The translations under genes and the position numbers were made by a program. DNA of 64,000 nucleotides from Caulobacter sp. RHG1 (GTDB lineage Bacteria > Pseudomonadota > Alphaproteobacteria > Caulobacterales > Caulobacteraceae). Shown here in pieces: positions 1 to 64,000 of this stretch. The stretch is from positions 124,001 through 188,000 of the forward strand of contig NZ_SMZP01000003.1 of NCBI RefSeq assembly GCF_013181195.1, given 5' to 3'. Each line of letters begins with the position of its first letter. The first letter of the stretch is position 1. The notes beneath the pieces were generated by a model. That model saw only the letters and a list, made by a program, of their open reading frames with translations, searched no databases and was not told where the DNA came from.

Positions 1-999
1 CATGACCATGCCGATGCCAAACACCACCGCGGTCTTCAGCAGCAGCAGGCCGGCGGCCGTGGCGAAGATCACCCCCGGCTTGGCGACCAGCAGCGACAGG
101 TCCAGGCGGATGCCCAGCGACACGAAGAACAGGCTCAGCAGCAGACCCTTGAACGGCTCGATCTTGACCTCGACCTCGTGGCGATACTCGGTCTCGGCCA
201 GCAGGATGCCGGCGACGAACGCGCCCAGCGCCATCGACAGACCCGAGACCTGGGCGGCCAGGCCCGCGCCGATGATCACCAGCAGGCAGGCGGCCATGAA
301 CATCTCTTCGCTCTTGGCGCGCGCCACCGACTTCAGCATCGGCCGCAGGGCCAGGCGCCCGACCAGCACGATCGCGCCCAGGCCGATCACGGCGGGAACC
401 AGCGACAGCAGGTCGGCCATGTGGAAGGTGCCATGCCCCCGGCCCATGATCGCCAGGGTGATCAGGATCGGCGCGACGGCCAAGTCCTGGAACAGCAGGA
501 CGGAGAAGGTCGCGCGGCCGGCCTCGGAATGCAGCCGCCGCTTCTCGGCCAGCACCGGCACGGCGATGGCGGTCGAGGACAGGGTCAGGGCCGCGCCGAT
601 GGTCAGGGCCGCCACGGTCGGCTGACCCAGCAGCATGGCGCCGACGCCCAGCACCGCCGAGCAGCCGATCACCTGGATCGCGCCCAGGCCAAAGACCAGC
701 TTGCGCATCAGGCGCAGGCGCTCCCACGACAGCTCCAGCCCGATCATGAACAGCAGGAAGACGACGCCGAACTCGGCCAGCTGGGCGATTTCGTCGGGGT
801 TGTCGACGGTGACGTAGTCCAGCCACGGCGCGACGGGGATGAACCGGCCCAGGCCGAACGGACCCAGGATCACGCCGGCCAGCAGATAGCCGAGGATGGG
901 GTTGATCTTCAGGCGCTTGAAGATCGGCGCCACGATCCCGGCCGTGGCCAGGAACAGGACCAGATCCTTGTAGCTCTCCGCCGAAACCCCGTGCTCCAC
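1..999 (-). CDS. CPA2 cation:proton antiporter, KefB/KefC-like (C-terminal part outside window)
   Basis: This is an inner-membrane sodium/potassium:proton antiporter-type transporter. The visible 333 residues are almost all hydrophobic helices. They carry the family's hallmark start (ILGYLLAGVILGPFGLG) followed by LAEFGVVFLLFMIGLEL, a typical CPA2 pattern. The reading frame runs off the left edge, so the end of the membrane domain and any RCK (TrkA-N) domain are unseen. I chose the GTG at 999 because family similarity begins there and no ATG lies in frame just upstream; its ribosome site is weak. The gene follows the small XRE regulator by 31 bases on the same strand, so the two are probably co-transcribed. 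It is divergent from the YbaL-type gene at 1351. The transported ion cannot be told from sequence. Confidence 0.88.
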   Translation of the reverse strand, partial: MEHGVSAESYKDLVLFLATAGIVAPIFKRLKINPILGYLLAGVILGPFGLGRFIPVAPWLDYVTVDNPDEIAQLAEFGVVFLLFMIGLELSWERLRLMRKLVFGLGAIQVIGCSAVLGVGAMLLGQPTVAALTIGAALTLSSTAIAVPVLAEKRRLHSEAGRATFSVLLFQDLAVAPILITLAIMGRGHGTFHMADLLSLVPAVIGLGAIVLVGRLALRPMLKSVARAKSEEMFMAACLLVIIGAGLAAQVSGLSMALGAFVAGILLAETEYRHEVEVKIEPFKGLLLSLFFVSLGIRLDLSLLVAKPGVIFATAAGLLLLKTAVVFGIGMVM

Positions 1000-1030
1000 C
1001 CGCGTGCCCCGCTCGCTCTCTATCGTGTCG

Positions 1031-1306
1031 TCAGTAAGGTCGCTTCAGCCGCACGCCCGCGCCCGCATCGTCAGGTGCGATCAGGCAGACGCCGCCCGCC
1101 TCGATCGCGTCGATCAGCAGCCGTTCGGTGCTATGGTGCAAGGCGTGGCGCTCGGTCTCGAAATCCTTGACCGTGCTGCGCGACACGCCCGCCCGATCGG
1201 CGAGCTCGCCTTGCGACCAGCTGAGCAGGCCGCGGGCGCCCCGACATTGCGCCGGGTGGAGAATTTTTGCGTGTGGCATCTGGTAGACCTGAGCTTTGTC
1301 GCCCAT
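1031..1306 (-). CDS. small XRE-family helix-turn-helix regulator
   Basis: A 91-residue DNA-binding protein with one Cro/C1-type helix-turn-helix at about residues 30-60 (SWSQGELADRAGVSRSTVKD, then a FE pair). It is followed by a short tail ending GVRLKRPY. The fold matches small XRE proteins that consist only of the HTH. The start could also be the ATG at 1279 (82 residues), which has AGG about nine bases upstream, whereas the ATG at 1306 has little ribosome site. It sits between two divergently arranged CPA2 antiporters and lies 31 bases upstream of one of them. A role in controlling one or both is plausible but is inferred from position only. Confidence 0.82.
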   Translation of the reverse strand: MGDKAQVYQMPHAKILHPAQCRGARGLLSWSQGELADRAGVSRSTVKDFETERHALHHSTERLLIDAIEAGGVCLIAPDDAGAGVRLKRPY

Positions 1307-1350
1307 ATTGGTTGAGTACGCCCGAAAAAGATGACCGTCAAGGAGGCCCT

Positions 1351-3021
1351 TTGCACCATACCTCGCTGATCGCCACCATCGTCGCGGGCCTGGGTCTGGC
1401 CTTCGTGTTCGGCGCCATCGCCAACCGCCTGAAGCTGCCCGTGCTGGTCGGCTATCTGCTGGCGGGCGTGCTGGTCGGGCCGTTCACCCCAGGGTACGTG
1501 GCCGATCAGCAACTGGCGCCGCAGCTGGCCGAGATCGGCGTGATCCTGCTGATGTTCGGGGTGGGGCTGCACTTCTCGCTCAAGGACCTGCTGTCGGTGC
1601 GGACCATCGCCATTCCCGGCGCCATCGTGCAGATCGGCGCAGCGACGGTGATGGGCCTTGGCCTGGCGCTGGCCCTGGGCTGGAGCCTCGGCGCGGGCGT
1701 GGTGTTCGGCCTGGCCCTGTCGGTGGCCTCGACCGTGGTGCTGCTGCGGGCCCTGCAGGAGCGGCGGCTGATCGAGACCGGACGCGGCAAGATCGCGGTC
1801 GGCTGGCTGATCGTCGAGGACCTGGCCATGGTGCTGGCGCTCGTTTTGCTGCCGGCCCTGTCCGGCGTGCTGGGCGGCGAGGCCCCGGCCGATCACGGCG
1901 CCAGCAGCAGCGTGCTGGGCGCCTTCGCCATGACCATCGGCAAGGTCGTGGCCTTCGTGGCGTTGATGCTGATCGTCGGCCGACGGGTCATTCCCTGGAT
2001 CCTGCACCGCATCGCCCACACTGGCTCGCGCGAGCTGTTCCGCCTGGGCGTGCTGGCCATCGCCCTGGGCGTGGCGTTCGGCTCGGCCGCGTTGTTTGGC
2101 GTGTCGTTCGCCCTGGGGGCCTTCTTCGCCGGCATGATCATGGCCGAGAGCGAGCTGTCCCAGCAGGCCGCCAACGAGACCCTGCCGCTGCGCGACGCCT
2201 TCGCGGTGCTGTTCTTCGTCTCGATCGGCATGCTGTTCAACTATCAGATCATCCTGCAGCAGCCGCTGGCCGTGCTGGCCACCGTGGCCATCATCGTGGT
2301 CGGCAAGTCGATCGCCGCCCTGTTGATCGTCCTGGCCTTCCGCCGTCCGATGAGCACGGCCCTGACCATCTCGGCCAGCCTGGCCCAGATCGGCGAGTTC
2401 TCGTTCATTCTCGTGGGCCTGGGCGTGTCGCTGAAGCTGCTGCCGGCCGAGGGCCGCGACCTGGTGCTGGCCGGCGCCATCCTGTCGATCCTGATCAACC
2501 CACTGCTGTTCGCCTGGCTGGACCGCATCCTGCCCAAGATGATCGAGAAGGAGCGCAAGGCCGCCAGCAACGAGCCCGTGGTCAGCGCCGCCGCCCAGCC
2601 CCACGCCCTGCTGATCGGCTATGGCCGGGTCGGCAAGCTGGTGGCGGAAGGCCTGAAGGGTCGCACGCCCCTGGTGGTCATCGAGGACGACGTCGAGCGC
2701 GCCGACGAACTGCGCAAGGCCGGCTTCGAGACGGTCAGCGGCAATGCGGTCAAGCCCGACGTCCTGATGAAGGCCGGCCTGGACAAGGCCACCCACCTGT
2801 TCGTCGCCGTGCCCAATCCGTTCGAGGCCGTGCGCATCATCGAACAGGCCCGCGTCGCCAACCCCAAGGTCGAGATCATCGCCCGCGCCTACACCGACGC
2901 CGATGTCGCCCTGCTCAAGGAAACCGGCGCCACCCACGCCCTGATCGGCGAGGAAGAGATCGCCAAGGGCATGCTCTCCCGCGCGCCCCGCAAGAAGCCG
3001 CCGGCCCAGACGGCGCACTGA
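1351..3021 (+). CDS. ybaL: YbaL-type CPA2 cation:proton antiporter with RCK domain
   Basis: A 556-residue transporter, matching the usual length of the YbaL/Kef family (about 558 in E. coli). Residues 1-400 are a string of membrane helices including GYLLAGVLVGPFTPGY and GVILLMFGVGLHF. From about residue 415 a cytoplasmic RCK_N (TrkA-N) Rossmann domain follows, with GYGRVG at about 423 for nucleotide binding. I set the start at the TTG at 1351 because a near-perfect AGGAGG lies at 1341-1346 and similarity to the family begins directly after it. Upstream in-frame residues look non-coding. The copper chaperone gene follows by 18 bases, so they probably share an mRNA. Activity is probably potassium or sodium/proton exchange gated by the RCK domain. 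Confidence 0.92.
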   Translation: MHHTSLIATIVAGLGLAFVFGAIANRLKLPVLVGYLLAGVLVGPFTPGYVADQQLAPQLAEIGVILLMFGVGLHFSLKDLLSVRTIAIPGAIVQIGAATVMGLGLALALGWSLGAGVVFGLALSVASTVVLLRALQERRLIETGRGKIAVGWLIVEDLAMVLALVLLPALSGVLGGEAPADHGASSSVLGAFAMTIGKVVAFVALMLIVGRRVIPWILHRIAHTGSRELFRLGVLAIALGVAFGSAALFGVSFALGAFFAGMIMAESELSQQAANETLPLRDAFAVLFFVSIGMLFNYQIILQQPLAVLATVAIIVVGKSIAALLIVLAFRRPMSTALTISASLAQIGEFSFILVGLGVSLKLLPAEGRDLVLAGAILSILINPLLFAWLDRILPKMIEKERKAASNEPVVSAAAQPHALLIGYGRVGKLVAEGLKGRTPLVVIEDDVERADELRKAGFETVSGNAVKPDVLMKAGLDKATHLFVAVPNPFEAVRIIEQARVANPKVEIIARAYTDADVALLKETGATHALIGEEEIAKGMLSRAPRKKPPAQTAH

Positions 3022-3039
3022 CTTTCGAAAGGACCGATC

Positions 3040-3513
3040 ATGTCCCGCCTGCTCATCGCCGCCCTCGCCTTGACGACCCTGGCCGCGCCCGTCGCCCACG
3101 CCGCCGACCAGATCTCCGTCCGCCAGCCTTGGAGCCGTCCGGCCCAGGCGGGCATGAACGGCGTCGGCTTCCTGACCATCGCCAACACCGGCAAGACGCC
3201 CGTGACCCTGAGAAGCGCCGCGAGCCCGGCGGCCGGCAAGGTCGAGATCCACCAGTCGGCCATGGCTAACGGCGTCATGACCATGCGCCGCCAGGACAAC
3301 GGCCTTGTCGTCCCCGCCGGCGATCAGGTCGCCCTGGCTCCAGGCGGCTATCACCTGATGCTGATCGGCCTGAAGAAGGCCCAGGGCGCGGGGCAAAAAG
3401 TTCCCGTAACCCTGGTCTTCGACGGCGGCCGCCAGATCCAGGTCGAACTGGCTGTCCAGCTGGCCGCCCCCACGGCTGGTGGGGCCGCGACACAGGCCGG
3501 CCATCACCACTAA
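3040..3513 (+). CDS. periplasmic PCu(A)C copper chaperone (DUF461)
   Basis: A 157-residue exported protein with a clear signal peptide (about residues 1-21, cleaved after VAHA). It has the PCu(A)C copper-binding pattern: His71, Met82 and then the pair His105-x-Met107 (GYHLML). Family members bind Cu(I) in the periplasm and deliver it to cytochrome oxidase CuA or CuB. The protein ends in three histidines (GHHH), which could add metal affinity. It follows the YbaL-type antiporter by 18 bases. No cytochrome oxidase or Sco gene is seen nearby, so the recipient is not known here. Confidence 0.92.
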   Translation: MSRLLIAALALTTLAAPVAHAADQISVRQPWSRPAQAGMNGVGFLTIANTGKTPVTLRSAASPAAGKVEIHQSAMANGVMTMRRQDNGLVVPAGDQVALAPGGYHLMLIGLKKAQGAGQKVPVTLVFDGGRQIQVELAVQLAAPTAGGAATQAGHHH

Positions 3514-3611
3514 AGCCCCGAAACCGGCCACATGAACTTTTTTTAAGGGAGAGAATTTTTCGCGCCGTTGCAGATTGCCGCCAGCTCACTGCCAACGGAT
3601 TGCGATTTTCC

Positions 3612-5756
3612 ATGAAAAGAGTTTGGTTCGGCGCGGCCGCCGTCGCGGCCCTGTCCCTGTCGGCGTTCGGCGCCTCCACCTCGGCCCAGGCCCACGAACA
3701 GCACGCCTGCATCGACGACGCCTGCGAGATGGTCTCGCTGCTGCCCGACTTCGCCCAGATCGCGGCCCAGACCGCCGGCGGCGGCGTGGCGACCTCGCTG
3801 GAATCCCCCCGCTACGGCGCCTGGGGCTTCGACATCACCGGCATGGACACCACGGTGAAGCCGGGCGACGACTTCTACAAGTTCGCCAACGGCGTCTGGG
3901 AAGCCCGCACCGAGATCCCGTCGGACCGCGCCCGCTACGGCAATTTCGACAAGCTGGCCGAACTGTCGGACGCCCGCACCAAGGCGATCATCGAAGCCGC
4001 CGCCGCCGACAAGGCCGCTGCCGGTGAGAAGGCCAAGGTCGGCGCCGCCTATCGCGCCTTCATGGACGAGGCCGGCATCGAGAAGCTGGACGCCGCGCCG
4101 CTGAAGCCGTGGCTGGACGAGGTCCGCAAGGTCAAGACCAAGGACGAGTTCACGACGATGATGGGTCGCTCGTCGACCACGCCCTACGCCTCGATCCTGG
4201 GCGTCGGCGTCTCGATCGACGCCAAGAACCCCAAGGCCTACGCCGTGATGGCCGGCACCTCGGGCCTGTCGCTGCCCGACCGCGACTACTATCTGGACGC
4301 CAAGTTCGCCGACAAGAAGACCGCCTACCTGGCCTATGTGCAGCAGATGCTGACCCTGGGCGGCTGGGACAAGCCGGCCGAGCACGCCAAGGCCATCGTC
4401 GACTTCGAAACCAAGCTGGCCGAAGCCTCGTGGACCCGCGTCGAACGCCGCGACCGCGACAAGACCTACAACCCCGCCAACCTCGCCGAGCTGCAGGCGA
4501 TGACGCCGGGCTACGACTGGAAGCGCTACCTGGCCGCCGCCGAACTGAGCGGCGTGGACCGCATCATCGTCACGACCAACACCGCCTTCCCGAAGTTCGC
4601 CAAGATCTACGCCGACACCCCGGTGGACACGCTGAAGGCCTGGCAGGCGTTCAAGGTCATCGACGGCGCGGCCCCGCTGCTGTCCAAGCGCTTCGTCGAC
4701 GCAGCCTTCGCGTTCCGCAACAAGACCCTGGCCGGTCAGCCCGAGCAGCGCCCGCGCTGGAAGCGCGGCGTGGCCCAGGTCAACAACATGCTGGGCGAAG
4801 CGGTCGGCAAGGACTATGTCGCGGCCTATTTCCCGGCCTCGTCGAAGGCCAAGATGGAGTCGCTGGTCGGCGACATCCGCACCGTCCTGAAGACCCGCAT
4901 CGACAACCTCGACTGGATGGGTGCCGAGACCAAGGTCAAGGCCCAGGACAAGCTGGCCAAGTTCACCGTCAAGATCGGCTATCCCGATCACTGGCGTGAC
5001 TACTCGGCGCTGGAGATCAAGGACAACGACGCCTACGGCAACCTCATCCGCGCCGGCGCCTGGGACTACCGCTACGACGTGGCGCGTCTGAACAAGCCGG
5101 TCGACAAGACCGAGTGGGGCATGACCCCGCAGACGGTCAACGCCTACTACAACTTCGCCAACAACGAGATCGTGTTCCCGGCCGCGATCCTGCAGGCGCC
5201 GTTCTTCCACCCCGACGCCGACCCGGCCATCAACTACGGCGGCATCGGCGGCGTGATCGGTCACGAGATCGGCCACGGCTTCGACGACCAGGGCCGCAAG
5301 TCCGACGGCGACGGCGTTCTGCGCGACTGGTGGACTGCCGAGGACGGCGCCAAGTTCCAGGTCCAGGCCGACAAGCTGGGCGCCCAGTACTCGGCGTTCG
5401 AGCCCTTCCCGGGCGTGCACGTCAACGGCAAGCTGACCATGGGCGAGAACATCGGCGACATGGCCGGCCTGGCCTTCGCTCTGGACGCCTATCGCGTCTC
5501 GCTGCACGGCAAGCCCGCGCCGGTGCTGGACGGCTTCACCGGCGACCAGCGCGTCTATCTGGGCTGGGCCCAGGTGTGGCGCGGCAAGTCGCGTGAGGAC
5601 GCCCTGAAGCAGCAGATCGCCAGCGATCCGCACTCGCCGGGCTACTACCGCGTCAACGGTACGATCCGGAACCAGCCCGGCTGGTACTCGGCCTTCGACG
5701 TCAAGGCCGGCGACACGCTGTACGTCGCTCCGGCGGACCGCGTGAAGATCTGGTAG
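3612..5756 (+). CDS. secreted M13-family zinc metallopeptidase (PepO/neprilysin-like)
   Basis: A 714-residue zinc endopeptidase of the neprilysin family. It begins with a signal peptide (residues 1-27, ending TSAQA). The zinc site HExxH is seen as GHEIGHGFDDQGRKSD (His551, Glu552, His555), and the third ligand lies in GENIGDMAG (Glu612, with Asp616). The peptidase_M13_N region fills the first half (from DDFYKFANGVWEA). The end of the sequence, RVKIW, is a usual terminus for this family. I use the ATG at 3612; a TTG four codons earlier is open but has no better ribosome site. It is likely periplasmic and degrades small peptides. An intrinsic terminator follows at 5783. Confidence 0.95.
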   Translation: MKRVWFGAAAVAALSLSAFGASTSAQAHEQHACIDDACEMVSLLPDFAQIAAQTAGGGVATSLESPRYGAWGFDITGMDTTVKPGDDFYKFANGVWEARTEIPSDRARYGNFDKLAELSDARTKAIIEAAAADKAAAGEKAKVGAAYRAFMDEAGIEKLDAAPLKPWLDEVRKVKTKDEFTTMMGRSSTTPYASILGVGVSIDAKNPKAYAVMAGTSGLSLPDRDYYLDAKFADKKTAYLAYVQQMLTLGGWDKPAEHAKAIVDFETKLAEASWTRVERRDRDKTYNPANLAELQAMTPGYDWKRYLAAAELSGVDRIIVTTNTAFPKFAKIYADTPVDTLKAWQAFKVIDGAAPLLSKRFVDAAFAFRNKTLAGQPEQRPRWKRGVAQVNNMLGEAVGKDYVAAYFPASSKAKMESLVGDIRTVLKTRIDNLDWMGAETKVKAQDKLAKFTVKIGYPDHWRDYSALEIKDNDAYGNLIRAGAWDYRYDVARLNKPVDKTEWGMTPQTVNAYYNFANNEIVFPAAILQAPFFHPDADPAINYGGIGGVIGHEIGHGFDDQGRKSDGDGVLRDWWTAEDGAKFQVQADKLGAQYSAFEPFPGVHVNGKLTMGENIGDMAGLAFALDAYRVSLHGKPAPVLDGFTGDQRVYLGWAQVWRGKSREDALKQQIASDPHSPGYYRVNGTIRNQPGWYSAFDVKAGDTLYVAPADRVKIW

Positions 5757-5782
5757 TCGCCTGATCTGATTGCCAGAAGAGA

Positions 5783-5812
5783 GGGCCGGCGCACCCGCGT
5801 CGGCCCTTTTTT
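5783..5812 (+). terminator. intrinsic terminator of the M13 peptidase gene
   Basis: A perfect 10-base-pair hairpin (arms 5783-5792 and 5797-5806, allowing one G-T pair) closes a four-base ACCC loop and is followed by six T residues. It lies 26 bases after the peptidase stop codon. Confidence 0.92.
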
Positions 5813-5887
5813 GTGCAACGCACAAGATGCCACAGGGACAACGGCGTGTTCGCGTTCTATTCCGCTCGCTCAATGCGAGTTGAAAGT

Positions 5888-6118
5888 ATGCGTATCCTAT
5901 TCAAGATTGCTCACCAGGCGCCCGGTCTCGACCTGATCCTGACCTGGCGCGACGCCGACGGCGCCGTCCACGAAGAAGCCGTCACCCTGCCCACGGCCTA
6001 CGCCGCCGCCGAAGCGGTCGCCCTGCTGGGACAGATCCGCCCCGAGGGCCGCACCGAGGCCATGGTCCGCCGGGTGCTGAAGACCGTGCCCAAGGCTCCG
6101 CGCCAGGGACGAAGCTAG
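5888..6118 (+). CDS. small uncharacterised protein (76 aa)
   Basis: I do not recognise this protein. It is 76 residues starting MRILFKIAHQAPG. It has a short beta-like segment (LDLILTWRDADGAVHEEAVTL) and then an alanine-rich helix and a basic tail (KTVPKAPRQGRS). Codon use matches the GC-rich neighbours, which supports it being real. The ATG at 5888 is preferred over an upstream extension (5813) that would begin inside the previous terminator region. A terminator stands upstream and a palindromic repeat downstream, so it is probably transcribed alone. Confidence 0.6.
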   Translation: MRILFKIAHQAPGLDLILTWRDADGAVHEEAVTLPTAYAAAEAVALLGQIRPEGRTEAMVRRVLKTVPKAPRQGRS

Positions 6119-6150
6119 GATTGGAACAGGGGTGGACCGCCGCTTGCTGA

Positions 6151-6293
6151 GCGCCCCCTCCGTCGCGATGCGTATCCGCATCGCGCCACCTCCCCCGTAC
6201 GCTTCGCTACGGTTGAGGAAAGAGCCGCTTCCTCCTCACCCGCTTGCGGGGGAGGTGGCGCGGCGCCGATAGGCGACGTGACGGAGGGGGCGC
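6151..6293. repeat. palindromic intergenic repeat, copy 1 of family A
   Basis: The ends are a perfect 14-base inverted pair: GCGCCCCCTCCGTC at 6151-6164 and its complement at 6280-6293. A second inverted pair, CCACCTCCCCC (6186-6196) against GGGGGAGGTGG (about 6247-6258), lies inside. The same layout recurs at 14554-14683 and as a half copy at 21001-21050. It lies between two genes and could fold into a long hairpin. Confidence 0.85.
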
Positions 6294-6353
6294 TTGATAC
6301 TCAACCTAAGGCGCGGCATTGACGGCATGCCCGGGCGGCCCGAACTTTCCGCC

Positions 6354-7154
6354 ATGAAGACAGGACGCCCTGGCCATCGAGGCTTGTCGATCGCAGCCGT
6401 CGTGCTGGCGTTCGCCTTCAATTTCGCCAACGCCTCCGCCGCTGACTTCTGCGCCCTTCCAGCCTCGCCGCGCATCATCGCCAGCGAAGGTCTCAGCAGC
6501 GCCAAGGGATCCCGGCTCATCCAGGCCTGGGAGTTTCCGGATGCGCCGATCTACTGGTCGGCGGCAGACCCAGCCGATTCCGTCTTTCAGGCCTTCAAGG
6601 CCGGCGTGACCCAGCACGTCCCCATCACCGATCCGGTCAGGCTGCTGCGATCCTCGCCGGCCTGGAACAACCCGCGCCTCCAGCAGAACAACGCCCTGGT
6701 AGCCGATAGGGCCGACGACTGGATCCGTCCCGCCGGTTGCCTCGAAAAGCTGCTGCTGGCCAACCAGCACGGGCGCGTGGATCTGTTCGAACGCCCGACC
6801 GAGTTCGCCGCGCTGGTGCTGCGCTCACCCGAGGGTGACCGGCTGCGGGTGTATTACCTCACGATCAACGAGGACGGGATCGGCCGCATGTCGCCGCTGA
6901 CCGAGCCCGCCGCCGTCGACGTCAAGGCGGGTTGGCGCCTGGAGATCGCCCTGCACAATCACAGTTTCCACCCGGGCCAGCCGTCGCTCGACGGCGTACT
7001 GGCGCCGAGCGAAGCGGACGCCCAGTTCGCGGTGAACCTCGCCGCAGACGCCGGATTGCGAGCGGCCTGGATCACCAATGGCCTGCATACCAGCCGTATC
7101 CCGGCGCAGGCGTTCGGGCTGTTCGTCTCCCCCGCCGCGCCCATCGCAAAATGA
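6354..7154 (+). CDS. uncharacterised exported protein (266 aa)
   Basis: I do not recognise a family. The protein begins MKTGRPGHRGLSIAAVVLAF and continues through a hydrophobic segment to NASAADFC, a plausible signal peptide of about 30 residues. The mature part is rich in loops and contains a stretch (EIALHNHSFHPGQPSLDG) with three histidines within ten residues, which could bind metal, but this is only a possibility. In-frame starts exist upstream (6294, 6327); ATG 6354 is chosen because it places the signal peptide at the start. The next gene, an iron-type TonB receptor, is 200 bases downstream behind its own Fur-like site, so a shared transcript is unlikely. Confidence 0.72.
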   Translation: MKTGRPGHRGLSIAAVVLAFAFNFANASAADFCALPASPRIIASEGLSSAKGSRLIQAWEFPDAPIYWSAADPADSVFQAFKAGVTQHVPITDPVRLLRSSPAWNNPRLQQNNALVADRADDWIRPAGCLEKLLLANQHGRVDLFERPTEFAALVLRSPEGDRLRVYYLTINEDGIGRMSPLTEPAAVDVKAGWRLEIALHNHSFHPGQPSLDGVLAPSEADAQFAVNLAADAGLRAAWITNGLHTSRIPAQAFGLFVSPAAPIAK

Positions 7155-7314
7155 GCCTCCGGACAAGGCTGGAGGCGCCTCGCGCATCAGCGTCTTGAGA
7201 TGATCTTGCGAGTCACTTGCATTTAATCAAGAGAGCGCCCAAAAGGCGTCGCAGTTCGGCGGCAGCGCTTCGCTCTCTCCCAAGCGCCAGAGGGGAGTCG
7301 CGCCGCCTTGATAA

Positions 7315-7333
7315 GCGAATGATTCTTATTCGC
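7315..7333. promoter_or_regulatory. Fur-box-like inverted repeat upstream of TonB receptor
   Basis: GCGAATGATTCTTATTCGC is a 19-base dyad (arms GCGAAT and ATTCGC). It lies 22 bases before the receptor start and is surrounded by AT-rich sequence. Length, AT-rich centre and position fit a Fur-type iron operator that would repress the receptor and its TonB when iron is plentiful. The match is by eye only. Confidence 0.6.
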
Positions 7334-7355
7334 ACATATTATCGGGGATAATTCG

Positions 7356-9401
7356 ATGCGCATTTCCAATCGGACGCGTGGCCTCCTTCTGGCCGGCGTC
7401 GCCCAGATCGTTCTCGCCGGCGTCGCTCACGCCCAAGAAGAAACCACCGCGACCGCCAGCCAGCTGTCGCTGGGCAAGGTCGTCGTCTCGGCCGGTCAGG
7501 AGAAGGTGGCGATCGACACGCCCCAGGCCGTGACCACCCTGGACCAGGACGACATCGACAACACCCAGGCCTCGACCATCGGCGACCTGCTGAGCGGCAT
7601 TCCGGGCGTCTCCACCATGGGCGGCGTCGGCGCGCTGGGCCAGGGCTTCAACATCCGCGGCATGGGCACCGGCCTGGCCGACAGCGACAGCCGCATCCTG
7701 ATGCAGATCGACGGCACCACGAAGTTCTTCGAGCAGTACCGGATGGGCTCGTTCTTCAGCGACCCCGAGCTCTACAAGCGCGTCGAAGTGCTGCGCGGCC
7801 CGGCCTCCTCGACCCTGTACGGCGCGGGCGCCCTGGCCGGCGTCGTCAACTTCACCAGCAAGGACGCCTCGGACTTCCTGACCGGCGACGACCGCTTCTC
7901 GGTGCGCCTGCGCGGCGGGTTCGAGACCAACGCCGACGCTCAGTTCGGCTCGGGCGTGCTGGCCCTGAAGCCGGTCGAGAACCTGGACGTCCTGGCCATG
8001 TACACCGTGCGCCGCAGCGACGAGTACAAGAACGGCGACGGCCAGATCGTCCCGACCTCGAAGGCCGAGTCCGACAGCTACCTGCTGAAGACCCGCTACT
8101 ACATCGGCGGGAACAAGAAGCATAACCTCTGGGCCTCGTACCAGAACTGGAAGAACGACAGCACCCAGATCTACGACCAGGCCGAGGCCTTCGGCACGAC
8201 GCCGGTGCACCGCATCACCACCGACCAGACCGGCGTGTTCGGCTACGAGAACGACTTCGCGGGCAATCCCCTGCTCGACCTGAAGGCCCAGGTCTCCTAC
8301 GCCAATACCAAGGTCAACCAGACCGACACCACCTTCCTCAGCGGCGTCATCGAGAGCGAATTCTCGTACAAGACCCTGCAGGGCCGCGTGGAGAACGTCT
8401 CGGAGTTCAAGCTCCCCGGCGACAACGTCGGCTTCCTGACCATCGGCGCCCAGGCCAGCAAGCAGGAGCGCCGCAATCCGCGCCGCACCGCCACCGGCAC
8501 CAACCACGGCGCGGCCACCCACCCCGAAGGCGACATGGAGAAGTACGGCCTGTTCGCGCAGGGCGAGTTCGTCCTGGGCAAGCTGACCCTGATCCCCGGC
8601 GCCCGCATCGACTGGACCAAGCTGCAGCCGGGCCTGGGCGTGACCACCACGCAGAAGGTCAATGACAGCGCCATCTCGCCGAAGATCGCGGCCATGTACG
8701 CGATCAACGAAACCTTCTCGGTGTTCGGCTCGATCGCCCACACGGTGCGCATGCCGGTGCTGGACGAGATCTACAGCCGCACGGCTGCGGCCTCGACCAA
8801 CTACAGCCTGAACCTCAAGCCCGAGGAGTCGGAGAACTACGAGATCGGCGGCACCCTGCAGTTCCGCAACATCTTCGGCCAGGGCGACCAGGCCAACATC
8901 AAGACGACCCTGTTCCAGAACGACGTCGACAACCTGATCGCCCGCGGCACCGCGACCTCGGCCTACTTCGTCAACATCGGCAAGGCCCGCTACAAGGGCA
9001 TCGAGGTCGAGGCCGAATACGGCGCGCGCAACATCTTCGCCCGCGCGGCCGTGTCGATCATCGACGGCGAGAACCGCCTGAACGGCCAGCCGCTGAACAC
9101 CATCCCGGCCAATACCCTGAACCTGACCCTGGGCTACGTCTTCCCGGCCCAGAACCTGATCGTCGGCTGGCGCGCCGAGATCACCGACGACCAAGACAAG
9201 GTCACGGCCGTCTCGCTGCGCACCCCGGGCTATGACGTGCACAACCTGTTCGTCACCTGGAAGCCGCAAGCCGGCGCCCTGGCCGGCCTGGACGTGCGGG
9301 TCGGCGTCGACAACCTGTTCGACCGCACCTTCCAGCGTCACCTGATGTCGCTGGACGCCGAAGGCCGCACCTTCAAGCTGACCCTCGCGCGGACCTTCTA
9401 A
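7356..9401 (+). CDS. TonB-dependent outer-membrane receptor, probably iron or heme type
   Basis: A 681-residue beta-barrel receptor. It has a signal peptide (to about residue 26, AHAQ), a TonB-box-like stretch (LGKVVVSA), a plug domain (QAVTTLDQDDIDNTQASTIGDLLSGIPGV, then RVEVLRGPASSTLYGAGALAGVVNF) and a C-terminal barrel ending in aromatic RTF. The stretch TVRMPVLDEIYS and LKPEESENYEIGG resembles the FRAP/NPDL region of heme and siderophore receptors. It is followed two bases later by its own TonB gene and preceded by a Fur-like site, which supports iron uptake. The ligand cannot be fixed from sequence. Confidence 0.92.
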   Translation: MRISNRTRGLLLAGVAQIVLAGVAHAQEETTATASQLSLGKVVVSAGQEKVAIDTPQAVTTLDQDDIDNTQASTIGDLLSGIPGVSTMGGVGALGQGFNIRGMGTGLADSDSRILMQIDGTTKFFEQYRMGSFFSDPELYKRVEVLRGPASSTLYGAGALAGVVNFTSKDASDFLTGDDRFSVRLRGGFETNADAQFGSGVLALKPVENLDVLAMYTVRRSDEYKNGDGQIVPTSKAESDSYLLKTRYYIGGNKKHNLWASYQNWKNDSTQIYDQAEAFGTTPVHRITTDQTGVFGYENDFAGNPLLDLKAQVSYANTKVNQTDTTFLSGVIESEFSYKTLQGRVENVSEFKLPGDNVGFLTIGAQASKQERRNPRRTATGTNHGAATHPEGDMEKYGLFAQGEFVLGKLTLIPGARIDWTKLQPGLGVTTTQKVNDSAISPKIAAMYAINETFSVFGSIAHTVRMPVLDEIYSRTAAASTNYSLNLKPEESENYEIGGTLQFRNIFGQGDQANIKTTLFQNDVDNLIARGTATSAYFVNIGKARYKGIEVEAEYGARNIFARAAVSIIDGENRLNGQPLNTIPANTLNLTLGYVFPAQNLIVGWRAEITDDQDKVTAVSLRTPGYDVHNLFVTWKPQAGALAGLDVRVGVDNLFDRTFQRHLMSLDAEGRTFKLTLARTF

Positions 9402-9403
9402 CC

Positions 9404-10174
9404 ATGCGCACGCCCTGGCACATCCGCGCCTGGGCGACCGGGACGTCGTTGGCGATCAACGGCGTCCTGGTGCTGGGCGCCGTCTACATGGCGCCCAGGA
9501 TGTCGACGATCGCCCAGGAAGAGACGGCCATGCTGGTCTCGCTGGGCGATCCGTCGCTGACCGCCTTCGACAATGCGACCTCGCCCGAGGCCAAGCCCGC
9601 GCCCGAGCCGCAAGAGCAGCCCGACGACGCGCCAAAGCCCCCCTCGCCGATCGAGCCCCCGGTGAAGACGCGCCCCGTCACCGCCATCACCGAGGCCTGG
9701 ACCGCGCCGCCCGCTGCGCCGCCCAAGCCCGCCGCCCCCTCTGAATCCCGCTCCGACGCCGATGCGCGCCCCGCCTCCAGCGCGCCGGCCGCGACCGCCC
9801 TGGCCGCCAAGGCCATGACCGCCACCGCCGCCAAGCCGCCGGCCGGCCGCAGCGACGCCGACAGCGTCCAGGCCCATGCCGGCTCGAGCAATTCCTACGC
9901 CGCCCGCGTCCGCGCCTGGCTGGAGAGCAACAAGACCTATCCCAAGGCCGCACGGGCGCGGAAACAGCAGGGCGTGGTCCGCGTCGCCTTCGTCATCGAC
10001 CGCGAGGGCCATGTGCTGGACTGCCGCCTGGTCACGCCGACCGGCCATGCGCTGCTGGACCAGGAAGCCCTGGCCATGGTCCATCGGTCGGATCCGTTCC
10101 CCACCCCGCCGCACACGATCAAGGGCGAGCGCATCGCCATGGACGCGCCGGTCGAGTTCTCGCTGAACCGCTAG
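9404..10174 (+). CDS. tonB: TonB energy-transducer protein
   Basis: A 256-residue TonB-family protein. It has an N-terminal membrane anchor (about residues 12-30), a long proline/alanine-rich linker (residues 55-150, with PEPQEQPDDAPKPPSPIEPP) and a C-terminal TonB domain (YAARVRAWLESNKTYPKAAR onward to the end). It links the proton-motive force, through ExbB-ExbD, to an outer-membrane receptor. ExbB and ExbD are not in the window. The gene starts two bases after the receptor stop, which argues for a dedicated pair made from one mRNA. Its stop codon interlocks with that of the convergent small gene by four bases (CTAG). Confidence 0.93.
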   Translation: MRTPWHIRAWATGTSLAINGVLVLGAVYMAPRMSTIAQEETAMLVSLGDPSLTAFDNATSPEAKPAPEPQEQPDDAPKPPSPIEPPVKTRPVTAITEAWTAPPAAPPKPAAPSESRSDADARPASSAPAATALAAKAMTATAAKPPAGRSDADSVQAHAGSSNSYAARVRAWLESNKTYPKAARARKQQGVVRVAFVIDREGHVLDCRLVTPTGHALLDQEALAMVHRSDPFPTPPHTIKGERIAMDAPVEFSLNR

Positions 10175-10380
10175 CTTCGCCGCGCCGCCCGCGCCCGGCC
10201 GATCGAGGTCGAGGCCCAGACCACCACCGCGGTCGACAGCAGCACCGCACTCAGCATGCCGCCGATTGCGAGGATGCCCAGCGGCGTCACCCGCACCTCG
10301 GCGCGGCTGGTCATCGCGCCCCAGCGGAACTCGGCGCTGGCCGATTGTTCGTCACGGTCCAGCATCTGAAGATCGGACAT
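10171..10380 (-). CDS. small single-pass membrane protein (69 aa)
   Basis: Function unknown. It is 69 residues: a polar N-terminus with acidic residues (MSDLQMLDRDEQS), a single hydrophobic helix at about residues 33-57 (PLGILAIGGMLSAVLLSTAV) and a basic tail (GRARAARRS). By the positive-inside rule the C-terminus faces the cytoplasm. It lies 63 bases downstream of the larger minus-strand gene at 10444-11478 and may be in its transcript. The stop overlaps that of tonB by four bases. Codon use is normal for the region. Confidence 0.65.
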   Translation of the reverse strand: MSDLQMLDRDEQSASAEFRWGAMTSRAEVRVTPLGILAIGGMLSAVLLSTAVVVWASTSIGRARAARRS

Positions 10381-10443
10381 GTCGCCTCGCGCGGAAGAGG
10401 GCTGTAGCCGCAGCTTCCCTTCTTTGGCCGTTTCGCGCCAGGG

Positions 10444-11478
10444 CTAGCGAACCAGGAAGGGCGCCGACACCGTCAGCGAAGACTGCTTGGCCATCGCGCC
10501 TTGCGGCCGGAACCGCATGTGGGTGACCGCGCCCTGCGAGGCCGCATCGCCGGCGACCGGCGCATAGGTCCAGTTGACGCCGCCGTCGGCCGAGAAGTCG
10601 ACATCGTCGCTCGCGTCGCCCGGGCCGCCATAGCGCAACGTGGTCTGCGAGGCCGGCGAGCCGTCGGCGAACCTGGCCGCCACGCCGCCGGTCCCATCGC
10701 CGTCCAGCGCCAGGATGGCGTGCGGCGGCGTTGGCAGCACCAGCGCGATCGTGCCCGCGTCGATCGGCACGATGTCGGGGTTGGCCAGGGTCACCGACAC
10801 CCGTCGCCGGCTGCCCGGAATGGCCTTGGGCGCGGTGACGCCGTTCAGGGGATCCCAGGTGGTGGTGGTGCTGATGGTCATCACCGCGTTCTGGGGCGAG
10901 ACGATCAGGGTCACGGTGATCACCGAGGCCCCGGTCCCGGTGTCCGGTACGCCAATGCACAGGCCCAGCAGGCCGATACCGGGACACAGGTTCCAGCTCC
11001 AGTCGATGGTGATCCGGTCGCTGTAGACGCCCGGCGCCGGCTGCGTCGTGCTGGCCGGCTTCACATAGACCGGCAGGTCTGCCGAGCTGCCGCCCAGCAG
11101 GCCCAGAAGGTTCAGCAGGTTGTTCTGCATGTAGTCCAGCGTCGCGCCCTCGGCGAACGGAGCCGCGCCGGCGGGATCGGCCGAGGCGACATAGCCGATC
11201 ATCTCGCTGCCGCTGGCCTGCTTGAGCTTGAAGCCGTTGTCGCTGTGGAACTTGGCCTGGACGACATTGCCGCCCAGCAGCACCAGCACGCCGCTGCCGC
11301 AGGCCAGCCCCGCTCGACTCTGCAGAGCCGGCACGGCGGCCGCCTTGACCGCGGCCGGCGAGTAGGTCCCGAGGGTGGAGGTGACGGCGCTGCTGACGGT
11401 GCAGGCTTGGCTCTGCCCAGCGATCGCCCAGACGGCGGCGATTGCGGCGAGCCACGAAACGCGGCTTACGGAATACAT
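10444..11478 (-). CDS. exported protein with spore-coat-U (SCPU)-like N-terminal domain
   Basis: A 344-residue exported protein. A signal peptide (residues 1-25, ending GQSQA) is followed by CTVSS, as in SCPU/Csu-pilus proteins, whose mature form starts with a disulfide-bonded cysteine. The stretch up to about residue 170 ends PAPGVYSDRITIDWSW, the usual last strand of an SCPU domain. A second, unassigned beta-rich region (about 215-344) follows and includes SVTLANPDIVPIDAGTIALV, which reads like a DUF11/Ig-type strand pattern. SCPU proteins are normally fimbrial or coat subunits and come with usher and chaperone genes; none are here, so this is an orphan. The family call is moderate and the role unknown. 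Confidence 0.65.
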   Translation of the reverse strand: MYSVSRVSWLAAIAAVWAIAGQSQACTVSSAVTSTLGTYSPAAVKAAAVPALQSRAGLACGSGVLVLLGGNVVQAKFHSDNGFKLKQASGSEMIGYVASADPAGAAPFAEGATLDYMQNNLLNLLGLLGGSSADLPVYVKPASTTQPAPGVYSDRITIDWSWNLCPGIGLLGLCIGVPDTGTGASVITVTLIVSPQNAVMTISTTTTWDPLNGVTAPKAIPGSRRRVSVTLANPDIVPIDAGTIALVLPTPPHAILALDGDGTGGVAARFADGSPASQTTLRYGGPGDASDDVDFSADGGVNWTYAPVAGDAASQGAVTHMRFRPQGAMAKQSSLTVSAPFLVR

Positions 11479-11689
11479 GGCCGGCCGTTTAGGGCCGAGC
11501 GCGTGGTCATCGCCTTAATAGGCGGACCGCCTAGCCAACATGCCGCAGCGGCATGCCAGCGCAGGGCGCGCCCTTTCCGCGCCTGTCACGCGGCGGACGT
11601 TTCGATCGGCTAGGAGGACAGACGGACGATCGTTGAGGGACGCCCGCGACCGCGGCGTCACTGCCATCGAACCGTTTGCCGAGGTTGCC

Positions 11690-12895
11690 ATGGACCCGTC
11701 TAAGCCGCCGCCGCCGCGACGCAGTCTCGCGATCATGACCTATCTGCACAGTTTTCAGCCGGGCGGCGTCGAGCGCGTGGCGCTGAGACTGGCCGGGGCG
11801 TGGGCGCAGGCCGGCTGTCAGGTCTCGGTCGCGATGGGCCGACGGGACGGCCCCTTGGCCGAGGAGGCGCCCGGCGCGCCGCGCTATCTGTTCGCACCGC
11901 GCTTTCCGCCAGCTGTCGCCTTCGAGTCGGTCTGGATGGTCCCACACCTGATCGCCATGATCCGCCGCGAGCGGCCCGACGTCCTGTTCTGCGCAGGCAA
12001 CACCTATGCGATCGTCGCCGTGCTGGTGCGGCTGCTGCTCGGCGACCGCTGCCCGCCGATCATCTGCAAGGTCAGCAACAGCCTGGATCGCAGCGACTTC
12101 ACGCCCTGGATGGGCGCCCTCTACCGGCTGTGGCTCCGAGTGCAGGCCCGCCACATCCAGCTGTTCGTGGGCTTGGCCGAGGCGATGCGCCCCGAACTGA
12201 CGGCGGCTCTGAACCTGCCGGCGGAGCGCGTGGCCATCGTCGAGGATCCGGCCATCCGCCAGAAGGATATCCAGCCCTACCGGCCGGTGAAGACCGATGG
12301 CGACGGGCGACTGTTCCTGGGCGTGGGCAGGCTGAATCCGCAGAAGGACTTCGGTCTTCTGATCCGCGCCTTCGCCAGCTTCGCCCAGCCGCAGGATCGC
12401 CTGGTCGTTCTGGGCGAAGGGCCCGAACGCCGCCGGCTGACCAGTCTTGTCGAGGCGCTGGGCGTCGCTGGCCAGGTCGAGCTGGTCGGCCATGTCGCCG
12501 ACACCGCCGATTGGCTCCGACGCGCCGACGTCTTCGTGCTGTCCTCCCTCTATGAGGGGGTGCCCGCCGTGGTGATCGAGGCGCTCGCCGCCGGGACCCC
12601 GATCGTCGCCACCGACTGCTGCGTGAGCATGGCCGAGTTGCTGGACCACGGCCGACTGGGCCAGCTGACGCCGCCCGGCGACGCCGCGGCTTTGGCCCAG
12701 GCCATGCAACGCGTCCCGCAGCGGCCGCATGACGTGGAGGCGATGCAGGCCCAGGCCGGGCGGTTCACCATCGAGCGCTCGGGCGACGCCTATCTCGATC
12801 TGATGGAGGCCCTGGCCGGCCCGCTTTCGCGCGGCCGCTCGCAGGACGCCGCGACGACGGCCGCCCCCGCCCTTTCCAGCCACGGCGCGATCTAG
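11690..12895 (+). CDS. GT4-type glycosyltransferase
   Basis: A 401-residue cytosolic glycosyltransferase with the GT-B fold. The N-terminal half has the GGVERVALRLAGAWAQAGCQV motif of GT4 enzymes. The C-terminal half has FLGVGRLNPQKDFGLLIRAF and the donor-binding EX7E-type stretch (SSLYEGVPAVVIEALAAGTPIVAT). It is expected to move a sugar from a nucleotide donor onto a lipid or growing polysaccharide; substrates are not known. I chose ATG 11690, with GAGG at 11681-11684; the frame stays open upstream to 11540 but those residues look non-coding. It has no other polysaccharide genes beside it, so it may act alone or with distant clusters. Confidence 0.88.
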   Translation: MDPSKPPPPRRSLAIMTYLHSFQPGGVERVALRLAGAWAQAGCQVSVAMGRRDGPLAEEAPGAPRYLFAPRFPPAVAFESVWMVPHLIAMIRRERPDVLFCAGNTYAIVAVLVRLLLGDRCPPIICKVSNSLDRSDFTPWMGALYRLWLRVQARHIQLFVGLAEAMRPELTAALNLPAERVAIVEDPAIRQKDIQPYRPVKTDGDGRLFLGVGRLNPQKDFGLLIRAFASFAQPQDRLVVLGEGPERRRLTSLVEALGVAGQVELVGHVADTADWLRRADVFVLSSLYEGVPAVVIEALAAGTPIVATDCCVSMAELLDHGRLGQLTPPGDAAALAQAMQRVPQRPHDVEAMQAQAGRFTIERSGDAYLDLMEALAGPLSRGRSQDAATTAAPALSSHGAI

Positions 12896-12971
12896 TCGCC
12901 GCTCTTGCGCGCGCCCGTCGAGTGGTTAGGGTCCTCCCTCAAATTGAGGAACCATCCGGGGGAAAAGGTTC

Positions 12972-14486
12972 ATGATCTTCGGACGCGTAAAGCCGCTGGA
13001 CGCCATTCTGGCGACGGCGGAGAAGAAAGCGCTGCATCGCTCGCTCGGAGCGTTCCAGCTGACCATGCTGGGCATCGGCGCGGTCATCGGCACCGGCATC
13101 TTCGTGCTGACCGCCGAAGCCGCCCAAAAGGCCGGCCCGGGCATGATGATCAGCTTCATCATCGCCGCCGTGGTCTGCGCCATCGCCGCCCTGTGCTACG
13201 CCGAGATGGCGGCCATGGTGCCGGTGTCGGGCTCGGCCTACACCTACAGCTACGCCGTGATGGGCGAACTGCTGGCCTGGATGGTCGGCTGGGCCCTGAT
13301 CCTGGAATACGCCGTCGCCGCGGGGGCGGTGTCGGTCGGCTGGTCGGGCTATGTCGTCGGCCTGATCGAGCATCTGACCGGGATCGACATTCCCAACACC
13401 CTGGTGCGTGGGCCGTTCGACGGCGGCATGGTCAATCTGCCGGCCGCCGCCATCGCCCTGCTGGTCACCTGGCTGCTGGTCATCGGCACCCGCGAGAGCG
13501 CCATGGTCAACGCCGTGCTGGTGGCCATCAAGGTCTCGGCCCTGACGGCCTTCATCATCTTCGCCGTGCCGGTGATGAAGATGGAGAACTTCCAGCCGTT
13601 CTCGCCGCTGGGCTTCGGCGGCATCTCGGCTGCGGCCGCCTCGATCTTCTTCGCTTACGTGGGCTTCGACGCGGTCTCGACCGCGGCCGAGGAGACCAAG
13701 AACCCGCAACGCAACATGCCCATCGGCCTGATCGGCTCGCTGCTGATCTGCACCGTCTTCTACGTGCTGGTCGCCGCCGGCGTGATCGGCGGCGTCGGGG
13801 CTCAACCGATGCTGGGCGCGGACGGCGCGGGCCTGCGCCCGGGCAGCGCCGAGCTCAGCGCCGCCTGCTCGGCGATCGGCGACAACGCCGTGGTCTGCTC
13901 CAAGGAAGCCCTGGCCTGGACCCTGCGCCAGATCGGCTGGCCGCAGATCGGCAACCTGATCGGCCTCGCCGCCGGCCTGGCCCTGCCTTCGGTCATCCTG
14001 ATGATGATGTTCGGCCAGACCCGGATCTTCTTCGTCATGAGCCGCGACGGCCTGCTGCCGGCCGTGTTCTCCAAGATCCACCCCAAGTTCCACACCCCGC
14101 ACGTCATCACCGTGCTGACCGGCGTGTTCGTGGCCTTGTTCGCCGCCTTCTTCCCGGTAGGCGTGCTGGCCGACATCTCCAACTCCGGCACGCTGTTCGC
14201 CTTCGCCATGGTCTCGATGGCCGTGGTGGTGCTGCGGCGGACGGATCCCAGCCGCAAGCGCCCCTTCCGCGCCCCGGCCGTGGCCATCGTCGGCCCGCTA
14301 TCGGCGATCGGCTGCGCCTATCTGTTCTTCAGCCTGTCGCGCGAGACGATCCTGCTGTTCTTCGGCTGGGCGCTGGTCGGCATCGTGGTCTACTTCGCCT
14401 ACGGCTACCGCAAGAGCCATCTGGGCCGCGGCGTGATCGACGTGCCGGAAACCGACGCCGACGCGCCGCCTCCCCCGGTGGGGTGA
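12972..14486 (+). CDS. APC-superfamily amino-acid permease (CAT/YfnA-like)
   Basis: A 504-residue transporter with about 12 to 13 hydrophobic helices. The start has the basic, helical lead (RSLGAFQLTMLGIGAVIGTGIFV) and the GIGAVIGTGIFVLTA motif of the cationic amino-acid transporter group. The C-terminal region includes VVLRRTDPSRKRPFRAPAV, a stretch typical of YfnA-like permeases. It probably imports amino acids with protons; specificity is not evident. A GGGGG-AAAAGG purine run lies just before the ATG. It is followed 27 bases after the stop by an intrinsic terminator. Confidence 0.9.
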   Translation: MIFGRVKPLDAILATAEKKALHRSLGAFQLTMLGIGAVIGTGIFVLTAEAAQKAGPGMMISFIIAAVVCAIAALCYAEMAAMVPVSGSAYTYSYAVMGELLAWMVGWALILEYAVAAGAVSVGWSGYVVGLIEHLTGIDIPNTLVRGPFDGGMVNLPAAAIALLVTWLLVIGTRESAMVNAVLVAIKVSALTAFIIFAVPVMKMENFQPFSPLGFGGISAAAASIFFAYVGFDAVSTAAEETKNPQRNMPIGLIGSLLICTVFYVLVAAGVIGGVGAQPMLGADGAGLRPGSAELSAACSAIGDNAVVCSKEALAWTLRQIGWPQIGNLIGLAAGLALPSVILMMMFGQTRIFFVMSRDGLLPAVFSKIHPKFHTPHVITVLTGVFVALFAAFFPVGVLADISNSGTLFAFAMVSMAVVVLRRTDPSRKRPFRAPAVAIVGPLSAIGCAYLFFSLSRETILLFFGWALVGIVVYFAYGYRKSHLGRGVIDVPETDADAPPPPVG

Positions 14487-14512
14487 GGCTCTGAGGCCAA
14501 GCCAGGGATTGG

Positions 14513-14543
14513 GGGCGCTCTCGCAGGGGAGCGCCCTTTTTTT
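14513..14543 (+). terminator. intrinsic terminator after amino-acid permease
   Basis: Arms GGGCGCTC (14513-14520) and GAGCGCCC (14529-14536) enclose an eight-base loop and are followed by seven T residues. Confidence 0.9.
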
Positions 14544-14553
14544 CTTTTCGGGG

Positions 14554-14683
14554 ACGCCCCCTCCGTCTCGTCGCGTATCCGCGCCGATCCACCTCCCCCG
14601 CTTCGCAAGGGAGGAAGGGCATTCTCCTCACCCGTGAAACGGGGGAGGTGGCGCGATGCGCAGCATCGTGACGGAGGGGGCGC
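14554..14683. repeat. palindromic intergenic repeat, copy 2 of family A
   Basis: The outer arms CGCCCCCTCCGTC and GACGGAGGGGGCG, with inner CCACCTCCCCC and GGGGGAGGTGG, match the copy at 6151-6293 in order and spacing. The middle differs. It lies just after the permease terminator. Confidence 0.85.
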
Positions 14684-14744
14684 TCAACGGCGCGAAAAGA
14701 TCAGAAAGCGAATGACCCCCGGAGCGTCATCACGCGCTCAACAA

Positions 14745-14764
14745 TTTTGACTCAATCGTCAAAA
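14745..14764. promoter_or_regulatory. operator-like inverted repeat, copy 1
   Basis: TTTTGAC-N6-GTCAAAA. The same arms and spacing recur at 15037-15056. It is not positioned as a promoter operator for either flanking protein gene, because both end here. Confidence 0.55.
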
Positions 14765-15035
14765 CCAAGAACCAGAGCCCAGATACACCAAACCCGCCGC
14801 GGGGGATAATCGCGACGGGCTGGCTATTTTCTCGATCATTCGATCTAGGCGGGCGTTTCCTCCCCGAAACGCCGAAGAACGGGAGCTCTCTGTTGGGCTC
14901 GTTTCGTCCTTGCAGTGTCTAGAAACGTCAAATTCATGACGCTGTCAACGCAGGAATCCGTTTTCTGCAAAGGATTGGACGAATTTTTGACGCGAACGGC
15001 GTAGTTTCAAACGTTATCACCGTTCAGACAGCGTT

Positions 15036-15057
15036 GTTTTGACATATATGTCAAAAC
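15036..15057. promoter_or_regulatory. operator-like palindrome, copy 2, touching the hisG stop
   Basis: A perfect 22-base palindrome with core TTTTGACATATATGTCAAAA, ending one base before the hisG stop codon. It has the same arms and spacing as the copy at 14745. It could act as a protein-binding site or as a weak hairpin behind hisG. Confidence 0.6.
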
Positions 15058-16014
15058 TTACTTTTCCAGGGCCTGTTCAAACCGATCCAGCACCGCCGAG
15101 CGCGACTCGAACACATAGTCCGGGCGCGACACGGTCACCGGCTCGACGCCGGCAGCCGCCAACGCCGCCGCCGCATCGAACAGATCGCCGGTCGCCAGCA
15201 GCGCGCCATTGGCGCGGCGCGAGCCGCCCTTGGCGACGAACGCCGCCACGGCCGACTGGCCCGCCGCATCCTGCTCGGCCGGCCAGACCAGGGTCGCCAG
15301 CTTGCCGGCGCGGCCCTTGGCCTCGACCACCGACAGCAAACGCTGCAGGGAGCCGAGCTGTTCCGGCGTCCAGGTCGTCAGCAGCGAGGCGGTCAGCTGG
15401 GCCTGGCTTTTCAGGATCACGCCGTCCGACAGGATCTTCAGGCCATTGGCCGCCAGGGTCGCGCCGGTGGTGGTGATGTCGACGACCAGCTCGGCCGCGC
15501 CGGCGGCCGGGGCCCCCTCGGTGGCGCCGCTGCTCTCGACGATGCGGTAGTCGGCCACCCCGTGACGGGCGAAGAAGGCCCGGGTCTGGGTGACATACTT
15601 GGTGGCCACCCGCAGGCGGCGGCCGGTCTTGGCGAGATGGGCGTGCCCGACCTCGTCGATATCGGCCATGGTGTCGACGTCCAGCCAGCTCTTGGGCGCG
15701 GTCACCACCAGGTCAGCGCGGCCAAAGCCCAGGGCCCGCAGCAGCATGACCCGGCTGTCCATGTCGTCGCCGCGCTCGCGCAGCAGGTCCTCGCCAGTGA
15801 CGCCCAGGTGCAGGTCGCCGCTATCCAGGCCCGCGGCGATGTCGCCGGCCGACAGCAGCCGCACCGACACGCCGGGCAGGCCCGACAGCTCGGCCGAATA
15901 GCCGCGCGCGCCGCCGGTCATCTCCAGCTTGAAACCGCAGTCGGCCAGCCAGGCCTCGACCTGGTCCTTCAGGCGGCCCTTCGAAGGAATGGCGAAGATC
16001 ATAGGGGCGCTCAT
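15058..16014 (-). CDS. hisG: ATP phosphoribosyltransferase catalytic subunit
   Basis: This enzyme joins ATP and PRPP in the first step of histidine synthesis. The 318-residue protein has the core FAIPSKGRLKDQVEAWLADC, then LLSAGDIAAGLDSGDLHLGV and the PRPP-binding loop VVDITTTGATLAANGLKIL. Short-form HisG proteins that work with HisZ are usually around 200-230 residues; this one has about 90 extra residues at the C-terminus, not clearly the ACT-like domain of long HisG. The start ATG overlaps the hisZ stop (ATGA), which indicates coupled translation. It is the last gene of hisS-hisZ-hisG and its regulation is likely set by the leader at 18706-18786. Confidence 0.95.
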   Translation of the reverse strand: MSAPMIFAIPSKGRLKDQVEAWLADCGFKLEMTGGARGYSAELSGLPGVSVRLLSAGDIAAGLDSGDLHLGVTGEDLLRERGDDMDSRVMLLRALGFGRADLVVTAPKSWLDVDTMADIDEVGHAHLAKTGRRLRVATKYVTQTRAFFARHGVADYRIVESSGATEGAPAAGAAELVVDITTTGATLAANGLKILSDGVILKSQAQLTASLLTTWTPEQLGSLQRLLSVVEAKGRAGKLATLVWPAEQDAAGQSAVAAFVAKGGSRRANGALLATGDLFDAAAALAAAGVEPVTVSRPDYVFESRSAVLDRFEQALEK

Positions 16015-17132
16015 TCGCCGCCTCCCGCATAGGCGCGCGCCGGACGGACCATGCAGCCCACCGCGCCGGTGTTGGTCGAAAGGCCCAGCTTGGGCAGCAG
16101 GCCGTCATAGCGGCCGCCAGCGGCCACGGGGCGCTCGTCGCCCAGCGCGGCCGAGCGCACCTCGAACAGCACGCCGTCGTAGTAGCCGAAGGCCCGGCCG
16201 AAGGCGGCGGCCAGGGTCGCGTGGTCCAGGGGCACGCCGCGCTGGGCCATGCCCTCCAGCCGCGACCGCCAGCCGGCGATGGCGGTCTTCAGGGCGCCGT
16301 CGTTGGGACCGGCCAGGGCGACGATGGCCGACAGCGCCGCGTCCGGACGGTCCGACACGGCCAGGAAGGCGCGAATGCGGTCGGCTTGCTCCGGATCGAG
16401 ACGACCGGCCTTGGCGGCCTCGGCGCGCTCGACCAGGCGGCGGGCGATCTCGGCTGGACGGCGGCCGCCGACGGGCTCGATGCCGGCCAGCGACCACAGC
16501 TCCTGCAGCACCTGGGCGGCTTCCGCCTCGGGCAGGCCCGCCAGCAGGGCGGCGATGCGCGACTGCTCACCGGACAGCGGCGCGGCGGCGTCGCCGTCCA
16601 GCTCGGCCTTCAGCTGCCGCGGCTTGGCGAACGACCGCTTCAGGCGCGCGGCCAGCGGGGCGGCAAGGTCCAGGCTGTCGACGAAGGCGGCGAACAGCGA
16701 GACGTCGCCGAGGATCAGCGACAGGTCGGTGCGCCCGCCGGCGGCCGAAGCCGCCCAGGCCAGGGCCGCGATCTCGGCGTCGGCGGCCACGGGATCGCCG
16801 GCCTCAAACGCCTCGACGCCGATCTGCAGGAACTCCTCGGCGCGGTCGGTGCCACGTGGGGCGACGCGGAACGCCTTGCCCTCGTAGCGGTAGCGGCCCG
16901 CCTGGTTCTGGGCCCTGGCCACGGCGACGGTGAAGTCAGGCCGCAGGCAGGCCTCCTCGCCGCCGTCGCCGGAGACGACGAACAGGCGCGAGCGCATGGC
17001 CTCGCCGGTCAGGTCCAGCAGCAGGCCCAGGGGCTGCAACACCGGCGCGTCGGTCAGGGTCGCCCCGGCGCTAAGCAGAGGAGCGCGGATGGCGTCGAGC
17101 GCCTCCGCCGGAATGGAACGCTCGAGCCTCAA
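16011..17132 (-). CDS. hisZ: ATP phosphoribosyltransferase regulatory subunit
   Basis: A 373-residue paralogue of histidyl-tRNA synthetase that activates HisG and makes it sensitive to histidine. It shares the class II synthetase core: PDFTVAVARAQNQAGRYRYEGKAFRV resembles motif 2, and AAFGRAFGYYDGVLFEVRSA and GRYDGLLPKLG mirror the synthetase's C-terminal region. It lacks a tRNA-binding C-terminal domain. It begins four bases after hisS and its stop overlaps the hisG start by four bases, so all three proteins are likely made in fixed proportion from one mRNA. Confidence 0.93.
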   Translation of the reverse strand: MRLERSIPAEALDAIRAPLLSAGATLTDAPVLQPLGLLLDLTGEAMRSRLFVVSGDGGEEACLRPDFTVAVARAQNQAGRYRYEGKAFRVAPRGTDRAEEFLQIGVEAFEAGDPVAADAEIAALAWAASAAGGRTDLSLILGDVSLFAAFVDSLDLAAPLAARLKRSFAKPRQLKAELDGDAAAPLSGEQSRIAALLAGLPEAEAAQVLQELWSLAGIEPVGGRRPAEIARRLVERAEAAKAGRLDPEQADRIRAFLAVSDRPDAALSAIVALAGPNDGALKTAIAGWRSRLEGMAQRGVPLDHATLAAAFGRAFGYYDGVLFEVRSAALGDERPVAAGGRYDGLLPKLGLSTNTGAVGCMVRPARAYAGGGE

Positions 17133-17136
17133 GTGA

Positions 17137-18615
17137 TTAGCCCCCGATGATCTTCTGCACGGCGGCGACCAGCTGGTCGCGCGGGATGGTCTGCTGGCCG
17201 GGCCGCTCGGCCTTCCAGGCGGCGTTGTCGGCCAGGCCCTGGGCGGCCATGCGGCCCGCGTCCAGGTCCTTGATGGTCACGGTGCCGGCGGCGATCTCGT
17301 CCCCGCCCAGCATGACCACGGCCGGCGCATTGCGGCGGTCGGCATATTTCATCTGCGGCTTCATGCCCGAGGTCCCGAGATAGACCTCGGCCGGAATGCC
17401 CTCCGCCCGCAGCTGTCCGACCACGGAGAAGTACTCGGGCATGTGCGCCTGGTCGAAGGTGATCAGCACCACCGGCCCGCGCGCGACGCCGCCCGGCTCA
17501 CGACCGGCCGCCCGCAACGCCGCCGCCAGGCGGGTGACGCCGAACGAGAAGCCCGTGGCCGGGGTCGCCGTCCCGGTGAACCGCGCCACCAGGTCGTCAT
17601 AGCGCCCGCCGCCGCCGATCGAGCCGAACGAGACCTTGTTCCCCTTCTCGTCGGTGGTGCTCAGCAGCAGCTCGGCCTCGAACACCGCGCCGGTATAGTA
17701 TTCCAGCCCCCGGACGATCGACGGATCGATGAAGGCCTGGTCGTCGGCGATGCCCAGGCTGGTCAGGGCCGCATCGATCCGCGACAGCTCCAGCAGGCCC
17801 TCGTCGCCCTCGGCCGAGCCGCCGATGACATTGGCCAGGTTACTCAGCGTCGCCGCGCGCCCGCCGGCTCCGGCGGACACGAAGTCCAGCACCGAGTCGA
17901 TCGCCTTGCCCTTCAGCCGCGCGCCCTTGGTGAAGTCGCCGCTCTCGTCCAGCCGCCCCTCGCCCAGCAACAGCCGCACGCCCTCGACGCCCAGGCGGTC
18001 CAGCTTGTCGACCGCGCGCAGCACGGCCAGCTTCTGGCCTGCGCTGTCGGCGCCCGCCGAGGTCAGCAGGCCGTTCAACAGCTTGCGATTGTTGATCTTC
18101 AGCACCGCAGCGCCGCGCGGCAGGCCGGCGGCTTCCAGCCCCTCGACCGCCATAGCGATGATCTCGGCGTCGGCCTCCGGACGGGCCGAGCCCACCGTGT
18201 CGGCGTCGCACTGGATGAACTGGCGGAAGCGCCCCGGCCCCGGCTTCTCGTTGCGCCACACCGGCCCAAAGGCGTAGCGGCGGAACGGCTTGGGGAGGGT
18301 CTCCCAGTTCTGGGCCGCGAACCGCGCCAGCGGCGCGGTCAGGTCGTAGCGCAGCGCCATCCACTGCTCGTCGTCGTCCTGCAGCGCGAACACGCCCTCG
18401 TTCGGACGGTCGCTGTCGGGCAGGAACTTGCCCAGGGCGTCGGCATATTCGAACGCCCCGGTGTCCAGCGCCTCAAAGCCGTAGCGCTCATAGACCGCCG
18501 ACACCGCCTCCAGGATCGCCCGCTCGGCCCGCAGGTCGCGCGCGCGCTTGTCGGCGAAGCCGCGGGGGGCGCGGGCTTCGGGGCGGAAGGTCTGTTCGGA
18601 AGTGTCGTCGGTCAT
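17137..18615 (-). CDS. hisS: histidyl-tRNA synthetase
   Basis: This enzyme charges tRNA-His in the cytoplasm. The 492 residues show class II motif 2 (WRNEKPGPGRFRQFIQCDAD), the His-specific HisA motif (VRGLEYYTGAVFEAEL) and a C-terminal anticodon-binding fold (PVVLITFDQAHMPEYFSVVG and on). It is longer than E. coli HisS (about 424), as seen in the alphaproteobacterial type. A ribosome site AAGGA sits nine bases before the ATG and could be partly hidden in a weak stem (CCTT with AAGG). It heads the hisS-hisZ-hisG operon behind a short His-rich leader, so both the charging enzyme and the pathway's first step may answer to charged tRNA-His. Confidence 0.95.
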   Translation of the reverse strand: MTDDTSEQTFRPEARAPRGFADKRARDLRAERAILEAVSAVYERYGFEALDTGAFEYADALGKFLPDSDRPNEGVFALQDDDEQWMALRYDLTAPLARFAAQNWETLPKPFRRYAFGPVWRNEKPGPGRFRQFIQCDADTVGSARPEADAEIIAMAVEGLEAAGLPRGAAVLKINNRKLLNGLLTSAGADSAGQKLAVLRAVDKLDRLGVEGVRLLLGEGRLDESGDFTKGARLKGKAIDSVLDFVSAGAGGRAATLSNLANVIGGSAEGDEGLLELSRIDAALTSLGIADDQAFIDPSIVRGLEYYTGAVFEAELLLSTTDEKGNKVSFGSIGGGGRYDDLVARFTGTATPATGFSFGVTRLAAALRAAGREPGGVARGPVVLITFDQAHMPEYFSVVGQLRAEGIPAEVYLGTSGMKPQMKYADRRNAPAVVMLGGDEIAAGTVTIKDLDAGRMAAQGLADNAAWKAERPGQQTIPRDQLVAAVQKIIGG

Positions 18616-18647
18616 CGGCGTCGGTCCTTAAATCTTCAAGGCTTCGA

Positions 18648-18751
18648 CGGATGGCGCTTTGCCAAGCCCCATCCGCTAGGCGGGGCTCTGGCTGGGTCGC
18701 TCGGCTTAGAGCGCGCGGACCCGGCCGATCCCGCGAGGCGAGGTCGGATGG
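18648..18751 (-). promoter_or_regulatory. candidate attenuator: mutually exclusive pairing segments before hisS
   Basis: Segment CGGATGG (18669-18675) can pair either with CCATCCG at 18745-18751, inside the leader's CAC-CAT-CCG codons, or with a second CCATCCG at 18648-18654. The second pairing closes a stem of CGGATGGGGC with GCGCCATCCG. A third choice pairs AGCCCC (18682-18687) with GGGGCT (18665-18670). No U-run follows, so the switch may act on translation or through Rho. Confidence 0.6.
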
Positions 18752-18786
18752 TGGTGGCAGCCGTGGTGATGCGGTGCGCGGGTCAT
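18706..18786 (-). CDS. hisL: putative histidine leader peptide of the his operon (26 aa)
   Basis: A short ORF of 26 codons, MTRAPHHHGCHHHP then TSPRGIGRVRAL and stop. It carries six His codons in eight positions (HHHGCHHH), far above chance, and ends 90 bases before hisS on the same strand. This is the layout of a transcription- or translation-attenuation leader: ribosomes would stall here when charged tRNA-His is scarce. There is no ribosome site before its ATG, but a Caulobacter-like -10 box (18795-18802) ends eight bases before it, so it may be translated from a leaderless mRNA. It is too short for ordinary gene finding. The call rests on position and composition. Confidence 0.75.
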   Translation of the reverse strand: MTRAPHHHGCHHHPTSPRGIGRVRAL

Positions 18787-18794
18787 CGGGGCGG

Positions 18795-18802
18795 GGTTTA
18801 GC
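18795..18802 (-). promoter_or_regulatory. candidate -10 element for the his leader
   Basis: Read on the minus strand this is GCTAAACC, which fits the Caulobacter housekeeping -10 consensus (GCTANAWC). It ends eight bases before the leader ATG, so transcription would begin at or very near the start codon. I see no good -35. Confidence 0.5.
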
Positions 18803-18883
18803 CTAGTGGGGCGTGCGGGGGAAGGGGTGAGGAGCTGTCCAATCCAATCGCGGCTCTGAACACCCGATAAGGGTACCGCCAGA

Positions 18884-20098
18884 ATGGCCAAGCTTAGAAA
18901 AGCGCCCTTAGATTGCATCATGGCCAGAAATCCGAACAACCGGCTCGAGCGCTGGGAAATCTCGATCGTGAAAGCGATGATGGCTACGCCTCCCCCCAAA
19001 AACGATCAGGACATTCTCGCCTACTTCACTCGCCCCACACGTTCGATCAATCATGGTCGAAACAAGGATATTCGGGACGGCAAAACTCACACCGGCATCC
19101 CACCCGCATCTCCCGAAGAGCTGGCCGCCTTCCTCGAATCTTGGCCAAACGTTGATGGCAACGGCCTAAATTTGATCGGCGACGAACTGCTAATCAAAGC
19201 GCGAGAAGCAATGCTTCACGCGGTGCAAGGATTCAACAATCCGAGAGCCCACTTCAAGTCTGAAATCTTCATCGTCACCGCTGTGATTGCATGGACTTAT
19301 TTGCTGCACGCACACTTCAAGCGGTTGGGCTTGGACTATCGGTATCGTGACCGCCATACAGGAAACGTACTTCAGACGCGGCACGGTGCGGACAAGCACT
19401 GGGAACTAGAGCAGTGTTTAGGACAAGCCGAGTGCCCGCTAGACGCGCCGACAAAGGCCAACCTCAAATTCCTCATCGGAATTCGTCACGAGATCGAGCA
19501 TCAGATGACGCGCCGAATTGATAACTTTGTCAGCGCTAAACTTCAGGCCTGCTGCCTAAACTTCAACACAGCGCTCAAGGCCATGTTTGGTTCGGAGTAC
19601 GGGCTCGACCGCGAACTCGGGGTAGCACTGCAATTTTCGGGGATAGCTAAATCGCAACGTGATCTCCTACTGAAAGACACCGATCTTCCAGCTCATCTGA
19701 TCGCGGCGCATCTGGCACATGAAGACGACCTACCGGACGAGGTCATCCGAGACCCTAAGTATGCCTATCGCGTCGCCTATGTTGAATTGTCGGTAAACTC
19801 CAAGGGAAAAGCTGACCAAGTTGTTGAATTCATTCGACCAGATTCAGCTGAAGGTCGTGAAATCGCTAGCGTTCTTGTTAAAGAGTCAGAGCGGAAGAAG
19901 CACAAGCCGAAAGATATCGTAGATATCATGAGGACTGAGGGACACCGTCAATTCAACCTGCATGCGCATACGCTTCTCTGGCAAGCAGCGGATGCCAAGA
20001 ACCCGATCCATAAATTCGGCGTAGAACTTCGGCCCGGCGATTGGTGGTGGTACGACAAGTGGCTAGAACACGTTCGGGTTCAACTTGCAGACGGCTAA
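18884..20098 (+). CDS. DUF3644 protein with HEPN-like RxxxxH motif
   Basis: A 404-residue protein of the DUF3644 type. The N-terminal part holds NDQDILAYFTRPTRSINHGR (residues 40-59), the usual lead of this family. The DUF3644 core spans about residues 98-215 (EAMLHAVQGFNNPRAHFKSE and the following helix). Within it R201-H-E-I-E-H206 fits the Rx4-6H motif of HEPN ribonucleases, which are common in toxins and anti-phage systems. The C-terminal 190 residues are unassigned. Base composition is about 50% GC, against roughly two thirds in neighbours, which points to recent transfer. The ATG at 18920 is an alternative start. It is divergent from the his leader. Function is unknown; an antiviral or toxin role is inference. 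Confidence 0.8.
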   Translation: MAKLRKAPLDCIMARNPNNRLERWEISIVKAMMATPPPKNDQDILAYFTRPTRSINHGRNKDIRDGKTHTGIPPASPEELAAFLESWPNVDGNGLNLIGDELLIKAREAMLHAVQGFNNPRAHFKSEIFIVTAVIAWTYLLHAHFKRLGLDYRYRDRHTGNVLQTRHGADKHWELEQCLGQAECPLDAPTKANLKFLIGIRHEIEHQMTRRIDNFVSAKLQACCLNFNTALKAMFGSEYGLDRELGVALQFSGIAKSQRDLLLKDTDLPAHLIAAHLAHEDDLPDEVIRDPKYAYRVAYVELSVNSKGKADQVVEFIRPDSAEGREIASVLVKESERKKHKPKDIVDIMRTEGHRQFNLHAHTLLWQAADAKNPIHKFGVELRPGDWWWYDKWLEHVRVQLADG

Positions 20099-20128
20099 CT
20101 ACCCTTAAAATCTCACGGCGAGACGATC

Positions 20129-20222
20129 GCAGGGCTGATCAGGTCACTCAAGGACCGCCCTCCGGGCGGCCGCCGCGCGGCGACGCCCGAGCGTCGTCCT
20201 TGACTGATCTGATCAGCCCTGC
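20129..20222. repeat. nested palindrome B after the DUF3644 gene
   Basis: Outer arms of 27 bases match at 25 positions; they begin GCAGGGCTGATCAG (20129-20142) and end with its complement at 20209-20222. Inside are CCGCCC-TCC-GGGCGG (20155-20169) and the palindrome CGCCGCGCGGCG (20171-20182). It could serve as a terminator, or be a mobile palindromic repeat. Confidence 0.8.
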
Positions 20223-20293
20223 ACGCTGCAGCCTCCAAGAGATTTAAGGCGCGCGCCGACCGTTGGGCGGCCGGGCAGCGTGGGGGAGCAGCT

Positions 20294-20854
20294 ATGAGTG
20301 ACTTGGTCGCGTGGCTGGAAGCGCACGACAAGCTAGCCGGATGGGCGCAATTTTTCGGCGCGGTGCTGGCCTTAGGCGTAACCTACATGACTGCTTTCGC
20401 ACCGACTTGGCGGCGTCGACAGCAGTTGCGGAGTACCGCAACGAGATTACTTTTGAATGGCGTTGAGGTCGTCGAGAGCTACCACCGCACATCGGCGAAC
20501 TTCGTTCCGTTCTCACTCTCCGCCCACACCGCAGCTCTCACGATGTCGGCTGTCGCAGACGACATTAATCGCTTTCCAATATTCGAGCTGGACGACCAAG
20601 GCCCCTACTCCGTCGCCAGACGGCTGACCTCCATGAGCACTATGCTTAAAACTAACAGCCTCTACCTCGACGACTTTGCAAAGAAAATTGACGGCCGCTT
20701 CGCGGATGACGAAGAGCGATACATCCTTAAGCTCATGCTAGACGACCAACTCAAGATGGTGATTGGCCTAGCCACAGGGGCTAAACTTGAGCGCCCAGTC
20801 TGGCCCGCTGATGAAATTGAGCCAATGAAAGCCGACGCCTCACAAACCAGTTAG
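20294..20854 (+). CDS. uncharacterised single-pass membrane protein (186 aa)
   Basis: I do not recognise this protein. Residues 1-13 are polar, residues 15-36 form one hydrophobic helix (GWAQFFGAVLALGVTYMTAF), and the rest (APTWRRRQQL onward) is a soluble, mostly helical cytoplasmic part. The layout of a short helix followed by a basic boundary and an alpha-helical domain is often seen in small accessory proteins of unknown role. The coding region is AT-richer than the chromosome around it, like the DUF3644 gene 195 bases upstream, so the two may have arrived together. A GGGGG run precedes the ATG. Confidence 0.68.
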   Translation: MSDLVAWLEAHDKLAGWAQFFGAVLALGVTYMTAFAPTWRRRQQLRSTATRLLLNGVEVVESYHRTSANFVPFSLSAHTAALTMSAVADDINRFPIFELDDQGPYSVARRLTSMSTMLKTNSLYLDDFAKKIDGRFADDEERYILKLMLDDQLKMVIGLATGAKLERPVWPADEIEPMKADASQTS

Positions 20855-20865
20855 CTCCCATTCAA

Positions 20866-20981
20866 CCGTCATCCCGCGACTTGTTAGCGGGACCCATTTG
20901 TCCGCCGCAGGTGAAGTGCGGACCTAAGCATTCACATGGAAGCTGAACCATGGGTCCCGCGCACAAGTCGCGAGATGACGG
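20866..20981. repeat. nested palindrome C
   Basis: Outer 19-base arms (20866-20884 and 20963-20981) match with one mismatch. Inner 11-base arms GCGGGACCCAT (20887-20897) and ATGGGTCCCGC (20950-20960) match exactly. A third pair, GTCCGC with GTGCGGAC, closes the middle. It starts 12 bases after the membrane-protein gene. Confidence 0.85.
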
Positions 20982-21000
20982 TTGGGTGGAGCGGCGGGGA

Positions 21001-21050
21001 GCGCCCCCTCCGGCCCTCTGGGCCACCTCCCCCGCGATGCGGGGGAGGAG
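21001..21050. repeat. half copy of repeat family A
   Basis: It starts GCGCCCCCTCCG and holds CCACCTCCCCCGC facing GCGGGGGAGG. It lacks the distal GACGGAGGGGGCGC arm present in the copies at 6151 and 14554, so it looks truncated. Confidence 0.75.
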
Positions 21051-21455
21051 ACGGCCGCCACCGATCCTCTCTCAGAGAGATCGACTACGAGCGTTCAGCG
21101 CGCTCTATCCCCGGCGCTCGCGATCTCGCAACCAACGAAATCAATCACTTCCCACTTTCTCGCGCCAATCCATCCTCCGCGTTCAGCGCGGCCCCATACT
21201 CATCTGGTCCCCGTCGCAGGGGGAGGGCGCTTGGATCCGGCCCAAAGCGGCGATGGGGATAGGTTGAGCGGGGCCGCTGATGGCTCCCGGCGACCTCGTC
21301 AGGTCGTGCGGCTTACTCTTTAGGAGCGCGCACGAGTGACGGGATCGCTCGGGATCAAGGCTGACAGCGGAGCGACAGGGCGGTGACCGTTAAAGCCGCC
21401 TATCGTGGAGCGTCGGGGTCGAGACGGATGTAGCCGATCGACTTGCTCTGCGCCC

Positions 21456-21597
21456 GTCCGGGGGTTCTTGGAGTCCCGGGCCGATAAGGCCCACGCCCTC
21501 CGCCCTCACGGACAAGAACAGCCTGGCGGAGCGGTAAGCGAGCCGAAACGCAAAACAAACCTTACGGTATCCGGGTTCGCCCGGCCGCTCCGTCGCC
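21456..21597 (+). ncRNA. candidate structured RNA (two-hairpin module and three-way junction)
   Basis: The 3' part is a tidy three-way junction: GGAGCGG (21528-21534) with CCGCTCC (21585-21591), extended by GGC with GCC; GTAAG (21534-21538) with CTTAC (21561-21565), which competes for one base; and CCGGG-TTCG-CCCGG (21571-21584). The 5' part has GGGCC-GATAA-GGCCC (21478-21492) inside GTCCG (21456-21460) and CGGAC (21509-21513). I do not recognise an RNA family and see no clear promoter or terminator, so the call is tentative. It could be a regulatory leader of the small gene at 21674. Confidence 0.4.
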
Positions 21598-21673
21598 TCC
21601 CCATCCAACTTCAGCGGCCCGCCGCGTGAAGCGGCGAAGCCGTGCGTCCCCTGCCCTGCAACGGAGCTGACCC

Positions 21674-21982
21674 ATGCCCAAATCCAAACCGCCGCGCCGC
21701 AAGCGCCCTCGCCGCGTCGTCAGCATCAGCCGCTGGGCGCTGGACTGCTACGACCAGTTGGAGCGCCTGACCGAGCGAGCCGAGAAAGAGGCCGAGGCGC
21801 TGGCCGACAGGGTCCCGCCCGAGGAACTGGCGACGATGCGGGCGACCTGCGCCGAGAACCGGCGGATCTTCGCCGAATGCCGCGCCGAACTGGTCGCCCC
21901 CAGCCGCACGCCCGTGCTGGATCGGCTTGCGACAGAGGCGCGACAACGCGCCAAACGGCTGGCAGCCCAAAGACCTCGTTAA
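21674..21982 (+). CDS. small basic uncharacterised protein (102 aa)
   Basis: The 102 residues start with a strongly basic stretch (MPKSKPPRRKRPRRVVSISR). They continue as a charged helical region (DQLERLTERAEKEAEALADR), probably a coiled coil, and end RQRAKRLAAQRPR. It may bind nucleic acid through the basic ends, but that is a guess from charge. Codon use is like the main chromosome, unlike the two genes before it. A ribosome-site-like GGAG lies 10 bases before the ATG. No family is recognised. Confidence 0.65.
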   Translation: MPKSKPPRRKRPRRVVSISRWALDCYDQLERLTERAEKEAEALADRVPPEELATMRATCAENRRIFAECRAELVAPSRTPVLDRLATEARQRAKRLAAQRPR

Positions 21983-22118
21983 AAGGTTCTAAAGTCTAAG
22001 CCCGTATCGCCACATGAACATCCCGTAATGATGTCGCCGATGTAACCTACCTTTCGGCCTTGTAACTTGAGATGAACGGTCGCCGACGCCAGACATCTCC
22101 TCGAAGAGGGGAAGACTG

Positions 22119-24212
22119 ATGACGAAGACCATGCTGCTGGCCACCGCGGCCATGCTGCTGATCGCCGGCGTGGCGAACGCCAGCGAGGCGACCTTGCCGG
22201 CGGGGGCCGGCCAGGCCGCCGCCGTGGCGCCGGTCCCCACGGGGCCGACCTCGGAAGCGCCGCTGGACGATGCGACCCAGAAGGGCGTGCTGGTCTTCCA
22301 GCCGGAATTCTTCGCCGCCCAGCGTCCGAACACGGCGCTGGAGATGGTGCAGCGGGTGCCGGGCTTCTCGGTGCAGGACGGCTCGGGCAATCGCGGCTTC
22401 GAAGGCGCGGTCGGCAACATCCTGATCAACGGCGACCGTCCAGCCTCGAAGAACGACACCGGCAGCAATGTGCTGGGCCGCACCCAGGCCAACCGCGTCG
22501 AGCGCATCGAGCTGATCCGCGGCGGCGCGCCGGGCGTCGACATGCAGGGCTATGCGGTCGTCGTGAACGTGATCCTGAAGAAGGGCGCCAGCCGCCAGTC
22601 GATCGTCGAGGCCAAGGCGATCATCTTCGACGGCGGCCGCGACCTCTACGGCGGCAGCTATCAGTTCACCGCCACCAACGGCGACCGCAGCTGGGGCGTC
22701 ACGCTCAGCGACGGCACGGGCATGAGCGACAGCAACGGCCCGGGCCGCAACCTGCGCCGCGACGGCGCCGGCGTCCTGATCCGCGACGAGGCTTATCTGA
22801 ACGACAGCTGGGGCGGCGGCAACGGCATCCGCGGCAACTACGCCTCGCCTCTGTTCGGCGGCAAGGTCGAGGCCACGGCGCGCTACGGGGTCAACGACTG
22901 GAACCAGTGGCAGACCCTGCAATCGCCGGTCGCCCTGCGCCGCAGCGCCTATAACGACGACTACAAGAACGGCGAGCTGGGCCTGACCTGGACCCGCCCG
23001 CTGGCCCCGCGCTGGATGCTGGAAACACGGGCCATGCACAGCTTCGAGAACGGCGACGAGGTCTCGACCAGCGACGAGACCCTGGGCGGCGTCGCCAGCC
23101 CGCAGCAGCGCTTCACCGCCGACATCAAGAGCTCGGAATCGATCCTGCGCGCCCTGGTGCGCCACGACTTCGGCCGGGGGCTGACGATCGAGGCCGGCGG
23201 CGAGACGGCCTACAACATGCTGGACACGCGCCAGGCCTTCACCGTGGGCGGGGCGACGGTGGCGCTGCCCAGCGCTTCGGTCAAGGTCGAGGAGCTGCGC
23301 GGCGAGGCCTTCACCAAGGCCACCTGGCGGATCAGTCCGCAACTGACCCTGGAAGGCGGCCTGCGGCTGGAGCGCTCGACGATCGAGCAGTCGGGCGACG
23401 CCGACCAGAAGAAGAGCTTCTTCTACGCCAAGCCGCGCTTCCAGGCGACTTGGACGCCGAAGGCCGGCAATCAGCTGCGCTTGCGGTTCGAGCGCGAGCT
23501 GGGCCAGCTGGACTTCGAGGACTTCGCCGCCTCGGCCGAGCTGGAAGACAACAACGTCTATGGCGGCAATGTCGACCTGGCGCCCGAACAGCGCTGGATC
23601 AGCGAGATCAGCTACGAGCGCCGGTTCTGGGGCGAGGGCGTGGTCACGATCGCCTATCGCCACGACGAGATCATCGGGGTGATCGACCGGTTGCCGCTGC
23701 CGGGCGGCCTGGCGGCCACGGGCAATATCGGCGACGCCACCCTGGACCGCCTGTCGGTCAACATCGTGGTGCCGACCGACAAGCTGGGCATCAAGGGCGG
23801 CCGCTTCACCTTCAAGAACGACTGGAACGAGACCCATGTGAAGGACCCGACGACCGGCAAGGACCGGCCGATCTCGGGCATTCGTCCGACCCAGGCCAAT
23901 ATCGGCTTCGTACAGGACGTGCTCAGCTGGAAGACCCAGTGGGGGATCAATTGGCTGCCGCTGCTGGGCTCGGGCACCTATGGCCCCGACCAGACCAATG
24001 TCTGGCGCGGCGCGCAGTATTACGAGGCGTTCGTCGAGTACAAGCCGACCCCGACCTGGGCGATCCGCGCTCAGCTGAACCTGTGGGACGACTACACGAT
24101 CCGCCGCACGGTCTTCGCCGACCGGGCCACGGAACGGGCCGTGGCCTTCGTCGAGGACCGCGCGATCGATCCCCGGACCTTCGTGACGGTCCGGGTGCGG
24201 AAGACGTTCTAG
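22119..24212 (+). CDS. TonB-dependent receptor-like outer-membrane protein
   Basis: A 697-residue protein with a signal peptide (1-21, ANAS), a plug domain (FAAQRPNTALEMVQRVPGFS, then RVERIELIRGGAPGVDMQGYAVVVNVILKK) and a long barrel ending RVRKTF, the usual C-terminal aromatic. The plug lacks an obvious early TonB box and the barrel is of the OMP_b-brl-type seen in smaller sugar or peptide receptors. The ligand is unknown. GAGGGGA lies eight bases before the ATG. The stop interlocks with the convergent pgi stop (CTAG). Confidence 0.88.
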   Translation: MTKTMLLATAAMLLIAGVANASEATLPAGAGQAAAVAPVPTGPTSEAPLDDATQKGVLVFQPEFFAAQRPNTALEMVQRVPGFSVQDGSGNRGFEGAVGNILINGDRPASKNDTGSNVLGRTQANRVERIELIRGGAPGVDMQGYAVVVNVILKKGASRQSIVEAKAIIFDGGRDLYGGSYQFTATNGDRSWGVTLSDGTGMSDSNGPGRNLRRDGAGVLIRDEAYLNDSWGGGNGIRGNYASPLFGGKVEATARYGVNDWNQWQTLQSPVALRRSAYNDDYKNGELGLTWTRPLAPRWMLETRAMHSFENGDEVSTSDETLGGVASPQQRFTADIKSSESILRALVRHDFGRGLTIEAGGETAYNMLDTRQAFTVGGATVALPSASVKVEELRGEAFTKATWRISPQLTLEGGLRLERSTIEQSGDADQKKSFFYAKPRFQATWTPKAGNQLRLRFERELGQLDFEDFAASAELEDNNVYGGNVDLAPEQRWISEISYERRFWGEGVVTIAYRHDEIIGVIDRLPLPGGLAATGNIGDATLDRLSVNIVVPTDKLGIKGGRFTFKNDWNETHVKDPTTGKDRPISGIRPTQANIGFVQDVLSWKTQWGINWLPLLGSGTYGPDQTNVWRGAQYYEAFVEYKPTPTWAIRAQLNLWDDYTIRRTVFADRATERAVAFVEDRAIDPRTFVTVRVRKTF

Positions 24213-25828
24213 CGGCGCAGGCGCTCGACCAGGGCCGTCGTCGACGGATCATGGTCGCCGGCGGCGCGGTCGGTCAGCTCGGGCAGGATGCGGTTGGCCA
24301 TCACCTTGCCCAGCTCGACGCCCCACTGGTCGAAGCTGTTGATCCCCCAGATCACGCCTTCGACGAAGGTCTTGTGCTCATAGAGGGCGATCAGGGCGCC
24401 GAAGGTCTGGGGCGTCAGGCGCTCCAGGATGACCATGGTCGACGGGCGGTTGCCGGCGAAAGTGCGCTGCGGGGCCAGGGTGGCGATCTCGGCCTCGGAC
24501 ACGCCCTTGCCCTTCAGCTCGGCGACCACATCTTCGGTCGAGCGGCCGACCATGAAGGCTTCGGCTTGAGCCAGCAGGTTCGACAGCAGCTTCTCGTGCA
24601 TGCCGGCCGGGCCTTCGTCGCTCTTGGCGATCCCGATCAGCTCCATGGGCGTGACGTCCGTGCCCTGGTGCATGCACTGGAAATAGGCGTGCTGGACGTT
24701 GGTGCCCTCGTCGCCGAAAACGACGGTGGCGGTGCCGCGGGCGGCGGGTTGGCCGTTCGGACCGACCGACTTGCCGTTGCTCTCCATCTCCAGCTGCTGG
24801 AGGAACGAGGCCAGGCGGCGCAGGCGGTGCGAATAGGGCACGACCGAGCGGGCGCGGCGGTCCAGGCCGTTGCGGTTGAAGATCTGGGCCAGGGCGACCA
24901 GCACCGCGGCGTTCTTGTCTAGCGGGGCCGTGCGGAAGTGCTCATCCATGGCCGCGCCGCCGTCCAGGAAGCCCTGGAAGGCGTCCCAGCCGGCCGCGAC
25001 GGCGACCGATAGGCTTACAGAGGACCACAGCGAATAGCGGCCGCCGACCCAGTCCCAGAAGCCGAACACCCGCTCGTCGGGCACGCCGAAGGCGGCGGTC
25101 TTGTCCAGGGCGGTCGAGATGGCGGCCAGATGCTGGTTCGCTTCCGTGTCCCCCAGGGCCTCGACCAGCCAGGCGCGGGCCGCGGCGGCGTTGGACAGCG
25201 TCTCCTGCGTCGTGAAGGTCTTGGAGACGACGATGACCAGGGTCTCTTCGGGATCCATGTCGGCCGTGGTCAGGGCGAACTCGGCGCCGTCGACATTGGC
25301 GATGAAGCGCAGGTCGATCTGCGGCTTGATCGGGCGCAGGGCGTCCCACAGGAGGCGGGGACCGAGGTCCGAACCGCCGATGCCGATGTGCAGGATGGCC
25401 TTGAACGGCTTGCCGGTCGCGCCCTTGATCTCGCCCGAACGGACGGCTTCGGCGAAGGCCTTCATCCGCTGGCGGACGCTGTCGACCTCGGCCATGACCG
25501 GCTGGCCCTGGGCCTTGAAATCTGCGTCGGCCGGAGCGCGCAGGGCCGTGTGCAGCACGGCGCGGCCTTCGGAGGAATTGATCGCCTCGCCCCCGAACAT
25601 CCGGCCCCGGGCGCCTTCGACGTCGGCGGCATGGGCCAGGTCGAGCGCGGCTTCCAGACCGGCCTCGTCCCAGGCCTGTTTCGAGAGATCCAGGTGCAGG
25701 CCGGCGACGTCGAGCGTCAGCGCTTCCAGCCGTCCCGGCTCGGTCTCGAAGAACTCGACGATGCGCTTTTCGCCCGCGGCCTTGGCGGCGTCTTCCAGGC
25801 GAGTCCAGGCGGCGTCGAGATTGGCCAT
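24209..25828 (-). CDS. pgi: glucose-6-phosphate isomerase
   Basis: A 539-residue cytosolic enzyme that interconverts glucose-6-phosphate and fructose-6-phosphate. Both family signatures are visible: VGGRYSLWSSVSLSVAVAAG and, near the C-terminus, GINSFDQWGVELGK. The active-site Glu lies in the region of FLQQLEMESNGKSV. I chose ATG 25828 (MANLDAAW), which has AGAGGA at a good distance; a 24-residue upstream extension in the same frame looks non-coding. It is divergent from the small gene at 25935. No other sugar-phosphate gene is adjacent. Confidence 0.95.
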   Translation of the reverse strand: MANLDAAWTRLEDAAKAAGEKRIVEFFETEPGRLEALTLDVAGLHLDLSKQAWDEAGLEAALDLAHAADVEGARGRMFGGEAINSSEGRAVLHTALRAPADADFKAQGQPVMAEVDSVRQRMKAFAEAVRSGEIKGATGKPFKAILHIGIGGSDLGPRLLWDALRPIKPQIDLRFIANVDGAEFALTTADMDPEETLVIVVSKTFTTQETLSNAAAARAWLVEALGDTEANQHLAAISTALDKTAAFGVPDERVFGFWDWVGGRYSLWSSVSLSVAVAAGWDAFQGFLDGGAAMDEHFRTAPLDKNAAVLVALAQIFNRNGLDRRARSVVPYSHRLRRLASFLQQLEMESNGKSVGPNGQPAARGTATVVFGDEGTNVQHAYFQCMHQGTDVTPMELIGIAKSDEGPAGMHEKLLSNLLAQAEAFMVGRSTEDVVAELKGKGVSEAEIATLAPQRTFAGNRPSTMVILERLTPQTFGALIALYEHKTFVEGVIWGINSFDQWGVELGKVMANRILPELTDRAAGDHDPSTTALVERLRR

Positions 25829-25894
25829 GAGCGGTCCTCTGAAGATTGGTAAATCGGTGTTTACGCGTAGCGGCTTATCAAACGCACGCCGCCT

Positions 25895-25915
25895 CGTCAT
25901 GGCAGACCCATGACG
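25895..25915. promoter_or_regulatory. inverted repeat between divergent pgi and the 25935 gene
   Basis: CGTCATGG-N5-CCATGACG, exact arms of eight bases, in a 106-base divergent promoter region. It ends 19 bases before the ATG at 25935. It fits a dimeric repressor site; four T residues follow, so a short terminator-like hairpin is the alternative. Confidence 0.5.
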
Positions 25916-25934
25916 TTTTCTGCGGGAGTATCAG

Positions 25935-26429
25935 ATGTCCTGTGACGCCGTCGCCTTTTCCGCCATGCTCTGGATGGCTTCGTTCAATCCGGGGCAGGCT
26001 TCGACCGCTGCGCCAGCGGTGATGCAGCAGCCGGTCGTTCCGCAATCGGTGGCCGGCGAGCCGCTGTTCCAGGACATCGTCAAGCGCGCCGCCCAGCTGA
26101 AGGCCCAGACAGAGGCCTATCGCAAGGCCCTGGCCGGCGGCGACCCGACCGCCGCCGCCAAGCCGCTGAAGGGCTTCGACGCCTTCTCGGCCAAGATCGG
26201 CGAACTGTCGGCGCTGGACATGAAGGGCCACGTAACACTGCGCGATCGCGGCGCGGTGGACGATCTCAAGTGCATCCTGCGCGGCATCAGCCAGGACCTG
26301 CCCGAGAAGCTGACCGCCATGAGCGCGGCCAAGACCGTCAAGGAGCAGGACCTGGCCCTGCGCGACATGACCTATCTGCTGAACGACAATGTCGAGGTCA
26401 TCACCGCGCCGCCGCAGCCGGCGGCTTAG
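25935..26429 (+). CDS. uncharacterised helical protein (164 aa)
   Basis: I do not recognise this protein. It has 164 residues. The first 30 (MSCDAVAFSAMLWMASFNPG) are moderately hydrophobic and could be an imperfect signal peptide; the rest is helical with many Lys, Ala and Leu (VKRAAQLKAQTEAYRKALAG). A single cysteine late in the chain (DDLKCILRG) is notable. GGGAG at 25922-25926 supports the ATG. It is divergent from pgi, and its stop shares four bases (TTAG) with the redoxin gene. Confidence 0.65.
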   Translation: MSCDAVAFSAMLWMASFNPGQASTAAPAVMQQPVVPQSVAGEPLFQDIVKRAAQLKAQTEAYRKALAGGDPTAAAKPLKGFDAFSAKIGELSALDMKGHVTLRDRGAVDDLKCILRGISQDLPEKLTAMSAAKTVKEQDLALRDMTYLLNDNVEVITAPPQPAA

Positions 26430-27031
26430 GCGTCCTTGTACTTCACCGCGCAGCCATAGGGCGTCACGAACGGCGTGGCGACCTTGCGGCCGGCCTTCAC
26501 GTCGGCCAGCGCGGCGGAGACCAGGTTCTTGGCCGTCTTCAGATCCTCGACCTTGGCGGTCGGGATATCGTCGATGGCCCCCTCGTAGACCACCTGCCCG
26601 GCCTTATCGATGACGAACATGTGCGGCGTGGTCTTGGCCTTGTAGGCCGTGGCGACCTTGTTTTCAGGGTCCAGCAGCAGCGTGGTCGGCTTGGCCCCAC
26701 GGCTGTCCATCCAGGTCTTGGCGGCCGCGCCGTCGGCGAAATAACCCTGCTTGCCCGGGGCCGACGAGGCGATGGTCAACCACACCACGCCATCGGCGCG
26801 AGCGGCCTGCTGCAGGCCCTGCATATTCCCCGAATAGTGCTTCTTCACATAGGGGCATCCCTCGTTGACCCACTCCAGCACCACGGTCTTGCCGCGGAAT
26901 TCCGACAGCGAGCGGGTCTTGCCGTCGACGTCCACGGCGGTGAAGTCGGGCGCGGGCTTGGCGAAAGCGACGGATGGAGCCAGGGCGGCCAGCGGCAGGC
27001 CGGCGGCGACGAAACGGCGGGTTAGCGACAT
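26426..27031 (-). CDS. exported redoxin/thioredoxin-fold protein
   Basis: A 201-residue protein with a twin-arginine-free signal peptide (1-24, ending VAFAKP) and a peroxiredoxin/TlpA-like fold: PAPDFTAVDVDGKTRSLSEF then VVLEWVNEGCPYVKKHYSG. Only the first cysteine of a CxxC is present (GCPYVKKHY), so it is a one-cysteine AhpC/TSA-like redoxin and not a classic disulfide exchanger. A second Cys near the end (PYGCAVKY) may act as partner. It should work in the periplasm. The DsbD-type reductase about 0.9 kb downstream is a possible electron source. Confidence 0.85.
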   Translation of the reverse strand: MSLTRRFVAAGLPLAALAPSVAFAKPAPDFTAVDVDGKTRSLSEFRGKTVVLEWVNEGCPYVKKHYSGNMQGLQQAARADGVVWLTIASSAPGKQGYFADGAAAKTWMDSRGAKPTTLLLDPENKVATAYKAKTTPHMFVIDKAGQVVYEGAIDDIPTAKVEDLKTAKNLVSAALADVKAGRKVATPFVTPYGCAVKYKDA

Positions 27032-27198
27032 GACGGTTCTCCTGAGCTGGAAGCCCCCGGTGGCGATCCTGTCACGGATTGCCGGTTTGCGAAACGGTCG
27101 CAGCGCAGCGTCGAAACTTCGCCATTCTTGCTTGATCTAGGGGGCGGCGGCGCTCAGAAGATCGCCCTGCTCAACTTCCGCTCGTTCTCCCGCGATCC

Positions 27199-27930
27199 AT
27201 GTCCCGTTCAAAGCTCCTCGCTGCGTCCGTCGCGCTCGGCCTGACCTTGGCCGGCTGCGCCACCGAGACCAACACCACCGTCTACGTCCCGGTGACGGCC
27301 CCGACGCCGCCCAGCTCGCTGACGCCGCAGCCGATCATGCTGTTCAACCAGACCAAGGACGGCCGCAAGCTGTTCACCCTGGACGCCGAGTTCCCCTATT
27401 GCGACGTCGAGACCGGCAAGGTGATCGTGGTGCCGCGCTGGTACGTCACCGACTTCGCCAGCGTGCCCTGGTACGGCCAGGCCTTCATCGACCCGCAGGG
27501 CCCGACGGCGCGGGCCGCGATCGTCCATGACTGGCTCTACACGATCGGCGAGCCGGGCAAACGCGAGGAGGCCGACCAGATCTTCCTGCGCGCCATGCTG
27601 CGCTATGGCGTGCCGCCGTTCCAGGCCAACATCGCCTATCAGGCCGTTCGGCTGGGCGGCGAGAAGGGCTATGGCCTGCCGGGCGACTGGCGCTTTGTGG
27701 ACCCGAAGAACCAGCTGCTCGCCCAGCCCGCCCCCATCGCCAAGCCGCGCACCGGCATGGTCCGCTACTTCCCGCGCTGCCAGGGCTTCACGCCGCTGAT
27801 CCAGACCGGCTGGCGCGCCTATCCGGTCAAGGTCGCCGCACCGGTTATCCCGCCGCCGCTGGTCGTGACCAAGACCCCGCTGGACAAGGTCAAGGGCCGC
27901 CTGCCGTTCGGCGGCGACAAGAAGAAGTAG
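27199..27930 (+). CDS. DUF1353-domain lipoprotein
   Basis: A 243-residue predicted lipoprotein with lipobox LAGC (Cys20). The DUF1353 core is clear: WYVTDFASVPWYGQAFIDPQ then ARAAIVHDWLYTIG and EADQIFLRAMLRYGVPP. DUF1353 proteins are small and often phage-borne; some are thought to be peptidoglycan-related, but the reaction is not established. Here the domain is fused to a lipid anchor and a proline-rich tail (PVIPPPLVVTK), with chromosomal codon use, so it is probably a resident envelope protein. Three bases separate its stop from the convergent dsbD-like stop. Confidence 0.82.
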   Translation: MSRSKLLAASVALGLTLAGCATETNTTVYVPVTAPTPPSSLTPQPIMLFNQTKDGRKLFTLDAEFPYCDVETGKVIVVPRWYVTDFASVPWYGQAFIDPQGPTARAAIVHDWLYTIGEPGKREEADQIFLRAMLRYGVPPFQANIAYQAVRLGGEKGYGLPGDWRFVDPKNQLLAQPAPIAKPRTGMVRYFPRCQGFTPLIQTGWRAYPVKVAAPVIPPPLVVTKTPLDKVKGRLPFGGDKKK

Positions 27931-27933
27931 GGC

Positions 27934-30087
27934 TTAAACGCCGGCCTTCTCGATCGCCTCGATCACCATGCCTTCGGTCAGGAGCTGGGGCAGGATGACG
28001 GGCTGGCCGCCGCCCTTCGGATAGATCACGTACAGCGGCACCCCGACTCGGCCGAAATCGGCCAGGGCCTTGGCGATGGCCGGATCGCGATTGGTCCAGT
28101 CGGCCTTCAGGTAGACGGCGTTCTGGGCCTTGAAGGCCTCGGCGACCTTGGCCCCGGACAAGGCGATCTTCTCGTTGACCTGGCAGGTCACGCACCAGGC
28201 GGCGGTGAAGTCGACCAGCACAGGCTGGCCGGCGGCCTGCAGTTCGGCGACCTTTTCCGGCGACCAGACTTCCGACGCCAGGCCGGGACCGGACGGCGCT
28301 TCCGCTGACGTCGCAGCGGCGGTCGGCGGCTGGGCGGCCAGGGCGCCGAACGTCGCGACGGTGATCGCCAGACCCAGAGACAGCAGGGCGACCAGGATCG
28401 AGATCAGGGCCGGCTTGCCCGCCGCGCGGCTTGCTTGCGCCAGGCCATAGAGCCACGCGCCGAACGCGGCCAGGACGCCGGCTGCCAGCAGGTGCGCCAG
28501 CGACAGCGGGCCCGACTGTTGGGCGAACACCCAGACCAGCCACAGGGCCGCGCCGTACATCGGGAAGGCCAGGCCCTTCTTCAACACGTCCATCCAGGCG
28601 CCGGGACGCGGCAGGCGCTTGAGCACGCCGGGAATAAAGGCGACCAGCACAAAGGGCGCGGCAAAGCCCAGGGCCAGGGCCAGGAACACCGACAGCGCCA
28701 CCAGGGTCGGCTGGGTCAGGGCGTAGCCCAGGGCGCCGGCCATGAACGGCGCCGTGCAGGGCGCGGCGACCACCACGGCCAGGGCGCCGGTGAAGAACGC
28801 GCCGGTGACCCCGCCCTTGGACGAGGCGCCGGTCCCAACGCCCTGCACCGAGGTCCCGATCTCGAAGACGCCCGACATGTTCAGCGCGACCAGCAGCATC
28901 AACAGCGCCAGGCCGGCGATGACCACCGGCGACTGCAGCTGGAAGCCCCAGCCGACCGCCGCGCCGCCGGCCCGCACGGCCAGCAGCAGACCGGCCAGGG
29001 CCAGGAAGGTCGCGACGACGCCGACCAGGAAGGCCAGGCCCTGCACCCGCACCTTGCCGGCGTCGTGGGCATGACCGGCCAGGCTGGCGGCCTTCATCGA
29101 CAGCACCGGGAAGACGCAGGGCATCAGGTTCAGGATCAGCCCGCCGACGAAGGCGAACAGCAGCGCTCCGACGAGGCCGCCCGTCACGCCAGTCGCCGGC
29201 GCCGTCTCGGCCGGCGGCGCGCCAAGGCCCTTGGCCGAAGCGGGCGGTTCACCGGCCGTCGCGGTGACCTCCCAGGCCCCCGCCTTGGTCGAAAGCACCC
29301 CGGCGACCTCGGCGGGAACCGTGCCGCCGCCGATGAAGTCGTAGCCGGCCTTGACCGTCAGGGTCAGGCCTTCCGGCCCACGCTCGATCGCCTGCTCGGC
29401 GGAATGCTCCAGCACCTTCGGCGAATAGGGGAAGAAATAGGCGCCGGCCAGGTCGGCGCCCTTCAGCGGGCCGCCGGTGATCGCCAGCTTCAGGGCCTCG
29501 CCCTCCAGCTTGAACACCGCCTTCAGCCCGGCCGGCTTGGGGGCCTTGGCCAGAACGTCGCCGACGACCTTGCCCCACTGCGGATCGGCCGAGGGCGTCC
29601 CGGCCACGACCGGCAGCATCAGGGTCAGCTTGGCCTCTTCCGGCACGCAGACCTGCTCGCAGACCAGGTAGAAGACGTCGGCGGTCAGGCTGACCGTGGT
29701 TCCGACCTGGGCGTTCGCCGCCGCGGTGATCGGCACGGGGATCAGGACTTCGCCCTCATAGGCATAGTCCAGAAGCGGACCCAACCGGGCTTTCTGCGGC
29801 GTCGGCCAGACCATGTCGCCGGCGCTCCAGCCGGCCGGCAGGGTCCAGGTGATCTTGGTCGCCTCCCCGGCGTCCCCGGGATTGCGCCAATAGGTGTGCC
29901 AGTGCTCCTGGATCTTCTGGCGCAGGGCGACATAGACCGTCCCACCCGGCGCGATGCCGGCTTCCTGGGACACCAGCTCCGACTCGATATGGCCGGAATT
30001 GACCACCGGCCCGGCAAGAGCCGCGCCCGCCAGAAGGCTCGCGGCGACCAGGGCCTGCAGGGCGAGGACGGCTTTCTTCAGGAACAT
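27934..30087 (-). CDS. dsbD: DsbD/ScsB-type thiol:disulfide reductase
   Basis: A 717-residue protein that brings electrons from cytosolic thioredoxin to the periplasm. After the signal peptide (1-25) comes a long beta-rich domain with the cysteine pair CEQVC, typical of ScsB-like proteins. A membrane core with the paired cysteines LMPCVFP and AAPCTAPF follows, and then a C-terminal thioredoxin domain with FTAAWCVTCQVNEK. ATG 30087 gives a correct signal peptide; the frame is open further upstream but not in coding style. Its substrates may include the redoxin at 26426 or copper-handling proteins. It is divergent from the hotdog gene. Confidence 0.92.
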   Translation of the reverse strand: MFLKKAVLALQALVAASLLAGAALAGPVVNSGHIESELVSQEAGIAPGGTVYVALRQKIQEHWHTYWRNPGDAGEATKITWTLPAGWSAGDMVWPTPQKARLGPLLDYAYEGEVLIPVPITAAANAQVGTTVSLTADVFYLVCEQVCVPEEAKLTLMLPVVAGTPSADPQWGKVVGDVLAKAPKPAGLKAVFKLEGEALKLAITGGPLKGADLAGAYFFPYSPKVLEHSAEQAIERGPEGLTLTVKAGYDFIGGGTVPAEVAGVLSTKAGAWEVTATAGEPPASAKGLGAPPAETAPATGVTGGLVGALLFAFVGGLILNLMPCVFPVLSMKAASLAGHAHDAGKVRVQGLAFLVGVVATFLALAGLLLAVRAGGAAVGWGFQLQSPVVIAGLALLMLLVALNMSGVFEIGTSVQGVGTGASSKGGVTGAFFTGALAVVVAAPCTAPFMAGALGYALTQPTLVALSVFLALALGFAAPFVLVAFIPGVLKRLPRPGAWMDVLKKGLAFPMYGAALWLVWVFAQQSGPLSLAHLLAAGVLAAFGAWLYGLAQASRAAGKPALISILVALLSLGLAITVATFGALAAQPPTAAATSAEAPSGPGLASEVWSPEKVAELQAAGQPVLVDFTAAWCVTCQVNEKIALSGAKVAEAFKAQNAVYLKADWTNRDPAIAKALADFGRVGVPLYVIYPKGGGQPVILPQLLTEGMVIEAIEKAGV

Positions 30088-30201
30088 GCGCGGGCTCGGA
30101 CAGCGAAAGGAACTCGCACGGACACATGGACCCCCGTGCGCTTCTCGACAATGGCGAAGGCGCGGCCGACAGTCGAACAGCGAATCAAACTGGAGCCGCC
30201 C

Positions 30202-30594
30202 ATGCCCGCCGCCTTCGACGACATCGAGATCGGCCAGGTCGTCTCCCTGGGCACGCGGGCGGTGGACGACAAGGCTTTGGCCGCTTTCGTCGCGGCCTTC
30301 TCCCCGGGCTGGCCGGTCGAGAACGGCGCGCCCGACGGCATGGTCTTCGCGATCTGGACCCGGCTCGACACCGAAGCCAGCGCCGCCTGGCCTCAGACCA
30401 AGCGCCTGGGCGTCGACGCCCTGCGCTGGATGCGCAATCCGCCGGTCGGCGAGCTGCTGCGCGGCCGCATGACGGTGATGGGCAAGGACCCGGTCGGCGA
30501 GGGCAAGGGCATCGTCATCGCCCAGCACGACCTGCTCGACGAGGCTGGCCGCCTGGTCTTCTCCTGCCTGACCCGCAGCATCTTCGCGCGGTAG
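30202..30594 (+). CDS. MaoC-like hotdog-fold protein (130 aa)
   Basis: A 130-residue protein starting MPAAFDDIEIGQVVSLGTRA. The lead DIEIGQVVSLGTRAVDDKAL and the later LRWMRNPPVGELLRGRMTVM resemble MaoC-like dehydratases or thioesterases, which act on acyl-CoA. The usual catalytic Asp/His pair is not clear, so enzyme activity is uncertain. GGAG six bases before ATG 30202 supports this start. It is divergent from dsbD with 114 bases between. Confidence 0.72.
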   Translation: MPAAFDDIEIGQVVSLGTRAVDDKALAAFVAAFSPGWPVENGAPDGMVFAIWTRLDTEASAAWPQTKRLGVDALRWMRNPPVGELLRGRMTVMGKDPVGEGKGIVIAQHDLLDEAGRLVFSCLTRSIFAR

Positions 30595-30601
30595 CGAGCG
30601 G

Positions 30602-30639
30602 CCAAAAGAAAAGGCGGCGGAGCTAGAAGCCCCGCCGCC
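30602..30639 (-). terminator. intrinsic terminator, mainly for sapC
   Basis: Arms GGCGGCGG (30613-30620) and CCGCCGCC (30632-30639). Read on the minus strand the hairpin is followed by TTTTCTTTT. It also lies behind the plus-strand hotdog gene, where the T content is poorer. Confidence 0.75.
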
Positions 30640-30664
30640 CTTCATTCTCAAGCTGCGTCCGAAC

Positions 30665-31453
30665 CTAGTTCAGGTTGGCGGCTTGCTGCTTCAGCATGGT
30701 CTTGGTGATCAGGCGTTCCCAGCCCAGCAGCGAGACCAGGTGAGCGTAGATCTGCGCCAGGGCGCCGTTGGTCTGCAGTTCCTTCAGCTTTTCAGCCGGC
30801 AAGTTGTTCAGCTTCTCTTCCGAGACGCCGAAGTACTCGGCGACGGTGACCAGCTCGCCGTCCGGATTGCCGTTGGCGTCCTGCGGCTGGAAGGTGGCCT
30901 TCTTCAGCTCGAACAGGTCCAGCTCCTTCAGCAGCTGCACGAACGAGTCGGTGCGGCGGCGCTCGACTTCGAAGTCGTCGCAGAAGCGGATGCAGTTCTG
31001 GGTGTATTCGGTCGGCTCGCCCTTGGCGTCGAACAGCGGCGTCTGGCCGCCTTCGGCCAGCAGGTCCGAACCGCGATCGATGCAGACGATCAGGCGGTCT
31101 TGGCTGTCGTCATTGGCCAGCACGAACGGATAGCGGCGGATATAGGCCGGGATGTAGACGTTCGGCTCGATCGCGCCATTGGCGCTGATGAACAGGTTTT
31201 CCTGCTGGTTCAGACCCATCACGGCCAGCGGCACGCGGTCTTCGCCGGCGAAGATCACCGGGAAGGTCAGGGCGGCCGGAGCGAATTCCGAGACCGTCAG
31301 CGGCACGGCGGTGCCGGCGGCGGCGAAGCCATACGGCTGGTCCTTGTGGACCAGGGCCAGCTTCGCATGTTGCTCGCGGTTCAGCGGCTCGGGCGACGTG
31401 TAGAACAGGACGTTGCCGGAGATTTCACCGCCGGCGGAGGGGGTCGTTGTCAT
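30665..31453 (-). CDS. SapC-family protein
   Basis: A 262-residue protein of the SapC family, recognised by NREQHAKLALVHKDQPYGFA, PLAVMGLNQQENLFI and the closing region GWERLITKTMLKQQAANLN. SapC was named for S-layer work, but in alphaproteobacteria it commonly sits beside TonB receptors and its reaction is not settled. There is no signal peptide. A zinc-type TonB receptor follows upstream on the same strand 238 bases away, though it has its own promoter side. A good terminator follows. Confidence 0.88.
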   Translation of the reverse strand: MTTTPSAGGEISGNVLFYTSPEPLNREQHAKLALVHKDQPYGFAAAGTAVPLTVSEFAPAALTFPVIFAGEDRVPLAVMGLNQQENLFISANGAIEPNVYIPAYIRRYPFVLANDDSQDRLIVCIDRGSDLLAEGGQTPLFDAKGEPTEYTQNCIRFCDDFEVERRRTDSFVQLLKELDLFELKKATFQPQDANGNPDGELVTVAEYFGVSEEKLNNLPAEKLKELQTNGALAQIYAHLVSLLGWERLITKTMLKQQAANLN

Positions 31454-31691
31454 GAAGAACTCTACGACAGAATAGGAAACGGACGCTCGAGCGTTTCAAG
31501 ACGACCGCAAAGGCTTGGCCTTCTAGCCGATCCAGGCGGGACCGGCAATCTGGGCCGCTGTCGTTACGAGACCCGCGGTCTGTGATTCATCCCAGGCGCG
31601 AGCATGACCGGGGTTCGGGAGAGAGGGACCGAACCCCGGCGCGACGGAACCCGGGGGCTGATGGGTTCCGCTTGCTCGCCTTGCGCCGCTT

Positions 31692-33761
31692 TTAGAAGCG
31701 CAGAGCGATGCCGGCCCGGACCTGGCGGCCCGGCGAAGGCGCGATGTCCTTCAGGAACGAGACGTGTTCGCGGACTTCCGCGTTGGTCAGGTTGCGGCCG
31801 TCCAGGAACAGGCGCAGGCGCGCGTCGCCGGTCGGCTTCCAGGCCAGCGAGGCGTTCAGCGTGGTGTAGCCGTCGCTGGGCAGCTCCAGCTCGGCCACGC
31901 GATCCTGGCCTCCGGTGCGGCGCACCTCGACATTGCCCGACCACATCGGCCCTTCGTACAGCGCCTTCAGCGAAACGGCATACGGCGGGATCCGGGCGGG
32001 CGGGCCCAGGTCGGACGAGCCGCGAACATAGTCGGCCCCGCCCTGCAGGCTGACCGAGCGCTGCCCCTCGCTCCACACACGATAGGTGAGTTCGGCCTCC
32101 AGGCCGTGGAAGTCGGCGTCGGTCTGGGTGTAGTTATAGACGGCCATGCCGTCGGCCTCGGCGCCGGTCGGGCGCAGGTCGATGAAGCCGTCATAGCGGG
32201 CGGCGAACAGGTGCAGGTCGCCCGACAGACGATCGTTCGAATAGTGGAAGGTCGCTTCCACCGAGGTCGCGACCTCTTCCTTCAGATTGGCGTCGCCGAC
32301 CTCGAAGCCGCGCGTGGCGGCGTGCGGACCTTCGGCGAACAGCTCCGACTCGGTCGGGGCGCGGCTGGTGCGCGAGAGGGCCAGGCCGATGAAGCTGCCG
32401 GTCGTCGGCCGCCAGAACGCACCGACCGAACCCGACAGGTTGGTGAAGTCGGCCTTGCCCTTCAGGCTGTCCAGCTCGCGGGTGTCGATCCGCAGACCGC
32501 CCTCGACGCCGTAGCCGTTGTCCAGTTCCAGACGCTGCTGGGTGAAGGCGCCGAACTCGGTGATCTTGGTCTTGGGGACGTAGGCCTCGTCGCCGACGGC
32601 GTCGAAGTTGCGGCGCAGGGCCTGGACGCCGACGGCGCCCTTCCAGCCGCCACGCTCGGCCTGCACCAGCTCCAGTCGGCCCTCATAGCCGTCCGAGGTG
32701 AACTTGGTGCCGACCGCGTCGCCCTCGAACTCGGTATGGGTGTAGTCGGCGTGGCCGCCCGAGAACTGCACCTTCGAGAACGGGCCAAGATCCAGATCGT
32801 ACTCGCCGCGCAGGTCGATGCGGGTCTGCCTCAGGCCGATGGTGACCGGCGCTTCTTCGGCATGGTCGTGATCATGGTCGTCGTGGTCGTGATCGTCTCC
32901 GCCCTCGTGCGCATGGCCGGGCACGCCGTAGCGCGAGTCCGTGCGCTTGATCGACATGCCGACATAGCCCTTGTCACCGACATAGGAGAGGCCGGCGCCG
33001 AAGGTTTCCAGGTCGACCGCGCTGTTCTCCAGCTTGCCGCCGCCACCCTCGGCGGTCTCGCCTTCCGACGCCAGCAAGCGCTTGGATTCGGGATAGACGG
33101 GGATCTTGTAGTCTTTGCTGTTGCGCTTCATCGCATCCAGCGACAGCACGAACGGGCCCACGGTGGCGTGGACGGCGCCGGACAGGGCGTAGCTGTTGTC
33201 GCCCGTGCCGGCCGAGCCCAGCAGGCGGCCGCTCAAGCCGTCGGTCGGCTGACGGCTGGCGATGCGGTCGTCGATGATGTTGACCACCCCGCCGATCGCC
33301 GAACCGCCATAGGCCAGCGCCGCCGGACCCCGCAGCACCTCGATACGCTCGGCCTCGCCGGGATCGGTGGCCACCTGGTGGTCAGGCGACAGGGCGCTGG
33401 CGTCGATCTGGCCCACGCCGTTGGTCAACACCTGGACACGCGGACCGGCCAGGCCGCGCACCACGGGGCGGCTGGCGCCGGCGCCGAACGCCGTCGAGCG
33501 CACGCCCGGCAGGCCCGCCAGGGCGTCGCCCAGGCCCTTGGGCGGGGCAAGGTCCAGCTGCGTGCGGTCGACGACCGCGACACTGGCGGTCAGGGCGTCG
33601 GCCGAGACGCCATAGGGCGCAGCAGTGACGATGACCTTGGAGACCTCGGACTCGTCGGCGGCGGGCGCAGGCGCGCCATTCGCGACATCGGCGGCGTGGG
33701 CGGAAACGGCGGCGGCGAGCACGATGAGGCTCACTGCGGAGAAGGCGACGCGACGCTGCAT
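31692..33761 (-). CDS. znuD: ZnuD-like zinc TonB-dependent receptor
   Basis: A 689-residue outer-membrane receptor with a signal peptide (1-23), a TonB-box-like VSKVIVTA, a plug (LGDALAGLPGVRSTAFGAGA, then ERIEVLRGPAALAYGGSAIG) and a barrel ending AGIALRF. A loop at residues 283-303 has seven His among many Asp (HDHDDHDHDH), the zinc-trapping feature of ZnuD-type receptors. A Zur-like box lies about 52 bases before the start, which fits repression when zinc is plentiful. It probably imports zinc across the outer membrane. Confidence 0.9.
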   Translation of the reverse strand: MQRRVAFSAVSLIVLAAAVSAHAADVANGAPAPAADESEVSKVIVTAAPYGVSADALTASVAVVDRTQLDLAPPKGLGDALAGLPGVRSTAFGAGASRPVVRGLAGPRVQVLTNGVGQIDASALSPDHQVATDPGEAERIEVLRGPAALAYGGSAIGGVVNIIDDRIASRQPTDGLSGRLLGSAGTGDNSYALSGAVHATVGPFVLSLDAMKRNSKDYKIPVYPESKRLLASEGETAEGGGGKLENSAVDLETFGAGLSYVGDKGYVGMSIKRTDSRYGVPGHAHEGGDDHDHDDHDHDHAEEAPVTIGLRQTRIDLRGEYDLDLGPFSKVQFSGGHADYTHTEFEGDAVGTKFTSDGYEGRLELVQAERGGWKGAVGVQALRRNFDAVGDEAYVPKTKITEFGAFTQQRLELDNGYGVEGGLRIDTRELDSLKGKADFTNLSGSVGAFWRPTTGSFIGLALSRTSRAPTESELFAEGPHAATRGFEVGDANLKEEVATSVEATFHYSNDRLSGDLHLFAARYDGFIDLRPTGAEADGMAVYNYTQTDADFHGLEAELTYRVWSEGQRSVSLQGGADYVRGSSDLGPPARIPPYAVSLKALYEGPMWSGNVEVRRTGGQDRVAELELPSDGYTTLNASLAWKPTGDARLRLFLDGRNLTNAEVREHVSFLKDIAPSPGRQVRAGIALRF

Positions 33762-33808
33762 GAACTGTCCTAAACGGCGGATAGCTTGGCCTAAGGATTG
33801 GCCACGCT

Positions 33809-33831
33809 GATGTGTTATGAAATAACATATC
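33809..33831 (-). promoter_or_regulatory. Zur-box-like operator upstream of the zinc receptor
   Basis: The core TGTTATGAAATAACA (33813-33827) is a perfect odd palindrome that fits the alphaproteobacterial Zur pattern ATGTTATNNNATAACAT, with one outer mismatch. It lies about 50 bases before the receptor ATG. Confidence 0.75.
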
Positions 33832-33920
33832 CACGAGTCAATCTTCTTTCACACGCGCCCCGCGCTTGACGCGCGATATCCGCGACGCTCTGTGAGCGGA
33901 TGACTTCTGGAGGGCATTCC

Positions 33921-34709
33921 ATGACCCGCTTCATGCTGATCGCCGCCGCCTCGGGGCTGATCCTGGCCGGCTGCGCCGCCGTCTCTTCAACCGCGCCCGT
34001 CGCCACGACCCCGCCCTCGGCCGGATGGGTCAAGCCGCCGGCGGGCTATCTGGGCGGCGACGGCGGCATCGTCGCCGCGACCATCATCGGCCCGCCGCCG
34101 ACGCCGGACTCCCCGCGCGGCAAGGCCGAACGCACCCAGTTCAACGAGACCCGCAAGCTGGCCAATACCCCGACTTGGAGCCAGGCGATCGCCGACGCCG
34201 ACCTGTCGGGCAAGGCGGGGATGAAGAGCTTCTCGTGCGCCGCCGGCGTGACGCTCAGCGCCGAGGCGACCCCGACCCTGGCCAACCTGCTGCTGCGGAT
34301 CACCGACGATGCGGCCAAGATCTACCAACCGGCCAAGGCGGTCTTCCAGCGTCCGCGCCCGCCGGTCGGCAACACCGCCCCGATCTGCGTGCCCCGCGAG
34401 GCCTGGATCAACACCGACGGCTCGTATCCCTCCGGCCACAGCCTGATCGGCTGGGCCTGGGGCTCGGTCATCGCCGAACTGGTTCCCGAGAACGCCACGC
34501 CGATCCTGGCCCGCGGCAAGGCCTTCGGCGACAGCCGCATCATCTGCGGCGTCCACTTCCAGAGCGACGTCGAGGCCGGCCGCTATCTGGGCTCGGCCCT
34601 GGTCACCCGCCTGCACGACGATCCGGCGTTCATGGCGGATCTGGCCAAGGCGAAAGCGGAAGTGGCCGCCTCGAAGGCCAAGGGCGCGCCGGAAGGCTGC
34701 GGCGCTTAA
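33921..34709 (+). CDS. class A acid phosphatase (PAP2), lipoprotein
   Basis: A 262-residue PAP2-superfamily phosphatase with a lipobox (LAGC). All three class A motifs are seen: KAVFQRPRPP, YPSGHSL (His173) and GDSRIICGVHFQSDVEAG. It cleaves phosphate monoesters in the periplasm, anchored by lipid. ATG 33921 has GGAGGG just upstream and is preferred over ATG 33900. It is divergent from the zinc receptor. The stop overlaps that of the GNAT gene by four bases (TTAA). Confidence 0.92.
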   Translation: MTRFMLIAAASGLILAGCAAVSSTAPVATTPPSAGWVKPPAGYLGGDGGIVAATIIGPPPTPDSPRGKAERTQFNETRKLANTPTWSQAIADADLSGKAGMKSFSCAAGVTLSAEATPTLANLLLRITDDAAKIYQPAKAVFQRPRPPVGNTAPICVPREAWINTDGSYPSGHSLIGWAWGSVIAELVPENATPILARGKAFGDSRIICGVHFQSDVEAGRYLGSALVTRLHDDPAFMADLAKAKAEVAASKAKGAPEGCGA

Positions 34710-35233
34710 GGCCGCGCCACGAACACCACATGCCGGCGCAGCGGATGGTCGTCCGCCAGACCCGGATGGTCGAAGTCGCGTGCCGGATCATGGCCCATGC
34801 CGATCCGGCGCATGACGCTCTGCGAAGCCAGGTTGGCGCCGGCCGTGAAGGCGATGATCTCGGGCAGATTGAGAGCGCCGAAGCCGTAGGCGAGCGCCGC
34901 CTTGGCCGCCTCGGTGGCGTAGCCCTGCCCCCAGGCCTCCGGATGGAAGCGCCAGCCGATCTCGACCGTGTCGGGCATGTTCATGTGCGGCGGGACCCAC
35001 CAGATCCCGGTCATGCCGACCACCTGGCGATCGGCCTGCCGCTCGACGACCCAGAAGCCGAAGCCGTGCTCGGCCTCATGGGCCTGGACCAGATCGACGA
35101 AGGCGTCGCTCTGGGCGCGATCGCGGACGCCGCCCAGCCAGGCGCCGACCCTGGGGTTGGCGTTCAGCGCGGCGATGGCGTCCCGGTCGGCGTCGACCGC
35201 CGGACGCAGGGTCAGGCGGTCGGTCGCGATCAT
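34706..35233 (-). CDS. GNAT-family N-acetyltransferase
   Basis: A 175-residue GNAT enzyme of the RimJ/RimL-like kind. It starts IATDRLTLRPAVDADRDAIA and has the acetyl-CoA loop in HPEAWGQGYATEAAKAALAY. It moves acetyl from acetyl-CoA to an amine; the substrate is unknown. Its ATG overlaps the aguB stop (ATGA), so it is coupled to the agmatine operon, and putrescine or a related amine is an attractive but unproven substrate. ATG 35233 gives the full fold. Confidence 0.85.
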   Translation of the reverse strand: MIATDRLTLRPAVDADRDAIAALNANPRVGAWLGGVRDRAQSDAFVDLVQAHEAEHGFGFWVVERQADRQVVGMTGIWWVPPHMNMPDTVEIGWRFHPEAWGQGYATEAAKAALAYGFGALNLPEIIAFTAGANLASQSVMRRIGMGHDPARDFDHPGLADDHPLRRHVVFVARP

Positions 35234-36108
35234 GCAGGGCGACCTTGAGCCAATGCCGTGTAGAGCTCCGGCCGGCGATCGCGGAAGAAGCCCCAGGCGG
35301 CGCGGTGCGTCGTCAGGTAGTCTAGGTCGAAGGTTCCGGTGACCAGGCCTTCGTCGGCCGTTCCCAGTTCCGAGACCAAGTCGCCGCGATGGTCGGCCAC
35401 GAAGGACGAGCCGTAGAAGGTCTGGCCGCCGTTCGGATAGCCGTCCCACGGCTCGAAGCCGACACGGTTGGCGCCGATGACCGGGATGACGTTCGACACC
35501 GCATGGCCCTGCATCGCCCGCTGCCACGGCAGGGTGGTGATCATGTCAGGCTGGTGCGGCTCGCTGCCGATCGCGGTCGGATAGAACAGGGCTTCGGCGC
35601 CCATCAGGGTCATGGCGCGGGCGCATTCAGGGTACCACTGGTCCCAGCAGATGCCGACGCCGAGACGGCCAAAGCGCGTGTCCCAGACCTTGAAGCCGGT
35701 GTCGCCAGGCCGGAAGTAGAACTTCTCCTGATAGCCGGGGCCGTCCGGAATATGGCTCTTGCGATACAGCCCCAGCATAGAGCCGTCGGCGTCGGCCATG
35801 ACCAGGCTGTTGAAATAGTGCGGGCCTTCGCGCTCGAAGATCGAGATCGGGATCACCACGCCCAGCTCGCCGGCCAGCGGCGAGATGGCCTTGACCACCG
35901 GGTGCTCGCGCCACGGATGGGCCTCGGCGAACCAGCGCTCTTCCTGGGTGACGCAGAAATACGGCCCCTGGAACAGCTCCGACGGCAGGATGACCTGCGC
36001 GCCGCCGGCCGCGGCTTCGCGGATGAAGGCTTCGGTCTTCTTGATGTTGGCCTGCAGGTCCATCCCGTACGAGGTCTGGATCGCGGCGACGCTGAGCGTG
36101 CGAGCCAT
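35230..36108 (-). CDS. aguB: N-carbamoylputrescine amidase
   Basis: A 292-residue carbon-nitrogen hydrolase that turns N-carbamoylputrescine into putrescine, CO2 and ammonia. The catalytic triad is Glu44 (PSELFQGPYF), Lys117 (YRKSHIPDGPGYQEKF) and Cys154 (VGICWDQWYPE). The GYQEKFYF and IGSEPHQPD stretches match AguB-type enzymes and not other nitrilases. It lies 13 bases after aguA, which makes its substrate, and overlaps the GNAT start. Confidence 0.95.
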   Translation of the reverse strand: MARTLSVAAIQTSYGMDLQANIKKTEAFIREAAAGGAQVILPSELFQGPYFCVTQEERWFAEAHPWREHPVVKAISPLAGELGVVIPISIFEREGPHYFNSLVMADADGSMLGLYRKSHIPDGPGYQEKFYFRPGDTGFKVWDTRFGRLGVGICWDQWYPECARAMTLMGAEALFYPTAIGSEPHQPDMITTLPWQRAMQGHAVSNVIPVIGANRVGFEPWDGYPNGGQTFYGSSFVADHRGDLVSELGTADEGLVTGTFDLDYLTTHRAAWGFFRDRRPELYTALAQGRPA

Positions 36109-36121
36109 TTGTGGCGGCCTC

Positions 36122-37123
36122 CTACTCGGGTTCTTGTTGCGAGATGCAGTGGAACGAACCGCCGCCGGTCAGGATGGCGGTGGACGGCAGGCCGATGACC
36201 TGGCGCTCGGGGAACAGGCCCTTGATCACCTCGACGGCGAAGGCGCCCGACTCCTCGGCGTAGATCGGCACCAGGATCGCCTCGTTGGCGATCAGGAAAT
36301 TCATGTGCGAGGCGGGGATCACATCGCCATCGGCATTGAGGATCCGGCCCGGCGACGGGATGCGGGCGACCTGCAGCGGGGAGCCCCGGCTGTCGGTCAG
36401 GCTGGCCAGCAGCTTGGCGGTCTCGGCATAGACGTCCGTATTCGGATCGTCGGCGCCATAGGCCATCGGGCAGGCCACCACGCCCGGCGCGACGAAGCGG
36501 GCCAGGTTGTCGACGTGGCCGTCGGTGTGGTCGTTCAGCAGGCCATCGCCCAGCCACAGCACCTTCTTGGCGCCCAGGGCCTCGGCGAGCGCGGACGTGG
36601 CCGAGGCCTCGTCCCAGCCGGTGTTGCGGTTCTCGTTCAGCAGGCACTGACCGGTGGTCAGGATGGTGCCCAGGCCGTCGTGATCCAGCGAGCCGCCTTC
36701 CAGGATGAAGTTGTTGCGGACCAGCGGCGCGCCCGAGGCTGCGGCGATCTGCTCGGCGACGATGTCGTCGCCCTCCATCTCGTACTTGCCGCCCCAGCCG
36801 TTGAACAGGAAGCCGGCCGCGACGGCCGCGCCGTTGTCGTCGACGAAGATCGGACCGGTGTCGCGCAGCCAGATGTCGCCGAACGTGCCGCGGACGATCT
36901 CGACCTCGGTGTCGCTCAACAGGGCGCGGGCGGCGGCCTCGGCCTCGTCACCGACCACCATCAGGCGCACGCGCTCGCCACCCGGGCCGGCCAGGGCGCG
37001 GGCCAGATCGGCGACTTCCTGCTGGGCCTGCTCCAGATCGTCCTGCCAGACGTCGGGATGGCTGGGGAAACCCACCCACATGGCGCGGTGCGGAGCCCAT
37101 TCGGCGGGAACGGTCACGGTCAT
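36122..37123 (-). CDS. aguA: agmatine deiminase
   Basis: A 333-residue enzyme that converts agmatine into N-carbamoylputrescine and ammonia. Features: the start PAEWAPHRAMWVGFPSHPD, the substrate stretch FGDIWLRDTGP, NGWGGKYEMEGDD, and the catalytic Cys326 in GGGSFHCISQQEP. With aguB it forms the two-step route from agmatine to putrescine. It is first in the operon aguA-aguB-GNAT. No arginine decarboxylase is visible in the window, so the agmatine source is unseen. Confidence 0.95.
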   Translation of the reverse strand: MTVTVPAEWAPHRAMWVGFPSHPDVWQDDLEQAQQEVADLARALAGPGGERVRLMVVGDEAEAAARALLSDTEVEIVRGTFGDIWLRDTGPIFVDDNGAAVAAGFLFNGWGGKYEMEGDDIVAEQIAAASGAPLVRNNFILEGGSLDHDGLGTILTTGQCLLNENRNTGWDEASATSALAEALGAKKVLWLGDGLLNDHTDGHVDNLARFVAPGVVACPMAYGADDPNTDVYAETAKLLASLTDSRGSPLQVARIPSPGRILNADGDVIPASHMNFLIANEAILVPIYAEESGAFAVEVIKGLFPERQVIGLPSTAILTGGGSFHCISQQEPE

Positions 37124-37220
37124 GGTCGAAAGCCTGATGGGGGTGAAAAACGAAGGGGGCGCAGATGGCCCCTCAAAGGGCCGGGGTCAAGCGGCTCCTT
37201 CTCTAGCAAACGCAGATGAC

Positions 37221-37252
37221 AAAGAAAAAGGGCGGCCCGGAGGGGCCGCCCT
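37221..37252 (-). terminator. intrinsic terminator after the TonB receptor
   Basis: Arms GGGCGGCC (37230-37237) and GGCCGCCC (37244-37251). Read on the minus strand the hairpin is followed by TTTTTCTTT. Confidence 0.9.
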
Positions 37253-37277
37253 TCTCTTAGTCGGACCTGAGGTCGGC

Positions 37278-39773
37278 TTAGAAGCCGGCGCGCAGGGTCA
37301 GGATGAACGTACGCGGCGCACCGACGCTGGCGAACGAGCGACCGTAGCCCGGTTGGCCCGGGGTCGTGGTCGTGTTGGTGCCGAGGTTGCCGTAGTAGCG
37401 CTTGTCGAACAGGTTCGTGACGTTGCCCTGGATGCTGACGTTCTCGTAGCCCATGCCGGCCAGCGAGTAACGCAGGTCCAGGTCGGTGACGACGTAGCCG
37501 CCGACCTTCTGGTCGTTGACGTCAGAGACCCAGCGCGAGCTGGTGTACTTGGTCTGAACGCCGAACTTCAGGTTCTGAACGATTTCCCACTCCAGACGGT
37601 TCGAGAACGTCCAGTGCGGGGTTTCGACCAGTTCCTTGCCCTTGGTCGGGGCCGAGGTCGTCGGGCTGAGGACGATGTTGTCCTGCACTTCGCTGTCGTT
37701 GTACGAGACCGAGAAGTAGGCCGCCAGGTAGTCGGTCGGGTTGAAGCCGGCCGAGGCGTCGACGCCCCACTGCTTCACTTCACCGACGTTGCGGTCGACG
37801 TTCAGGTCCAGTTCCGGGTCATACGACTGCACGATGCGGTTCTGGAACTTGGTGTTCCAGGCGCTCAGGGTCACCAGCAGCTGGCTCGACTGATAGCGAT
37901 AGCCGAAGTCGAACGTGTCCGAGGTTTCCGGTTGGACGCTCGGGTTGCCGATCGAACCGTCGGCCAGACGACGCACGGCGTACAGGCTGTCCGTACGCGG
38001 CAGCGAGGTCGACTGGGCGAAGCTGCCGTAGACTTGGCTGTTGTCGCCGACGCGATACATCGCGCCAACGTTCGGCAGGACGTCGTCGAACTTCACCGTC
38101 TTGGCGTAAGGCGCGATGAACTGCGTGGCGCCGGTGGCCGCGAAGGTCACATTGCCGTTGGCCAGGGTGGCGTTCGGGGTCTCGGTGGTGCAGCGCACCG
38201 AGCTCGAGCCGTTCTGCGAGTAGCAGAACTGGTTCAGCTCGCGCTTGAAGAAGGGCGCGCGGACGCCGATGCTGACGTTCAGCTTATCTTCCATGAACTT
38301 GCCGCGATATTCGGCGCTGACCTGGTTCAGGATAGCGATCGAATAACGGTCACGAGCGCGCATGAAGCTCTTGCCGTCGACGGTCATGATCTTCGTGCCG
38401 TGGCCGTCCTTGCCACCGAAGTTCGACTCGTAGCGCGGGCCTTCCGAGCCCGAGAAGTCGATGTAGCTGTATTCACCCGTCTGACGGTGACGACCGCGGT
38501 CCAGCGAGTAGCCGACGCGCAGGGCGTGATCGTCGTTCATCTTCCAGATCAGCGACGACAGCACGCCGTAACGACGCGTGTTCGTGTTGCTCGGGCTCAT
38601 GACCCGCACGGTGTCGTTCAGGTCGCCGTCCTTGTTCAGGTCGACGCCGCCGGTGGTCGACGAGCCGCGCAGTTGCGGGCTGGTTTCCGACAGCAGAGTG
38701 TTCTGCGAGCCGCCGTTGGCCAGCGTGTACTGGAAGAAGGGGTCGGCGGTCAGCGTGAAGCCGTGACCCAGCGTGAAGCGCGACTGGCCGCGCAGGTTGC
38801 CGGTATTCGACGGGTTGATGCGGATGCCGTAGTAGTTCGAGTTGGCCGCCGGATCGGTGTCGACGTCACCCGTCGCGCCGCCGGTCGCCGGGACCGAGGT
38901 GATCGGCTGATAGGTGTCGTTGAAGTCGACCTTCCAGCCCGACTCGTCCACCTGGTTCGGCAGGCTGCCGGTGGCGGTGCGCAGGTTCGGGCCTTGATAG
39001 GCGTTGTTGCGGTTCACGTTGTAGTGAGCGGCCAGGCTGAGGAAGTCGCCGTTGTCGCCCAGCGGCTGGTAGATCTTGGCGTTGACCTGGCGCTTGTAGA
39101 TTTCGCCCTGGCCCTTCCACTTGTCGTACTTCTGGTACGAACCTTCGACCCACATGCGGGTGCCCCACGGGCCGATTTCGCCGGTCTCGGCGAAGCCCAC
39201 GAAGCGGCGGTAGTTGAAGCTGCCGACGCTGGCCTGGGCCCAGGCGCTGGCTTGCTTCGAAGGCGTGATGGTCGCCAGGCCGATGGTGCCGCCGCTGCTG
39301 GCGGCGGTCGGGCTGTCGACGTCGGTGGCGCCGGTGTTGACCGTGGCGCTCGCGATGATTTCCGAGTCGGGCAGCTGGTTGGTGTAGCTGGCGTAGTTGC
39401 CGGTGTCGTTCAGCGGCATGCCGTCGAAGGTCAGGGCGACGCGGTTGCCGTCGAAGCCGTGCAGACGGATGTTACCGCCGCTCGAGCCGTAGGGATCGTT
39501 GTTGGTGAAGTTCAGGCCCGGGACCAGCACGCTCAGCGACTGGATGACGGTCTGACCGGGAACCTGGGTGTCCAGGAATTCCTTCGACACCGTCGCGCGG
39601 CTCTTGGCCACGGTTTCGGCGTTCAGCATGCCGCCGACGGTCTTCGGACCGGTCGCGGCGGTGACGACGACGCTATCGAGTTCGGTCGACGCCGTGGACT
39701 GAGCAAAGGCGCCGCTGGCGGCAGCCAGGCAGCCGACCAAGGCGGTCGACGCCAGGAGTTTCTTCGAGATCAT
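37278..39773 (-). CDS. TonB-dependent outer-membrane receptor (831 aa)
   Basis: An 831-residue receptor with a signal peptide (1-24, AFAQ), a TonB-box-like LDSVVVTA, and a plug (KEFLDTQVPGQTVIQSLSVL, then GGNIRLHGFDGNRVALTFDG). The barrel ends RTFILTLRAGF. Its long extracellular loops contain a likely Cys pair (QFCYSQN and VRCTTE). The ligand is unknown; no iron or zinc site was seen upstream. A terminator separates it from the agmatine operon, so a polyamine link is not supported. It is divergent from the GT39 gene. Confidence 0.92.
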   Translation of the reverse strand: MISKKLLASTALVGCLAAASGAFAQSTASTELDSVVVTAATGPKTVGGMLNAETVAKSRATVSKEFLDTQVPGQTVIQSLSVLVPGLNFTNNDPYGSSGGNIRLHGFDGNRVALTFDGMPLNDTGNYASYTNQLPDSEIIASATVNTGATDVDSPTAASSGGTIGLATITPSKQASAWAQASVGSFNYRRFVGFAETGEIGPWGTRMWVEGSYQKYDKWKGQGEIYKRQVNAKIYQPLGDNGDFLSLAAHYNVNRNNAYQGPNLRTATGSLPNQVDESGWKVDFNDTYQPITSVPATGGATGDVDTDPAANSNYYGIRINPSNTGNLRGQSRFTLGHGFTLTADPFFQYTLANGGSQNTLLSETSPQLRGSSTTGGVDLNKDGDLNDTVRVMSPSNTNTRRYGVLSSLIWKMNDDHALRVGYSLDRGRHRQTGEYSYIDFSGSEGPRYESNFGGKDGHGTKIMTVDGKSFMRARDRYSIAILNQVSAEYRGKFMEDKLNVSIGVRAPFFKRELNQFCYSQNGSSSVRCTTETPNATLANGNVTFAATGATQFIAPYAKTVKFDDVLPNVGAMYRVGDNSQVYGSFAQSTSLPRTDSLYAVRRLADGSIGNPSVQPETSDTFDFGYRYQSSQLLVTLSAWNTKFQNRIVQSYDPELDLNVDRNVGEVKQWGVDASAGFNPTDYLAAYFSVSYNDSEVQDNIVLSPTTSAPTKGKELVETPHWTFSNRLEWEIVQNLKFGVQTKYTSSRWVSDVNDQKVGGYVVTDLDLRYSLAGMGYENVSIQGNVTNLFDKRYYGNLGTNTTTTPGQPGYGRSFASVGAPRTFILTLRAGF

Positions 39774-39962
39774 AGGTGAGTATCCCCTCGTTTCGGCCTC
39801 GACGCAGGCTTAACTATGCCCAGCGGCCTTATTGAGGGCTCTTTACCGCCGGTTTTAGAAGGTTTGGTGACGGAAACGCCACGCTGGCCCAGAAACTGTC
39901 ATAAAGCCCGGAATCTGCGGAACAATTGGTCAGATTTTTCTTACTTGGGTTAAACGGTCGCC

Positions 39963-41552
39963 ATGGCTCTTGCACCCGATTCTCCGCCGACGCCCCCGTC
40001 GGGCTCGATCGCTGACCGCGCCTGGCGGTTCACGCTGATCATGATCGGCGCACTGACAATCGTGCGTCTCGCGGCCTTGTTTGTAACGCCTTTGGAGCTT
40101 TACCCCGACGAGGCGCAGTACTGGCTGTGGTCGCGGGAACTGGCTTTCGGTTACTTCTCCAAGCCCCCGATGATCGCCTGGCTGATCTGGGCCACTACTC
40201 AAATCGGGGGTGACGCCGAGGCCTGGGTGCGACTTTCCGCCCCACTGCTGCACGGCGCAGCGGCCCTGGTCATCCATCGGATCGCCCGCAAGCTCTATGG
40301 CGGCTGGGCGGGCCTGGTCGCCGCGGCGATCTACAGCCTGATGCCGGGGGTGGTGCTGTCCTCGGGCCTGATGGCCACCGACGCGCCCCTGCTGTTCTTC
40401 CTGTCGCTGACGATCTGGGGCTATGTCGCCCTGGCCACGGAAACCGCGCCTCGCCGCTATTTCATCGCCATCGGCATGGGCGCGGCCCTGGGCCTGGCGT
40501 TCCTGTCGAAGTACGCCGCGATCTACGCCCTGGGCAGCATCGTCCTGCACGCCCTGATCTCGCGGGAGGCGCGCCATCGCTGGTGCCTGGCCGCCATCGT
40601 ACTGTTCCTGGTCGGCTTCGTGCTGATCCTGGCCCCCAACTTCGCCTGGAACGCCGCCCACCAGTTCTCGACCGTCAAGCACACCGCCTCCAACGCCAAC
40701 TGGGGCGCCAGCAGCCTGTTCAATTTCCGTGAGCTGATCGAGTTCATCGGTTCGCAGTTCGGGGTCTTCGGCCCCCTGCCCTTCGCCGTGCTGCTGGGCG
40801 GGTCGGTCTGGCTCTGCGTGAAGAAGCGCCTGGAATCGCCCGACCTGCTGCTGCTGTGCTTCTGCGCCCCGCCGCTGATCATCGTTGCAGGCGAGGCCTT
40901 CGTCTCGCGCGCCAACGCCAACTGGGCCGGCGCGGCCTTCGTGGCCGGCTCGGTCCTCGCCGCGGGCTGGCTGCTGCGCTGGAACGCCCGCCGCTGGCTG
41001 ATCGGCGGCCTAGCCGTCCAGGGCCTGTTCGCCCTGTTCTTCGTGGCCTGCATGGTCAGCCCGCGGATCGCCGACGCCACCGGCCTGTCGAACGGCTTCA
41101 AGCGCGTGCGCGGATGGGACCAGACCGTCCAGGCGATCATCGAGCGCTCGCGCGAGGAGGAGGCCCTGCGCGGCGGGGTCAGCGCCGTCGCGATGGATGA
41201 CCGCTTCGTCTACAACGCCGCCGCCTATTACGGCCGCGACTATTTCGGCCAGCCCGGCGCGCCCCCTCTGCGCATGTGGGTGCACGAAGCCCACCCCCAG
41301 AACCAGGCCGAGACCACCGCCCCGCTGGATGGTCCGCATGGCCGCCGCGCCCTGATCGTCAGCCTGGAAGGCGGCTACCGCCCCGAGATCGAGCAGGACT
41401 TCAAGAAGACCTCGGCGCTGCAGATCGCCCGCGTGCGCCTGGACAAGAAGCGCAGCCGTCGCATCGACCTGTTCATCGCCGAGGGCTTCGCGCCCCTGCC
41501 CCGCGATCCGGTGACGGGCTTGCCGCCACGTCCCGTGCGCAAGCCGGACTAA
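39963..41552 (+). CDS. GT39-family membrane glycosyltransferase
   Basis: A 529-residue polytopic protein of the ArnT/PMT type. It uses a polyprenyl-phosphate sugar and transfers it at the outer face of the inner membrane. The key acidic pair is in LELYPDEAQYWLWS (Asp49-Glu50), followed by FGYFSKPPMIAWL and a series of hydrophobic helices. A soluble C-terminal domain ends in a basic, proline-rich tail (LPPRPVRKPD). The acceptor is unknown, perhaps lipid A or a surface glycan. Confidence 0.88.
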   Translation: MALAPDSPPTPPSGSIADRAWRFTLIMIGALTIVRLAALFVTPLELYPDEAQYWLWSRELAFGYFSKPPMIAWLIWATTQIGGDAEAWVRLSAPLLHGAAALVIHRIARKLYGGWAGLVAAAIYSLMPGVVLSSGLMATDAPLLFFLSLTIWGYVALATETAPRRYFIAIGMGAALGLAFLSKYAAIYALGSIVLHALISREARHRWCLAAIVLFLVGFVLILAPNFAWNAAHQFSTVKHTASNANWGASSLFNFRELIEFIGSQFGVFGPLPFAVLLGGSVWLCVKKRLESPDLLLLCFCAPPLIIVAGEAFVSRANANWAGAAFVAGSVLAAGWLLRWNARRWLIGGLAVQGLFALFFVACMVSPRIADATGLSNGFKRVRGWDQTVQAIIERSREEEALRGGVSAVAMDDRFVYNAAAYYGRDYFGQPGAPPLRMWVHEAHPQNQAETTAPLDGPHGRRALIVSLEGGYRPEIEQDFKKTSALQIARVRLDKKRSRRIDLFIAEGFAPLPRDPVTGLPPRPVRKPD

Positions 41553-41632
41553 CTGGCGGCTTTCGAGGGATCGTCGTCCTTTCAAAGGCGATCCCGACAG
41601 CAAGACTTCCCCGCGTTTTTCGGGAGGTTTCG

Positions 41633-42622
41633 ATGCTGCGCCTGCTTGCCCTTTTTCTCTGCCTGATCGCCCTGCCGGCCCAGGCCCGGCCGCTGGTCGT
41701 GATCCTGGCCGACGCGCGCGGAACCGAGACCACCGACCTGATCGCGCCTTATGCGGTGCTGGCGGAGTCGGGCGCAGTCGAGGTGCGGATCGTCGCGGCG
41801 AGCCTGGCGCCCGTCCGCCTGATGCCAGGCTTGGCCTGGATCCGTCCGCAGGCGACCTATGCCGAACTGCCGCGCGAACCGGATGTGGTGGTCGTACCGT
41901 TCATGATGCCCGCCTATGACCCGGCCCGCGACGCTTGGCTGCGCGAACGGGCCAAGCGCGGCGTGCGGATCGTGGCCATCTGCGCCGGGGCCGAAACCCT
42001 GGCCCGCGCCGGCCTGCTGGACGGTCGCGCGGCCACCACCCACTGGTTCGAGCTCGGCCGGCTCGGCAAAGCCTATCCGAACGTCCGCTGGCGGCGCGAT
42101 CAGCGCTGGGTCACGGACGGCGCGATCACCACCACGGCCGGGGTGACGGCTTCGATCCCCGCCAGTCTGGCTTTGCTGCGCGACCTGGCGGGCGAGGAGG
42201 TGATGCGCGCCACCGCCCGACGCCTGTCCGTTCCCTTGCCGGCCCAGGCCCACGACGGCGCGGCTTTCCGGGTCGGGATGGACGCCGTGTTCAGCGGCCT
42301 GACGGGCTGGGCCAACGCCTGGCGCGGCGAGAAGGTGGCGGTGCGGATCGAAGACGGCTTTGACGACCTGGCCTTCGCCACCGCCCTGGACGCCTGGTCG
42401 CGCACCAACCGCTCGGAGGCCTTCGCCAGCGCCAACGCGGTCTCCCGGCATGGGCTTGAGGTCATCGCGCCAACGCGGCCGCCGCGTGCGGCGCGGACCG
42501 TCGAGCCGCGCTCGGGCGATCCGGCTGCCGCCCTGAACGCAATCGCCGCCGCCTATGGCAAGGCGACGGCGAGATACGTGGCGCTCACCCTGGAGCACCC
42601 TTACTGGCTAGTTCGAGACTAG
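41633..42622 (+). CDS. exported DJ-1/PfpI-like protein
   Basis: A 329-residue protein with a signal peptide (1-19, PAQARP) and a DJ-1/PfpI (class I glutamine amidotransferase-like) domain. The nucleophile elbow is VAICAGAETLARAGLLDGR (Cys117), followed by ATTHW as in the N-terminal halves of GlxA-like regulators. No AraC-type HTH follows, so it is not a regulator. Export to the periplasm is uncommon for this fold. GGGAGG at 41621-41626 supports ATG 41633. It ends by sharing CTAG with scoB. Confidence 0.85.
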   Translation: MLRLLALFLCLIALPAQARPLVVILADARGTETTDLIAPYAVLAESGAVEVRIVAASLAPVRLMPGLAWIRPQATYAELPREPDVVVVPFMMPAYDPARDAWLRERAKRGVRIVAICAGAETLARAGLLDGRAATTHWFELGRLGKAYPNVRWRRDQRWVTDGAITTTAGVTASIPASLALLRDLAGEEVMRATARRLSVPLPAQAHDGAAFRVGMDAVFSGLTGWANAWRGEKVAVRIEDGFDDLAFATALDAWSRTNRSEAFASANAVSRHGLEVIAPTRPPRAARTVEPRSGDPAAALNAIAAAYGKATARYVALTLEHPYWLVRD

Positions 42623-43260
42623 ACCGCGACTTCGAACGCGGCTTCAGTCTTGGACTTCACCTCGTCTGAGGTGACGCCCGGGGCCAGCTCGATCAGCTTC
42701 ACCGGCGTCTTGCCGCGATTGATCTCGAAGACGCCCAGCTCGGTGATCAGCAGATCGACCACGCCGGCGCCGGTCAGCGGCAGCGAGCATTGCTTCAGAA
42801 GCTTGGGCGCGCCCGACTTCTCGCAGTGGTCCATCACGACCACCACGCGCTTGACGCCAGCGACCAGGTCCATGGCCCCGCCCATGCCCTTGACCATCTT
42901 GCCGGGCACCATCCAGTTGGCCAGGTCGCCGCTTTCCGAGACCTGCATGCCGCCCAGGATCGACAGAGCAATGTGGCCGCCGCGGATCATCGCGAAGCTG
43001 TCGGCGGACGAGAAATACGAACTGCTGTCGAGCTCGGTGATCGTTTGCTTGCCGGCGTTGATCAGGTCGGCGTCCTCCTCGCCCTCATAGGGGAAGGGAC
43101 CCATGCCCAGCATGCCGTTCTCGCTCTGCAGCGTCACGTGCATGCCCTCGGGGATGTAGTTGGCCACCAGGGTCGGAATGCCGATGCCGAGGTTCACGTA
43201 GAAGCCGTCCTGCAGCTCCTTGGCGGCACGGGCCGCCATCTCGTCGCGGGTCCAGGCCAT
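42619..43260 (-). CDS. scoB: 3-oxoacid CoA-transferase subunit B
   Basis: A 213-residue beta subunit that moves CoA between succinyl-CoA and acetoacetate or a similar 3-oxoacid. The catalytic glutamate is Glu47 in LQSENGMLGMGPFP. GGHIALSILGGMQVSESGD and the closing GVTSDEVKSKTEAAFEV are typical. Its start overlaps the scoA stop by one base, so the two subunits are co-translated. It likely takes part in ketone-body or polyhydroxybutyrate use. Confidence 0.94.
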   Translation of the reverse strand: MAWTRDEMAARAAKELQDGFYVNLGIGIPTLVANYIPEGMHVTLQSENGMLGMGPFPYEGEEDADLINAGKQTITELDSSSYFSSADSFAMIRGGHIALSILGGMQVSESGDLANWMVPGKMVKGMGGAMDLVAGVKRVVVVMDHCEKSGAPKLLKQCSLPLTGAGVVDLLITELGVFEINRGKTPVKLIELAPGVTSDEVKSKTEAAFEVAV

Positions 43261-43970
43261 TACGCGGTCTCCTTCTGGCGCGTGGTCACGCGCTCGATGC
43301 GCTTCTCGAACTTGGCGCCCTTGATGATGCGGTCGACATAGATGCCGGGGGTATGGATGGCGTCCTTGTCCAGGGCGCCGATCTCGACCAGTTCCTCGAC
43401 CTCGACGACGGTGGCCTTGCCGGCCGTGGCCATCATCGGATTGAAGTTCCGCGCCGTCTTTCGGTAGATCAGGTTGCCCTCGGCGTCGCCCTTCCAGGCC
43501 TTGACGATGGCGAGGTCGGCGGTCAGGCCGCGCTCCATCACGTACATCTCGCCGTCGAACTCGCGGGTTTCCTTGCCCTCGGCCACCAGCGTGCCGTAGC
43601 CGGTGCGCGTGAAGAAGGCCGGGATGCCCGCGCCGCCGGCCCGGATGCGCTCGGCCAGGGTGCCCTGCGGATTGAACTCCAGCTCCAGCTCGCCGGACAG
43701 ATACAGCTGCTCGAACAGCTTGTTCTCGCCCACGTAGGACGAGATCATCTTCTTGATCTGCCGGGCTTCCAGCAGGATGCCGAGGCCGAAGCCGTCGACG
43801 CCGCAGTTGTTGGAGACCACCGTCAGGTCCTTGACCCCGGTCTCGCGGATCGCCGCGATCAGGTTCTCCGGGATGCCGCAGAGGCCAAAGCCCCCGGCCA
43901 TGATGGTCATGCCGTCCTTGAGCAGGCCGGCCAGCGCCTCGACGGCGTCGTTCTTGATCTTGTCTACCAT
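43260..43970 (-). CDS. scoA: 3-oxoacid CoA-transferase subunit A
   Basis: A 236-residue alpha subunit, partner of scoB. The glycine-rich CoA loop [15 protein letters not shown] and [20 protein letters not shown] are diagnostic, as is [20 protein letters not shown]. It precedes scoB with a one-base overlap. It is divergent from the antiporter at 44147 with 176 bases between; I see no clear operator there. Confidence 0.94.
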
Positions 43971-44146
43971 GGTTCCTCCGCCAGAGTCTCGATCTCGCCT
44001 AACCGGCGGAAAAATTCAAGACTTGATGAATAATGCCGTGACGCCACCCGCTGTCGCACTATGCGCGTAAGCCTTGTCCTATCAAGGATCGACCGCGCCG
44101 CGCGACGATGCCAAAAGACCCGAGGAATCGGACAGGGGGATGACGG

Positions 44147-45961
44147 ATGGCGGGTGAAGCAGCGGAACACGGCGTCAATCTGGCCCAGGTCGTCGCGGTG
44201 CTGGGCGCGGGCGTGGTCGCCGGTCCGATCTTCAAGCGCCTCGGCTTTGGCTCGATCCTCGGTTACCTGCTGGCCGGGGTGATCATCGGCCCGTTCTGCC
44301 TGCAGGTGCTGGACGAACCTCAGACCATTCTGCACATCGCCGAGCTCGGCGTGATCATGTTCCTGTTCATCATCGGACTGGAGATGCGTCCGGCCCGGCT
44401 GTGGGGCATGCGCCGCGACATCTTCGGCTTGGGCGCGGCCCAGGTGCTGGGCTGTGGCGCGGCCATGACCGTCGCCGCCCATTTCGCGGGCCTGTCCTGG
44501 CCGGTGGCCTTCATCGGCGCGATGGGCTTCGTGCTCTCATCGACCGCCGTGATCATGCAGATGCTGGAAGAGCGCGGCGAGGCCGCCCTGCCCCGCGGTC
44601 AGCGCGCCATCTCGATCCTGCTGCTGGAAGACCTGGCCATCGTGCCGCTGCTGGGCGTGGTGACCCTGCTGTCGCCGCGCGGCGGCACGGGCGGTTCTTG
44701 GGCGCTGGACATGCTGATCGCCTTCGGCGCGCTGGTCGGCCTGTTCGTGGCCGGCCGCTGGCTGCTCAATCCGCTGTTCCGCCTGCTGTCGGCCGCCAAG
44801 GCCCGCGAAGTGATGACCGCCGCGGCGCTGGCCGTGGTGCTGGGCGCGGCCTGGCTGATGGACCTGTCGGGTCTGTCGATGGCCATGGGCGCCTTCCTGG
44901 CCGGCGTGCTGCTGTCGGGCTCGGCCTATCGCCACCAGCTGGAGGCCGACGTCGAGCCGTTCCGCGGCCTGCTGCTGGGTCTGTTCTTCATCGCCGTCGG
45001 CATGTCGCTGGACCTCAGCGTCGTCGCCAGCCAGTGGCAGTTCCTGGCCCTGATCGTCATCGGTCTGATGGCGATCAAGGCGGCCGGCATCTACGTCGTC
45101 GCCCGCCTATTCAAGGCCTGCAACAACGAGTCGGCCAACCGCGCGGCCCTGTTCGCCCAGGGCGGCGAGTTCGCCTTCGTGCTCTATGGCGCGGCCGCCC
45201 AGGCCGGCGTGATCGGCGCACGGGACAACGCCCTGCTGACCGCCGCCGTCATCATGTCGATGATCCTGACGCCGTTCGTGGTCATGGCCGTGCGCCGCAT
45301 CACCCCGGACGATCCGCTGGCCCTGGACGAGGTCGAGACGCCGGACGGCCTGTCGGGCAGCGTTCTGGTCATCGGCTTCGGCCGCTTTGGCCAAGTGGTC
45401 TGCCAATCGCTGCTGGCGCGCGGCGTCGACGTCAGCATCCTGGACCTGGACACCAAGCGCGTGACCAACGCCGCCCCGTTCGGTTTCAAGGTCTATTATG
45501 GCGACGGCTCGCGCCCCGACATCCTGCACGCGGCCGGAGCCGGCAAGGTCAAGCTGATCGCCGTCTGCATCGAGGACGTCGCCGCCGCCAACCGCATCGT
45601 CGAGCTGGCCAAGGCAGAGTTCCCGCAGGCCAAGCTGATGGTCCGCGCCTATGACCGCGGCCACGCTCTCGATCTGATCAAGGCCGAGGTCGACTACCAG
45701 ATCCGCGAGACCTTCGAGTCGGCCATGGTGTTCGGCGCCGAGTCCCTGCGCCTGATGGGCCTGAACGACGAGGAAGTGGCCGAGACCAGCGAGGACATCC
45801 GCGCCCGCGACGCCGAGCGCTTCGAACTGGAAATGACCGGCGGCATCTATGCTGGCGTGGGCCTGCTGCACGGCAACGCCCCGGTCCCCGGCCCGCTGTT
45901 CAAACCGCGTAAAGCCTCGGACGCCTCGGTCATCCTGGGCGAAGAAAAGGCCGCGACCTAG
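44147..45961 (+). CDS. CPA2 cation:proton antiporter with RCK domain (KefB/C-like)
   Basis: A 604-residue transporter. The membrane part (about 1-390) begins with GSILGYLLAGVIIGPFCLQV and ELGVIMFLFIIGLEM. An RCK domain with VIGFGRFGQVVCQSLLARGV follows near residue 410 and carries the dinucleotide-binding GxGxxG pattern. A C-terminal extension of some 90 residues includes MVFGAESLRLMG. This is the third CPA2 protein in the window. It probably exports potassium against protons under redox or electrophile stress. Its stop overlaps that of the AraC gene (CTAG). Confidence 0.92.
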   Translation: MAGEAAEHGVNLAQVVAVLGAGVVAGPIFKRLGFGSILGYLLAGVIIGPFCLQVLDEPQTILHIAELGVIMFLFIIGLEMRPARLWGMRRDIFGLGAAQVLGCGAAMTVAAHFAGLSWPVAFIGAMGFVLSSTAVIMQMLEERGEAALPRGQRAISILLLEDLAIVPLLGVVTLLSPRGGTGGSWALDMLIAFGALVGLFVAGRWLLNPLFRLLSAAKAREVMTAAALAVVLGAAWLMDLSGLSMAMGAFLAGVLLSGSAYRHQLEADVEPFRGLLLGLFFIAVGMSLDLSVVASQWQFLALIVIGLMAIKAAGIYVVARLFKACNNESANRAALFAQGGEFAFVLYGAAAQAGVIGARDNALLTAAVIMSMILTPFVVMAVRRITPDDPLALDEVETPDGLSGSVLVIGFGRFGQVVCQSLLARGVDVSILDLDTKRVTNAAPFGFKVYYGDGSRPDILHAAGAGKVKLIAVCIEDVAAANRIVELAKAEFPQAKLMVRAYDRGHALDLIKAEVDYQIRETFESAMVFGAESLRLMGLNDEEVAETSEDIRARDAERFELEMTGGIYAGVGLLHGNAPVPGPLFKPRKASDASVILGEEKAAT

Positions 45962-46998
45962 GCGGCGTCGAGGGCGCGCAGCCAGTCCGGCAGCGCGCCC
46001 GAGGCGGCCTGGAGGCCATTGGCGCGCGCCGCGGCGGCTCCGCCCAGGCTACGCGCCTCGCCCGGCGTCATGTCGAAGCGAGCCTTGAACGCCCGGCTGA
46101 AGCTGGACCACACCGTGAAGCCATAGCGCTCAGCCACCTGGGCCATGGCGTGGGGCTGGCCCGGATCGGACAGAGCGTCGAACACCCGGCGCAGGCGACG
46201 ATTGCGGATGTGCTCGCTGACCCCGCCCAGCGGCGCGAACAGGCGATAGAGCGACGCCCGCGAGACCCCGAACTTGCGGCACAGTAGTTCGGCGTCCAGG
46301 CCGGGGTCGTGCAAATTGGCGTCGATGAACCGCCGCATGCGGGCGCGCTGGGTCTCGGCCGCCGCGCGGCTCGCCGCCTCGCCGCGATGACCCAGGGTCA
46401 GGCCGGCCAGCAGATCGGTAGTGGCCCTGCCGACGCCATAGGCCTCGTCAGGGTGAAGATTCGGCGCGATGCGCATCAGGCTCTCGGCATGGGCGCGCAG
46501 CAGCTGGGCGCCGGCGGTCTCGCGACGCAGGACCAGGCCGTGCAGCGGATCCAGATCGATGTCGCGGGCGTCGAAGGCGTCGCGCGGCAGGGCCAGGTTG
46601 ATGTTGGTGCAGTCGGCGGTGTTGGACTCGAAGGTCCGAGTCAGGTCGAGCAGGCAGACGTCGCCGGGACGGGCGATCATCTCGTCGCTCTCCGTGCGCC
46701 GGTGATCCACCCCGCCGACGATGATCTGAACCAGCACCAGCTCAAGCCCGGTCGCCGCGACCTTCCGGGCGTCGCGACCATAGGTGAACGTGGCCTCGCT
46801 CATGTGGGCCTGGCCCAGCACCATCGGTCCGATGTTGAAGCTGTCGATCCAGAGGTCCGGCCCCTGTTCGCCGGCGTCCCTCAGGCGGGTGTCGAAGACC
46901 GGATCGATGGCCTCGGCATAGGCCTCGGCGCCCAGGCGACCGGGGGTCAGGCGGGTGCCGGCTTCGAACTGGGGAAGCGTCGAGTCTGACGACGGCAT
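45958..46998 (-). CDS. AraC-family transcriptional regulator
   Basis: A 346-residue regulator. The C-terminal 100 residues hold the two HTH motifs: LDAELLCRKFGVSRASLYRL and AMAQVAERYGFTVWSSFSRAF, ending KARFDMTPGEARSL. The N-terminal part resembles the AraC_binding_2 (AraC-like ligand-binding) domain with RPGDVCLLDLTRTFES. The effector is unknown. Two exact direct repeats 21 bases apart lie 88-117 bases upstream and could be its own binding sites. It is convergent with the antiporter, overlapping by four bases. Confidence 0.9.
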   Translation of the reverse strand: MPSSDSTLPQFEAGTRLTPGRLGAEAYAEAIDPVFDTRLRDAGEQGPDLWIDSFNIGPMVLGQAHMSEATFTYGRDARKVAATGLELVLVQIIVGGVDHRRTESDEMIARPGDVCLLDLTRTFESNTADCTNINLALPRDAFDARDIDLDPLHGLVLRRETAGAQLLRAHAESLMRIAPNLHPDEAYGVGRATTDLLAGLTLGHRGEAASRAAAETQRARMRRFIDANLHDPGLDAELLCRKFGVSRASLYRLFAPLGGVSEHIRNRRLRRVFDALSDPGQPHAMAQVAERYGFTVWSSFSRAFKARFDMTPGEARSLGGAAAARANGLQAASGALPDWLRALDAA

Positions 46999-47336
46999 CA
47001 GGATGAACTCGGACCAACGATACGCGAAAGACCAGCCAGACCCTCAAAGGCCGGTGACGTCAATGTCTTGTGATGGTGCGCGCGCGGCGTCTCAGATTCA
47101 TGACCGGGCGTCTCAAACCCGGCTCAACCCGTTGCTCCGCCTACGGTCGGGCCGTACGCGAACGGGCAGGCGACGAGGTCGACGCGTCATTCCCTTTGCG
47201 ACGACCAAGCGCCCCGCAGTGAGATCCGCCCGTCCTCGGTGGGGGTTAAATCGGGACGGAGTCGGACCACCGCGCGAAACGACCGCAACTGCCTACGGCG
47301 CGGACGCCACCACGTCCGCGTCGTTCTCTTTTGAGA
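46999..47336. other. 338-base intergenic stretch with direct repeats and hairpins
   Basis: No credible protein gene. It holds the direct repeats at 47086-47115, a CCGGG-CCCGG hairpin (about 47105-47123) and the hairpin CGCGGACG (47299-47306) with CGTCCGCG (47313-47320). The last lies just behind the desaturase stop and could help end its transcript, but the strand that would need it has no U-run. Confidence 0.6.
47086..47115 (-). promoter_or_regulatory. tandem 9-base direct repeats, possible AraC-type sites
   Basis: GGCGTCTCA at 47086-47094 and again at 47107-47115, exact copies with a 21-base period. This equals two DNA turns, the spacing at which AraC-family monomers commonly bind neighbouring half-sites. 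They lie upstream of the AraC-type gene. Confidence 0.5.
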
Positions 47337-48380
47337 TCAGAGAACAGCTTGAGGCTTGCGGCCGGCGCGGCGGAACAGTCCCGCCAGGGCCTCGAACAGC
47401 CCCTTCTGCGACGCATGATGGTACAGAGAGTCCGGGCCCAGAGCCTCGGCCAGGCGCGCGTGAGCCTTGCCCAGGTTGTGATAGGGCAGGCGCGGAAGCA
47501 GGTGGTGCAGGGCGTGGTAGCGCAGGCCGACCGGGGCCCACAGTTCCGAGGCCAGGTTGGGCGGCGGCACGTTGACCGAGTCGAGGAACTGCTCTTCCAG
47601 GGTCATCTTGTCACCCTCGTTGTCCCACAGGTGGGCGGCCAGGGTGCGAGCCTGGTTGACGAAGGTGGCCAGGGCGAAGATCGCGAAGCCGATCAGGAAG
47701 ACCCGCACCGGCAGCACGCCAGCAAACAGCGCGCCCAGCATCGTCCACGACCACAGCCAGCAGGCGATGTCCTGGACCAGCCAGGCCGTACGGACCTTGT
47801 TCATGTCCTCGCGAACGAAGGCGGGATTGATGATCATGGCCGACAGCCGCGTCTTCACGTAGCGGCGCAGCGACGGAATCAGGAACGACAGCGGCGTCAG
47901 GATCGCCGAACGGATCAGAGCGCCCAGCGGCGCCAGCAGGGCGACGAACAGGAAGCCGGCCAGCGACAGCGGCGTGAAGCGCGACAGCGGCATGTATTCC
48001 GGGTCCAGCGCCGTGCCGTAACGGTCCTTGACGTGGTGGACGTTGTGCACGCCCTCGTACATCAGCGACGGCGTCATCAGCGGCACGCCGACCAGCACGT
48101 TCCAGGCGATGCGGAAGCCCGGAACCTCGTCGTCGCGCATGTGGGTCAGTTCGTGGATGAAGACCAGCGCGCGATACAGCGCCAGGATGCTGACCACGCC
48201 GGCGATCAGGCCGATCGCCAGGCTGGAGGTCGTGGCCGCCACGGCCAGGCCGCCCCAGGCCAGGACCGACGAGACTGCCAGGTCCGTCCAGTAGATGGCC
48301 GGGTTCGGCCGCATCAGGTCGCCTGACACGGCAAAGGCCTGCTTGGTCAGACTGACGCCTTCGCTCGCCAACTTGTTCAC
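47337..48380 (-). CDS. membrane fatty acid desaturase
   Basis: A 347-residue integral membrane di-iron enzyme with all three histidine boxes: HELTH, HNVHH and HALHH. Long hydrophobic helices lie between. It inserts a double bond into an acyl chain, probably in membrane lipid, using oxygen and an electron donor. I set the start at GTG 48380, which has GAGG seven bases upstream; a TTG at 48461 would add 27 residues with no sign of conservation. No ferredoxin or reductase is near. Confidence 0.9.
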   Translation of the reverse strand: MNKLASEGVSLTKQAFAVSGDLMRPNPAIYWTDLAVSSVLAWGGLAVAATTSSLAIGLIAGVVSILALYRALVFIHELTHMRDDEVPGFRIAWNVLVGVPLMTPSLMYEGVHNVHHVKDRYGTALDPEYMPLSRFTPLSLAGFLFVALLAPLGALIRSAILTPLSFLIPSLRRYVKTRLSAMIINPAFVREDMNKVRTAWLVQDIACWLWSWTMLGALFAGVLPVRVFLIGFAIFALATFVNQARTLAAHLWDNEGDKMTLEEQFLDSVNVPPPNLASELWAPVGLRYHALHHLLPRLPYHNLGKAHARLAEALGPDSLYHHASQKGLFEALAGLFRRAGRKPQAVL

Positions 48381-48492
48381 TTCGACCTCACGCCGCGCCG
48401 CCCGCACCTTAGGGATGACGAATTGGCGACGGCGCGAGGGAAAAGCAACCGTTTGGATCAAGGGCGCGACGATTCCGCGCCCCCAAGAGCCC

Positions 48493-49161
48493 TTAGGTGA
48501 GCGGACGCAGGATGATCTCGACCCGGCGGTTCTGGGCGCGACCGGCGGCGGTGGCGTTGTCGGCGATCGGCTGGCGGATGCCCATGCCGGCCACGAAGAC
48601 GCGGTCCTGCAGCACGCGGCCAGGACCGGTGAGATAGCCCGCCACCGAGCCCGCGCGACGCTCCGACAGGGCCTGGTTGTAGTCGGCGGCGCCGCTGCTG
48701 TCGGCGTGGCCGACGACGTCGATCGTGGTCTGCGGATAGGCGTTCAGAGTGCGCGCCACGTCGTCCAGAACGCGGGTGAACTGCGGCTGCACGTCGGAGC
48801 GGTCGACGCCGAACGTCACGTCGCTGGGCATGACCAGCACGATCTGGTCGCCGTTGCGGCGGATCATGACGCCCGAGGTTTCCAGGCTGCGACGCAGGTC
48901 GGCCTGCTGGCGGTCCATGTAATTGCCGACGGCGCCGCCCGCGAGCGCGCCGATGCCTGCGCCGATCAGCGCGTTCTTGCGGCCTTGCTCGCCCTTGTTG
49001 GTGTTGGTCAGATAGCCCAGCAGCGCGCCGCCCGCCGCGCCGGCCAGCACGCCCGTGCCCGTGTTGTTGCGGACCGGCATGCCGGTATAGGGATCGGTCG
49101 TAGAGCAGGCGGCCATGGCCCCCGCGCCGATCAGAACCGCGGTCAAAGCAATCTTGCGCAT
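48493..49161 (-). CDS. OmpA-like lipoprotein with glycine zipper
   Basis: A 222-residue outer-membrane lipoprotein. The signal peptide ends at AMAAC (lipobox). A glycine-zipper segment follows (GTGVLAGAAGGALLGYLTNT and GIGALAGGAVGNYM), then an OmpA-C domain (VTFGVDRSDVQPQFTRVLDD, VVGHADSSGAADYNQALSERRA and NRRVEIILRP) that binds peptidoglycan. It resembles YiaD. ATG 49161, with AGGGGTG upstream, is chosen over an in-frame start at 49275. Confidence 0.92.
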   Translation of the reverse strand: MRKIALTAVLIGAGAMAACSTTDPYTGMPVRNNTGTGVLAGAAGGALLGYLTNTNKGEQGRKNALIGAGIGALAGGAVGNYMDRQQADLRRSLETSGVMIRRNGDQIVLVMPSDVTFGVDRSDVQPQFTRVLDDVARTLNAYPQTTIDVVGHADSSGAADYNQALSERRAGSVAGYLTGPGRVLQDRVFVAGMGIRQPIADNATAAGRAQNRRVEIILRPLT

Positions 49162-49314
49162 TCTCGCACCCCTGGACTGTTTGCTGTAAATCAAGGTCAA
49201 TCGGGCAAACGCCCGACCTATGGTCAAGTTCCAGAACCACGCCCGCACGGTGACGAACAGCCTTCGTTTCGCCAAGCGCCCGGTGTAGTAAGAGGGAACT
49301 TACCTATTCAAACG

Positions 49315-49415
49315 TAGAGCCCTTCCGCTCTGATCGGAACGATCAAGCGGATAAAAAGGGCTCTAAAATCAAACATCTGGAGCATTTTCCGATCCAAGAG
49401 GATCGGAAAATGCTC
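49315..49415. repeat. two adjacent long stem-loops
   Basis: The first (49315-49365) pairs TAGAGCCCTT with AAGGGCTCTA, then CCGCT with AGCGG and TGATC with GATCA. The second is a perfect 16-base pair of arms (49380-49395 and 49400-49415) closing an AAGA loop. They lie between divergent genes and end 24 bases before the dioxygenase start. Confidence 0.85.
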
Positions 49416-49438
49416 TGGCAGATCCAAGGCCCGCCGAC

Positions 49439-50374
49439 GTGTCCAATTCCGCCATCGATCCGGTCTCCTTCTCACTCTACGCCAAGGACTTCCCGCGCTT
49501 CGCCCAGGAGCTGGGCGCCTCGTTCGAACGCTACGGCTTCGCGGTGCTGTCGGACTATGACCTGGATCAGGCCCGCATCGACGCGGCCGTGGATTCCGCC
49601 AAGGCCTTCTTTGCTCTGCCGGAGGACACCAAGAAGCAGTACGCCGGGATCAAGGGCGGCGCGCGCGGCTACATCCCGTTCGGGGTCGAGACCGCCAAGG
49701 GCGCCACCCACCATGACCTGAAGGAATTCTGGCACATGGGCCGCGACCTGCCGCCCGGCCACCGCTTCCGCGCCACCATGGCCGACAATGTCTGGCCGGC
49801 CGAGATTCCGGCCTTCAAGCATAATGTCAGCTGGTTCTACAACGCGCTCGACACCATGGGCGGCAAGGTGCTGGAGGCGATCGCCACCTACCTGAAGCTG
49901 GACCGCGACTTCTTCAAGCCGACCGTCGAGAACGGCAACTCGGTGCTGCGCCTGCTGCACTATCCCCCGATCCCCCTGGACGCCACCGGCGTGCGCGCCG
50001 GGGCTCACGGCGACATCAACACCATCACCCTGTTGATGGGCGCTGAAGAAGGCGGGCTGGAGCTGCAGGACCGCAACGGCGAGTGGCTGCCGATCAACCC
50101 GCCTCCGGGCTGCATCGTCATCAACATCGGCGACATGCTGGAGCGCCTGACCAACCACGTCCTGCCCTCGACCATCCACCGCGTGCAGAACCCGCCGCCC
50201 GAGCGTCGCCACATCCCGCGCTACTCGACGCCGTTCTTCCTGCACTTCGCGTCGGACTACGAGATCAAGACGCTGCCCAACTGCGTCACGCCCGAGAACC
50301 CGGACCGCTATCCGGAGTCGATCACGGCCGACGAATTCCTCCAGCAGCGCCTGCGCGAGATCAAGCTGGCCTAG
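49439..50374 (+). CDS. 2-oxoglutarate/Fe(II) dioxygenase, isopenicillin-N-synthase type
   Basis: A 311-residue non-heme iron oxygenase. The iron ligands are in AHGDINTITLL (HxD) and TIHRVQNPP (distal His); RYSTPFFLHF gives the Arg and Ser that hold 2-oxoglutarate. The N-terminal DIOX_N region contains FALPEDTKKQYAG. The substrate is unknown. The start is GTG 49439, with AAGG about eight bases before it. Two strong stem-loops lie just upstream and might affect expression. Confidence 0.9.
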   Translation: MSNSAIDPVSFSLYAKDFPRFAQELGASFERYGFAVLSDYDLDQARIDAAVDSAKAFFALPEDTKKQYAGIKGGARGYIPFGVETAKGATHHDLKEFWHMGRDLPPGHRFRATMADNVWPAEIPAFKHNVSWFYNALDTMGGKVLEAIATYLKLDRDFFKPTVENGNSVLRLLHYPPIPLDATGVRAGAHGDINTITLLMGAEEGGLELQDRNGEWLPINPPPGCIVINIGDMLERLTNHVLPSTIHRVQNPPPERRHIPRYSTPFFLHFASDYEIKTLPNCVTPENPDRYPESITADEFLQQRLREIKLA

Positions 50375-50394
50375 GGCCCAGCCTGATCGGGAAA

Positions 50395-50435
50395 CAAAAA
50401 AGGGCGACGGCTTCCCGGCCGCCGCCCTTTTCATT
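50395..50435. terminator. bidirectional intrinsic terminator
   Basis: Arms GGGCGACGGC (50402-50411) and GCCGCCGCCC (50418-50427) pair with one mismatch. TTTT follows on the plus strand, and a TTTTTT run follows on the minus strand. It can end both the dioxygenase and the TadG-like gene. Confidence 0.85.
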
Positions 50436-50447
50436 TGCAGCCTGCCC

Positions 50448-52328
50448 CTATTTGGCGATGCGCAGGGCCGAGATCTCCTGAGCGATCGACTTGAAGGCCG
50501 TCTTCAGCTCCGAGCCGGTGGCCGGGAAGAAGGAGTACTCGTCCTTGCTGGCGCAGTACTTCAGCATGCTGATGGCGTTGCTGTCGTCCACGTCGAACCC
50601 CACCGTGTAGACCCGCAGATCGTACTTGGCGTCCTTCATCTCCTTGCACAGCGCGCGGGCCTGGGCGAAGGGGTCCCCATTGCTGGCGTTGCAGTTGATG
50701 TGGTCGCTGTTGGAGCCGCTGCCGCTGCCGGCGTTCTTGGCGATGACGCCATTGCAGTAGGGCGTATTGAACGCGCCGTCGGTCATCAGCACCACGACCT
50801 TCATCAGGTCCTTGGTCTTGTAGGCCGCAGGCTTCTGCACGGCGTTGGGCCACAGATAGCTGAAGTTCGGCGACACCATGTACCAGCCCCAGGCCAGACC
50901 GATCTGGCCGGCCGTCGAGCCGCCGATGGTCAGCGAGTTGATCTTGGACTTCAGCGCCGTACGGTCCGTCGACAGCGGCATGATCGTGGCCGACGGACAG
51001 GGGTTGCCGGTGGCGAGATAGGCGCGGCCGACCAGCGCGCTGCTAGGCGCCGCATCGGTATAGGCCTCGTCGCCGATGCGTTCGCTTACGCAGTTGCTCA
51101 AAGGCAAGGTTCGACTACCGCCCGAGGCGTTAGTGAAGGCGTAATTGGCGCAGCCGGGATTGGAGCTGGTGTCGCAGGTCGCCGTGCCGCCGGAGCTGTA
51201 GGTCGAGGTCCCGAAGCCAAGATATCCGGAGTCGAACGTCGTCGACGTCAGCTGGATGATCGGCCGAGTCGCGCCGTTCAGCTGGGTCATGCCTTGCATG
51301 CCGGCATAGGCGATCAGGTCACCGCTCGTGAACCCATGCGCGCCACTGGTGGTGAGGACGACATCGCAGGTCGACGCCACGCACTCCGTCACCGTCGCGC
51401 TGTTGGCGGTATAGTTGCTGTAGTTCTTGGAGTTCACGCCGCTGAGCGTGAACTTCGTGGTCGAGGTCACCGCCGCCACGGTGTAGACGCCGTTGGAGAT
51501 GTCGGTCATCCCCTTGACCCCGTTGATGTAGATGGGATCGCCAGCCATCAGCCCATGGGCTGCTGACGTCGTAACCTCGGCCAGGTTGGCCTTGGAGATC
51601 GCCGAGATTGTACGGGCCGAGCCGGCCGCCCACACCGCGCCGGTGATCGTCCGCACGGGGACGGCCCCCCGCACGGCGTCGGCATAGGTGTCGACATTGA
51701 CGCTGTTCGAATAGGGAACGATGGCGACCTTGGAATAGAACGGCGTCTGGACGTCCTTGACGATGATGTCCACGAGGTCCGAGGCGCCGGTCTTCAGGTC
51801 GGTGATCCGGGAGCCATCCATCGAGCCGGTGATATCGAGCACCACGGCGACCTCGAGATCCTTCGACGAACGCACCACGTCGGCCGTGGCGTTCACCGTG
51901 AAGTCCTTGTTGGTCCATAGGTTGGCGATGACCGGCTTCAGGGTCGTGCTGACCGAACCCAGGATGTGGTTGTCGGCCCCGGCCTTGAAGGTGGAGTCGC
52001 TGCCGGTCAGGCCCAGGTTCAGGCCGGCGATCTCGGCCACGAAGGCCGCATCGCCCACCTTGTCGAGATCGGCGTCGGTGGTCGCGGTCGAGCGCGCCGC
52101 CATCAGGGTGGCCGCATCCAGGGCGTCCTGCATCTGTCGCCGCTGCAGACTGATCCGGCCGAGGTCGACCAAGGCGAAGACCATCACGGCCAGCGGGATG
52201 GCCATGAGGGCGAACTGCACCGCGATCGCGCCGCGCTGATCGCCCCGCAGGCGGTCCAGGAAGTCGCCGAGGCGACGGATGAGGCGGGTCGGGGTCGACA
52301 TGGCGGCAGTCCGGACGAGGATTTTCAT
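50448..52328 (-). CDS. TadG-like vWA protein with inserted beta repeats
   Basis: A 626-residue protein. Residues 31-60 form a TadE/TadG membrane anchor (RGAIAVQFALMAIPLAVMVF), as in Flp-pilus pseudopilins. A von Willebrand A domain starts at about 158; its metal site is DITGSMDGS (165-173), and a later strand is VVVLMTDGAF. Between these lie two similar blocks, about 241-312 and 314-383, each with an AHG...GD pattern, a GMT motif and a TTF or TKF closing strand. They resemble the short beta repeats (FCCH-like) found in phage tail proteins. ATG 52328 gives AAGG in the leader; ATG 52301 is possible. A role in pilus assembly or adhesion is inferred. Confidence 0.85.
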   Translation of the reverse strand: MKILVRTAAMSTPTRLIRRLGDFLDRLRGDQRGAIAVQFALMAIPLAVMVFALVDLGRISLQRRQMQDALDAATLMAARSTATTDADLDKVGDAAFVAEIAGLNLGLTGSDSTFKAGADNHILGSVSTTLKPVIANLWTNKDFTVNATADVVRSSKDLEVAVVLDITGSMDGSRITDLKTGASDLVDIIVKDVQTPFYSKVAIVPYSNSVNVDTYADAVRGAVPVRTITGAVWAAGSARTISAISKANLAEVTTSAAHGLMAGDPIYINGVKGMTDISNGVYTVAAVTSTTKFTLSGVNSKNYSNYTANSATVTECVASTCDVVLTTSGAHGFTSGDLIAYAGMQGMTQLNGATRPIIQLTSTTFDSGYLGFGTSTYSSGGTATCDTSSNPGCANYAFTNASGGSRTLPLSNCVSERIGDEAYTDAAPSSALVGRAYLATGNPCPSATIMPLSTDRTALKSKINSLTIGGSTAGQIGLAWGWYMVSPNFSYLWPNAVQKPAAYKTKDLMKVVVLMTDGAFNTPYCNGVIAKNAGSGSGSNSDHINCNASNGDPFAQARALCKEMKDAKYDLRVYTVGFDVDDSNAISMLKYCASKDEYSFFPATGSELKTAFKSIAQEISALRIAK

Positions 52329-52421
52329 GCAAACCTTGCCGCAAGAGGGGTGAACAAGCCGAAAACGCTGTTGCACGAAGCCCCCTTCGACTCTGGGCGC
52401 GCCTGCGGCTAAAGAGCGCTG

Positions 52422-53159
52422 ATGCCGTTCACCGCCACCGTCCTGACCATGTTCCCAGACGCCTTTCCCGGCCCGCTCGGCGTGTCGATGATCGGCACCG
52501 CCTGGAAGGAACAGGACCTGTGGCGCTTGGAAACGCTGGACATTCGGGCCTTTTCCAAGGATAAGCGCGGCTTCCTCGACGACACCCCTGCGGGTGGCGG
52601 CGCGGGAGCCGTGCTCAAAGCGGACGTCATCGCCTCTGCGCTGGATAGCCTGGAGGCCGATGGGCGGCCGCTTTTGTACATGAGCGCCCGGGGCAGGCCC
52701 CTGACCCAGGCGCGCGTAAGAGAGTGGTCCAAGGCGCCCGGCATCGTGGTGCTGTGCGGCCGCTTCGAGGGGGTGGATCAGCGGGTGCTCGACGCCCGCG
52801 GGTTCGAGGAGATTTCGGTCGGAGACGCGGTTCTCGCCGGTGGCGAGGCGGCGGCGATGGTCGTGATCGAGGCGTGCGTTCGATTGGCCCCGGGTGTGCT
52901 GGGGAATATCGAGAGCACGCTGGAAGAAAGCTTCGAGGACGGCCTCCTGGAGCATCCGCAGTACACGCGACCGCGGACATTCGAAGGACAGGATATCCCC
53001 GAGGTGCTGCTGTCGGGCGATCACAAGAAGATCGACCAGTGGCGGCGCAGTATGCGTGAAGAGACGACCCGCGAGCGGCGCCCGGATCTCTGGGAAGCCC
53101 ACCTCGCCAATCAACAGGCAAAAGGCGACCCGAAAACGGGTAAGCCCAAGGAGAAATGA
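52422..53159 (+). CDS. trmD: tRNA (guanine37-N1)-methyltransferase
   Basis: A 245-residue SPOUT enzyme that methylates G37 of tRNAs reading CNN codons, using S-adenosylmethionine. The knot region is seen in [40 protein letters not shown] and [20 protein letters not shown]. Its C-terminal half has [20 protein letters not shown]. It is followed two bases later by rplS, the usual partner, so the two are co-expressed. Divergent from the TadG-like gene. Confidence 0.96.
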
Positions 53160-53161
53160 TC

Positions 53162-53566
53162 ATGGCGATCAACATCATCGCTCAGCTCGAGCAAGAAGAA
53201 TCGGCCCGTCTGCTGGCCGTCCGCGCGATCCCGGACTTCCGTCCCGGCGACACCCTGCGCGTCAACGTGAAGATCAAGGAAGGCGAGCGCGAGCGCGTTC
53301 AGGCCTACGAAGGCGTCTGCATCGCCCGCGCCGGCACGGGCGTCCACGAGAGCTTCACGGTCCGCAAGATCTCGTTCGGCGAAGGCGTGGAACGTCTGTT
53401 CCCGCTGCTCTCGCCGAGCATCGAAAGCATCGAAGTCAAGCGTCGCGGCGTCGTCCGTCGCGCCAAGCTGTACTACCTGCGCGACCGTCGCGGTAAGTCG
53501 GCCCGCATCGCCGAGCGCTCGGGCGCTCCGAAGGCCGCTGCTCAGGCGACCTCGTCGGAAGGCTAA
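53162..53566 (+). CDS. rplS: 50S ribosomal protein L19
   Basis: A 134-residue ribosomal protein. It shows [20 protein letters not shown], the long basic loop and [20 protein letters not shown], then [19 protein letters not shown], all family-typical. AAGGAG precedes the start within the end of trmD. The extra C-terminal tail ([15 protein letters not shown]) is normal for alphaproteobacteria. A strong terminator follows. Confidence 0.97.
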
Positions 53567-53591
53567 GCTCTTCGAGCTGCGAAATGAACGA

Positions 53592-53624
53592 GGCCCCGGC
53601 GGAAACGCCGGGGCCTTTTTCTTT
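53592..53624 (+). terminator. intrinsic terminator after rplS
   Basis: Arms GGCCCCGGCG (53592-53601) and CGCCGGGGCC (53606-53615), perfect, with a GAAA loop and TTTTTCTTT after. Confidence 0.95.
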
Positions 53625-53647
53625 GGCTGGTTGCGTGAAGAGCAAGG

Positions 53648-53773
53648 CTAGCGCAGCACCAGATAGCGTCGACCGGGCTTGGCCGGCGCGCGCAAGAGCG
53701 CCCAAAGCTGCTGCAGCGCCAGCACCCAGCCAAAGCTAACGTCCTTATGGGTCTTGAGCGCTTCGTCCATCAT
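53648..53773 (-). CDS. possible small protein (41 aa)
   Basis: Too short for ordinary gene prediction. It reads MMDEALKTHKDVSFGWVLAL and then LQQLWALLRAPAKP with a basic end (GRRYLVLR), with an amphipathic or membrane-touching middle. AGGA lies eight bases before the double ATG. It is convergent with rplS and divergent from the LysR gene. No family is recognised. Confidence 0.4.
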   Translation of the reverse strand: MMDEALKTHKDVSFGWVLALQQLWALLRAPAKPGRRYLVLR

Positions 53774-53865
53774 CGCCGTCTTTCCTGGCTGGCAAGCCCC
53801 AGGAAATCGGCGTTACGCGGCGCGGTGACAAACTGAGCCTCCTTGGCTATGCATAAACATTACTT

Positions 53866-54831
53866 ATGTCCGACATCCTTGCCCGCCTGCCGCTCAGCGC
53901 CATTCGCGTGTTCGAGGCGGCTGCTCGTCTAAAGAGCTTCACCCGCGCGGCCGACGCGTTGGGCGTAACCCAGGCCGCGGTCAGTTTTCAGGTGAAGGCC
54001 CTGGAGCAGCGTCTGGGCCAGCCGCTGTTCAACCGCCTGCCGCGCGAAGTGACCCTGACCCCGGCCGGCGAGCGCCTGTCCCGCGCAGCGACCGAAGCGA
54101 TGTCCCTGTTGCGCGCGGCGGTTTCCAACCTCGTCGAGACCGAGGAGGGCGTGCTGTCGATCACCACGGTCCAGAGCCTGGGCGGCCAATGGCTGGCGCC
54201 GCGCCTTGGCGGTTTCCAGATCGCCCATCCGCGCCTGGCCGTGCGGCTGGAGGCCTCCAGCCGCGTCATCGACCTAGCCCGCGAGGGGATCGACATGGCC
54301 CTGCGCGGCGGCCACGGGAACTGGCCCGGCATGACCGCGCATTTCCTGATCCCCGCCGTGCAGACGCCGCTGGTCTCGCCCGAGTTCCTGGCCCGGATCG
54401 GCGGCCTCTCGAAGCCCGAGGACCTGCTGGAGGTCTCGCGCATCGGCATCGCCCGCGAATGGGACGAGTGGTTCCAGGCCGCCGGCGTCACCGCCAGGCC
54501 GCAACAGACGCCGCCGCAGCTGGCCTCCGACGCCCAGGCGCTGGAAGTAGCCAGCGCCCTGGCCAGTCACGGCGCGGCGCTGGGGTCGCCGATCTTCTTC
54601 GCGCGCGAGCTGGCTGAGGGGCGGCTGGTCATGCCGTTCGACGTGGTGGCCCGTTACACCGGCGGCTATTGGCTGGCCTATCCCAGCGACCGGGCGCGGG
54701 TGCGCAAGATCGCCGCCTTCCGCGACTGGGCGCTGGCCCAGGCCGCCGCCGACCCGCTGATCGCCCATTACGCCGCCGTCGCGCCGCTGGAGGCGCCGAC
54801 CGCGTCGCCGCTGACCAGGACCCAGGGCTGA
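53866..54831 (+). CDS. LysR-family transcriptional regulator (GcvA-like)
   Basis: A 321-residue regulator. The N-terminal winged HTH has SAIRVFEAAARLKSFTRAAD and LGVTQAAVSFQVKALEQRLG, close to the GcvA group. The C-terminal part is a periplasmic-binding-like effector domain (SITTVQSLGGQWLAPRLGGF). The effector is unknown. LysR proteins often act on a divergent neighbour; here that would be the small ORF at 53648 and nothing larger, so the target may lie elsewhere. Confidence 0.9.
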   Translation: MSDILARLPLSAIRVFEAAARLKSFTRAADALGVTQAAVSFQVKALEQRLGQPLFNRLPREVTLTPAGERLSRAATEAMSLLRAAVSNLVETEEGVLSITTVQSLGGQWLAPRLGGFQIAHPRLAVRLEASSRVIDLAREGIDMALRGGHGNWPGMTAHFLIPAVQTPLVSPEFLARIGGLSKPEDLLEVSRIGIAREWDEWFQAAGVTARPQQTPPQLASDAQALEVASALASHGAALGSPIFFARELAEGRLVMPFDVVARYTGGYWLAYPSDRARVRKIAAFRDWALAQAAADPLIAHYAAVAPLEAPTASPLTRTQG

Positions 54832-54990
54832 CCGTCAGTCTGCGTGCGAATGCACAATCATTGACAAAACCACGTTCCGTGAGATGGTGGCTTCACCCCC
54901 GGCCCCGGCCGGGCTTCCAGACCGTCTTCTTTCTAGCGGACGGCCCTCTTCGGGCGGAGCCATCGGCCCCCGAAGGCAAAGACGATGCTA

Positions 54991-55015
54991 GGGCGCGCCA
55001 AGAACAGGCGCGCCC
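54991..55015 (-). terminator. hairpin after the MFS gene
   Basis: Perfect nine-base arms GGGCGCGCC (54991-54999) and GGCGCGCCC (55007-55015) with a seven-base loop, eight bases behind the MFS stop. There is no clear U-run, so it may need Rho or only protect the 3' end. Confidence 0.6.
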
Positions 55016-55023
55016 TATGTCGT

Positions 55024-56595
55024 TCAGGACGCCTTCCGCGCGCGCCGCTTGCCGCCGCGCCGGGTCTTCTCGGCGTCGCGCTCGGCCTGGCTCTCGCGGG
55101 CCCGGCCCAGACGGCGCTGGACGCGGGCGTCGCGCAGCAGGGCAGCTGGGACATCGGAAAGGAACTTCAGCCCCGCGATCGGCGACAGGTTGCGCACGTC
55201 GCGACGAGCCTGGGCGATGACCTCGCCGACCATGGCCTTGCTGTCGACCTCGCCGGCCTCGGTGACCAGCGACAGCCGGTGCAGGGCATAGAGGCCCAGC
55301 ACGAAGGCGATCAGGAAGTAGAAGTCCCAGTTCGACACCCGCAGCGGCATCAGGGTCAGCACGTCGCCAGGACTGGTCCAGCGCAGCAGGATCTCCAGGC
55401 GGCGGGCGGCGAAGAAGTCGGCGAACACCCCGCCCAGCACCGGGGCCAGACCGGCGGCGGCCGAGCTGATCAGGGCGTTGGCGGCGATATAGGCGGTGGC
55501 CGAGCCCCGTGGCGACAGCTTCATGGCGATATTGCCCGACGACAGGGTCACACCCGCCGTCGCCAAACCCATCAAGGCGTGCAGCCCGACGAGATAAGCC
55601 ATGACCCAGACCTTCTCCTGGATCTGCGAGGCGCCGACCATGGCGGCGATGCACAGGATGAACAGCGGCGCGGCCACGGCCAGCACCGACTTGTTGGCGA
55701 AACGGTCCGACAGCAGGCCCCAACTGCGCAGGGCCAACACGTTCGTCGCCTGGCTGACCACGCCCAGGATGACGACGAAGGTGATGTCCAGGCCCAGCTG
55801 CCTGACGAAGAACACCGTGAAGAACGGCGTCGCCAGGTTCACGGCGAACTGCCAGCTGGCCAGAAACATGATCAGCCGCCGGAAATTCTGGTCCTTCAGC
55901 GGCGCCTTCAGCAGTGGCAGCAGCTTCACCCGCTCGGCCGGGGCGGGCATGCGCGGCTCGGGCGTCAGGGCCAGCTCCCGGCAGCTGAGCAGACCCATCA
56001 CGAAGCCGAACAGATACAGCCCGCCGAACGCCAGCGGCCGCCAGGTCGAGCCCTCCGGCGCGCGGTCCAGGGCGAAGGCGGCGGCCAGGCTGGCGATCAG
56101 GGCGACGACCGTGGCGTTGATCGTGCGTCGGGCGAAGACCTGGCCCAGCCGCGTCTCGGGCGCCAGATCACGCACCCAGGCGTTCCAGGCGCAGCCGCCG
56201 AACGTGGCGACGCCGCAATAGAAGACCTGCAGGACCACCAGCATCGCCAGGGTCGCGCCGCCCTTGCTGGGCGCGACGGCCAGCACCGCCATGCCGGCCA
56301 GGGCGCAGCGGCTGACCAGACTGGCCAGGATGGCGATCCGCTTGCGGGTGCGCAGGTGCTCGACCAGCAGCACGCCCGGCGCCTGCAGCAGCTGGGTCCA
56401 GAAGGTGATCGCAGCCAGCAGCCCGATCGTGGTGTTGGAGGCGCCCAGATGCAGGGCGAAGGCGGTGAGGATCACCCCGCTGGTCACGGCCGTGCAGGCG
56501 TTGGAGAAGCCGGCCTCGACGACAAGATGCCGCAGGCCGCGCTCGCGGTCCTCGTCCGTCAGTTGCGGCGTCGGGGCAAAAAACATGCGCAACAC
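55024..56595 (-). CDS. MFS-family transporter
   Basis: A 523-residue protein with about 12 hydrophobic helices and the MFS pattern (VSSGVILTAFALHLGASNTT and later LRSWGLLSDRFANKSVL, a loop with DRFxxK). The C-terminus is long, charged and basic (RAKRKAS-like, ending GGKRRARKAS), probably cytoplasmic. The substrate is unknown. The start is GTG 56595, or ATG 56586 three codons later; neither has a strong ribosome site. Divergent from leuC by about 115 bases. Confidence 0.88.
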   Translation of the reverse strand: MLRMFFAPTPQLTDEDRERGLRHLVVEAGFSNACTAVTSGVILTAFALHLGASNTTIGLLAAITFWTQLLQAPGVLLVEHLRTRKRIAILASLVSRCALAGMAVLAVAPSKGGATLAMLVVLQVFYCGVATFGGCAWNAWVRDLAPETRLGQVFARRTINATVVALIASLAAAFALDRAPEGSTWRPLAFGGLYLFGFVMGLLSCRELALTPEPRMPAPAERVKLLPLLKAPLKDQNFRRLIMFLASWQFAVNLATPFFTVFFVRQLGLDITFVVILGVVSQATNVLALRSWGLLSDRFANKSVLAVAAPLFILCIAAMVGASQIQEKVWVMAYLVGLHALMGLATAGVTLSSGNIAMKLSPRGSATAYIAANALISSAAAGLAPVLGGVFADFFAARRLEILLRWTSPGDVLTLMPLRVSNWDFYFLIAFVLGLYALHRLSLVTEAGEVDSKAMVGEVIAQARRDVRNLSPIAGLKFLSDVPAALLRDARVQRRLGRARESQAERDAEKTRRGGKRRARKAS

Positions 56596-56710
56596 CAGCT
56601 TCAGGGCGCCCGCCAGGGGCAGGATCGAGCGCCACAGGGCGGCCGAACACAGGATTTTGGGCGCTTCCTCGCTTTACGCGCCTCTCGCGAAGGCCTAGAT
56701 GCGGGGCGCT

Positions 56711-58144
56711 ATGACCCGCTCAGCCAAGACCCTCTACGACAAGATCTGGGACGCACACGTCGTCAACGAACAGGACGGCGAAGCGATCCTCTATATCGAC
56801 CTGCACCTCATCCACGAGGTGACGACCCCGCAGGCCTTCGCCGGCCTTCGCGCGGCCGGCCGCAAGGTGCGTCGTCCGGACCGCACGCTCGCCGTGGCGG
56901 ACCACAATATCCCGACCGAGGGCCAGGCCCTGGGCGTCGATGCCGTGGCCGATGAGGAAGCGCGCCTGCAGCTCAAGACCCTGGCTCGCAACGTCGCCGA
57001 CAACGGCATCGAATTCTTCCCGATGGGCGACATCCGTAACGGGATCGTTCACGTGGTCGGTCCCGAGCAGGGCCGCACCCAGCCGGGCATGACCATCGTC
57101 TGCGGCGACAGCCACACCTCGACCCACGGTGCCTTCGGGGCCCTGGCCCACGGCATCGGCACGTCCGAGGTCGAGCACGTGCTGGCCACCCAGACCCTGC
57201 GCCAGAAGAAGGCCAGGAACATGCTGGTCCGCGTCGACGGCCAGCTAGGCCCGGGCGTGACGGGCAAGGACATCGCCCTGGCCGTGATCGGCGAGATCGG
57301 CACCGCCGGCGGCACCGGCTACGTCATCGAGTTCGCCGGCCAGGCCGTGCGCGAGCTGTCGATGGAGGGCCGCATGACCCTCTGCAACCTGACCATCGAG
57401 GGCGGCGCCAAGGCCGGCCTGGTGGCCCCGGACGAGAAGACCTTCGACTACATCCTGGGCAAGCCCGCAGCCCCCAAGGGCGCAGCCTGGGACATGGCCG
57501 TCAGCCACTGGAAGACCTTCTTCACCGACGACGACGCCGTCTTCGACCGCACCATCGTCATCGACGGCGCGGCCCTGGTCCCGATGGTCACCTGGGGCAC
57601 CTCGCCGGAAGACGTCGTGCCGGTGACGGGCAACGTGCCGGACCCGGAAAGCTTCGCCACCCCCGACAAGCGCGCGGCCGCCCACCGGGCGCTGGACTAT
57701 ATGGGCCTGACCGCCGGCCAGCCGATCTCGGACGCCAAGATCGACCGCGTCTTCATCGGCTCGTGCACCAACAGCCGCATCGAGGACATGCGCGCCGCCG
57801 CCGCCGTGGTGCAGGAGGCCTTCCTGCACGGCCGCATGGTGGCTCCGCACGTCAAGGCCATGGTCGTGCCAGGCTCGGGCCTGGTCAAGGAACAGGCCGA
57901 GTCCGAAGGCCTGGACGCCATCTTCAAGGCCTCGGGCTTCGACTGGCGCGAACCGGGCTGCTCGATGTGCCTGGCCATGAACCCCGACAAGCTGGCCCCC
58001 CAGGAGCGCTGCGCCTCGACCAGCAACCGCAACTTCGAGGGCCGCCAGGGCCGCGCCGGCCGCACGCATCTGGTCTCGCCCGCCATGGCGGCCGCGGCGG
58101 CGATCGCCGGTCACCTGGTGGACGTGCGGACCCTGCTGTCGTGA
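56711..58144 (+). CDS. leuC: 3-isopropylmalate dehydratase large subunit
   Basis: A 477-residue aconitase-family subunit in leucine synthesis, working with LeuD. It isomerises 2- to 3-isopropylmalate. The 4Fe-4S ligands are seen in [16 protein letters not shown] and [17 protein letters not shown]. It starts [17 protein letters not shown], usual for LeuC; ATG 56711 is preferred to ATG 56699. Its stop overlaps the GTG of the next gene. It heads the cluster leuC - unknown - leuD - ABM - leuB. Confidence 0.96.
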
Positions 58145-59055
58145 CCCTGCTGGTCGCCCTGGCCTTGGCGGCGGAGGCCTACTCCGCCCCTCTGGCCCTG
58201 CCCAAGGTGGCCAAGGTCGAGATGCGGGTCGAGCGGTCGCGCGAAGACATCCGGGCCGGCAAGACCACCAAGGGCCAGTCGACGGCCGTCTACGACAAGA
58301 CCATCGAAACGACCGCCGACGGCCATCGGGTCACCTTCAAGCCGGTCTCGGTCACCCAGCCGGACATGGGCTCGCCAACCGATCAGGCCAAGCTGGCGGC
58401 GGCGATCGAGCAGGTCAGCCAACAGACTTTTGTCTACACGGCCGACGCCAATCTGCGCCCCGTGGCGGTGGAGGACTGGCCCCAGGTCGTGACCACCATC
58501 CGCTCGGCCCTGACCAAGATCGTCGGCGACAAGCCCGAAGGCGCCCAGGCCATCGAGATGGTCACGGCCATGTTCTCGCGCATGACGCCCGAACAGGCCG
58601 CCGGCGTCATCCTGCGCGAGGATGGCTTCCTGTCCATGCCGGTCAATCTGCAGTTGGCCGCCGGCCAGTCCAAGACCTGGCAGGAGAACCTGCCCAACCC
58701 GATGGGCGGGCCGCCGATCATCGCCGACGGCAAGATCGTCGTGGAGACGATCGACGCGGCGCGCGGCGTGGCCGCGCTGCGCTGGACCCAGGCTCTGGAC
58801 CCGGCGTCGACCCGCGCCAGCATGACGATCGCGCTCAAGGCCATGGCCGCCCAGCTGGGCAAGACCGACGCGGCCCCGACGATCGAAAAGCTGAAGCTGG
58901 AACGCACCAGCAGCTGCCTCTACGAGATCACGCTGAAGACAGGCCTGCCGACCAAGGCCGACTGCAGCTCGCTGATCGCCGGCTCTGACCCGACGTCGGG
59001 CCAGACCGCCACCCGCACCGAACGCTGGGTCCTGACCCAGACCCTGAAAAACTGA
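58141..59055 (+). CDS. uncharacterised exported protein coupled to leuC (304 aa)
   Basis: I do not recognise a family. The 304-residue protein starts at GTG 58141, which overlaps the leuC stop (GTGA). A short hydrophobic lead ([16 protein letters not shown]) looks like a signal peptide. The mature part has beta-rich stretches ([20 protein letters not shown]) and a Cys pair near the end (SSCLYEITL and KADCSSL). Translation coupling ties its amount to LeuC, but export suggests an envelope job; there is no known role in leucine synthesis. Confidence 0.8.
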
Positions 59056-59066
59056 AGGAGGGCGCC

Positions 59067-59675
59067 ATGAAAGCCTTCACCCGCCTCGACGGCCGCGCCG
59101 CTCCGCTGGAGCTGGCCAATATCGACACCGATCAGATCATCCCCAAGCAGTTCCTCAAGACCGTGGAGCGCGAAGGGCTGGCCAAGGGCCTGTTCTACGA
59201 CTTCCGTTTCGACGCCGACGGCAATCCGATCGACGACTTCGTGCTGAACCGGCCGGAGTACAAGGGCGCGTCCGTGCTGGTCGCCGGCGACAACTTCGGC
59301 TGCGGCTCCTCGCGCGAGCACGCCCCGTGGGCGCTGATGGACTTCGGGATCATGTGCGTGATCTCGACCAGCTTCGCCGACATCTTCTTCAACAACTGCT
59401 TCAACAACGGCCTGCTGCCGGTGATCGTGAAGCCCGAAGAGCTGGCCGCCCTGATGGACGAGGCCAAGGGCGGCAACCACATGGTCAGCGTCGACCTCGC
59501 CACCCAGACCGTGGTCTCGCCGTCGGGCAAGACCTTCACCTTCGAGATCGATCCCGTTCGCAAGGAGAAGATGCTCAAGGGCCTGGACGCCATCGGCGAG
59601 ACCCTTCAGCACGGCGGCGACATCGACGTCTTTGAAAGCAAGCGCGCCATCAGCCAGCCGTGGATGGAAGCCTGA
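59067..59675 (+). CDS. leuD: 3-isopropylmalate dehydratase small subunit
   Basis: A 202-residue partner of LeuC. It has [20 protein letters not shown], the loop [17 protein letters not shown] that covers the active site, and [20 protein letters not shown]. It starts 11 bases after the unknown exported gene, with GGAGGG upstream. A palindromic repeat follows before the ABM gene. Confidence 0.96.
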
Positions 59676-59682
59676 GCGCAGT

Positions 59683-59798
59683 GCGTCCTTCGAGGCTCGG
59701 CCCAAAGAACAAGAATGGGCCTCGCACTCCAGGATGAGGAATGTTGTAGAACGCTCCTCATCCTGAGGCGCCCGCGGAGCGGGCCTCGAAGGACGCAC
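59683..59798. repeat. palindromic repeat D between leuD and the ABM gene
   Basis: Outer arms TGCGTCCTTCGAGGC (59683-59697) and GCCTCGAAGGACGCA (59784-59798) are exact. Inner arms CAGGATGAGGA (59731-59741) and TCCTCATCCTG (59756-59766) are exact too. It fills most of the 147-base gap within the leu cluster. Confidence 0.88.
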
Positions 59799-59822
59799 CG
59801 CGCCGCCACCGAGAGGCCCCAG

Positions 59823-60125
59823 ATGACCCTGATCCTCGCCGGCACGATCCGCATCGCGCCCGAACGCCTTGCCGACCTGCGCCCGCACCTGCGCGCCCAG
59901 GTCGAGGGGACCCGCGCCGAGCCGGGCTGTCTGGATTACGCCCTGACCGAGGATCCGCTCGATCCCGGCCTGATCCGGGTCTACGAGCACTTCGAGAGCG
60001 AGGCGGCGCTGGAGCGCCACCGCGCCACGCCGCACATGGCCGCCTGGCGCGCCGCCTGCGCCGAGCTGGGCGTTCATGGCCGCGACCTGCAGTCCTTCGA
60101 CATTTCTGATTATCGCAAGATCTAG
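59823..60125 (+). CDS. ABM-domain (antibiotic biosynthesis monooxygenase-like) protein
   Basis: A 100-residue protein of the ABM/YgiN type. The pattern RIAPERLADLRPHLRAQVEG, then EPGCLDYALTEDPLDPGLIR and VYEHFESEAALERHRATPHM, is characteristic. Such proteins form dimers and oxidise small aromatics or quinols, though many have no known substrate. It starts after repeat D and ends 12 bases before leuB, so it shares the leu mRNA or has a separate promoter near the repeat. Confidence 0.85.
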   Translation: MTLILAGTIRIAPERLADLRPHLRAQVEGTRAEPGCLDYALTEDPLDPGLIRVYEHFESEAALERHRATPHMAAWRAACAELGVHGRDLQSFDISDYRKI

Positions 60126-60137
60126 AGAGAGCCTTCC

Positions 60138-61190
60138 ATGTCCACCCTGCTCCTCCTGCCCGGCGACGGCATCGGTCCTGAAGTCTGCGCCCAGGTGCGC
60201 CGCGTGGCCGCCGCCCTCACCCCCGACCTGACGATCGAGGAAGCGCCCTACGGCGGCTCCAGCTATGACGCTCACGGTACGCCGCTGCTGGACGAGGTCC
60301 GCGACCAGGCCATCGCTAGCGACGCGGTGCTGATGGGCGCCGTCGGCGGCCCGCAGTGGGCCAACGCCCCGCGCCACCTGCGCCCGGAAGCGGGCCTGCT
60401 GAACCTGCGCAAGGCGATGAACGTCTATGCCAACCTGCGCCCGGCCTATTGTTTCGAAGCCCTGGCCGGCGCCTCCAGCCTGAAGCCGGAACTGGTCTCG
60501 GGCCTGGACATCATGTTCGTGCGCGAACTGGTCGGCGGCGTCTATTTCGGCCAGCCGCGCGGTATCGAGGACCTGGCCGACGGCCAGAAGCGCGGCTTCG
60601 ACACCCAGACCTACACCACCAGCGAGATCGAGCGCGCTGGGCGCGTGGCCTTCGAGCTGGCCCGCGGCCGCAAGAACAAGGTCCACTCGGCCGAGAAGTC
60701 GAACGTGATGGAGTCAGGTCTTCTATGGAAGCAGGTGATCACCGACCTGCATGCGCGTGAGTATCCGGATGTCGAGCTCGAGCACATCCTGGCCGACAAC
60801 TGCGCCATGCAGCTGGTCCGCGCGCCCAAGCAGTTCGACGTCATCGTCACCGACAACCTGTTCGGCGACATCCTGTCGGATGCGGCGGCCATGCTGACCG
60901 GCTCGCTGGGCATGCTGCCCTCGGCCGCCATCGGCGATCCTGAGAAGCCGGGCCTGTACGAGCCGATCCACGGCTCGGCCCCCGACATCGCCGGCAAGGG
61001 TCTGGCCAATCCGCTGGCCGCCATCCTGTCGTTCGAAATGGCCCTGCGCTGGTCGCTGAAGCAACCCGAAGCCGCCGACGCCCTGCTGGCCGCCGTGAAG
61101 AAGGCTCTGGACGACGGCGCCCGCACCCGCGACCTGGGCGGAAACCTTGGCACCGCCGAAATGGGCGACGCCGTTATCTCAAACCTCTAA
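60138..61190 (+). CDS. leuB: 3-isopropylmalate dehydrogenase
   Basis: A 350-residue NAD-dependent enzyme that oxidises and decarboxylates 3-isopropylmalate in leucine synthesis. Family features: [38 protein letters not shown], the metal-binding [19 protein letters not shown] and [26 protein letters not shown] precedes the ATG. It is the last leu gene here; leuA is not in the window. Confidence 0.97.
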
Positions 61191-61205
61191 ACCCGTATCG
61201 AGTAC

Positions 61206-61228
61206 AACGTTGTTAACATAACGTTGTT
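61206..61228. promoter_or_regulatory. tandem AACGTTGTT repeats upstream of the chemoreceptor
   Basis: AACGTTGTT occurs at 61206-61214 and 61220-61228 in an AT-rich block. ACGTT and AACGT also form an inverted pair across the centre. It is a plausible protein-binding site in the promoter region. Confidence 0.45.
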
Positions 61229-61260
61229 CGATTGCAACTTCACAATGAGTTCTTAAAAGT

Positions 61261-61314
61261 TATCCCCGAATTCCTCAGTTCATCTCACATGGCTGTGCAG
61301 GATTCGGGGATATG
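61261..61314 (+). promoter_or_regulatory. hairpin covering the ribosome site and start of the chemoreceptor
   Basis: TATCCCCGAATTCCT (61261-61275) pairs with AGGATTCGGGGATA (61299-61312) with one bulged T, closing a 23-base loop. The downstream arm holds the AGGA ribosome site and the A of the ATG, so translation would be masked while the stem is closed. Confidence 0.65.
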
Positions 61315-63117
61315 CGTTTTCAGGACCTCAAAATACCAGTGAAGCTGGGGATCGCCTTTTGTGCGCTCATCCTGGCCTCGGCGATCTCGTCGGGCCTCGT
61401 GTTCACCAGCCTGCAGAAGATCGACAAGGCTTCGGCCAGCGCCCAGCACACCCTGACCCTGTCCGCCCAGGGCGAGCAGATCATGACCCTGGTCCTGGAG
61501 CAGCAGAACGCCCTGCGCGGTTACGTGACCATGGGCGACCCGAAGTTCGCCACGACCTACCAGGAGTCCAAGGCCGAGTTCGACGCCGCGCTCGACGCCT
61601 TCGAGAAGAAGACCATCCTCGCCGAGCAGCGTGAACGCATCCAGACGCTGCGCGCGGCCATGGGCGAATGGCGCCAGACGATCGGCGAACCGGTCATGGC
61701 CCTGATGGCCAATCCGGAGACCGGTCGCGCCCAGGCGATCGAGCTGACCGGCCGCAAGAGCCTGTCGAAGATCCGCGCCGCCCAGAAGGACCTGATCGAG
61801 GCCGCTCGCGCTCGCGTCGCTCAGCGCCAGCAGGAGCGCGAGGACGCCCAGGCCATGGCCAACTGGTCGCTGATGATCGGCGGGGCCGTGTCCCTGGTGA
61901 TCGCCGCCCTGATGGGCGGACTGCTGTCGCGCACGATCGGCGCGCCGGTCGCCGCCATGACCAAGGCCATGGGCCGTCTGGCCGCCGGCGACAACAATGT
62001 CGACGTCCCGGCCATGGGGCGCAAGGACGAGGTCGGCGAGATGGCCGACGCCGTCGCCCACTTCAAGACCGCCGCCATCGAGAAGCTGCGCGTCGAGACC
62101 GAAGCCGCCGCCCAGCGCGCCCGCGCCGAAGCCGAACGCGATCAGCACGAACGCGAGAAGGCCGCCGAGGCCGCCGCCGACGCCTTCGCCATGGACAGCC
62201 TGGCCCAGGCTCTGGACCACCTGGCCTCGGGCGACCTGACCCACCGCATCACCGCCCCGTTGGCGCCCAAGACCGAGCGCCTGAAGCGCGACTTCAACGC
62301 CGCCGCCGACCGTCTGCGCGACGTGCTGCGCGGCATCAACGGCGCCACCGGCGGCATCCACGCCGGCTCGGAAGAGATCGCCCAGGCCTCGGACGACCTG
62401 TCGCGCCGCACCGAACAACAGGCCGCCAGCCTGGAAGAGACCGCCGCCGCCCTGGACGAGATCACCGCCACCGTGCGCAAGACCGCCTCGGGCGCCATTG
62501 AGGCTTCGCAGGTCGTCGCCCAGGCGCGCGCCGGCGCCGAGCGCTCGGGTCAGATCGTCCAGCAGGCCGTCTCGGCCATGAATGAGATCGAGTCGTCCTC
62601 GACCCAGGTCAGCCAGATCATCGGCGTCATCGACGAGATCGCCTTCCAGACCAACCTGCTGGCGCTGAACGCCGGCGTCGAGGCTGCTCGCGCCGGTGAA
62701 GCCGGTCGCGGCTTCGCCGTCGTCGCTCAGGAAGTCCGGGCCCTGGCCCAGCGCTCGGCCGAGGCCGCCAAGGAGATCAAGACCCTGATCTCGACCTCGT
62801 CGCAGCAGGTCGAGGCCGGCGTCAGCCTGGTGGCCCAGACCGGCCAGGCCCTGCGCGCCATCGTCGACCAGGTCGCCTCGATCGACAGCCTGGTCAAGGA
62901 GATCGCCGCCTCGGCCCAGGAACAGTCGACCGGCCTGCATCAGGTCAATGTCGCCGTGAACCAGATGGACCAGGTCGTCCAGCAGAACGCCGCCATGGTC
63001 GAGGAAGCCACCGCCGCCACCCACTCGCTGAAAGGCGAGGCCGGCGAGCTGGCCGGACTGGTCGGCCGCTTCCGCACCGAGGAAAGCCGCCCCGGCGTCG
63101 CCTCGCGCGCCGCGTAA
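61312..63117 (+). CDS. methyl-accepting chemotaxis protein
   Basis: A 601-residue membrane receptor. TM1 spans about 11-32 and TM2 about 185-206, giving a periplasmic sensor of roughly 150 residues. A HAMP domain follows; a second HAMP-like segment is at [20 protein letters not shown]. The signalling tip is [20 protein letters not shown] and [20 protein letters not shown], which binds CheA and CheW. The protein ends in SRAA; two final alanines are known to aid ClpXP degradation in some Caulobacter proteins, so cell-cycle removal is possible. The ligand is unknown. A hairpin covers its start codon. Confidence 0.93.
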
Positions 63118-63179
63118 CGCCTTCCACTGACGCCCCTTCCCGATCTAGGCTCCTCCCAACGATAAAAAGGGAGGAGCCG

Positions 63180-64000
63180 ATGATCCCGGGGCTCATGCAG
63201 ACCACGCCGCTGCTGATCAGCGGCATCCTGACCTATGCCGCCCAGGCCCACGGATCGCGTGAGGTCGTCTCAAAGCGGATCGACGAGCCTCTCTGGCGCT
63301 CGGACTATGCAGGCCTGGCCCGCCACGCCGCCCAGGCCGCCCACGCCTTGCGTCGACTTGGCGTCGAGCCCGGCGACCGGGTCACCTCCCTGGCCTGGAA
63401 CACTCACCGGCATCTGGAGCTGTTCTACGCCGCGCCCGGCATCGGGGCCGTGCTGCACACGGCCAATCCGCGCCTCTCGGATGAGCAGATCGTCTACACG
63501 ATCAATCATGCCGAAAGCTCGGTGCTGTTCTTCGAGCGCAATTTCGCGGCCCTGGTCGAACGGCTGGCCCCGCAACTGACCACGGTGAAGACCTTCGTCA
63601 TGCTGTCGGACGCCGAGCGCACGCAAGGCGACGCCTTCAGTTACGAGACCCTGATCGCCGGCGAGCCGGAGACGGTCGACTGGCCGCTCCTCGACGAGAA
63701 CGCCGGGGCCTTCCTCTGCTACACTTCGGGCACGACGGGCGACCCCAAGGGCGTACTCTATTCGCACCGCGCCGTGGTGCTGCACGCCATGGCGGGCGGC
63801 CTCAACAGCGCCTTTGGCTTCACGGCCTTCGACGTGGCCATGCCCTGCTCAAGCCTCTACCACGCCACCGCCTGGGGCGTGCCGTTCAGCGCCCCGCTGT
63901 GCGGCGCCAAACTGGTGCTGCCGGCTGACAAGATGGACGGCGCCAGCCTGCACGAGCTTATCGAGACCGAGGGCGTCACCTTCACCGGCGGCGTGCCGAC
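63180..64000 (+). CDS. AMP-binding acyl-CoA ligase (N-terminal part, cut by window)
   Basis: The first 273 residues of an ANL-family enzyme. It activates a fatty acid with ATP and joins it to CoA. The AMP-binding P-loop is YTSGTTGDPKGV (from residue 181). GLMQTTPLLISGILTYAAQA and SRLSDEQIVYTINHAESS-type stretches (ANPRLSDEQIVYTINHAES) resemble medium- and long-chain acyl-CoA synthetases. AGGAG lies five bases before ATG 63180. The C-terminal domain is beyond the edge. Confidence 0.92.
   Translation, partial: MIPGLMQTTPLLISGILTYAAQAHGSREVVSKRIDEPLWRSDYAGLARHAAQAAHALRRLGVEPGDRVTSLAWNTHRHLELFYAAPGIGAVLHTANPRLSDEQIVYTINHAESSVLFFERNFAALVERLAPQLTTVKTFVMLSDAERTQGDAFSYETLIAGEPETVDWPLLDENAGAFLCYTSGTTGDPKGVLYSHRAVVLHAMAGGLNSAFGFTAFDVAMPCSSLYHATAWGVPFSAPLCGAKLVLPADKMDGASLHELIETEGVTFTGGVP

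Follow-up and report, generated by a model that had tools for sequence, protein, structure and literature searches.

A histidine-rich leader and a chain of exclusive helices upstream of hisS-hisZ-hisG in Caulobacter: a probable attenuator that may act on translation

What does a short reading frame packed with histidine codons do immediately upstream of the gene for histidine-tRNA ligase in Caulobacter, and at which step of expression would it act? In enterics, His-rich leaders with exclusive stems control the his operons, and we take the enteric his leader to be the Rfam family His_leader, RF00514. We analysed a stretch of 64,000 nucleotides from Caulobacter sp. RHG1 (the window), in which the coordinates place hisS 4 nt from hisZ and give hisZ and hisG an overlap of 4 nt. 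In 16 of 18 genomes checked, hisS, hisZ and hisG lie side by side, and the genes behind the leader all belong to histidine metabolism, as in an attenuator. A 404-aa ORF without NCBIfam match runs divergently from the leader (18884-20098, plus strand). The features of the locus are as follows.

15058-16014, minus strand: hisG, ATP phosphoribosyltransferase (TIGR00070, 163 bits)
16011-17132, minus strand: hisZ, ATP phosphoribosyltransferase regulatory subunit (NF008949, 677 bits)
17137-18615, minus strand: hisS, histidine-tRNA ligase (NCBIfam TIGR00442, 387 bits)
18613-18623, minus strand: segment F, CGACGCCGATG, which contains the hisS start codon and pairs with E
18625-18629, minus strand: Shine-Dalgarno-like AAGGA of hisS, within the E:F hairpin (from sequence)
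18645-18659, minus strand: segment E, AAGCGCCATCCGTCG, pairs with D or F
18664-18676, minus strand: segment D, GCGGATGGGGCTT, pairs with C or E
18680-18698, minus strand: segment C, GACCCAGCCAGAGCCCCGC, pairs with B or D
18718-18734, minus strand: segment B, GCGGGATCGGCCGGGTC, pairs with A or C
18738-18747, minus strand: segment A, CCGACCTCGC, starts directly after the last His codon and pairs with B
18706-18786, minus strand: His leader ORF, 26 codons and stop, MTRAPHHHGCHHHPTSPRGIGRVRAL
18748-18771, minus strand: His codons 6-8 and 11-13, the putative sensor, with Gly-Cys in between (from sequence)
18795-18802, minus strand: -10-like box GCTAAACC, 8 nt 5' of the leader ATG (from sequence)
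18671-18836, plus strand: match to Rfam RF01528 'CC3513', antisense to the leader (99.9 bits; gathering score 40)

The His-rich ORF before hisS is not a chance occurrence. A preliminary description of this DNA had reported a 26-codon frame encoding HHHGCHHH that ends 90 nt before hisS, and re-reading the minus strand confirmed it at 18786-18706, with 90 nt between the leader stop and the hisS ATG. It is the sole eight-codon stretch of the window with at least six His codons, and none of 40 Markov-shuffled windows has any. The -10 box that had been placed 8 nt before the leader ATG is likewise present, and in 77 of 78 relatives a loose hexamer pattern finds a -10-like site that ends 8-12 nt 5' of the leader start. 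This promoter spacing suggests a leaderless start, with transcription beginning at or beside the leader ATG.

The preliminary description had also proposed looking for conserved His codons upstream of hisS in relatives. Of 390 family genomes searched for HisS, 379 gave a match, and 90 upstream regions were collected from 30 returned loci and a further 60 picked among the matches listed; since these were picked mostly by rank, near relatives are over-represented among the 90. The His codons proved to be conserved: 78 of the 90 regions carry a His-rich ORF, which has 4-8 His codons and is 23-26 codons long (30 in one case, counted from an ATG further upstream). The usual form in the genus itself is MTRTPHHHG-x-HHHPTSPRGIGRVR-x-L, where the first x, the middle residue, changes between C, H, R and Q and the His residues are constant, and in deeper branches and other genera the His codons are retained and the remainder of the leader differs. 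A covariance model built from 72 leader sequences and run on the 390 family genomes (E up to 0.01) matched 208, including 70 of 75 genomes of the same genus (E no higher than 4.4e-10 in each) and, from genus g20, 94 of 101, two of them weakly. Some of the 208 are other than hisS leaders, as ten weak matches that were read in g4 and g6 all lie before asd and weak matches in G010 and G278 also lie elsewhere than before hisS. Scanning 84,980 species genomes with a pattern returned 81 stretches: 58 with a His-rich ORF 14-22 nt upstream, 56 of these followed by a recognised hisS, and 23 with neither this ORF nor hisS.

The remaining 12 of the 90 family regions are without a leader. L017 is a natural leader-less case, in which AT-rich DNA replaces the leader promoter and the His codons and the downstream segments remain, and the other 11 (g5, g7-g10 and g21) have, by eye, a -10-like box such as GATCCGCTAA about 10-40 nt before hisS. 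Among 20 further genomes, the leader was present in 2 (g22), absent in 16 and unreadable in 2. On a HisS tree of 39 sequences (L037 was omitted, its fetched stretch being without hisS), leader presence and absence need 8 state changes, at least 2 of them required by well-supported branches, which suggests that the leader is old and was then lost repeatedly. In seven g20 loci (L057, L060, L078, L079, L081, L082 and L083), there is another ATG near the usual hisS start and hisS begins 151-175 nt past the leader stop; these genomes may hold a second short ORF between leader and hisS.

The RNA between the His codons and the hisS start can be read as a chain of alternative pairings. We assessed covariation in a MAFFT alignment (A1) of 72 sequences, the 78 leaders minus L004 and L043 (inserts), L032, L044 and L047 (duplicates) and L088 (without C:D or D:E). 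The helices A:B (inside the leader), B:C, C:D and D:E are mutually exclusive pairwise, and all four covary, with counts that are inflated by sequence relatedness: D:E has 93.8% of cells paired and 18 double-sided cells, C:D 93.2% and 8, B:C 87.2% and 25, and A:B 91.7% and 12, none of 500 shuffles scoring as high for any of them. E:F is the weakest helix of the alignment (84.7% paired, 5 double-sided cells, 12 of 500 shuffles), partly because that end aligns badly. The observed number of pairs with double-sided change was reached by 12 of 500 shuffles for D:E, 44 for C:D, 81 for B:C, 1 for A:B and 220 for E:F. Shifting the partners by 1-3 columns lowered the share of paired cells in A:B, B:C, C:D and D:E to 24-58%. 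Taken singly, the helices of the window sequence have free energies of -10.9 (A:B), -30.0 (B:C), -15.7 (C:D), -21.2 (D:E) and -13.1 kcal/mol (E:F).

These results revise the pairing scheme proposed earlier, in which CGGATGG (18675-18669) would pair with CCATCCG either inside the His codons (18751-18745) or just before hisS (18654-18648). All three motifs are present, and the stem before hisS is D:E, among the best supported helices (18 double-sided cells, 0 of 500 shuffles). The competing stem inside the His codons did not hold up: it shows no double-sided change in 72 sequences and 500 of 500 shuffles reach its covariation score. As a conserved pairing, His-codon CATCCG with CGGATG (89.9% paired, no double-sided changes, 27 C-A cells) was rejected. 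The expectation of exclusive covarying stems is thus borne out downstream of the leader peptide and fails for the His-codon stem; the covarying competitor of D:E is C:D, GAGCCCCGC with GCGGATGGGGCTT, and within the leader A:B competes with B:C. By a simple string search, 74 of 78 leaders contain the CGGG that forms the core of B, in phase 2 in 46, 1 in 6 and 0 in 1 of those from the same genus and in phase 1 in 9 and 2 in 8 of those from g20. Because the core sits in differing codon phases, segment B looks to be kept as RNA, which points to selection acting on the RNA of this segment rather than on the peptide. L004 and L043, from two species, carry palindromic inserts (GGAGCGCGT...ACGCGCTCC) inside the C:D hairpin loop; the core of these inserts is not enriched within the window. 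Taken together, there is good support for the His leader and for the exclusive helices.

How a ribosome on the leader would shift this chain was modelled with folding energies, which are equilibrium values. With a ribosome on one of codons 6-14 of the window's leader, the predicted fold changes from A:B, C:D and E:F to B:C and D:E in most placements. The predicted unpaired probability of the hisS start codon is 0.02 with no ribosome, only 0.09 with a ribosome at codons 6-8, 0.24-0.43 at codons 10-14, and 0.01-0.02 from codon 18 on. In constrained folding of the whole leader across 76 sequences, a stall on His (the better of the middle and last His) relative to no ribosome opened the start by more than 0.05 in 39 and closed it in none, and the last-His relative to the stop placement opened it in 28 and closed it in 8; the effect on the mean is small (0.29 with no ribosome, 0.40 at the middle His, 0.35 at the last His and 0.27 at the stop).

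The effect, modest in whole-leader folding, was clearer in branch folding, which assumes C either blocked or paired and covers 69 of the 76 sequences (7 failed the segment pattern). The median unpaired probability of the start codon rose from 0.06 with C:D to 0.67 with C blocked, the start opening by more than 0.1 in 41 of 69 and closing in 14 (Wilcoxon P = 4e-6), and in the window sequence it rose from 0.01 to 0.96; the Shine-Dalgarno region barely opened (0.36 to 0.40). In 10 of the 76 rows (L049, L055, L074 and seven of g20) the ATG used was out of the hisS frame or failed the check, though a separate reading puts the ATG of L074 in frame with hisS; without these 10, the 59 remaining rows gave medians of 0.06 and 0.71, with 36 opening and 11 closing (P = 6e-6). 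Because the covariation of E:F is weak in the MAFFT alignment, we judged this helix by two other measures, the energy of the hairpin and the pairing of the start codon. Dinucleotide shuffles form a less stable hairpin between E and the start than the real sequences do (mean z -1.64). Pairing of the start codon with upstream bases (>0.5) is predicted in 45 of 69 sequences, compared with an average of 24.1 and a maximum of 31 in 60 shuffled sets.

By the features tested, the hisS leader belongs to the ribosome-mediated attenuators. We consider it probable that it is a histidine-dependent attenuator on the hisS-hisZ-hisG mRNA in which a stall frees the hisS start for translation. Transcription would begin on or beside the leader ATG, with a ribosome loading at the 5' end. 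With ample charged His-tRNA, the ribosome would pass the His codons to the stop codon and C:D could form, leaving E free to pair with F and hide the hisS start codon. A shortage of His-tRNA would stall the ribosome at the second His cluster, the last codon of which abuts A, with that segment covered; B:C and D:E would form, release the start codon in F and allow hisS to be translated. We infer the ribosome positions, the output at translation and the effect on hisZ and hisG, which would come through the operon.

Leaders with a similar plan occur before other genes. In the same genome, a Thr/Ile/Lys-rich leader, MSFAATKIITRKTTRFGGAAGMRAI, lies before asd (L217; G000:C14:368940-369122, minus strand) with the same hairpin plan and a weak model match (E only 0.09), and its CGCTCC can pair with GGAGACG over the Shine-Dalgarno. 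asd leaders were also found in genomes of g6 and g4, presumably Brevundimonas and Asticcacaulis. Thr-containing leaders such as MHRVAHLCTTTTTTTRFGGPDGVVMR precede thrS-type genes in other alphaproteobacteria (L222, L223 and L224), and a T-rich stretch follows the C:D-like hairpin in L222 and L224. Leader-like short ORFs with a C:D-like hairpin lie before GNAT acetyltransferase genes at L180, L202, L214 and L215, and before a fragment without Pfam hit at L177. A class-wide search gave model matches in 7 of 385 genomes, this genome included; of 7 match places outside it, 5 were judged to be leaders and 2 (L225 and L228) chance. The stretch before thrS of the same genome holds no convincing Thr-rich leader. 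At the gathering score, Rfam gave no match in the five sister loci L217, L222, L224, L180 and L202, and the g22 hisS leader L174 also fell below that score.

The output step is the part of this reading most exposed to an alternative. Leader switches mostly act on transcription, and the same His leader and switch could do so through Rho-dependent or atypical intrinsic termination before hisS, caused by C:D or by untranslated C-rich leader RNA. The thrS-type leaders lend this some weight, as their similar hairpin is followed by TTTTTCTTT (L222) or TTTGTCGTTT (L224), and C:D may therefore descend from a terminator. At hisS itself, the absence of a U-run stated in the preliminary description is upheld, the 8 nt after the C:D hairpin averaging 2.3 T over 77 leaders, with 5 T in only one of the 77 and fewer in the rest; the hairpin followed by a U-run that marks an intrinsic-terminator attenuator is lacking there, and a terminator scan of 18300-19200 found no terminator-like site. 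A switch acting on transcription alone would moreover have no use for D:E and E:F, yet covariation is seen in D:E. The related asd leaders carry CTCC before the Shine-Dalgarno GGAG in 19 of 21 loci (the exceptions are L208 and L227). Because of the missing terminator-like site and U-run and the CTCC/GGAG pairing partners of the asd leaders, translation is favoured as the output, in line with the earlier suggestion that control may be at translation, and we regard an output at transcription as unlikely. His scarcity would most likely uncover the hisS start codon rather than halt transcription.

Two further readings dispense with the switch altogether. CC3513, an Rfam family described as a Caulobacter sRNA and modelled on the opposite strand, covers the same stretch of DNA, and the Rfam output makes no link to hisS. 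Were the conserved element a plus-strand antisense RNA, the His ORF would merely be its mirror, and the plus strand does score well, with 99.9 bits in the window and 158.1 bits at the C. vibrioides DSM 9893 locus, where RF01528 again lies opposite hisS. The reading frame, the His codons and the -10-like box, however, are all kept on the minus strand, and wobble cells over the five helices, which are not independent of one another, favour that strand (158 G-U versus 54 C-A; for E:F alone, 7 versus 11). We therefore think it very improbable that the antisense RNA is the conserved element; the CC3513 match is probably the mirror of the leader, or else a true antisense RNA. HHHGCHHH also resembles a metal ligand, and the ORF could encode a His-rich small protein with its own function, for example metal binding, and regulate nothing. 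We give this almost no credence, given that H, R or Q stands in place of the Cys in other leaders of the genus, that the tail conserves its nucleotides across more than one codon phase, and that hisS follows in nearly all pattern-scan loci with the ORF.

Compared with known systems, the nearest likeness is to the enteric his attenuator, where a His-rich peptide accompanies alternating exclusive helices and stalling flips the chain, as set out in the attenuator passages of PMC9413887. The hisS leader shares the His-rich leader peptide and the chain of mutually exclusive helices, but it lies before hisS-hisZ-hisG, its last hairpin sits over a start codon with no U-run at the end, and it appears to start at its own ATG. 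It is outside the intrinsic-terminator type and outside Rfam His_leader, which was absent from the 6 families listed by cmscan for 18300-19300 (E up to 10). PMC9413887 also describes, in general terms, attenuators in which the last hairpin masks the site of ribosome binding, and the output at translation that we propose for hisS would resemble theirs; the main text of that paper does not mention hisS, and its attenuator passages contain no Caulobacterales leader. Naville and Gautheret (2010, PMC2965389) describe His leader peptides of bacilli in front of hisZ and of a hisS paralog, a likeness in that a His-rich leader stands before a hisS-family gene; these are Firmicutes leaders found through premature terminators, and the authors see no likeness between Firmicute and proteobacterial leaders. 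Within Caulobacter, leader CDSs include those of trpS and ilv, one of them before an aminoacyl-tRNA synthetase gene, and a ribosome profiling set was published alongside (Schrader 2014, PMC4117421); hisS does not occur in the main text of that paper, whose 94 new CDSs may include the hisS leader. Our search of open-licence literature found no paper on a Caulobacterales hisS leader and none pairing 'Caulobacter' with 'CC3513'. Going by its title, a work by Lopatovskaya from 2010 quite possibly already lists a hisS attenuator, and for this reason we claim no priority.

Caulobacter is a main model of the bacterial cell cycle. If the attenuator reading is correct, the leader would be a direct sensor of charged His-tRNA in this genus, with control over the tRNA synthetase and, by way of the operon, over the step that opens histidine synthesis, and an Rfam 'sRNA' family would be reinterpreted as the mirror of a leader switch. 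More broadly, we see about an even chance that one RNA chassis with exchangeable sensor codons, leading from a leaderless mini-ORF to an initiation-site hairpin, serves several alphaproteobacterial amino-acid genes, with His for hisS, Thr/Ile/Lys for asd, Thr for thrS-type genes and possibly other codons for GNAT acetyltransferases; a His or Thr stall would then be converted into translation of the next gene. The sister leaders, together with their lack of an Rfam match at the gathering score, suggest that such switches are commoner in alphaproteobacteria than annotated.
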